IMG/VR virus record: IMGVR_UViG_3300044637_000101
Coordinates: 1 to 29,000 of that record
DNA: 29,000 bases
Reading direction: 5' to 3' (one strand)
Source: a virus
The translations under genes were made by a program, and so were the position numbers. Below, one piece after another: positions 1-29,000 of the stretch. Each line of letters opens with the position of its first letter. Position 1 is the first letter of the stretch. Under the pieces are notes generated by a model. The model was not told the DNA's origin. It saw only the letters and a list, made by a program, of their open reading frames with translations, and made no database searches.

Positions 1-101
1 TTAAACGAAAGAGTCCAGGATTTATTACAGAAATAGTCAGGATCTGTAACATCCACTACAGTTCTAATTGTTATTGGTATTAAATTATTTTGATCAGACA
101 T
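1..101 (-). CDS. Partial gene, unknown protein (5' end only)
   Basis: An ATG at 99-101 opens a frame that stays open to the left edge, giving 33 complete codons. The start reads MSDQNNLIPITIRTVVDVTD and continues through a stretch with one Cys. It lies 36 bases after the stop of the giant tail gene in the same orientation, so it is probably the next gene of the tail block. The leader is A/T-rich, with no clear Shine-Dalgarno, as for other genes here. The fragment is too short for a function; its position suggests a virion-associated protein. Confidence 0.6.
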   Translation of the reverse strand, partial: MSDQNNLIPITIRTVVDVTDPDYFCNKSWTLSF

Positions 102-137
102 CTTTTATAATTCTAGGTTACTTATTGGTTCACAAAC

Positions 138-3100
138 TTAAAAACAAATAAAATCAAAAGGAGGTGTACATGGACTATTACCACTAAGTCCAGTAAACTC
201 AACAGTAAAAGTTGGTCCAGAGGTTGGACCTACTACTTGATAAGCTGATCCAATACACACATATAAATCTGTTACAGGTGAAGTAGATCTCATTACAATA
301 GGATCACCGTATGTTTCACAAATTTCCATATCAAATGGTAATACATTATAATAATAATACGGTATAGTTGTTGTACTAGATGAAGTGGTAGATGTACTAG
401 TAGATGTGGAAGAGGTAGTGGATGTGGTTGGTGGACATTCATCATCTACACATTCTTCTTTTATTGTATATGTTCCACAAGATTCATTCACCGAAGGATC
501 AGAACCACACACTCTATATGTTTCACCTTTTACACTTGGTATACTATCAAATTGACGATTGCCTAAACAATCTACCCATGAAAATGGAACTCTACCTCCA
601 CAAGACTCATTAAGAACTTCAAACTCTATACATAGGCAAGGATTAGGAATCTTTGTTGTAGAAGATGTAGATGTAGAAATTGTACTTGATGTAGTGGTTG
701 TAGGACAATAGAAAGCAACCTCCTCTATATAGAACTCTTTTGTGGTTGCATCATATTTAACTCTTGGATCAATAGGAATGTAATCAAGTTTTGTTACAAT
801 CACCCTATCATACTTACTGTCATATACACCATGAAGTCCTATTCCGTTGAAATGATTGTCTGTATCAGCGTTAGGGAAATATCTTAAGATTTCAAATGCC
901 AGATGATCTGTAAAGAACCTATTAAGTCCTGAACCAAATCCTGAAAGGTCTGTAGCTTGATTACCTGCAAGAAGGAACACTTGTCCTCTCTTAGCATCAG
1001 CTGTAACTTGTCCTTGAGGAATCTTAAGAAGCATTTTGTTCTGACTTCCTACATATCCAAGATCTGTTTCTGCAAAATCTACAGGAGGAGCACTCTTAAA
1101 CAATGTATCATTACCAAGATAGGCAGCTTGAGGATTACTTGTTTGTACAGTCAATAAGGTGTTGTACAACAATGACTTATTCTCAAATCTAGCTAGAACA
1201 GCTCTGTTCTGAATACCATCTAGAGATAGAAGTTTACCATAGTTCTGAGGGAAGTCAAATGATGATATTGGACGGTAGATTAACCAACTGTTTACAACAT
1301 CATTTACAAAACTTTGTTGACGATCAGAATATATAGCTCTGAATGGAAAATACGTATTACAAAGCAATGGTTCCCAATCTACAGGTAGATGTGCGAAGAA
1401 GTTTTCTTTATTCTGTTTAGAATAAGTTACATTGTAAAAATATGTATTATCTTGAGCTATTGATACAAAACTCTCTTGAAGCCAATCATCAGGAATATCT
1501 GTACTCACGTGAGGCCAGAAGTCACCTTCTTTATTATTGAATGCTTGTCTAAGGTCTACGTTAACACTACTCTCACAATACAAATATGGAATACCATAAG
1601 CAAATAAGTAGAAGAAACCATCATAATATGTTTCTGTAGTTCCAGCATCTACCTGTCCTGGTGAATCTGGTGCTCCACTAAAGCAATCAAAGTTGTGAGC
1701 TTTGTATGAAATAATATTAGAGAATGTTTTTCCGTTATATGTGTAATCTTCTAGAATAGATCTTGATGAATGCCAATATCTAGGATAGGCCACATTACCA
1801 ATCTCATCATAGAATATGTCTGAATCATCAGGAGCATTTACACGGTTATCTATGAAGAAAGGAAGTTTTGTCTTAAATGCAAATCTAGAGATGAATGTAT
1901 CTCCACCAAATACTGTAGCTTGAGATGCTAGATTTGTACTAAAGTCTAATTGGAATCCTGTATCTATTGTATTATAAGAATACATCTGACCCCATTGATT
2001 TACAAACTCATTCTTCAAAGATGCATAGTATGCTACAGTAGTTATATCTTGTGGTTTGTTTGGAGTGCTACAAGCATTTCTACTAGATATTGTAAATCTA
2101 GAAACATCTTCTATTAATCTGTTACCTCCTGAAGGATTTAAACTAGGTGTATCACTTGGGAATGGAAGAGCAGTCACTTCAGTCTTTGTTTTCAAATAAA
2201 CAGAAGATTCTCTATTCCAGTTGTTAATATTAAAATCATCACCAACTGATTGTACACCAGGAATCAAATACTGAGATAGTTCAAGATTTCTTTGTTTAAC
2301 TCCAAGATTATTTGGTATAGATGCACAATAGTCATAACTAGCTATAGAGTTGAAAGATTGAGCATAGTTTCTTCTTGTAATACCATTTACATAAATTGTA
2401 AGATAGGCTTGATATGCTGTAAAAGCACCTGTAGCATCTGTTTCACCATCTACTGTTGCTACATTAAACGATGAATCTAATGCTTTCTGCTGAGCATTTT
2501 TACTTAAGAGTTTATAATTAGCGTTGTTTTTAACTTCAACAAAATGAGCATGACCAGCTCCATACATTACATTCTCAAGCTTAAGAATCCTTCCTAAGAA
2601 AGGTTGTCCAAATGATGTCTCAGGAGAATTAAATATTTGTCTGTATTTTATATTCTCATCAGTGAATGCATTAAGTGGTTTCTCAGGACCGCAGTCATCA
2701 TTTGTTACTGTTGTTATTAAACTAACGTCTCTCTGACATCTGCACCAATTAAAAGTTCCACTATCACAAGTGGATGTATCATCACCTACTGTTCCACCAA
2801 TTTCAACAATTATAGAACCTGGTTCGCTATAATCATAATTCTCAAAAGGATTTGTACCATCAATTGTTTGACAATCAAAACTACTTTCACCTTGAAGAAA
2901 AGCTGAACGATCTATAAAATCTGTATTGTTATTTGTAAAAGGATCTTTATAAAATATACGATATCCCTCACATCCATCACAACCTGTAGCTCTATACACT
3001 TGATAATTTGCAGGTCCTATTATAGCACCACCTGTAAGATGTTTAGGTCTTGTTAAAGAACATACAGTGATTGTTTCACCGCTCACCATATCTTTAGCAG

Positions 3101-5063
3101 CAGTTCTTCCTGTATTAGGATCTGTTATTTGGTAAGTTCCTGTTGTTGTACATCTTATCAACCATGATTTTGATTCAAGAGTGTATGCGTTATTACTTGT
3201 ATTTAAAAACTTATCTTCATTAAGATCATTGTATGGATAGTTAGGGAAGTAGTATTCTGTTTCTTCTCTTTTATATTTTCCAACATTTCTCAAGATACCT
3301 TTAGCAACAATAGACTTGTTTGTACCACGATCACCTCTCACTATCTTAAATCCAGCAATATCATTCTTTTGTACAGAAGTAAGACTTGATCCATTAATTA
3401 ATCCTTGTATTTGATCTATATCAATCTTCACTCCTATAGGAAATACAGACCTTTTTGATTTCATTTCCACTGAGTACTTTCCAGAAACAATGGTTGGTGT
3501 AGCACTCTCAAATATAGGACTCACTAATACATCTGGAAACTTATGATGTCTAATAGGTTGATTAGCAAGTTCTCCCCATACAAGTTCATTACAAGGATAT
3601 ACCTCTTCAGATTCCCAATAAGCAAATTCACCAAATTCATATGGCGTAGCACTTCCAATAGGATCTCCTGTAGCAAGTCCTGTTACAGAAGCTGTGTTGT
3701 ATATCTTCCAATATGGACTATATCCTATTCCTGTACCAGGATCTACATACTGAGGTTCACCTATAAAATCAGGATCGGTTGTAGGAACATCTGGCAGTCC
3801 TAACTCATTAAGGTTCTTAACTCTACCAGGAATATGAAAACCTTCTGTCTGCTTACCATTCTTCAAGAGAAACACGATCTCAAACGCATACACCTCATCT
3901 CTAAGATAGCCTCTTAGATTTGTAGCATTTAGTTCGTCTGAATAGTTTTCATTATCTGGAATCTTGTATGTCTGCCACTGAAGTTGAATTTGGTTAGCTA
4001 TTCTCTGATAGTTCACCTTATCTATGGATGTAAGGTTATCCCAGATTAGAATATCCTGAACAGCTGTAATGTCTTGAGCAATCTCGTAATACGGAAACTT
4101 CTCAAATATATCATTGATTGTAAGTCTAACTTGCTCTTGATTCTGCCCAGTGTAAGTTATTCTTTTCTCATTATCATCAATGAAATAAGTTCCTACAAGT
4201 TCTACAGATGTAATGTTATTAATAGTCTTTATTACAGCTAGATTGAAATATTTAAAGTATCCTGTAACATCTATATTATTAATACTTAATACAATAGACT
4301 TACCCACCTCATAATTAAAATTAGGAGTGGTAAGATTGATATCAGCAATAGGAGTGGGATTGGTGACAGAATAATAGGAAGTGTACCCATCTCCTACAGA
4401 GTCACAATATTGAATAGCAAATTGATAAGTACCAGCAATCAAAGAACCACCAGTGGTGACATCTTTAACTGCTAATTGTGGAATATCAAAGTCTGGTTGT
4501 ATGTTTAATTTATTACAATCAACAATAGGAATAGTCTCATTATCACAAACATCTGTTCCTGGTTTAACTGTATAAATACTTGTTATGTCATCTAGATTTA
4601 AAAATCTTCTTTGATTCAGTCCATCTGTCCAATATATCTCTGTAGTGCAATTAGTGATTTTGTGTACAGCTTTATGTATTGGATAGTATATGTTAAAGTT
4701 TAAACAATCAGCATTCACGTATGTACGATAGATGCAATCATTGTTTAACATAAATCCTATCTCAGATTTCTTAAGATCAGGATTAGCTAAGAAGAATACG
4801 TGCTTGTTTTGTTCTGCAATAAAATGTTCACCTATTACACGATATCCTGTTGGAAAATCTAAACAAAACTCATTACCAGGTTCGTTCTGATAGTTAACAG
4901 AGTTTGCATCAAAATTCTCAACAGAAGCATTCAATGCATAGCTAAGAGTACCTTTTGGTATTTGATTTACAGACTGGTCCATATTCATACCAGTTCTACC
5001 ATTATTATACTCAAACCTTACATTTCCAGCACCTAATGATTGTTCTTGTTCTTGTTCAGCCAT
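138..5063 (-). CDS. Giant tail protein (crAss-like muzzle/tail-tubular type) with C-terminal poly-Thr/Cys modules
   Basis: This 1641-residue protein is the largest in the window and follows the two ring-like proteins and the HU-like protein. That is where crAss-like phages carry their large distal tail protein, annotated as tail tubular/stabilisation protein or muzzle. It is beta-rich, and a segment near residues 205-240 (GGSLIAGTYQFAIQYCDSVG) resembles that family. The body ends near residue 1452. After it come a Thr/Ser linker (about 1455-1472), a Cys-rich module (about 1473-1543, with CxC and WxDCxG), a second Thr/Ser linker (about 1545-1567) and a terminal domain (about 1569-1641) with spaced cysteines. 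The same linker-module architecture occurs in the protein at 8672-9718. The start ATG at 5063 has an A-rich leader, and the protein begins with a Gln/Glu-rich stretch. The body probably forms the tail end and the C-terminal modules are probably surface exposed. The exact structural role is inferred from order. Confidence 0.75.
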   Translation of the reverse strand: MAEQEQEQSLGAGNVRFEYNNGRTGMNMDQSVNQIPKGTLSYALNASVENFDANSVNYQNEPGNEFCLDFPTGYRVIGEHFIAEQNKHVFFLANPDLKKSEIGFMLNNDCIYRTYVNADCLNFNIYYPIHKAVHKITNCTTEIYWTDGLNQRRFLNLDDITSIYTVKPGTDVCDNETIPIVDCNKLNIQPDFDIPQLAVKDVTTGGSLIAGTYQFAIQYCDSVGDGYTSYYSVTNPTPIADINLTTPNFNYEVGKSIVLSINNIDVTGYFKYFNLAVIKTINNITSVELVGTYFIDDNEKRITYTGQNQEQVRLTINDIFEKFPYYEIAQDITAVQDILIWDNLTSIDKVNYQRIANQIQLQWQTYKIPDNENYSDELNATNLRGYLRDEVYAFEIVFLLKNGKQTEGFHIPGRVKNLNELGLPDVPTTDPDFIGEPQYVDPGTGIGYSPYWKIYNTASVTGLATGDPIGSATPYEFGEFAYWESEEVYPCNELVWGELANQPIRHHKFPDVLVSPIFESATPTIVSGKYSVEMKSKRSVFPIGVKIDIDQIQGLINGSSLTSVQKNDIAGFKIVRGDRGTNKSIVAKGILRNVGKYKREETEYYFPNYPYNDLNEDKFLNTSNNAYTLESKSWLIRCTTTGTYQITDPNTGRTAAKDMVSGETITVCSLTRPKHLTGGAIIGPANYQVYRATGCDGCEGYRIFYKDPFTNNNTDFIDRSAFLQGESSFDCQTIDGTNPFENYDYSEPGSIIVEIGGTVGDDTSTCDSGTFNWCRCQRDVSLITTVTNDDCGPEKPLNAFTDENIKYRQIFNSPETSFGQPFLGRILKLENVMYGAGHAHFVEVKNNANYKLLSKNAQQKALDSSFNVATVDGETDATGAFTAYQAYLTIYVNGITRRNYAQSFNSIASYDYCASIPNNLGVKQRNLELSQYLIPGVQSVGDDFNINNWNRESSVYLKTKTEVTALPFPSDTPSLNPSGGNRLIEDVSRFTISSRNACSTPNKPQDITTVAYYASLKNEFVNQWGQMYSYNTIDTGFQLDFSTNLASQATVFGGDTFISRFAFKTKLPFFIDNRVNAPDDSDIFYDEIGNVAYPRYWHSSRSILEDYTYNGKTFSNIISYKAHNFDCFSGAPDSPGQVDAGTTETYYDGFFYLFAYGIPYLYCESSVNVDLRQAFNNKEGDFWPHVSTDIPDDWLQESFVSIAQDNTYFYNVTYSKQNKENFFAHLPVDWEPLLCNTYFPFRAIYSDRQQSFVNDVVNSWLIYRPISSFDFPQNYGKLLSLDGIQNRAVLARFENKSLLYNTLLTVQTSNPQAAYLGNDTLFKSAPPVDFAETDLGYVGSQNKMLLKIPQGQVTADAKRGQVFLLAGNQATDLSGFGSGLNRFFTDHLAFEILRYFPNADTDNHFNGIGLHGVYDSKYDRVIVTKLDYIPIDPRVKYDATTKEFYIEEVAFYCPTTTTSSTISTSTSSTTKIPNPCLCIEFEVLNESCGGRVPFSWVDCLGNRQFDSIPSVKGETYRVCGSDPSVNESCGTYTIKEECVDDECPPTTSTTSSTSTSTSTTSSSTTTIPYYYYNVLPFDMEICETYGDPIVMRSTSPVTDLYVCIGSAYQVVGPTSGPTFTVEFTGLSGNSPCTPPFDFICF
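362..431. repeat. Low-complexity DNA encoding a poly-Thr/Ser linker in the giant tail gene
   Basis: This tract encodes about residues 1545-1567 of the giant tail protein, nearly all Thr and Ser. It separates the Cys module from the terminal domain. A sister tract at 648-701 encodes the first linker. Codon pattern and DNA composition resemble the tract at 8915-8995. Confidence 0.65.
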
Positions 5064-5074
5064 TTATCTTTATA

Positions 5075-6052
5075 TTAAGTGTTACGTCTTAACCCATATC
5101 TATTAGTTCTATTGGGTAGTTCGTACATGTTAAATCTATTGAGATCGTTCTTTATTCTTCTTTGTTTAGCCCAAGCATCTTGTTTCTTAATCTCTATATC
5201 AGCCATGATGAATGCTTCTTCTGACATTTGCTTATAGTAGACAAGCTTCTGTTGTATCTGTTGGAAGGTCTCATCATTTATCTGATTCGAGAGAGTTTCA
5301 AACACTTTATACTTAATGAAAGCTTCTACATATTCTCTAATACGATAGTTGTCAGGAATCATTTGATTACCGTTGTTATCATACTCTGTAGCGTAGAATA
5401 TTAAATGAACCACTCCATTTCTAAAGTTGGTTACAAACTTATTGTCTCTAACATCAAATGAATCTACTGAAGATGCTCCTGGAGTAAAACTTCCTATAGG
5501 ACTTCCAGCATGTCCATACATTTCCCAGTTATCATTATATCCTACAGCACATTTAGCTTGTGCAGATATGTTTCCTGGTTTAAGAAGATATTCATCTCTG
5601 TAAGATCTAGCTATAGAGTTATTTGTTTTATACACAGCTTGAATAAGTTCAGGCATACATGTACCATCACATCCTGGATTTTGACATCCTGGATTATTGC
5701 AAGGTGTACCCCCTATTGTTAGAGGAGAAACTTGTATAGTGGATTGTGTAGCAGCTTGAGAGTAGAATGAGTTAGCTGATTGGTATGGGTATTGTGGAAT
5801 CTCTGAGCACATCCAGGCTTCCCTTACAGCAAAGAAGTTATCTGGGAGCCTTGCTTGAAAATCCTCTATATAGAGAATCTGTTCAGAGATGACATATGAT
5901 GATCTTCCTAGTTTTCTAAGACACTTATCAGTGTACGTAGGAAACATAAGATCATCTACAGCTCCTGTATCAAAGTAGCTCTTTAGCTCTTCCTTTATTG
6001 TGGAATACACTATTTCAGGAGACGTAAAATTGTATTTGTAGTAGTATGACAT
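5075..6052 (-). CDS. Head-tail ring/adaptor-like structural protein
   Basis: This 325-residue protein lies directly upstream of the giant tail gene (11-base gap) and 6 bases after the HU-like gene. In crAss-like phages this slot holds a conserved ring or tail-stabilisation protein of the portal-tail junction. The N-terminal half is mixed alpha/beta (PEIVYSTIKEELKSYF). A central loop near residues 110-135 holds a cysteine cluster (CNNPGCQNPGCDGTC), which could bind metal or form disulfides. The C-terminal third is helical and ends in a basic, Asn/Arg-rich tail. There is no enzymatic motif. The assignment rests on position and overall character, so the exact ring identity is uncertain. Confidence 0.6.
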   Translation of the reverse strand: MSYYYKYNFTSPEIVYSTIKEELKSYFDTGAVDDLMFPTYTDKCLRKLGRSSYVISEQILYIEDFQARLPDNFFAVREAWMCSEIPQYPYQSANSFYSQAATQSTIQVSPLTIGGTPCNNPGCQNPGCDGTCMPELIQAVYKTNNSIARSYRDEYLLKPGNISAQAKCAVGYNDNWEMYGHAGSPIGSFTPGASSVDSFDVRDNKFVTNFRNGVVHLIFYATEYDNNGNQMIPDNYRIREYVEAFIKYKVFETLSNQINDETFQQIQQKLVYYKQMSEEAFIMADIEIKKQDAWAKQRRIKNDLNRFNMYELPNRTNRYGLRRNT

Positions 6053-6058
6053 TTTATA

Positions 6059-6532
6059 TTATTTTTTCCACTCTCTGTAGATGTGTTGATATTTATTATC
6101 AGTTTTGATGTAGTGAGACAAAAGTCTTGATGTTGTACGAGATGGTTTAAAATACCAAAGATCTGTAGTCTTAAGTCTTGCTGTATCTTTGAACCACATC
6201 CATCCAAAAAAGTAACCCTCAGTGTGGTAATTAAAATTGTATATCCTTTTCCCCTTTTCTTTTGTCTTTTGCCAATCTATTGGTAGGTTGACAAACTCAT
6301 CATTAAGTCCTTTCTTCTTTCTACGCTTCTTCTTGTTAATAGAAAACTCACCAAAGCCAAAAGGCATTTTAGCTTTCTCACCAGTTTCTAATATATAGTT
6401 CTTGAACGATTCGTTGAAAGAATAGAGAATATTTCTCCATTCATCAAATGTAAGTTTTATTGATGGGTGCTTCTTACAGAAGTTGTTGTAGTTTTCTTTG
6501 CTTGCAGATCTCCAATCTATTTTTACTCTCAT
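6059..6532 (-). CDS. HU/IHF-like DNA-binding protein of the tail block
   Basis: This 157-residue basic protein has an HU/IHF-like signature: a helical N-terminal half followed by a Gly-Phe-Gly-x-Phe turn at residues 59-63 (KMPFGFGEFSINKKKR). A strongly basic arm follows at 67-74. The C-terminal part is rich in Trp, Tyr and Lys and is not standard HU. crAss-like phages carry an IHF-like gene in this position among the neck and tail genes. The start codon overlaps the stop of the upstream ring-like gene as TAATG, indicating translational coupling. It may organise DNA near the portal or have become a structural part. A second HU-like protein lies at 27941-28288. Confidence 0.6.
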   Translation of the reverse strand: MRVKIDWRSASKENYNNFCKKHPSIKLTFDEWRNILYSFNESFKNYILETGEKAKMPFGFGEFSINKKKRRKKKGLNDEFVNLPIDWQKTKEKGKRIYNFNYHTEGYFFGWMWFKDTARLKTTDLWYFKPSRTTSRLLSHYIKTDNKYQHIYREWKK

Positions 6533-7260
6533 TAGCTTCCAGCTGGGGCATTTGGTGCTTGTCCATCTATTCCGTTATCTGTTAAATCAGTTTTTAATGT
6601 GAAGTATGTAGAAAGTAGTTTCTGTGAAGTGAGTTCTAACACCTGCTTCTCTAGATATCCAGGTAGAGCGAATTCCTTATCAAGAGGGTTTTTACACCAA
6701 TCTTCATCAGTAGGTTCATTACTTCCACACCCACACTCAGGATACATAATCTCATTAGGAACATCTTGTTCAAAGAATGCTGATATTCTAATTGCTTGTA
6801 ATAATGGATTGCTAACATATAGATAACCATTCATTATCCAATAGTATTCTTCCTTCTTGATGATAGGAAGTTTAAGTAGATTTACATATCTATTTATAGT
6901 TATTTCTTTTAGTTTCTTACCAGAACCACTCATTGCATTTATTGAGTAAACACCTTGTATGAGATATTGGTAATTTCCTTCACCTATGCGTGGAAGTTTA
7001 AATCTACTTCTAGCCACTGTGCAAGGATCTACATATTCACAACATTCAGAAATAGGAACTTCTACCATTTCCAAACAAGGAATGGTAGTGAATAATGTAT
7101 TAGTAGCCCAGAGTTTTCTTAGATTAGTTTCTCTCTTTACTAATAATAAAGTGTTGTTTCTAATTTCAGATGCAATTACACGATCTGTAATCAATTCATC
7201 TGTAGAAAGCAACTTATGCATTCCACGAATATCTGAAACTAATTTTCTTAATGTTGCCAT
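6532..7260 (-). CDS. Neck/ring-like structural protein
   Basis: This 242-residue protein lies between the metallophosphoesterase (5-base gap) and the HU-like gene (TAATG overlap). It begins with a helical segment rich in Leu, Arg and Lys (MATLRKLVSDIRGMHKLLST). A mixed beta region follows, with Cys pairs near residues 74-80 (ECCEYVDPC) and 175-188 (ECGCGSN...WC). The C-terminus ends in a helix and an Ala/Pro/Gly tail. No catalytic motif is visible. crAss-like genomes carry a conserved structural protein of similar size just before the IHF-like gene, and I place it there. Alternatives are another head completion or tail hub protein. Confidence 0.5.
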   Translation of the reverse strand: MATLRKLVSDIRGMHKLLSTDELITDRVIASEIRNNTLLLVKRETNLRKLWATNTLFTTIPCLEMVEVPISECCEYVDPCTVARSRFKLPRIGEGNYQYLIQGVYSINAMSGSGKKLKEITINRYVNLLKLPIIKKEEYYWIMNGYLYVSNPLLQAIRISAFFEQDVPNEIMYPECGCGSNEPTDEDWCKNPLDKEFALPGYLEKQVLELTSQKLLSTYFTLKTDLTDNGIDGQAPNAPAGS

Positions 7261-7265
7261 GTTGT

Positions 7266-8498
7266 TTAAATTCTTGATTCAAATTCTCCTATCTTTCCGT
7301 GCTTAGGATGATATATGAGCACAAGACCAGCTCTTATATTGTTAACATAGTTATTATCTAAATGCCATCTATCAGTTCCTGAAAGAGAAGGCATCTGTTG
7401 TATTCTTACACCTTTCACCTCTTTAGCCATGTAGTGATGTTTATCACCTGTGTGGATTTCTCTATATTTAGCAGCACCAAAATCAAAACTATCCTTACCT
7501 GTAGCAAACAACAAAGGAAGCTCATCTATCTTACAATTACCATGATGATAACCAATGAATGTACTTCCTAACACTACAGATTTTGTTACTGAATGTTCTC
7601 TCTGGAAGCTAACATCAGTGTAAACACTAAAGAACACCTCAAGAGCATGTGCTAGGTAGAAAGACTTTGTTCTATCATGATTACCTTGAACTAGGATAAC
7701 TTCTACGTGCTCACTCATAGCTCTCAGGTAGTTGATGGTTGTAACTAGAAGATCAAACCCTGCTTCATACTCATTATCATATCCTGTAAGTACATCTTGA
7801 GGTGTACCTGCTGTAGTTTGATTTTGGTAGTTATCTGTATGGAAGAAGTCATTTGATATAGGGAACACAATTGTGTTTATACTAAATGAGTTTCTCACCT
7901 TCTCTACAAGATTATAAACAGTTGTAAGATATTGCACCTTCTTATCTTCCATAGTCTCTCCTTCTAGAGTCTTTTTAGCTAAATGGAAGTCAGCTATGGA
8001 AACCTCAATATCCACTTCTTCATACCCCCTCTCATCTTCACCTTTATCTACAAGTAACACTTTTGGTTCGTAGTTCTCTAGAAACTTAGCAAAGTCTTCT
8101 GGTGTGTAATCCTTTGGTTGTCTGAGAGTTGCAAACACTGAACTTGTAAACTTACCATTAGGCTTTTGTTTAGTCCAGTAGTTAGAAATCTTATACTTGT
8201 CTAGGTTTATTTTATGTAGTTTTGCTAGCTCAATATCATCCTTAGGCTCAAAACTTGTTTCAACTGTAGATTCTAATGTTCCTTTTTCATTATTCACCTT
8301 TACAACCATCTCCTCTAGAACATCAATGTAATGTGCAACCTCAGCATCATCCCTCACTCTTTCTTTGTTTCTTAGCTCTTTTAATAACTCATCAACCACT
8401 TCTTCTGACACACCTAGCTTTTCAGCATAGACTTTTTTACTTTTCTTCCAGCCAAGCATCTGCTCTAACTGGGAAAGCAAGCTTTCATTTACTGCCAT
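7266..8498 (-). CDS. Calcineurin-like metallophosphoesterase with N-terminal helix-turn-helix
   Basis: This 410-residue protein shows metallophosphoesterase signatures in order: D170-x-H172 (SIADFHLAKK), N216-D217-x-x-H220 (ISNDFFH, a variant of GDxxH), GNHD at 272-275 (VQGNHDR), paired His 318-319 (GYHHGN), and a His motif at 349-355 (HTGDKHH, a variant of GHxH). The dimetal site therefore looks complete. The N-terminus has a helix-turn-helix-like region near 20-42 (KVYAEKLGVSEEVVDELLKE), which suggests nucleic-acid binding. The substrate is unknown; a nuclease or phosphatase acting on DNA or RNA ends is plausible. It is the only evident enzyme among the tail genes. It is preceded by a strong terminator and its own promoter, so it leads a separate transcription unit. 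The leader carries AACCAATAAA close to the ATG. Confidence 0.85.
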   Translation of the reverse strand: MAVNESLLSQLEQMLGWKKSKKVYAEKLGVSEEVVDELLKELRNKERVRDDAEVAHYIDVLEEMVVKVNNEKGTLESTVETSFEPKDDIELAKLHKINLDKYKISNYWTKQKPNGKFTSSVFATLRQPKDYTPEDFAKFLENYEPKVLLVDKGEDERGYEEVDIEVSIADFHLAKKTLEGETMEDKKVQYLTTVYNLVEKVRNSFSINTIVFPISNDFFHTDNYQNQTTAGTPQDVLTGYDNEYEAGFDLLVTTINYLRAMSEHVEVILVQGNHDRTKSFYLAHALEVFFSVYTDVSFQREHSVTKSVVLGSTFIGYHHGNCKIDELPLLFATGKDSFDFGAAKYREIHTGDKHHYMAKEVKGVRIQQMPSLSGTDRWHLDNNYVNNIRAGLVLIYHPKHGKIGEFESRI

Positions 8499-8524
8499 AT
8501 ATAGTTTTTATTGGTTAAATTAGT

Positions 8525-8556
8525 ATAAAGGTATGAATATATTTTATATATACCAA
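8525..8556 (-). promoter_or_regulatory. Bacteroidota-type promoter of the tail block
   Basis: Reading the minus strand, TTTG (8556-8553), a 20-base spacer and TACCTTTA (8532-8525) match the Bacteroidota housekeeping consensus TTTG-N19/20-TAnnTTTG except for the last base. It lies between the terminator at 8598-8635 and the metallophosphoesterase start at 8498. It would give a leader of roughly 23 bases. A 6-base inverted repeat, TTAACT/AGTTAA (8562-8588), sits just upstream of the -33 element; in AT-rich DNA this may be chance. Confidence 0.55.
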
Positions 8557-8597
8557 ATCTTTTTAACTAATTTAATTATATAAGTTAATCAAATTCG

Positions 8598-8635
8598 TTA
8601 TAAAATAAAAACTCCCAGGGTAGAAACCCTAGGAG
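8598..8635 (-). terminator. Intrinsic terminator after the fibre block
   Basis: On the minus strand a hairpin, CTCCTAGGGT-TTCT-ACCCTGGGAG (8635-8612), has a 10-pair stem with one U-G wobble. It is followed directly by TTTTTATTTTA, a classic intrinsic terminator. It lies 36 bases after the stop of the modular fibre gene at 8672. A smaller stem, CCTGT/ACAGG (8640-8661), precedes it. Confidence 0.85.
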
Positions 8636-8671
8636 CTACCCTGTAAAACCAACAAAACAGGATTTTTTATA

Positions 8672-9718
8672 TTATAATGAACAACTTGATACGGAATCAA
8701 TTGTTCCAAGACTATCTATTACAGTGAAGCAATCTGAAAAATCAGAATAATATCCATTAGGAGCAGGAATTGTTAGTCCTGCATCTGTATATAACACTGA
8801 AGATATTCCTAACACCATATCTGCACTATAGTATGTTGTAGTCACTAATCCTGCACAAGCACCTGAACAACTGATGTCATCATATAATAATTCAAATAAA
8901 TATGATGGAATACCTGTTGTAGTGCTAGTTGTTGTTGTACTGCTCGAACTAGTAGTGGTAGTGGTACTCGAACTACTAGTAGTTGTAGTGGTTACAGGAC
9001 AATCTCCATCCACTGTACAAGGATCAATTCCACCAATTATGGTTATTGAACCATCTCCAGTTGAATAACTGATTGTATCTAGTTGAGCACAAAAAGTAAT
9101 ATCTATATTAGGACCTGTCCAAGTTTGTTTTACTCCCTCACAATCAAACCATTCAACTACATAAAATCCTACACTTGTTACATTATAACAATAGCATTCT
9201 GGAGGTAATGTAGTTGTAGTGGTTGTTGTTGGAGAACAATCTTCATTAACTGTACATAGATTTCCTGAATTTGATATAATTAAAGAACCATCTCCTCCAA
9301 ATTCAGCAATGCTACCAAGCTGAGCACATATATTTATATCAAAGTTAGAACCTATAAATGAATGATCAATTCCTATACAATCATTCCATGTAATTGTATA
9401 TTCTCCAACTGCAGTGAGATTAAAGCAATAACAATCTGTTGGAAAAGGTGGAGTAGGAGTTTCGGTTGTTGATGTACTTGTTGTTGTAGGAATAGGACCA
9501 ACTGTAATAGGAATGTCTATGTAGTTTTTACAAACACCGTCTGACATCACTCTAACTACAGTTGTTCCATCAGGAGCAGAATATGAGTTATATCCTAGTT
9601 CCAAATTTAATTTTGGAACTCCCACTTCAAATGCTGATATAAACCCATCAACATCTGAATATAAATTAAAAGGGCCTGTATCACTCCCTGCTACTGTTAA
9701 AACTATGTATATTGTCAT
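8672..9718 (-). CDS. Modular virion adhesin-like protein with Cys modules and poly-Thr linkers
   Basis: This 348-residue protein is a chain of small domains joined by Thr/Ser linkers. Residues 1-72 form an N-terminal beta domain (GPFNLYSDVDGFISAFEVG) of a kind I recognise from Bacteroidota phages. After a linker at 75-90 comes Cys module A (95-161), a linker (163-171), Cys module B (175-240), a long linker (242-268) and a C-terminal domain (271-348) with TTYYS, VLYTDAGLT and NGYYS motifs. Modules A and B align throughout: CYCxN, a WxDC or WFDC motif, CAQL, GDGS, CTV and DC. They are clearly a duplication. The same linker-module design ends the giant tail protein. No catalytic residues are seen. 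A surface fibre or receptor-binding role is inferred. The gene ends the fibre block before a strong terminator, and its leader holds ACCAAATAAA two bases before the ATG. Confidence 0.7.
   Translation of the reverse strand: MTIYIVLTVAGSDTGPFNLYSDVDGFISAFEVGVPKLNLELGYNSYSAPDGTTVVRVMSDGVCKNYIDIPITVGPIPTTTSTSTTETPTPPFPTDCYCFNLTAVGEYTITWNDCIGIDHSFIGSNFDINICAQLGSIAEFGGDGSLIISNSGNLCTVNEDCSPTTTTTTTLPPECYCYNVTSVGFYVVEWFDCEGVKQTWTGPNIDITFCAQLDTISYSTGDGSITIIGGIDPCTVDGDCPVTTTTTSSSSTTTTTSSSSTTTTSTTTGIPSYLFELLYDDISCSGACAGLVTTTYYSADMVLGISSVLYTDAGLTIPAPNGYYSDFSDCFTVIDSLGTIDSVSSCSL
8915..8995. repeat. Low-complexity DNA encoding a poly-Thr/Ser linker
   Basis: These bases encode residues 242-268 of the modular protein, almost entirely Thr and Ser. 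The plus-strand DNA is built from GTAGTTG/GTGGTAG-like units and contains CTCGAACTA twice. Similar tracts lie at 362-431 and 648-701 inside the giant tail gene. They could promote slippage or recombination between genes. Confidence 0.7.
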
Positions 9719-9732
9719 ATTTTATTTGGTTT

Positions 9733-11505
9733 TTAAATTACTATTCTTAATTCTCCTGTAGCTGTTCTATATATAGTACCAACTACAAGACCTCCTACAA
9801 GTGCTGCTGCATTGTTTGCATATACAGGTAGATTTCTAAATATATTCTTTTCAGCATTGAATATATTTGTATCTTGTGTTCCAAAACTAGCATCAGCAAT
9901 ATCTCCTTGAACTATACCATAAGAATTTGTTATTGTTCCTTTTCCTAGAGTTCCATCAATATATCTTTTCTGAGATTCAATTAACAATCCTATAGAGTTA
10001 GTTAATGTCCCATACCATGCAGGAGTAGGACCAGATCCAGTAGGAAGAGGAACGGTTGGAGAGAGTGCTCTAAATGCAATGTATGTAGTTAAATTTGTTG
10101 GAGTTGTTGATATAACTCCACCAACAGGCTCTCTTTGAAAAGTAGAAGATGCAGTGACTGAACATAATGTACCAGTTATACTAGCAGCTGGAGCAAAATA
10201 AACACCACCCCTAAGTCCAGTCATATATGAAAAACCAAAATCCACAGGTTGTGTAACTCTACCTCCAGATAAAGCAACACCACCACCAAGTCCTGTCATT
10301 GAAGAAATATTTGTAACTAATGGACTTGTTGTATTAAGTAGATATACTTCACTGTTTGTAGCCGTTGCACCAGTTCCAACTATAGTTCTTGGGTCTACTT
10401 GATTATATACAAATAATTTTATAGATCCTGCTCCTGGTTCAAACCCAATACCAACTTTATTATTAAATAGTGTTTTACCATTAATTGAATTTACATCATC
10501 TGTTCCTAACTGTTTAATTCCATAAGAGTTTGTAACTGTACCAGTTCCAATTGGACCATTCTGAGCTTCTATCTGTAAACCAACCATTTCTGTAATAGTT
10601 CCATTATATCCTATGAGTGTATCAGCAACAGGACGCATAGCTCTATATACAATCACTTTATCAATATTACCACTAGGACCTCCAAGAGAAGCTTTTGCAA
10701 ATTGAGCTTGAGCAGCATGTGCTGAACAAGTTCCACCTGAAACATTTCTACCTGTACCAAATTGAAAATAACTAAGTCCTCCTGTATACGTACTAAGAGG
10801 ATTTAATGCTTGAGCACCTGTACCATCAAAAGAAAAAAACAATCTTGAAGCACTACCAATATAAGAGGTTGCAAATGCTGTATATGTTCCTGCAGTTGTT
10901 AACTCTGTAGCACTACTTGAAGCACCTGTAACTGTTTTACTTGAACCTGGGAGACCTACTTTAAATGTATTTAGTCTTATATCTGTGTTATCAGTTGGTA
11001 AATATGGTGTAGCACCCATACCTACATTACCAAAAAAATAACTTTGTGCACTTACAGATAGGTTTCCAGTGATAGCTATTCTATCAACACCTGAAGTAGG
11101 ATTTGGACTAGCAGTACCAGGAAGAATTTCAATTCCAGTGGTGTAAGTGGTTGCTGATTTTAATGCTAAAGTGTATGTAGAAAGATCAATTGATGTGTTG
11201 GTTAAAAGAGGTCCACCAAGCTTAACCGTTGTTCCTGAAACACTAAGACCATTATTAGCAGAAACTAATCCTGAGGTTTTTGCTACAAGATTACCATCTG
11301 CAGTTCCACCCATATACCAATATTCTACAGCATTACTTGTAGTTCCAATAAGTACAGTGAGACCAAGGTGTCTTCTTGATAGAGGTATTGCTGTGTTAGC
11401 AGATAATACGGTTGAGAACGGTTGATTTGTATCAGTTGTAAAATATCTGGCATCTAAAGGTTTGTTTACAGATATAGCCAGATTATCATTGTATTGTATT
11501 GCCAT
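9733..11505 (-). CDS. Tail/receptor fibre with internal duplication
   Basis: This 590-residue, Thr/Gly/Ser-rich protein has no long hydrophobic segment and a repetitive beta pattern. An N-terminal region (1-110) carries ANNGLSVSGTTVKLGGPL, a motif shared with the neighbouring 493-residue protein and common in phage fibres. The body contains two related units of roughly 190 residues, about 159-347 and 349-556. Each starts with an NVGMG/KVGIG motif, carries G-TCSA or GTLCSV, then VYRAMRP or AFRALSP, then GL-IE-Q, then TNSYGI. The C-terminus (about 561-590, NNAAALVGGLVVGTIYRT) is of a type I recognise at the ends of Bacteroidota phage fibres. A trimeric receptor-binding or side fibre is the likely role, by inference. 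The leader is A-rich with no Shine-Dalgarno. Confidence 0.65.
   Translation of the reverse strand: MAIQYNDNLAISVNKPLDARYFTTDTNQPFSTVLSANTAIPLSRRHLGLTVLIGTTSNAVEYWYMGGTADGNLVAKTSGLVSANNGLSVSGTTVKLGGPLLTNTSIDLSTYTLALKSATTYTTGIEILPGTASPNPTSGVDRIAITGNLSVSAQSYFFGNVGMGATPYLPTDNTDIRLNTFKVGLPGSSKTVTGASSSATELTTAGTYTAFATSYIGSASRLFFSFDGTGAQALNPLSTYTGGLSYFQFGTGRNVSGGTCSAHAAQAQFAKASLGGPSGNIDKVIVYRAMRPVADTLIGYNGTITEMVGLQIEAQNGPIGTGTVTNSYGIKQLGTDDVNSINGKTLFNNKVGIGFEPGAGSIKLFVYNQVDPRTIVGTGATATNSEVYLLNTTSPLVTNISSMTGLGGGVALSGGRVTQPVDFGFSYMTGLRGGVYFAPAASITGTLCSVTASSTFQREPVGGVISTTPTNLTTYIAFRALSPTVPLPTGSGPTPAWYGTLTNSIGLLIESQKRYIDGTLGKGTITNSYGIVQGDIADASFGTQDTNIFNAEKNIFRNLPVYANNAAALVGGLVVGTIYRTATGELRIVI
9838..11031 (-). 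repeat. Two tandem about 190-residue repeat units within the fibre gene
   Basis: Unit 1 is encoded at roughly 10465-11031 and unit 2 at roughly 9838-10461. Aligned landmarks include VGMGATP/VGIGFEP, TNSYGI in both units, and YRAMRP/FRALSP. Divergence at protein level is substantial, so the duplication is old or under diversifying change. Boundaries are approximate. Confidence 0.6.
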
Positions 11506-11529
11506 TTTATATTATTTTTTTATTTGATT

Positions 11530-13011
11530 TTAAACTGGATTATTTCTTAAATCCCAAACAATTCCAGCAGCACTTGTTTGTTGACTTCTACTTATATACA
11601 CTGAGAATGGAACACTTGACCAATATCCATCTGGTGATGTAACATTTTGTGTAACTGGAGTGGTCCATATACTTGAAGGATCTAAATCAACTCCAATAGC
11701 TGCAACCGTTGGGTTTGCAGAAGTGTTCCAACTTTTCTTCCTTGTATACAAACTATAATGAACAAACCATATGTATTCACTTGTTGAAGCAAATGTAATA
11801 CTTAGTGTACCATCAGCAGAAGCTAAAACTTTATTTGCAGTGCCTGCAGCTATTGCAGCAGCAATTGATGCTGGTGTAGGAACACTTGAAGATTTACCCC
11901 AGAAGTATGGATAGATACCTGTTATTGTTTGTACACTACTCTCAAATCCTGTAGATGCAGCTTGTGGACCAACTTGAGGACTGTTCCTAACTTGAGGAGT
12001 TCTTGTATCTAAATTACCAAGACTGTCTTTAATAGCAACACCAGCATTGTAATTACCATCAACTTTATATTGTATAGATGATGATGTACCACTTGATGGG
12101 GCAGGCATAGCAAATATGTCTGAATATGCAGATGTTGCAGTGTATATAAAGTTTGGATTGTTTAGATCAGCAAATCCAAATTGAGTGGGTAATACAGGTC
12201 CAGCAGATGGTGTAATCGCAGTTATATTTGAACCAAGTTGATTGAAAAGTCCAGTGTTGATCTTTTTGAATATACGGAATTGTGTAAATGCACCAGCTGC
12301 GTTTTTAGTTGCAGATGGAGTTAATAGAACTGTTATTGATTTACCAATCTCTTGAAGTCCACTTGGTACTGTTCCAAATCCAATTGTAGGATTTGCATAT
12401 GTAGGAAGTTGTAAAGGGAACAATATCAAATCCAAAACTTCCACCAGTGTTTTTGTTTTCCAAAAACTAGCAAGAGCAGGTGCAGCACCTCCTACTTGAA
12501 CAGATGTAACATCATCTGGAACAAGTGTATTGTATATTGTACTTAGTTCATTTGGAGCAGAAAATTCAAGACCTACATTATCATCAAGTGTAATGTTATT
12601 AGAGATACTTGACGGTAATGCTCTTCTAACTACACCAAGACTTGTCTCTGTAAGGATGTAGTCTGGGTTTGAATCTACAACAAGACCAGTTATAGATAGT
12701 GTATTTGTTGGATTTGTTCCAATTGATGTATTTTGTACTAATGGTCCTCCAAGCTGAATGTTGTTAAGAGTTTTTAAAAGACCGTTATTAGCTGTTATCG
12801 AAGATCCAGGAGAAGTACAAATAGCATCATCAATTTTTTGTAAAGCTGTACAAAGTGTGTCGCAAGCTTCTATACCTGTACATATAAGATTTGGTCCAGA
12901 GTATACAACACCATCACAGCTAATTCTACTGTTAGGATTGCAAGGATCATCTGCACATCCAGAGTATATGGTTTGTGTATTATAGCAAGGAGTTCCAGGA
13001 GAACAAGACAT
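11530..13011 (-). CDS. Fibre-associated virion protein with Cys-rich N-terminus
   Basis: This 493-residue protein opens with a cysteine-rich segment (ten Cys in the first 65 residues, e.g. MSCSPGTPCY and ADDPC). It is followed at about 74-97 by ANNGLLKTLNNIQLGGPL, the fibre motif shared with the adjacent 590-residue protein. The remainder is rich in Thr, Ser, Ala and Pro and looks like a series of beta domains. No enzymatic motif is seen. It lies between the collar protein (19-base gap) and the duplicated fibre (24-base gap). It is likely part of the same fibre or adhesin assembly; the specific role is unknown. Confidence 0.55.
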   Translation of the reverse strand: MSCSPGTPCYNTQTIYSGCADDPCNPNSRISCDGVVYSGPNLICTGIEACDTLCTALQKIDDAICTSPGSSITANNGLLKTLNNIQLGGPLVQNTSIGTNPTNTLSITGLVVDSNPDYILTETSLGVVRRALPSSISNNITLDDNVGLEFSAPNELSTIYNTLVPDDVTSVQVGGAAPALASFWKTKTLVEVLDLILFPLQLPTYANPTIGFGTVPSGLQEIGKSITVLLTPSATKNAAGAFTQFRIFKKINTGLFNQLGSNITAITPSAGPVLPTQFGFADLNNPNFIYTATSAYSDIFAMPAPSSGTSSSIQYKVDGNYNAGVAIKDSLGNLDTRTPQVRNSPQVGPQAASTGFESSVQTITGIYPYFWGKSSSVPTPASIAAAIAAGTANKVLASADGTLSITFASTSEYIWFVHYSLYTRKKSWNTSANPTVAAIGVDLDPSSIWTTPVTQNVTSPDGYWSSVPFSVYISRSQQTSAAGIVWDLRNNPV

Positions 13012-13030
13012 ATTATTATTATTTATAAGA

Positions 13031-14137
13031 TTAAGGAATGTACATTATATAATAGCAAGCGATTGCTGGTTGATTATTAGCATGAGGAAAACCACCTCCT
13101 TCTTCTGCGTTTGTTACAAAAACATTTTGACCTACACCTGTTCCTTTTAACCCTGTTACACTACTTTGAGTTTGTAAAGTGGACATTGCATAAGTAGTAA
13201 CTTCTCTTTCATCACTAGAAAATTGAGCTCTATTATTAGTAATTCTAGTTTCATAATTATGTTGATGACCAGGATCATTAATTGTAACTGTAGCAGTGTG
13301 TGTATGTGAAGGTATTTGTGGTCTACTTAATGTAACACTATTTGTTCCTGCTTTTGTAAACAAATTGTATGTTGGATTAAGTCCTCCAGGTGCAACAGCA
13401 GCATCCATTCCTGTACCAAATGTAACACCTACACCAACTCTACCTCTTTTATCTGGAACACCAGGATTTTGACCATTACATAGATAGATCTTTTCCCAAG
13501 GTGTACCTTCAAAACCTTTACCTGAACTATCAAAAACATTTATATCTCCATAGTATTCAACTGCAGTGTAAGGAACCATCTTAGTGTAATACTTACCAGA
13601 ATCAGCAGGAGTGTTTTGATTAATACACTCTATAATGAGAGTACATAGATCTGATAGTTTTACATAGTTTGTAGAAAGATCTATAGCTAGTGCAGAAAGG
13701 TCTGATTCAATTCCACACACTTTTGTAATGATCTCTTGAACAACAGTATGAGTGTTTGATGACTCAGTGAAAGTTGTAAAACATCCTGGGAGGTATGGAG
13801 ATTCAATAACATCAATTCTATCATTTGTAGCATCAAGTTCTGTTTGTAACTCACAAGCTGCTTGAATAAGAGCATTGAAAAGATTTACAGCAGTGAGGTC
13901 TTCACAAGTTGGAAGATACTTTTGAACCAGATTACATATCACAGTTGTTTCTGGGATAGTTATTTTAATCCCTGTACCATCTAAAGTGGAAGTTAGGAAC
14001 GTTATCAAAGCTTGCTCTACATAAGATAGAGAGTCACCTTTCTTTATACCAAGAACAGGAACATCAATTCCTGTATATTTAACACACTGATCTGATACTA
14101 TCTCAGTGCAACCATTAAAGCAATTTGAACAGGCCAT
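13031..14137 (-). CDS. Tail-collar-domain fibre protein
   Basis: This 368-residue protein has a C-terminal half matching the phage tail-collar (microcystin-dependent-protein-like) fold. It has LCNG at 219-222, PDKRGRVGVG at 228-237, LSRPQIPSHTH at 270-280, HQH at 291-293, and a terminal HANNQPAIACYYIMYIP. This domain is known as a receptor-binding or fibre tip. The N-terminus is Cys-rich (MACSNCFNGC), resembling the next protein, and the middle (80-175) is helical with spaced Cys. The start ATG directly abuts the stop of the 88-residue gene upstream. It is likely a receptor-binding or adaptor fibre of the virion. Confidence 0.75.
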   Translation of the reverse strand: MACSNCFNGCTEIVSDQCVKYTGIDVPVLGIKKGDSLSYVEQALITFLTSTLDGTGIKITIPETTVICNLVQKYLPTCEDLTAVNLFNALIQAACELQTELDATNDRIDVIESPYLPGCFTTFTESSNTHTVVQEIITKVCGIESDLSALAIDLSTNYVKLSDLCTLIIECINQNTPADSGKYYTKMVPYTAVEYYGDINVFDSSGKGFEGTPWEKIYLCNGQNPGVPDKRGRVGVGVTFGTGMDAAVAPGGLNPTYNLFTKAGTNSVTLSRPQIPSHTHTATVTINDPGHQHNYETRITNNRAQFSSDEREVTTYAMSTLQTQSSVTGLKGTGVGQNVFVTNAEEGGGFPHANNQPAIACYYIMYIP

Positions 14138-14404
14138 TTATTTATTTTTTAAAAGTTTAACTCTACTAGCAATCTTATTTGTTGTAAAATGACAAGCATA
14201 GTCTGGATTGCAAAGCCTATGTGTCAGTATTCTTTTGTAGTTTAGCAAATCACTAATTGCTATTCCTTGTATTGGACGATTTAAAGAGAACACAACATTG
14301 TTGTATTCATCTTTAGCAAGCTCTGTAAGTCTGCAGTCAATCTCAGATAGTAATGATGAAATGTTAGAACACTCTAAACATTCTGTAAGTCTGGGTGATA
14401 ACAT
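14138..14404 (-). CDS. Small Cys-containing protein of the fibre block
   Basis: This 88-residue protein starts at an ATG at 14404 that overlaps the end of the small zinc-ribbon-like gene by 41 bases. Its stop directly precedes the collar-protein ATG. It is largely helical, with Cys pairs CLEC (10-13) and further single Cys, and a basic C-terminus (RVKLLKNK). I do not recognise a family with a known function. Its place between two structural genes suggests a small virion or assembly factor. Confidence 0.6.
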   Translation of the reverse strand: MLSPRLTECLECSNISSLLSEIDCRLTELAKDEYNNVVFSLNRPIQGIAISDLLNYKRILTHRLCNPDYACHFTTNKIASRVKLLKNK

Positions 14405-14504
14405 TTTTTAATTTTTTAATTTGTCCGTTGCAATAAGCACACATACCATTGATTAGCTGACATCCGCATCCTACATTAGCTCCACATTTTGAACATTTTG
14501 CCAT
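14364..14504 (-). CDS. Very small zinc-ribbon-like protein
   Basis: A 46-residue frame runs from the ATG at 14504 to TAA at 14364. It begins MAKCSKCGANVGCGCQLING and continues with MCAYCNG, so the first 26 residues hold CxxC, CxC and CxxC motifs typical of a small zinc-binding fold. A basic tail follows. It fills the space between the 185- and 88-residue genes that otherwise has no gene and starts one base below the upstream stop. The last 41 bases overlap the next start. The dense Cys pattern and MA-start, shared by many genes here, make it likely real. Similar short proteins occur in Bacteroidota phages in my recollection. Function unknown. Confidence 0.65.
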   Translation of the reverse strand: MAKCSKCGANVGCGCQLINGMCAYCNGQIKKLKNVITQTYRMFRVF

Positions 14505-14505
14505 A

Positions 14506-15063
14506 TTAGTAAAAGTTGGTTATATAATTATTACCAGAACATCCACAATCGCTCTTCATAAAGTTTGTAAGCATTTTGTTTGCCTGGTTGTAAAGTTTAT
14601 TAGCTTCATCTATAGCACAGTTATTAGCTGCTGCTATTGAACCTTGAATAAAAAAGTAGATGCTGTTTAGATCTACTTTCTGTTGTGTCTTTATAGCTCT
14701 ATCACACTCCATCATGTCTAGTCTCATAAATGCTGTATCAAACTTCTCTTGAAGCTGATCAACTCTCATTATCGATCTTTCTACAAAATTATTGTATGCA
14801 GGAGCAATTGAATATTTTAAGAAGTATACACCATCTGGCAAAGGAAGATCTGGATCTCCTACAGATGTTATTCCTAAAGAGGTTGAATTGAATACATTTA
14901 TTTCTCCAGGATTAAATGGTAGATTAACACTTCCAAAACCTGGTACAGTGATTTCAATTGATGGAGCAGATGGGGTTGTTGGATATACAGAGATATCATT
15001 AATAGCTAATGTCTTGCTATTATATGTTGGAACAACTAGTATATCTAATTTTAAATCTGCCAT
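14506..15063 (-). CDS. Small virion-associated protein, beta N-terminus and helical C-terminus
   Basis: This 185-residue protein has an N-terminal half (1-95) that looks like a beta-sandwich: PTYNSKTLAINDISVYPTT, then a Pro/Gly-rich segment and YFLKYSI. The C-terminal half (100-170) is helical, with RVDQLQEKFDTAFMRLDMME. It ends in a DCGCSGNN motif. It follows a hairpin that resembles an attenuator. The helical half could form a coiled-coil or trimer, consistent with a fibre base or adaptor. That is inference; I know no defined function. Confidence 0.55.
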   Translation of the reverse strand: MADLKLDILVVPTYNSKTLAINDISVYPTTPSAPSIEITVPGFGSVNLPFNPGEINVFNSTSLGITSVGDPDLPLPDGVYFLKYSIAPAYNNFVERSIMRVDQLQEKFDTAFMRLDMMECDRAIKTQQKVDLNSIYFFIQGSIAAANNCAIDEANKLYNQANKMLTNFMKSDCGCSGNNYITNFY

Positions 15064-15069
15064 AGTGTT

Positions 15070-15122
15070 TAAAATAATTATGCCAGAGGATTCTGAGAAT
15101 TAATCCTCTCACCCTCTGGCAT
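15070..15122 (-). terminator. Hairpin with U-rich tract (terminator or attenuator)
   Basis: A perfect 10-base inverted repeat, ATGCCAGAGG (80-89 of 15,0xx) and CCTCTGGCAT (15113-15122), is followed on the minus strand by AATTATTTTAAA. A competing inner stem, GAGGATT (15086-15092)/AATCCTC (15102-15108), overlaps the outer one, so two alternative folds are possible. It sits between the abundant virion protein and the 185-residue gene. It would reduce read-through into the fibre genes. Confidence 0.65.
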
Positions 15123-15149
15123 AGGTTATATGATTTCTTTTATATTCTC

Positions 15150-16304
15150 TTAAGGAATATTTGTGCTTGTAGTTGTAGTGCTAGGCCAAATTGTAGTAAT
15201 TGTACTAGTAGTAGTGATACAAGTGTTATCGCTACTTACAGTTCCTAATGCATCTTCCAAAATAGTCTCAAGAGTTGCTGCAGCAGCTTGTGGAACAGCA
15301 ATGATTACCATTGAATCTTCTTTGATGTAGTCACCCCAGCTATAAGCTGATTTGTCATACTCATTGAATTTGATGTAGTAGGTATCATAAGTTGTACCAT
15401 CACTCACCCAAGATTCAAAGTTTTCGTTGTAACCAACCATTCTGTAAAGATGCTTCAAGTAACCAGCTTGGTAGCTGTAGAAGTTCTTTTCCAATTGCTT
15501 AATCTCATCAGATGTTCCATCAGGATAAGAAGAACGCTGAGTGATTACAGCATTAGCAACAATGTTACAATTGTCAGCAACAATAAAATCAGCAGTAGTA
15601 GCAGGACCAGAATAAACGAAAGTACGGAAGTACATTCTGTCATATTCGTAAGGGAATGCAGCCACATCACAAGGTTGACCATATCTAGTCAAAGCCTTAC
15701 CAGAGATACGCAAGATTGCATTTGCATCATTACCAACTCTTTGGAATTGATAGAATGTGTTGAAGCTAATGTTGTCTGGGTTGATACCAGGACCTTGTTG
15801 TTGAAGCTTCAAGATGAAAGCATCAATCAAAGCAGGAACATCAACAGTGTCACAAGGATCACCACCACAATCACAACAAGGTGCTTGTACAGTTACTGAA
15901 CGTGTGAAACCATTGAAATACAAAGTGTCAATGTAAGAAGAGTGTGCACGTAATGTTAAAGTTACGATATCACCACATTTTACATTCCAACCACTTACAT
16001 CAGTCACCTGAGTAGCAGCTGTAGGACAACCTGTAACTTTGTACCACTCAGTTACGTTTGACTTACAAGAACCTTCAATACATCCAGCAATTTTGTCCGA
16101 ACGCTTAGAACCTTGCAAATAAGTGTTTGTTCTACCTTGTGCAATGTAGAAATAAGGGAAATTCCCAGGAGTGTTTGTAGCCACATAGTTGTTGGAAAAA
16201 ATACCAACTTGACCAGCAGCTAAATTCTGCGTAGATCCAGAGCTAGGAAACGTAGTTTGTCCTACTGGCACTACGAAGAGCGTAGTTAATGAAAAATCTG
16301 CCAT
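15150..16304 (-). CDS. Probable abundant virion protein (capsid auxiliary or head-fibre candidate) with Thr-rich tail
   Basis: This 384-residue protein begins MADFSLTTLFVVPVGQTTFP. The N-terminal region is beta-rich with several Cys; a cluster at 143-151 reads CCDCGGDPC. The middle and C-terminal part has many Tyr and Phe. It ends in a Thr/Ser-rich tail (about 362-384), like the linkers in two other virion proteins but without a following domain. Arg codons are often CGT or CGC, as in MCP and unlike the AGA-rich fibre genes, suggesting high expression. The MCP and this gene also share an AAACAAAATGGC-like start context. The hairpin just downstream fits a boundary after a highly expressed gene. 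Its role as auxiliary capsid, head fibre or tail component is not settled by sequence alone. Confidence 0.6.
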   Translation of the reverse strand: MADFSLTTLFVVPVGQTTFPSSGSTQNLAAGQVGIFSNNYVATNTPGNFPYFYIAQGRTNTYLQGSKRSDKIAGCIEGSCKSNVTEWYKVTGCPTAATQVTDVSGWNVKCGDIVTLTLRAHSSYIDTLYFNGFTRSVTVQAPCCDCGGDPCDTVDVPALIDAFILKLQQQGPGINPDNISFNTFYQFQRVGNDANAILRISGKALTRYGQPCDVAAFPYEYDRMYFRTFVYSGPATTADFIVADNCNIVANAVITQRSSYPDGTSDEIKQLEKNFYSYQAGYLKHLYRMVGYNENFESWVSDGTTYDTYYIKFNEYDKSAYSWGDYIKEDSMVIIAVPQAAAATLETILEDALGTVSSDNTCITTTSTITTIWPSTTTTSTNIP

Positions 16305-16329
16305 TTTGTTTATATTTAATTGTTAAAAA

Positions 16330-17061
16330 TTATTCGTTTGTCTGTATTCTAAGTTGAGCACTTTGTACTGCAGATTGGTTCTCTGTGTACATAGCTAAGT
16401 TTTGAACTGTGAGATCTAGGAGCTCATCTTCAAGATAGGTTTCTAATTCACAATCTTGATCTATAGAGGGTGTACCGTCAAACTTGATATATCCTTCTTT
16501 ATCTATGTATTTAGGATATCTCATGTACGATACATAGATCTTTGTTGGTGTGAAAGTACCATCTGTAAAGATTGATATTTCATCAGAGGATAAGAAGTTG
16601 AAAGTCTCTTGATACTCAAACGATGGTTTGTAATGTTCATTGTTTAGAATAAACTGTAGATCACCATGTTTAGCAAGATCTCTATTAATCCAAATCTTTC
16701 TATCTTTACATCTTCCTTTATCAGCTAATACATAACTATCTAAGTAGAACATGTATTTAGGAGTTAGGATATCTGTCTTAGCAGACCATTGATTTAATTG
16801 TGGATTCTTGACTTTAAGTTTCAAAGGTTGATTGTTATACGTAACAACCAGACTTTGAAGATCTTCATATCGCTTTTTGAAAGCATCTAGTCCAAGTCCA
16901 GATACTGTGCTTTGACCATCAACCTTTTGCTTTATAAGCTTAATCTGAGCTTCATTCAAAGCTAAAATCTTATCTTCTAACTGAATCTGTTGATGATCAT
17001 TAGTAGATAGTTTATTTAGTCTTTGGTCAATCTTATATAATAAACTATCTACTGGTATCAT
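16330..17061 (-). CDS. Portal-proximal ring/adaptor-like protein
   Basis: This 243-residue protein starts with a long helical, coiled-coil-like segment (about 1-50, Gln/Lys/Leu-rich). A mixed alpha/beta middle follows, then a C-terminal helix rich in Glu/Leu (YLEDELLDLTVQNLAMYTE). Its ATG overlaps the stop of the 322-residue gene as ATGA. crAss-like phages have a conserved adaptor or ring protein of this type shortly after MCP, and the SYMRYPKYIDKEGYIKFDGT segment is consistent with it. It probably joins portal to tail. No enzyme motif is seen. Ring number is not assigned. Confidence 0.55.
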   Translation of the reverse strand: MIPVDSLLYKIDQRLNKLSTNDHQQIQLEDKILALNEAQIKLIKQKVDGQSTVSGLGLDAFKKRYEDLQSLVVTYNNQPLKLKVKNPQLNQWSAKTDILTPKYMFYLDSYVLADKGRCKDRKIWINRDLAKHGDLQFILNNEHYKPSFEYQETFNFLSSDEISIFTDGTFTPTKIYVSYMRYPKYIDKEGYIKFDGTPSIDQDCELETYLEDELLDLTVQNLAMYTENQSAVQSAQLRIQTNE

Positions 17062-18026
17062 ACGGAAGCTAGTTTCTTAGTTTTTAATTTTTGTTCTAGG
17101 GTAATTAGTTCATCCTGATTATCATCATCAGCAAGGAACTTAACAAGATCATCTTCATCTTTAGCCACTTCAAACTCACCCTCATAAACCTTACCATTAG
17201 GTTTCAATCTATATACAGAGTGTGTAAGTGCTTGTTTCACAAGATCTTTGATATGGAGAAGGTTTTCTTTCATGTCAGCAAATCTGTTAAAAACTTCTAC
17301 AGGATTTAGTCCTTGGAATTTACCATTCTTAAATTCTGTTTGTTTCAACATATTGTCCACTAGATTGTAAACCATTTCTTCTTTACTATCATCTGTTACA
17401 GGAAGTCCCAACAATCTTGCAACTTTCTTTTTCTTATCAGGAGTCATTGAGTCAAACTTAACAATAGCTTTATTGATAAGTTGTTTCTTCTTGAACATCA
17501 CTGCATTTTCAATCTCATCATCAGCTACATAGAATTGAGTTTCTGCAGCATATTCACCACGCTCCCAAGCTTGATAACTAGAAGCAATTGTAGGATGAAC
17601 ACGCAACCATGAGAATGCAAGCTCTTGAAGAGGAATGTCTAGGTCAAAGTAGTTATCACCATCTAGAAGTTTTACAGACTGTACGTGTAATGTATCTTCT
17701 GTAGATGTAGAAAGACCATAGTTCCAAAAAGAAGAACGAGGTCCTAGGTTAACATCACCTAAAGCAGCTTCAAGTTTAGCCTTTAATGCTGTAACACGCT
17801 CAACTTCTAATTCTCTTTCAAGAGGATCACTGATTCTTCTGATGTATGCAGCATTAGGATCAAGTCCTGTTCTATACTGTCCATCAAGTTCTTTGTAAGG
17901 ATATTTAAAAACTCCTGTTCCAGGAATCCTTGTTAATCCTTTTGTTGATAGTCCACCTTGCATTGTTTGCAACTGAGAATTGTTGTACTCTTTTTTAATA
18001 GTAGAGATTTTTCCTATCTTACCCAT
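17058..18026 (-). CDS. Conserved head/neck structural protein following MCP
   Basis: This 322-residue, highly charged protein has an N-terminal extended region (GGLSTKGLTRIPGTGVFKYP), a middle helical region and an acidic/basic C-terminus. It follows MCP after a structured 182-base spacer and overlaps the next gene by four bases (ATGA). crAss-like genomes carry a conserved unknown structural protein just after MCP, and this matches in place. The leader shares AAACCAATAAA and AACTACATTATG with the scaffold leader (AAACCAAATAAA, AACTACATATG), although no promoter is evident here. Function unknown; a minor capsid or vertex role is possible. Confidence 0.55.
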   Translation of the reverse strand: MGKIGKISTIKKEYNNSQLQTMQGGLSTKGLTRIPGTGVFKYPYKELDGQYRTGLDPNAAYIRRISDPLERELEVERVTALKAKLEAALGDVNLGPRSSFWNYGLSTSTEDTLHVQSVKLLDGDNYFDLDIPLQELAFSWLRVHPTIASSYQAWERGEYAAETQFYVADDEIENAVMFKKKQLINKAIVKFDSMTPDKKKKVARLLGLPVTDDSKEEMVYNLVDNMLKQTEFKNGKFQGLNPVEVFNRFADMKENLLHIKDLVKQALTHSVYRLKPNGKVYEGEFEVAKDEDDLVKFLADDDNQDELITLEQKLKTKKLASV

Positions 18027-18208
18027 AATGTAGTTGTTTTTTATTGGTTTAATTTTGCAGAGAAGTGAACATCGAAGTTCTAAGCAATCAACATTTATTG
18101 ATCCTCATCTCTGTAGTTTGAGAGGATGCTCCCTCCACTGAAGGAGGGAGAATCATCATCTCGGTAGGTTAACTCTAAGCAGTTCTTACGGTATGCTTTC
18201 GAGTATTA
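18027..18208 (-). other. Structured intergenic region between MCP and the next gene
   Basis: This 182-base spacer is long for this compact block. It holds a perfect 8-pair stem with a 6-base loop (18129-18150, CTCCCTCC/GGAGGGAG), an ATCCTC/GAGGAT stem (18101-18127), and an outer CAGAGA/TCTCTG pair (18058-18113). The last two overlap and cannot both form fully. There is no U-tract after the strongest stem, so it is not a textbook terminator. I see no Bacteroidota promoter. A 3'-end stabiliser for the abundant MCP message, an attenuator or a processing site are possible. Confidence 0.55.
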
Positions 18209-19762
18209 TTAGAATTGTGGAATCTCTTCGATCAACACTGTACGTGATAAGTCTTCAATGAACACATCACAACGGTCTTTCATCCAGATTTCATATCCTG
18301 GGAATTTGTTAGCAGAACTCATACCCTGAGACTTAGCAAAACCTAAGTGGTGACGAGTACCATCAATATATCCCCAAGTCATAGAAGGAGCACCTTTCAT
18401 TCTCACTTCACGAATGTTGTTAACCATTGAACCATCGCTCATAGGACTAACATCAAACACCATGAATACTGGAGTAGATTTCTTGTTCTGACCAAATTCC
18501 AAGTTAGATTGTGGAAGATCAAGTTCTTTCAAGTGAATAAGTTCAACACGTCCTGTTTCACGTGTAACCATTGCATCGAATGCAAAGTTATAAGTGATGT
18601 GTTGTCCTTCTCCTTGCATGTAACGATTTCCAGAATCAGCCATGAAAGTAAGACCGCTATTAAGAGCATCAGTCTTCAAAGCTTGTTGGAACACGTCAAA
18701 ACCAGCTTCATTTGTATACATTTTAACCTTACGGTCTTTAACATCCACCCTTCTGTAGAAAAGATCTCCAAACACTGAACGAATCAAGTTAGCAGAGAAC
18801 TCACCACGGTTGTATTGTACCAAGTTACCATTGTTACGCATTCTGTGATAAACACCAGCAGATGTACGCTTCAATTCTTGCTTAGAACCATTAGTCTTAA
18901 CAGTACCTGGTTTAGACCAAATCATACGCTTAACTTTCAATTCAAGCATTGATTTACGCATCCAGAACTCAATAAATGGTTCCCATTTAACATCATTACG
19001 AGTTAAAGGTAATTGATTTCTACGCTGAGGAGCATACACCAAGATATCCAAAGGCTTACCTGAAGCATCTCTCATCATTTTGTCATCAGCCCACTCAGTG
19101 ATCTTGTGCTCATAACCATATGCAGAACCCAAAGATTCAAACATAGTGATTTGCTCACCCAAACGAGGAAGACCTAAAAGATCTTGATCGAATTCACCAA
19201 TAGCAGCATCAACCAATTCAAGCTCAATACCTGTTTGCAAGAATGTAGAAGATACGAAATCTACTGTTGGGTTGTCAGTCACCAAAGTGAAGCTGTACAA
19301 GAATCCCATGTTCCAAGGAACTGGATCTTTAATTACATAGAAACGAGGACCATATTGACGAGAACCTACAGAAACAATAGCGTTCTTAGAGAACTCGTTA
19401 GTGTCCAAAACAAGAGAAAACTCTTGACCATCGATACCTGGCTTAGATAGATTCATAGTTGAATCTGGGATAGCGATGATTTTAGGGAATTTGTAAGGAA
19501 CAGCTACTTGCCATTTCCAAGCATCACTATTATTATCAATGTAATAAGGTGTGCTTTTGTTAATCATGTCTAAGAAGTCATTGCTGTACAATGAACTCTG
19601 TGTGTAAAGACTGATGATCTTTTTGTCATAATCAGCTGGTTCAGTACTGTGGAAGCTCTCTAAGTGATTCGCATCAGTAAGCTTACCTACAGCACGCTTA
19701 TCCATAGAGGCTACTCTCGCATACGTAAAACCAGTTAAACCTGGGATTGTTTGAATTGCCAT
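18209..19762 (-). CDS. Major capsid protein (crAss-like, HK97-fold family)
   Basis: This 517-residue protein follows the scaffold by 32 bases, the standard scaffold-MCP order. Length and composition fit crAss-like major capsid proteins, which adopt the HK97 fold. It begins MAIQTIPGLTGFTYARVASM and has the evenly mixed, soluble character of a capsid subunit with no membrane segments. A central region has basic motifs (APQRRNQLPLTR; RMRNNGN), and the C-terminus (DRCDVFIEDLSRTVLIEEIP) looks like a domain end. Codon use shifts toward CGT for Arg and C-ending codons relative to its neighbours, consistent with very high expression. No known cleavage site was identified. Confidence 0.8.
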   Translation of the reverse strand: MAIQTIPGLTGFTYARVASMDKRAVGKLTDANHLESFHSTEPADYDKKIISLYTQSSLYSNDFLDMINKSTPYYIDNNSDAWKWQVAVPYKFPKIIAIPDSTMNLSKPGIDGQEFSLVLDTNEFSKNAIVSVGSRQYGPRFYVIKDPVPWNMGFLYSFTLVTDNPTVDFVSSTFLQTGIELELVDAAIGEFDQDLLGLPRLGEQITMFESLGSAYGYEHKITEWADDKMMRDASGKPLDILVYAPQRRNQLPLTRNDVKWEPFIEFWMRKSMLELKVKRMIWSKPGTVKTNGSKQELKRTSAGVYHRMRNNGNLVQYNRGEFSANLIRSVFGDLFYRRVDVKDRKVKMYTNEAGFDVFQQALKTDALNSGLTFMADSGNRYMQGEGQHITYNFAFDAMVTRETGRVELIHLKELDLPQSNLEFGQNKKSTPVFMVFDVSPMSDGSMVNNIREVRMKGAPSMTWGYIDGTRHHLGFAKSQGMSSANKFPGYEIWMKDRCDVFIEDLSRTVLIEEIPQF

Positions 19763-19794
19763 TTTGTTATTAATTTAAAATTTATGTTAATTGT

Positions 19795-21069
19795 TTATAA
19801 AAACCATGAACTCGATTTGTCTTTTGAACTAGTTGATTTGGCTGAACTCTTACTAACTTGTCTTGCAACCTCACCAAATAGTTCGTTTGATTTCTTACTT
19901 ATTCCAGACTTCTGGATAGTAGAAAGGGTTGGATCTTTCTCCATAATCTTTAGAAGAAGAGCAACCTTCACCTTTGTTGCATGATTTTCTGGTCTCTTCA
20001 ATTCCAAGATTGTACGATCAAAATCTGTGAGGGTTTCTCCAGATGGTGTTTTGTACTTATCTACTAGTAGGAAGTCTTGTAGTTCGTTTGCTAGTTTTGG
20101 ATTGATAGGAATACCATCAAACTCTTTTGTCTTTAGCTTTTCTTGAAGAACGCTTTGGACGTTATTTATATATTGACCTTTAATAGCTTGCTTCTGTTGT
20201 AATTCTCTTTCTGCTTGTGCTTCCATTTGTTGAAGTTTAGCAGCTTCTTTCTTAATTAACACCTTGTGGTGTTTTGTAGCAACAGTTTCAAGATCACCGT
20301 AGTTTTTCAATCTTTCGATCTCTGTATCCACATCTTCAGGATCAAACCCTTGATCAGATAGTGCTTGTTTCAAGACCTTCACCTGATTGTTCTCTTGAGA
20401 AAGATCTAATTCAGCAAAATTTGCAACCTGATCGTATGTACCAAAGTAATCTTTAGGATTAACTCCTTTTACAAATATGGCTTCAAATGCTTGTTGATAA
20501 TCTTCTCCAAACTGTCCTATGAAGTTATTTACCACTTCAATAGCACCTTTCTTTTTCTCAGCTTGGAATCTTTCAAGGAATTCCTCAGCTGTAGTGATTG
20601 GTTCTTCATCTTCATCCTCATCTCTAGAAAACACACCTAGTTTAAATAGGTCATTAGCTAGGGCTCCAAACTGACTAACTTCTTGTTCTTGTTCTTCTTC
20701 TTCATTAGTCTCTTCATCAGCTTGTGCTTCAGGAGCTTTTGTTTTTTGTTTAGCAGCAGGAGCTTCTTCCTCCTCTTCTTCCTCATCATCATCTCCCCCT
20801 AGTAAAAAGTCTTCAATAGATTTAGAAGCATCTTCTTTTTCAGGAGCTTTACCTTCATCCATAGTTTCACCTATAGATTTAGTAGCAGCTTTTTTAGTTT
20901 CCTTAGGAGCTTTGTCTTCTTCAGTTATTTCTTTAATATCATCAGGAGTAGAAGATGCAGTTTCAGGACCCATAAGATCATTCAAAAGTTCTGCATTACC
21001 CATTCCCATGTCCATAGTATTCTCAATACTAAAGTTTCCAAATGATGGAGTGTCTAAATTTTCAGCCAT
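19795..21069 (-). CDS. Capsid scaffolding protein
   Basis: This 424-residue protein lies immediately before MCP. Its N-terminal third is extremely acidic and disordered-looking, with Asp/Glu runs at about 95-102 and 118-128. Charged helical segments follow, including a coiled-coil-like region (about 255-300: KKEAAKLQQMEAQAERELQQ). The C-terminus is Ser/Lys-rich (SSAKSTSSKDKSSSWFL), a likely capsid-contact tail. This low-complexity acidic and coiled-coil profile with a basic end is typical of phage scaffolds. It is the first gene after the promoter at 21100-21130. No protease motif is present. Confidence 0.75.
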   Translation of the reverse strand: MAENLDTPSFGNFSIENTMDMGMGNAELLNDLMGPETASSTPDDIKEITEEDKAPKETKKAATKSIGETMDEGKAPEKEDASKSIEDFLLGGDDDEEEEEEEAPAAKQKTKAPEAQADEETNEEEEQEQEVSQFGALANDLFKLGVFSRDEDEDEEPITTAEEFLERFQAEKKKGAIEVVNNFIGQFGEDYQQAFEAIFVKGVNPKDYFGTYDQVANFAELDLSQENNQVKVLKQALSDQGFDPEDVDTEIERLKNYGDLETVATKHHKVLIKKEAAKLQQMEAQAERELQQKQAIKGQYINNVQSVLQEKLKTKEFDGIPINPKLANELQDFLLVDKYKTPSGETLTDFDRTILELKRPENHATKVKVALLLKIMEKDPTLSTIQKSGISKKSNELFGEVARQVSKSSAKSTSSKDKSSSWFL

Positions 21070-21099
21070 ATGTAGTTAAGGTTTATTTGGTTTATTGTG

Positions 21100-21130
21100 T
21101 AAAATTATATTATAATCCGTTTAAAACAAA
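21100..21130 (-). promoter_or_regulatory. Bacteroidota-type promoter of the scaffold-MCP unit
   Basis: On the minus strand TTTG (21130-21127), a 19-base spacer and TAATTTTA (21107-21100) match TTTG-N19-TAnnTTTG except the last base, the same departure as the 8525-8556 promoter. The leader would be about 27 bases and includes AAACCAAATAAA and AACTACAT before the ATG. Overlapping TATAAT-like sequences are also present. Confidence 0.5.
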
Positions 21131-21140
21131 GAGGTTGAAC

Positions 21141-21172
21141 GCTATATAAATCAAAATTCGCAATAATATAGC
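21141..21172 (-). promoter_or_regulatory. Inverted repeat upstream of the scaffold promoter
   Basis: GCTATAT (21141-21147) and ATATAGC (21166-21172) form a perfect 7-base inverted repeat, 18 bases apart, ending 10 bases upstream of the -33 element. An overlapping AT-only stem, AATAATAT/ATATTATT (21162-21184), lies right after the SPFH gene stop. It could be an activator or operator site or a weak terminator; chance is possible in AT-rich DNA. Confidence 0.3.
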
Positions 21173-21188
21173 ATTAATATTATTTCCC

Positions 21189-21719
21189 TTAATCAAGTTT
21201 GTTTAAAAAACTATCATTTATCAATCTATAGCTCCTAATTGGGGCAACATCAGTGAGTGTAACTTGTTGAATTTCAACACCCCACTTCTTAGCTTCAACC
21301 CTTGCTTTCTTGGTTAGGATGTTATCAAGCTCAGGATCTATACACTTTTCAGCAGGGAGAGATATTACAATATTTTTTATTATACTCAATGTCATGTCTG
21401 ACAAAGCATCTGTTGCATCGTACACCTCTAGAAGGAAAGTTTTTACATCAGCAATCTTGTATTTAACCACCCCTTTCACCACAAAGTTCTGTTTATCAGC
21501 TGTATACAGAGATTGTGCAGGAAGACTAAGTGTTGTTACCACCACATGTTGTCTAAGAATTTCATCAGCAAATGGTATCTTTAGGTGAATTCCAGGAGTC
21601 AAGACCCTTTTAAACTTACCAAAGCTCAAGTGTACCCCCTCTTCATAGGAGGGGATAATGACCACTGGTAAGAGTTGGTCTATCCATTGTACTATTAATT
21701 CTACTAGTTTATCAAACAT
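21189..21719 (-). CDS. SPFH/band-7 (prohibitin-stomatin-like) domain protein
   Basis: This 176-residue protein has a short hydrophobic N-terminus (about 1-23, with VELIVQWIDQLLPVVIIP) followed by a band-7 domain. GVHLSFGKFKRVLTPGIHLK (28-47) and IPFAD match the family pattern of Gly, basic residues, PGlh and iPf. The domain continues through VVKGVVKYKIADV and the C-terminal AKKWGVEIQQVTLTDVAP. Such domains assemble into membrane-associated rings or scaffolds. Its ATG overlaps the portal stop as TAATG, so it is co-translated with packaging genes. The C-terminus ends soon after the domain, without the long coiled coil of prohibitins. A role in membrane-linked assembly or host membrane change is possible but unproven. 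Confidence 0.8.
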   Translation of the reverse strand: MFDKLVELIVQWIDQLLPVVIIPSYEEGVHLSFGKFKRVLTPGIHLKIPFADEILRQHVVVTTLSLPAQSLYTADKQNFVVKGVVKYKIADVKTFLLEVYDATDALSDMTLSIIKNIVISLPAEKCIDPELDNILTKKARVEAKKWGVEIQQVTLTDVAPIRSYRLINDSFLNKLD

Positions 21720-24313
21720 TACTTAGTCTTTTTAGCTCTACCTTTTGCATTCTCTTTAGCAACAGCTAGGTCATTAGCTTGATTTTCTCTAGCCACCTTG
21801 AGTTTTTCCATCTCTACAGCCATCTTATCAGATGCTTGTTTATTCTTAGAATTGATCTCAGCTAACTTCAATTGATAGTCTTTAGCAGCTTTCTCTTGTT
21901 CTTGAGACAATTTGCTCATCTCTAGAACGTCTGGTATTGCATTTCGATCAATATCTTCTGATTCAACCTTACCAAATCCTGTAGCCTGAATGATAGCAAT
22001 CTTCTCTTTAGACAATCTATCAAGTTCTCTTTGGTAATCATCATTAGCTTGTTTCTCTTGAGCCATTTGAGCTTGTTGTTGCAACTGCATTTGAGCTTGT
22101 TCAGCTTGTTGTTGCTGCTGTTGTTGTTGTAATTGCATTTGCTGATCTTGCATTTGCTCTTGTCTTTCTTTAAGTGTCTTGAACACTTTCTTCATTTGTC
22201 TCATAGACTTAGTACTGTAAAGCTCAATGATGTCATATAAAGAACCACCATTTTGTATAACAGCTTGAGACAATCCTCTAATTTCATTAAATAATTGCTG
22301 ATCTTCAGGTCTGTTAGTCAAGAACACTTTAAGATCTCTAAATCTAAGCTCAGAACCATTTACCTGTACAAATGCAGATTCTCCTGTATTTGTAATGTAA
22401 GAAAGAGTTGATTGTGGCTTCTTAGCTTCTACATATAGAGCAGCATCAATGATAGCTTGATACAATTGACCCATTACATACTCGTGAGCAACAAACAATG
22501 GTTCCGTTTGAGAATAAGATTGTTGAACAGCTGTGTTAGTTCCTGTGGCAGATTCTGAAGCTGATATAGATCCCATCCTTTGTCTACTCATACCTATAAG
22601 TTCCCAACACTCAGTCTTCAATTGCATAGCTAGATTATATCTAGACTGTATCTCCTGGGTTCTTGTTAAGTCAATATCTCTAAACTGGTTAAATGATGAA
22701 GGACTCTTTAGGTTCTCTGGAGAGTCATCTATAAATACAACACCTCTATTACGAGCTTCCATTTCCCAAACATCCAATGCATCCTGTGCATCACCATCTT
22801 TAGGAATAGGTACGTGTCTGATGGATGTTAAATACACCTTACCAACTTCCTTCTCTAGAAGCTTGTAAAGCTGGTTCATACATACATTGTATAGCACCTG
22901 GAATGGTTTCATTAAGTCTACCAAAGATCTTGCTTCTGTGTTCTTCACCTCATGAATAAGTCCAATGATTGGACAGTAGTTAAGAAGCTTGTATGGTTTG
23001 ATGTGGTAGATGTCTGGACCAATCTTTATACCTTGATACCACTGATTGATCCATCCCCACTCTAATGATTGTTGTGTAGGAATAGTTCCACTCTTATATG
23101 TTTCATCAACAAGCATAGACTGCTCATTACCCAACTCATCTTCATATATAAGTTTTCCTATCTTTCTCTTAGATAGCCAATAAGCTCTAATCACTACATA
23201 CTTATAACCAAATGATGATACGTTTGATGTAAGACCTAAGAAGTCTTTCAATCCATCATTATTCTCTTTCATCTCTGATTCAATAATCATCCTTGTCTGG
23301 AGAACAGCTGGGTCATATGTATCGTATGTCACTGAATCAATACCAGGACTAACCTCTGGATTACCAAGATTAGACTCACGTACATTAATCAATCCATAAT
23401 CCTGAAGAGATGAACGTAAATGGTCAATCTCATCTTTAGTTAAGTCAGGAACAGACTCAATAATCTCAGAAAGTTCCATAACTTGAACCGTCCCAGCAGC
23501 ATAAGCACCTTGTGCTCTACCTGTGGGATCTGAAATATATTTTCTATCAGGTGTACTAAGAAACCATGTGTTCTTAGGATTTGCAACCTCAATGTTAAAC
23601 CCAAGTTTTGAATTGTCTTCATATATGTGATAGAATTCTCTTGCAGAAATAAGCATATCTCTGAAAGCATCTTCGCTTTTTTCTTTTAAATTAAATTCAG
23701 CCTTTTGACATGTAAGAACGTGGTTAGCCCACTTCTCAGCTACAGATGTATAATCATCTAACTGATCTTGCACATCTTGCATTGTCATTTGATTAAGCTC
23801 TTCAGGATCTATTTCTTCAATATCTTGTCCTTGAGCAGCAAGACTTTCTATAATCTTACCTTTAGCTTGGTTTATTACATACTCTTGAAGAATCTGTGTT
23901 TTATATTGTAGTTCTTCAGCCTTAGAGTCATCATCAAAAGCTTTCACCCTGAATGTATCAGGTCTTTTGCTTATTTCTCCTACAAGTTCATTAATAGGAG
24001 TGGTCATTATTGAATAATGTTTTACATATGCAGGAAGTTGAAGATCTGAAGTGAGCATGTCAGTAAAGCTCTTAACTTGTGGCTCTTGATAAAAGTCTTC
24101 CATACGAAGGATACCCTTCACCAAGTCATAGTTCTTTACAAATGTATCTCTATTTTTTATATACTCAGCATAAGCCTTGTTTGCAAAATAGTCCATTGTA
24201 TTCTTTATCCAACTCTCATCCTGCTTTTCCTTCTCAGTTTTAAATTGATCTGGAAATATATTCAGATACGCATAGCGTATAGTAGCATCTTTTGTATACC
24301 TTATAATTGCCAT
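21719..24313 (-). CDS. Portal protein (crAss-like) with Gln-rich, coiled-coil C-terminus
   Basis: This 864-residue protein follows the large terminase with a TAATG overlap, the normal place for a portal. Length and sequence character (for example DYFANKAYAEYIKNRDTFVK near the N-terminus and SISASESATGTNTAVQQSYS around residue 585) fit crAss-like portals. The C-terminal region is unusual. Residues 717-756 are strongly Gln-rich, residues 787-798 form an EF-hand-like loop (DIDRNAIPDVLE), and a helical charged segment ends in basic AKGRAKKTK. The portal forms the dodecameric DNA channel of the capsid. The C-terminal extension may project into the capsid. Confidence is high for portal identity and low for the tail's role. 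Confidence 0.8.
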   Translation of the reverse strand: MAIIRYTKDATIRYAYLNIFPDQFKTEKEKQDESWIKNTMDYFANKAYAEYIKNRDTFVKNYDLVKGILRMEDFYQEPQVKSFTDMLTSDLQLPAYVKHYSIMTTPINELVGEISKRPDTFRVKAFDDDSKAEELQYKTQILQEYVINQAKGKIIESLAAQGQDIEEIDPEELNQMTMQDVQDQLDDYTSVAEKWANHVLTCQKAEFNLKEKSEDAFRDMLISAREFYHIYEDNSKLGFNIEVANPKNTWFLSTPDRKYISDPTGRAQGAYAAGTVQVMELSEIIESVPDLTKDEIDHLRSSLQDYGLINVRESNLGNPEVSPGIDSVTYDTYDPAVLQTRMIIESEMKENNDGLKDFLGLTSNVSSFGYKYVVIRAYWLSKRKIGKLIYEDELGNEQSMLVDETYKSGTIPTQQSLEWGWINQWYQGIKIGPDIYHIKPYKLLNYCPIIGLIHEVKNTEARSLVDLMKPFQVLYNVCMNQLYKLLEKEVGKVYLTSIRHVPIPKDGDAQDALDVWEMEARNRGVVFIDDSPENLKSPSSFNQFRDIDLTRTQEIQSRYNLAMQLKTECWELIGMSRQRMGSISASESATGTNTAVQQSYSQTEPLFVAHEYVMGQLYQAIIDAALYVEAKKPQSTLSYITNTGESAFVQVNGSELRFRDLKVFLTNRPEDQQLFNEIRGLSQAVIQNGGSLYDIIELYSTKSMRQMKKVFKTLKERQEQMQDQQMQLQQQQQQQQAEQAQMQLQQQAQMAQEKQANDDYQRELDRLSKEKIAIIQATGFGKVESEDIDRNAIPDVLEMSKLSQEQEKAAKDYQLKLAEINSKNKQASDKMAVEMEKLKVARENQANDLAVAKENAKGRAKKTK

Positions 24314-26334
24314 TATGTAAACAGTTTACGTTTTTTTGTATTAAATAGTCCTCTTGAATCAGAGAATAATGAGTTCTTTGACTTCTGCAAATATAATGCT
24401 TTTACCCTATCATCCCCAGATCCTCCCACTTTTCCCATTATAGGATCCATCTTCATAGCTTGTGCAATAGCTAGTTCTGCTGCTATGATTCTATCGAAGT
24501 TACCTGAGTCATTATACTGTATAATCTCCTCAAGAAGCACAGGATCAAATATCTTGCTCACACCAAAAATCTCTCTTGTCACATTACCATTTTCATCTGT
24601 TTCTTTGTGTACAGTTTCTTCCATATACTTCTTTAGACAGTTGTGAAGATAGTCTATAATCTTCTGAGCAGATCTGTGTATTCCATACTCACGTTTAACG
24701 GTGGTATTTGGAACCACTTCCATAAGCCATTGAGGTTGCTTCTCTAGATAGTGAGCATCTCCTTTTGCTTTCATGTATTCAATGAACGATATATCATCAT
24801 TCTCACAGAGTGTTCTAGCATTGTAATACTTGATGAGAAGTCTTGCTTGTTCTTCCCAAGTTTCTTTCTTATCAGGTCTTGCACAATAACTGGCCACAAA
24901 CATATCCTGATATTTCTCACCTGTAATATCATGCATACGTTTATATATGTATACAGATCCTAAAGATGTAGAATATGCAGACTGTCCTTGTCTATATGGA
25001 TCCACTCCTGCTACATACAATCCATACGGAGGGTTCTCTATAGGGAATTCATATATAACTACAGGTGCATCCTTAAGATCGCTATTCTTTAGAGGAAAAT
25101 TTGTAATAGGTTGTTTATCTGTAAACTCATGCCCTATTTTATTCTCATCTTGAAATAGGATGACAGGAGTTCCTGTTCTCTCATTATTAAGAAGTCTTGT
25201 CTTCTGTCTTTTAGCAGCCTCAATATCAAAGATGTTTGTATCCTCGTTCAAGAATATATCATCCACTTCTAATGGATAGTACATCTTCTCTTTAAGATAG
25301 GCTATCCTATCACCTGCTTTCTTGAGACGCTCTAGATTGCTAGTTGTTATTTCCTTAGCTTTCTCATCATTACTTACAAGCATCTTTACATTATAAAGAT
25401 CACTTGTAGGAGGTTCTTTGAGAAAAGCTCCAAGTGTAGAATCTTCTTTAGCTTCCATTCTATACTTGTAGGAAATGAATAAGCCATGCACCCTCTTATC
25501 ATCCTTCTCATTGTTATATGTAAGGAAGTTAAAATTGTCCACGTCAAACATCAAGGACTTTGCATCCATGAATTTCTTCATATCACCACCAGTACCTGTA
25601 AGGATTGGTGAACAACCCCAACCAAATGGTGTAGTGAAACCAGGCACAGCAGCCTGAAATCCTCTTAAGAAACTTCCTTTACCAATCTCATCTATAATGA
25701 GCTTACGAGGTTTTGTACCTGCAATAGCTTCCTCATTATTACCTTCATCAAGGTTACGTATAAGAATCTGAGAGAATGGAATTCTCTCTCCTGATTTAGT
25801 TTTAATTCCTAATGACACTTGGTTTTTCCAATTATCCTCTATTCTCTGCCACCTCCAAGCTTCTGGTAGGAAGTTCAACCCCTTATCAATCTTATCTGTA
25901 ATAAGCTTTATATCTGGTGCGTTCAATCCAGCAATAATGTTCTGCGAGTTCTCATCAAACGTAGCACCCCAAGCTATGTAGGAACTTTCAATCACTGATT
26001 TAGCCAAACGTCTAATACCAAGTATAACTAGTCCTTTCTTCTCCTGTTGTGCTCTGTCTATTTCATTAGTGATGAGCCACTCATTATCCCTAAGATAAGG
26101 GTTTGCATACTTCTGAGAGATGCGTCCTCTCTCATCTATAACATCCACCTCTGTATTCCAGAAGTTGAGATGCCAATATAAAAATGGGTTGATGTAAACA
26201 CCACCCATCATAGCACCATTCAAACATAGCTCTTTATGGAAGTTAAAGAATGGTTTATATTCCTCAGACTCCCTATCAGGAATTCTTGGCTGATTAATAA
26301 ACCAGTCTTTATAATCTATGCTCTGTAGTTCCAT
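24313..26334 (-). CDS. terL: Terminase large subunit (packaging ATPase-nuclease)
   Basis: This 673-residue protein has both terminase domains. In the ATPase part a Walker A-like GIRRLAKS lies at 106-113 and Walker B LIIDE at 212-216 with catalytic Glu216. A TGTGG coupling motif is at 246-250. The RNase H-like nuclease has Asp445 (AGVDPYRQG), Glu511 (CENDDISF) and a likely third acidic residue, Asp614 (GNFDRIIAAELA). It cuts and translocates phage DNA into the capsid through the portal. The Walker A has Ala where most P-loops have Gly before Lys-Ser. The ATG overlaps the previous stop as TAATG, and the portal follows by the same overlap. Confidence 0.9.
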   Translation of the reverse strand: MELQSIDYKDWFINQPRIPDRESEEYKPFFNFHKELCLNGAMMGGVYINPFLYWHLNFWNTEVDVIDERGRISQKYANPYLRDNEWLITNEIDRAQQEKKGLVILGIRRLAKSVIESSYIAWGATFDENSQNIIAGLNAPDIKLITDKIDKGLNFLPEAWRWQRIEDNWKNQVSLGIKTKSGERIPFSQILIRNLDEGNNEEAIAGTKPRKLIIDEIGKGSFLRGFQAAVPGFTTPFGWGCSPILTGTGGDMKKFMDAKSLMFDVDNFNFLTYNNEKDDKRVHGLFISYKYRMEAKEDSTLGAFLKEPPTSDLYNVKMLVSNDEKAKEITTSNLERLKKAGDRIAYLKEKMYYPLEVDDIFLNEDTNIFDIEAAKRQKTRLLNNERTGTPVILFQDENKIGHEFTDKQPITNFPLKNSDLKDAPVVIYEFPIENPPYGLYVAGVDPYRQGQSAYSTSLGSVYIYKRMHDITGEKYQDMFVASYCARPDKKETWEEQARLLIKYYNARTLCENDDISFIEYMKAKGDAHYLEKQPQWLMEVVPNTTVKREYGIHRSAQKIIDYLHNCLKKYMEETVHKETDENGNVTREIFGVSKIFDPVLLEEIIQYNDSGNFDRIIAAELAIAQAMKMDPIMGKVGGSGDDRVKALYLQKSKNSLFSDSRGLFNTKKRKLFT

Positions 26335-26666
26335 TATTTTCTGCTTTTAAGGAAGTCTTCAGCCATTGAACTGAGTTCTCCTTTACCTCTCACCTCAACC
26401 TTTGCTTCTTCAATACTTCTTAGTTTCTCTACCACTTCCACTAGTGCAAGATAGTTTTTCATTGTCTCTTGAACAAACTTACCTTGAGCCTCTATAGAAG
26501 CAATCACCATTGGTAACATTCCTCCTTTAGCTGTAGGTTTCCATTCAATTCTGTCTTTTAGCTCATGTAAGGGGTTTGCATCAACATATGCTTTCCAGGA
26601 TGTGAGCTGTTGCTCTGCCCAGTCAAGCTCTGTATTAATATATGTAGTTTTCTTTACTGCTGCCAT
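26334..26666 (-). CDS. Candidate small terminase subunit or packaging accessory protein
   Basis: This 110-residue protein lies directly before the large terminase (TAATG overlap) and is itself coupled to the gene before by TAATG. It is helical and charged: an N-terminal part with TELDWAEQQLTSWKAYVDAN, a middle with IASIEAQGKFVQETMKNYLA, and a C-terminal basic/acidic helix (VEKLRSIEEAKVEVRGKGE). The size, helicity and adjacency fit a small terminase subunit, but I see no definite DNA-binding helix-turn-helix. A conserved packaging accessory of Bacteroidota phages is an alternative. Confidence 0.5.
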   Translation of the reverse strand: MAAVKKTTYINTELDWAEQQLTSWKAYVDANPLHELKDRIEWKPTAKGGMLPMVIASIEAQGKFVQETMKNYLALVEVVEKLRSIEEAKVEVRGKGELSSMAEDFLKSRK

Positions 26667-26929
26667 TATTTGCTTTTTAAAAACTCATCTATTAGTTCAC
26701 AAGAATCTTCATCACAAGCTGGTATATCCTTTTCTTTTGGCATATAGAATACACTACTTTGCTTTATGTTCATCGTGTTCAATAGACTTGTTGTATTATA
26801 ACTTGCACGAAGAAGTTCTTTTGTATCATCTGAATAGGATAAGAACTCCTCTAGAGTGAAATGTTTATTATGTTCATCCTTTGATGCAATCTCAGTGTTA
26901 TATATAACTTCCCAATTAATATTCGCCAT
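26666..26929 (-). CDS. Small unknown protein of the packaging operon
   Basis: I start this gene at the ATG at 26929 (87 residues, MANINWEVIYNTEIASKDEH), which matches the MA-starts common here. Upstream of it is AAGAAGAAGATA, and the overlap with the previous gene is 14 bases. A longer frame from an ATG at 26968 would overlap by 53 bases. The protein is acidic with Ser, Asn and Thr, and near its end has ACDEDSCEL. No family is recognised. The coupled position beside the terminase suggests an assembly or packaging accessory. Confidence 0.6.
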   Translation of the reverse strand: MANINWEVIYNTEIASKDEHNKHFTLEEFLSYSDDTKELLRASYNTTSLLNTMNIKQSSVFYMPKEKDIPACDEDSCELIDEFLKSK

Positions 26930-27200
26930 TATCTTCTTCTTTAAATAGGTTATCAAGATCAAGCCCATCCTTTATAATCTTCTCAATCTCTTGATCATCT
27001 GCATGTGGAAAATCCATCTCAAGCTGCCCCTTGTATTTAGCAAAGGCATAAGCTAACTCTTTGTCAGTCACTCCCCATAGATTACCACATTCATCCAAGA
27101 CCGTAGCTAAGTGTTTACCCATATTGTATTGTGGGTAGGCAGTATGTAGTTCTTGGAGAACGTGAAGTATTCTATTGTAATAGTTCACTTTCTTATTCAT
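26916..27200 (-). CDS. Small helical protein upstream of terminase genes
   Basis: This 94-residue protein has the pattern YNRILHVLQELHTAYPQYNM, then GKHLATVLDE, then WGVTDKELAYAFAKYKGQLE, and an acidic end. I recall similar short proteins near terminase genes in Bacteroidota phages, but no function. It begins 10 bases after the preceding gene and overlaps the next by 14 bases. A small-terminase-like or regulatory role is speculative. Confidence 0.6.
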   Translation of the reverse strand: MNKKVNYYNRILHVLQELHTAYPQYNMGKHLATVLDECGNLWGVTDKELAYAFAKYKGQLEMDFPHADDQEIEKIIKDGLDLDNLFKEEDNGEY

Positions 27201-27210
27201 TGGTTTTGTT

Positions 27211-27396
27211 TTATATCAAGAGTCCTGCACTTGATGCTGTAAGCTTGGACAATCCTGGCTCAATAACATCTTTTAATAGCTTCTGAATTTGTTCATTAGC
27301 TAATTTCTGTGTTGCTTCTTCAATACCTGGTGTTGCACATAAAGCTCCTAGCTTCTCAATAACAATCCAGGCTTCTACTGCTGGGTTCATATTCAT
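27211..27396 (-). CDS. Short helical protein
   Basis: This 61-residue protein (MNMNPAVEAWIVIEKLGALC and on) overlaps the upstream stop by ATGA. The ATG at 27396 could be replaced by an in-frame ATG at 27390, two residues later. It is rich in Ala, Leu and Lys and likely helical. No family was recognised. Operon position and coupled start support a real gene. Confidence 0.55.
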   Translation of the reverse strand: MNMNPAVEAWIVIEKLGALCATPGIEEATQKLANEQIQKLLKDVIEPGLSKLTASSAGLLI

Positions 27397-27647
27397 AATA
27401 GTTGGTTTAAATCGTCATCAGATAGGTCTATATCATCAAGCTTTTCCTTTAGTTCATCAAAGCTTTTCTCAGAATCCTTACTCATATATTCTTCACAAAA
27501 GGCAATACCTATAGTGTCCTGCTCCTCATTATTCTTTCCTACAATATCTATATAATCAAGGCCACTATTGTACACATCCATAAGAGCATTTATAAATATG
27601 CCTAATGGAATCTTCTTCAGTCTTATTTCATTACTTTTCTTGGCCAT
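27393..27647 (-). CDS. Small acidic protein of the packaging operon
   Basis: This 84-residue protein starts with basic MAKKSNEIRLKKIPLGIFIN and becomes strongly acidic near the C-terminus (ELKEKLDDIDLSDDDLNQLL). The centre reads YIDIVGKNNEEQDTIGIAF. It overlaps the previous gene by 17 bases and the next by four. I recall comparable small proteins in Bacteroidota phages, but function is unknown. A DNA mimic or partner-binding protein is conceivable; there is no direct evidence. Confidence 0.6.
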   Translation of the reverse strand: MAKKSNEIRLKKIPLGIFINALMDVYNSGLDYIDIVGKNNEEQDTIGIAFCEEYMSKDSEKSFDELKEKLDDIDLSDDDLNQLL

Positions 27648-27948
27648 ATTTTATATCTTTTTTAAGTTTGTCCTCTTGCTCTTCTGAGAGAACATCCATC
27701 CACTTCTCTAGAGGACATATGCAAGAAAGGCATTTTGTCTTTGCTGCAAGCGTGCATCCACACTCAACACAATGTGCATCTGGACGTAGAGTTTTATATC
27801 CCTTCTCTTTAGCGTTCTCAGAATGATGCTCACATTGTAAACAAATCTCCATTCTTTCCCTACTCGTGAGGTTGATGAACTCCTTCAAATGAGCTGGAGG
27901 AATAATTTTGTTTCTCCACCCCTCGTAAATTTTAGAAAAATCAAGCAT
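27631..27948 (-). CDS. Small Cys-rich zinc-binding protein
   Basis: This 105-residue protein has eight cysteines arranged as CLQC (36-39), HCVECGC (59-65) and KCLSCICP (72-79). A helical, charged end follows. The layout fits one or two treble-clef or zinc-ribbon sites like those of DUF6171-type phage proteins. Its start overlaps the HU-like gene stop by 8 bases. It probably binds zinc and may act as an adaptor or regulator. The N-terminus before the Cys (MLDFSKIYEGWRNKIIPPAH) is not recognised. Confidence 0.65.
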   Translation of the reverse strand: MLDFSKIYEGWRNKIIPPAHLKEFINLTSRERMEICLQCEHHSENAKEKGYKTLRPDAHCVECGCTLAAKTKCLSCICPLEKWMDVLSEEQEDKLKKDIKYGQEK

Positions 27949-28288
27949 TGGTTTTAGTTTTTAAATATTCTATGAATAATAAAAGACTACTATATTTAGA
28001 CTCTGCTCCTTTTCTCTTATGCTCTGGAACAAGGTTGTTTGTAAGCTCATGTTCCATCTTTGTCTTCAGCCTCTCCAACATATCAAGCTTCTTTAGAGCC
28101 TTCTTATGATTGAAATAAAACTTCCCAAACCCAGAAATCTCCACACTGGCATTATCCTTCAGTGCATTATTGGCCTCACTAAACTGATGTGTAACCACAG
28201 CATCAATCACCTTCTCTGATATTAACATCTTTGGAGCTAGTGTCCTCACCAAATAATCCTTAACTGAAAGTGAGACTGGCTTATCCAT
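27941..28288 (-). CDS. HU/IHF-like DNA-binding protein
   Basis: This 115-residue protein has a helical N-terminus (about 8-44), then the HU/IHF hallmark at about 48-62: SVEISGFGKFYFNHKKA. HU proteins bend or wrap DNA. The C-terminus (70-115) is helical and basic (HKRKGAESKY) instead of the usual beta arms, so it is a divergent form. It overlaps the winged-helix gene stop by 8 bases, placing it second in the operon. It could shape DNA for packaging or regulate late expression. The second HU-like protein is at 6059-6532. Confidence 0.75.
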   Translation of the reverse strand: MDKPVSLSVKDYLVRTLAPKMLISEKVIDAVVTHQFSEANNALKDNASVEISGFGKFYFNHKKALKKLDMLERLKTKMEHELTNNLVPEHKRKGAESKYSSLLLFIEYLKTKTNA

Positions 28289-28634
28289 GTATCAATTTTA
28301 TTTCTAATGTAAGATCTTTGTTAAAATCCAGAATAATCATTGGATTGACCTTCACCTTTGTCCCATCCTTAATGAAGATTTGCATCTTCTTCAGCTTGGA
28401 AATCAAATTGTTAATCGTTGGACTCGTACTGTTATACCTCTCACAGAATTCCTTCCTGATGTTGGCATAGGAGATGTTCCCCTTAATGGCTGTAAATGCC
28501 ACCAGCTGTATCTCCCTTTGTGTAAGCTTCAAATTGTTCACAGCTGACAGAATGGAATAATACTTCTCAGCCAATGAGAAATTGTCAGCCTCCTGCTTCT
28601 TCATCCTTTGTAATATAATCTTCGTTGGTTCCAT
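28281..28634 (-). CDS. Winged helix-turn-helix DNA-binding protein, first gene of the packaging operon
   Basis: This 117-residue protein begins MEPTKIILQRMKKQEADNFS from the ATG at 28634. A longer frame begins with TTG at 28649, but the promoter -10-like element at 28647-28654 overlaps that codon, so transcription must start after it. The body fits a winged helix: LTQREIQLVAFTAIKG (37-52), a recognition-helix region with SPTINNLISKLKKM (71-84), and a beta wing (IFIKDGTKVKVNP, 86-98). It is basic. As the first gene in the packaging operon it may control late transcription. Function beyond DNA binding is inference. Confidence 0.7.
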   Translation of the reverse strand: MEPTKIILQRMKKQEADNFSLAEKYYSILSAVNNLKLTQREIQLVAFTAIKGNISYANIRKEFCERYNSTSPTINNLISKLKKMQIFIKDGTKVKVNPMIILDFNKDLTLEIKLIHG

Positions 28635-28646
28635 ATTTAGTTTATA

Positions 28647-28677
28647 CAAAGATAGGCTTTATTCTAACATTATCAAA
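28647..28677 (-). promoter_or_regulatory. Consensus Bacteroidota promoter of the packaging operon
   Basis: On the minus strand TTTG (28677-28674), a 19-base spacer and TATCTTTG (28654-28647) match TTTG-N19-TAnnTTTG exactly. Transcription should begin within about 10 bases of the ATG at 28634, leaving a near-leaderless message. It lies in the short gap after the membrane protein gene. Confidence 0.7.
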
Positions 28678-28702
28678 TACAATTATTTAATTTATTGCTA
28701 TA

Positions 28703-28951
28703 TTATGCATCAATCTTTTCCTTATAGAACACAATAACAAATTCTATAAAGAAAAATCCTAATGTAAGTTCTTGCTCTACATATTCAGGATCTTCTACAT
28801 CATGCTCTAAAAAGGAGATGCCTATATTATAATAAGGATTGGACAAATGCTTAATGACCAATAAGAAGTCAATATATATGTACCTATTCCAACCTATAAC
28901 TAAAGCTGTAACATAAAGAACAGCAACAAACAACATCAATATACTTTCCAT
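28703..28951 (-). CDS. Small membrane protein, unknown function
   Basis: This 82-residue protein starts MESILMLFVAVLYVTALVIG, one clear transmembrane segment (about 5-21). A second hydrophobic segment near 64-77 (GFFFIEFVIVF) is followed by a short charged tail. The loop between contains a Tyr/Asn/Glu-rich region. The start ATG at 28951 follows a G-rich leader. Nothing identifies it as a holin or other lysis protein. It lies upstream of the packaging promoter and is probably in a separate transcript. Confidence 0.55.
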   Translation of the reverse strand: MESILMLFVAVLYVTALVIGWNRYIYIDFLLVIKHLSNPYYNIGISFLEHDVEDPEYVEQELTLGFFFIEFVIVFYKEKIDA

Positions 28952-29000
28952 ATAGAGAACTATTTTAAATTAACCTTCCCCACCCATCCACCCCAAAGTT
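28952..29000 (-). promoter_or_regulatory. G-rich leader at window edge with possible truncated promoter
   Basis: The minus strand ahead of the membrane protein carries GGGGTGGATGGGTGGGG (28994-28978), striking in this AT-rich genome, and AACTTTG at the very edge (29000-28994). If the next minus-strand base is T, this would form TAnnTTTG. A two-layer G-quadruplex is possible. No full promoter can be judged in the window. Confidence 0.3.

Follow-up and report, generated by a model that had tools for sequence, protein, structure and literature searches.

The structural gene block

The window, meaning the whole 29,000-nucleotide stretch analysed (positions 1 to 29,000 of IMG/VR virus record IMGVR_UViG_3300044637_000101), is a block of structural genes from a freshwater crAss-like phage that is related to crAssphage of the gut. 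Its main genes all lie on the minus strand. Read in that direction, they encode TerL, portal, MCP, p322, a ring 3/4-like protein, the 15150-16304 protein, and p185, followed by three fibre-type genes, the 8672-9718 protein, an exonuclease, ring 2, a protein at the IHF position, ring 1, and finally the muzzle (Table 1). Homologues of the muzzle, ring 1, ring 2, MCP, portal, and TerL in their typical order place the phage within the Crassvirales. MCP, portal, and TerL were assigned by PHROGs; the block also gives Pfam matches to PF25731 (1.2e-36), PF24228 (3e-10), and PF25702 (8e-18), and its gene order matches that of crAss001. The record is a fragment; within it, no reverse transcriptase is found among the ORFs scanned, and no template/variable repeat of the DGR type is found among the 20 repeat families listed.

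Table 1. Features of the window, with positions, strand, and basis of assignment
Feature	Position	Strand	Basis or remark
Second ORF start (MSDQNNLIPITIRTVVDVTDPDYFCNKSWTLSF...), split-off conserved C-terminal muzzle piece; leaves the window	1..101	-	98.3% nt identity to L083
Muzzle protein (tail tip), 1641 aa, C-terminal linker-module-linker-domain	138..5063	-	PF25731 crAss_MUZ 1.2e-36; phrog_37948 6e-102
Muzzle terminal display domain	141..359	-	Unrelated domain instead in L082
Muzzle Thr/Ser linker 2	360..428	-	Homology to 87%-identical L082 stops within, at 384
Muzzle Cys module, aa 1474-1542	438..644	-	HMM E 1.3e-6; hhalign P 1.6e-6; AF2
Muzzle Thr/Ser linker 1, aa 1455-1473	645..701	-	
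Intrinsic-terminator hairpin, 12 pairs	8610..8637	-	Directly after the RNA hairpin
RNA hairpin, invariant 12-nt loop UUUGUUGGUUUU	8638..8663	-	Adjoins the display gene, not part of it
Anchor-module protein, 348 aa	8672..9718	-	ORF and homologue comparison
Terminal domain of anchor-module protein	8675..8905	-	Family also on muzzles (4) and other anchor proteins
Thr/Ser linker 3 of anchor-module protein	8903..8992	-	Left end of tract differing from 99%-identical L003
Cys module d2, aa 173-241	8996..9202	-	Duplicate of d1; module-family HMM
Cys module d1, aa 94-162	9233..9439	-	Duplicate of d2; module-family HMM
First and second Thr/Ser linkers of anchor-module protein	9446-9487, 9209-9235	-	
Conserved anchor domain, aa 1-71, predicted Ig/FnIII-like sandwich	9506..9718	-	At least 80 relatives; pLDDT 95-98
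Third scaffold: N-terminal adaptor region (YSGPNLxCTGIxxCD..) of 11530-13011	12811..13011	-	Relatives carry T-linked Cys modules (L017, L188, L044)
Conserved protein at crassvirus capsid auxiliary position, bare Thr/Ser tail (15153-15215)	15150..16304	-	Position by synteny only
Ring 3/4-like protein	16330-17061	-	PF25710 E 0.0034

The muzzle protein and its split genes

An earlier note on this DNA had described a giant tail protein ending in a linker-module-linker-domain design. That design is confirmed, and the protein is the crAss muzzle, with PF25731 as its sole Pfam match (126.7 bits against a cut-off of 27). In phi-crAss001 the muzzle is a hexameric tail tip that is thought to touch the cell surface and that varies by insertions (PMC10172136).

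Among relatives, the muzzle body is conserved at 75-94% identity to about residue 1449 and is highly variable beyond it. The usual layout runs from the body to a conserved piece, VVYLTDxxYFCNKSWTLSF..., and then to linkers and modules; between the body and the conserved VVYLTDxx piece lies an insertion site. This site holds an in-frame Cys module in L088 and L092, and Thr linkers alone in L128, L135, L139, L161, and L093. In 8 of 82 muzzles, those of the window and seven relatives (L082 being presumed, as its contig ends), the gene is split. The chain ends after the insertion, and wherever the sequence continues, the conserved piece is encoded by a separate gene. The display insertion has thus divided the muzzle gene. 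The first 33 codons of the split-off gene are within the window (101-1, minus strand).

Many muzzle tails (e.g. L085, L112, and L138) also contain short repeats of the form C-x-[LIF]-x-G-x-A, a small unit distinct from the Cys module. In two otherwise identical sequences (L083:3864 versus L082:3864-3953), an 89-bp deletion shifts the frame and truncates the muzzle module.

The anchor-module protein

The 8672-9718 protein begins with a domain of about 71 residues whose pattern, GPFxLYSDxDG...GY...PDGTTIIRV...CTNYID, is kept across relatives. In most of the at least 80 relatives, similarity to the protein is confined to this anchor domain, and downstream of it come a linker and then a changing set of domains. 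Two Cys modules carried on Thr/Ser linkers, as reported in the earlier note, are present at or near the positions it gave. They are clear duplicates, with a local alignment score of 181 compared with 27+-5 for shuffles.

AlphaFold2 predicts the anchor domain with pLDDT 95-98 and each Cys module with about 85, while the linkers fall below 50. The anchor-domain model aligns with FnIII-like chains at a Z of about 5 (rmsd 2.5-3.2 over 64-71 residues). The protein has zero Pfam matches at E<=1, and so none to a BACON or an Ig-like domain, and a Foldseek search of the PDB with the whole-protein model gave nothing meaningful. In a viral structure library, the top matches come from Virus NIOZ-UU157; one of these proteins is a stand-alone anchor domain of 77 aa (TM 0.89 by target). 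The anchor domain is present in only 1 of about 85,000 bacterial and archaeal genomes. That sole copy (L363) is on a 13-kb scaffold of a Tissierellales MAG, which is probably a misbinned viral contig.

A module family common to three scaffolds

Compared pairwise with the other two Cys modules, the muzzle module is weakly similar (3/1000 and 46/1000 shuffles). An HMM of 30 other modules, built without the muzzle module itself, matches it at 25.6 bits (E 1.3e-6) versus 8.7 bits for the best of 2000 shuffles, and profile-profile alignment with hhalign agrees (P 1.6e-6). Thus, by sequence the muzzle module belongs remotely to the d1/d2 family, a relationship that becomes convincing only through the family profile. 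The terminal domains of the muzzle and the 8672-9718 protein show no resemblance (1000/1000 shuffles score equally well).

The AF2 model of the muzzle module has five strands and a pLDDT of 81.5. All three Cys modules are predicted, in good-confidence models described one by one, to be compact all-beta units, so the models do not indicate the unrelated folds that the earlier note had named as the outcome that would count against a common module. Structural resemblances of the Cys module to Ena1C, LecB, and TRAP, all with Z under 4, were set aside, and the structure searches gave no confident match that would name a ligand.

Across the relatives there are 305 distinct linker-attached modules. 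The family found in the window comprises 51 distinct modules in all fetched loci: 23 on muzzles, 20 on anchor proteins, and 8 on adaptor proteins of the 11530-13011 type. Nine of the 37 multi-member families are common to at least two scaffolds, among them the family to which the window's own terminal domain belongs (anchor 4, muzzle 4). Tails with T/S linkers number 91/94 for muzzles, 166/189 for anchors, and 19/29 for adaptors. The proposal that one module is common to unrelated structural genes therefore holds for the muzzle and the anchor protein and extends to the adaptor, which the earlier note had missed; it fails for its third protein, that at 15150-16304.

Bare threonine tails and linker composition

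The Thr/Ser tail of the 15150-16304 protein is real, but the protein is not a recipient of the module system. Its tail is a conserved, module-free terminus: among about 100 relatives none carries a module, and the typical ending (...CITTTSTTTTVWPTTTTTSTLIP-end) is kept. The relatives contribute 79 distinct tails of this type, nearly all Thr-rich and most ending in -IP. The protein has no match in the PDB, and an alignment that would have identified it by sequence as the capsid auxiliary protein was not significant (hhalign E 0.58).

On anchors and muzzles, too, some tails stop in bare Thr (33 of 189 and 28 of 94, respectively), so the string may serve a purpose even where it bears no module. 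A frameshift explanation, in which a module would lie in another frame downstream, was rejected, since the downstream frames contain the hairpin element and the exonuclease start.

Linker Thr codons are mixed (ACA 0.46, ACT 0.34, ACC 0.18). TRF finds just two short, weak arrays, both in linker 2, and no long tandem-repeat array beneath the linkers. An origin of the linkers by microsatellite slippage is thus unsupported.

An RNA hairpin beside the display gene

Between the display gene and the exonuclease gene lies an RNA hairpin followed by a terminator. The hairpin stem covaries strongly, with two-sided changes in 8/8 pairs (61 such cells versus 16.2 in shuffles, 0/500). The pattern occurs in 120 viral DNA stretches, directly before the exonuclease in 111; in the other nine there is no detectable exonuclease downstream, and several of these are near a contig end. 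The hairpin has no match in Rfam at gathering scores, and it is absent from the structural regions of crAss001, phi17:2, and csAssE-Sib. A similar hairpin with a 7-bp stem and the loop TTTGTTGGTTG occupies the corresponding position in the distant Leptolyngbya phage Lbo-JY46 (muzzle identity only 35%). The idea that the hairpin marks a cassette boundary of the display system was discarded, because it also precedes the exonuclease where no anchor gene is detected upstream. The element is positional and probably predates the display system; it may be a new regulatory RNA that marks an operon boundary.

After the terminator and before the exonuclease gene, a promoter-like stretch of the Bacteroidota type (TTTGG...TACCTTTA; 8540-8505, minus strand) was noted by eye, which hints at a Bacteroidota host. 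The closest isolated relative by muzzle is Lbo-JY46 (L362, PP438436), recorded from a cyanobacterium; a Bacteroidota-like promoter in the genome of Lbo-JY46 suggests that the phage may really infect a bacterium present in the cyanobacterial culture.

Traces of exchange

One trace of movement between scaffolds comes from two phages, L087 and L099, whose muzzle bodies share about 88% DNA identity. L099 has an anchor gene with a linker and module directly downstream of its muzzle. In L087 the muzzle linker continues straight into the L099-type anchor-gene module (96.6% aa identity; DNA 97.2% over 781 bp). The junction is within the linker, and about 640 bp are absent; the last domain native to the muzzle, its stop codon, and the anchor domain have all been lost.

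Other comparisons reveal replacement within a scaffold. Over 8.5 kb, L003 matches the window at 99-100% identity save for one main tract: 44 of 104 differences fall within the 473 bp that run from linker 3 through the terminal domain to the terminator, with 60 in the other 8004 bp (clustering p 2e-28, for an interval picked after inspection of the data). A smaller cluster of differences between the same two phages, at 12087-11974 (minus strand) in the third scaffold gene, 11530-13011, is probably another replaced piece. Compared with L002, the anchor domain, d1, and d2 are 100% identical and the terminal domain of the anchor-module protein 83% (aa). In the muzzle, homology to L082 ends within linker 2, and that to L083 resumes at 127.

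When close muzzle pairs are compared, the 24 first divergences comprise 14 at linkers and 5 at the insertion site, with the remaining 5 elsewhere. Since linkers make up about half of muzzle tails, this excess is modest; a looser count of all breakpoints places 28% at linkers versus 19% expected. Together, the comparisons show, at the level of sequence, a module repertoire that is shared and has moved between scaffolds, with joins in or near linkers and with splitting of genes. The mobility suspected in the earlier note is thus borne out by the L087 fusion and by the L003 and L082 comparisons; the adhesion implied by its term 'mobile adhesin' is a putative property.

A probable modular display layer

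We favour, at a probability of about 0.7, a reading in which this environmental crAss-like clade has a modular display layer, with linkers as exchange points and domains that putatively bind surfaces. Small folded domains of about 60-120 aa, many of them Cys-containing and all-beta, would be tethered by flexible poly-Thr/Ser strings to three or more virion scaffolds: the muzzle's C-terminal part, the small anchor-domain protein, and the 'YSGPNL' adaptor protein. Gene position suggests that the latter two are virion components. The strings would project the domains from the particle, and the domains may bind glycans or proteins of cell surfaces or of the environment. Exchange at linkers would alter specificity while leaving the scaffold undisturbed, and variety would be selected. 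In the simplest account, ordinary phage recombination makes many joins, and those within Thr/Ser strings are tolerated. Linkers are likely to act as joints because in-frame joins there are structurally tolerated and hence kept by selection. A dedicated recombination enzyme is neither seen nor needed in this account. A bolder and unlikely extension is that the strings are kept as universal in-frame joints besides being spacers, making the several scaffolds one exchange system. If so, any module could move to the tail tip or the particle surface, and display could be diversified without a reverse transcriptase.

The modules could instead be a general decoration, serving stability, spacing, or sticking to particles or mucus-like matter rather than binding host receptors, with their variety reflecting drift in a dispensable layer. 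The many module-free ends on anchors and muzzles fit this idea, as does the conserved bare tail at the capsid position, where the string itself may matter. However, the recent exchange of a terminal domain between otherwise 99%-identical phages, the very broad repertoire, and its sharing with the tail tip suggest that variety is selected, and we regard decoration as rather doubtful. Nor do the linkers look like the O-glycosylated, mucin-like stalks that the earlier note envisaged, although their composition and long Thr/Ser runs with Pro would suit such a role. D-[S/T]-[AILVMT], the Bacteroidota O-glycosylation site, occurs only 3 times among >8500 linker Thr and not once in the linkers of the window. 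Bacteroidota O-glycosylation acts outside the cytoplasm, away from the site of phage protein synthesis, and zero glycosyltransferases are seen in the window, itself a fragment. Glycosylated stalks are accordingly very improbable, and glycosylation by the known Bacteroidota system finds no support in these counts, with which glycosylation of another kind would be compatible.

It is just as hard to sustain the idea that Cys modules entered each gene separately from bacterial sources and that the linkers are convergent. The window's muzzle module is only remotely similar to d1 and d2, as independent entry would predict. Against this stand the 96.6% identical module in the muzzle and anchor genes of sister phages, the families common to scaffolds at 35-67% identity, and the near absence from bacterial and archaeal genomes of the anchor domain, the one domain scanned there. 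The display-layer reading, in which one repertoire serves several scaffolds, makes it testable how crAss-like phages of lakes and rivers alter their adhesion targets, and yields a parts list of ready-made domain-linker units. The joints, the insertion site, and the recent swaps can all be read in the sequence.

Relation to known systems

No earlier description of a poly-Thr linker display system was found in the open-access literature searched, and related shuffling behaviour has been described for BACON domains (PMC6949934) and Ig-like adhesins (PMC13370021). The BACON repeats of crAss-like phages were gained partly through horizontal transfer of single domains and have a suspected binding role (PMC6949934). 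Like the modules described here, tandem BACON repeats are small beta domains added to tail-associated proteins; unlike them, the present modules are on Thr linkers, are common to three scaffolds, and have no Pfam BACON match. The Ig-like phage adhesins (PMC13370021) are likewise modular, variable surface domains, and for them binding has been demonstrated. The domains here are different, come from environmental phages, and are known from sequence; an Ig/FnIII-like look is confined to the anchor domain. Like the crassvirus head-fibre proteins gp21 and gp29 (PMC10172136), the anchor and adaptor proteins seem to combine a short N-terminal docking part with outer domains; gp21 and gp29 are oligomeric fibres, and the likeness is one of layout. 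The top Foldseek match of the muzzle module is the Bacillus endospore appendage protein Ena1C, a small beta subunit of a disulfide-linked pilus, a likeness that is within noise (E 0.26, Z 3.8).

A close parallel is the phi-crAss001 muzzle gp44 (PMC10172136, PF25731), which shares with the window's muzzle its protein family, gene order, tail-tip position, and reported length variation by insertion. Thr display linkers are found neither in the structural genes checked in crAss001, csAssE-Sib, and phi17:2 nor in the muzzle tail of Lbo-JY46. Unlike gp44, muzzles of the window's clade have T-linked display modules inserted or appended, sometimes splitting the gene. Shuffling of phage fibre domains was already known; here, one pool of domains serves unrelated scaffolds, including the conserved gatekeeper of the tail tip.
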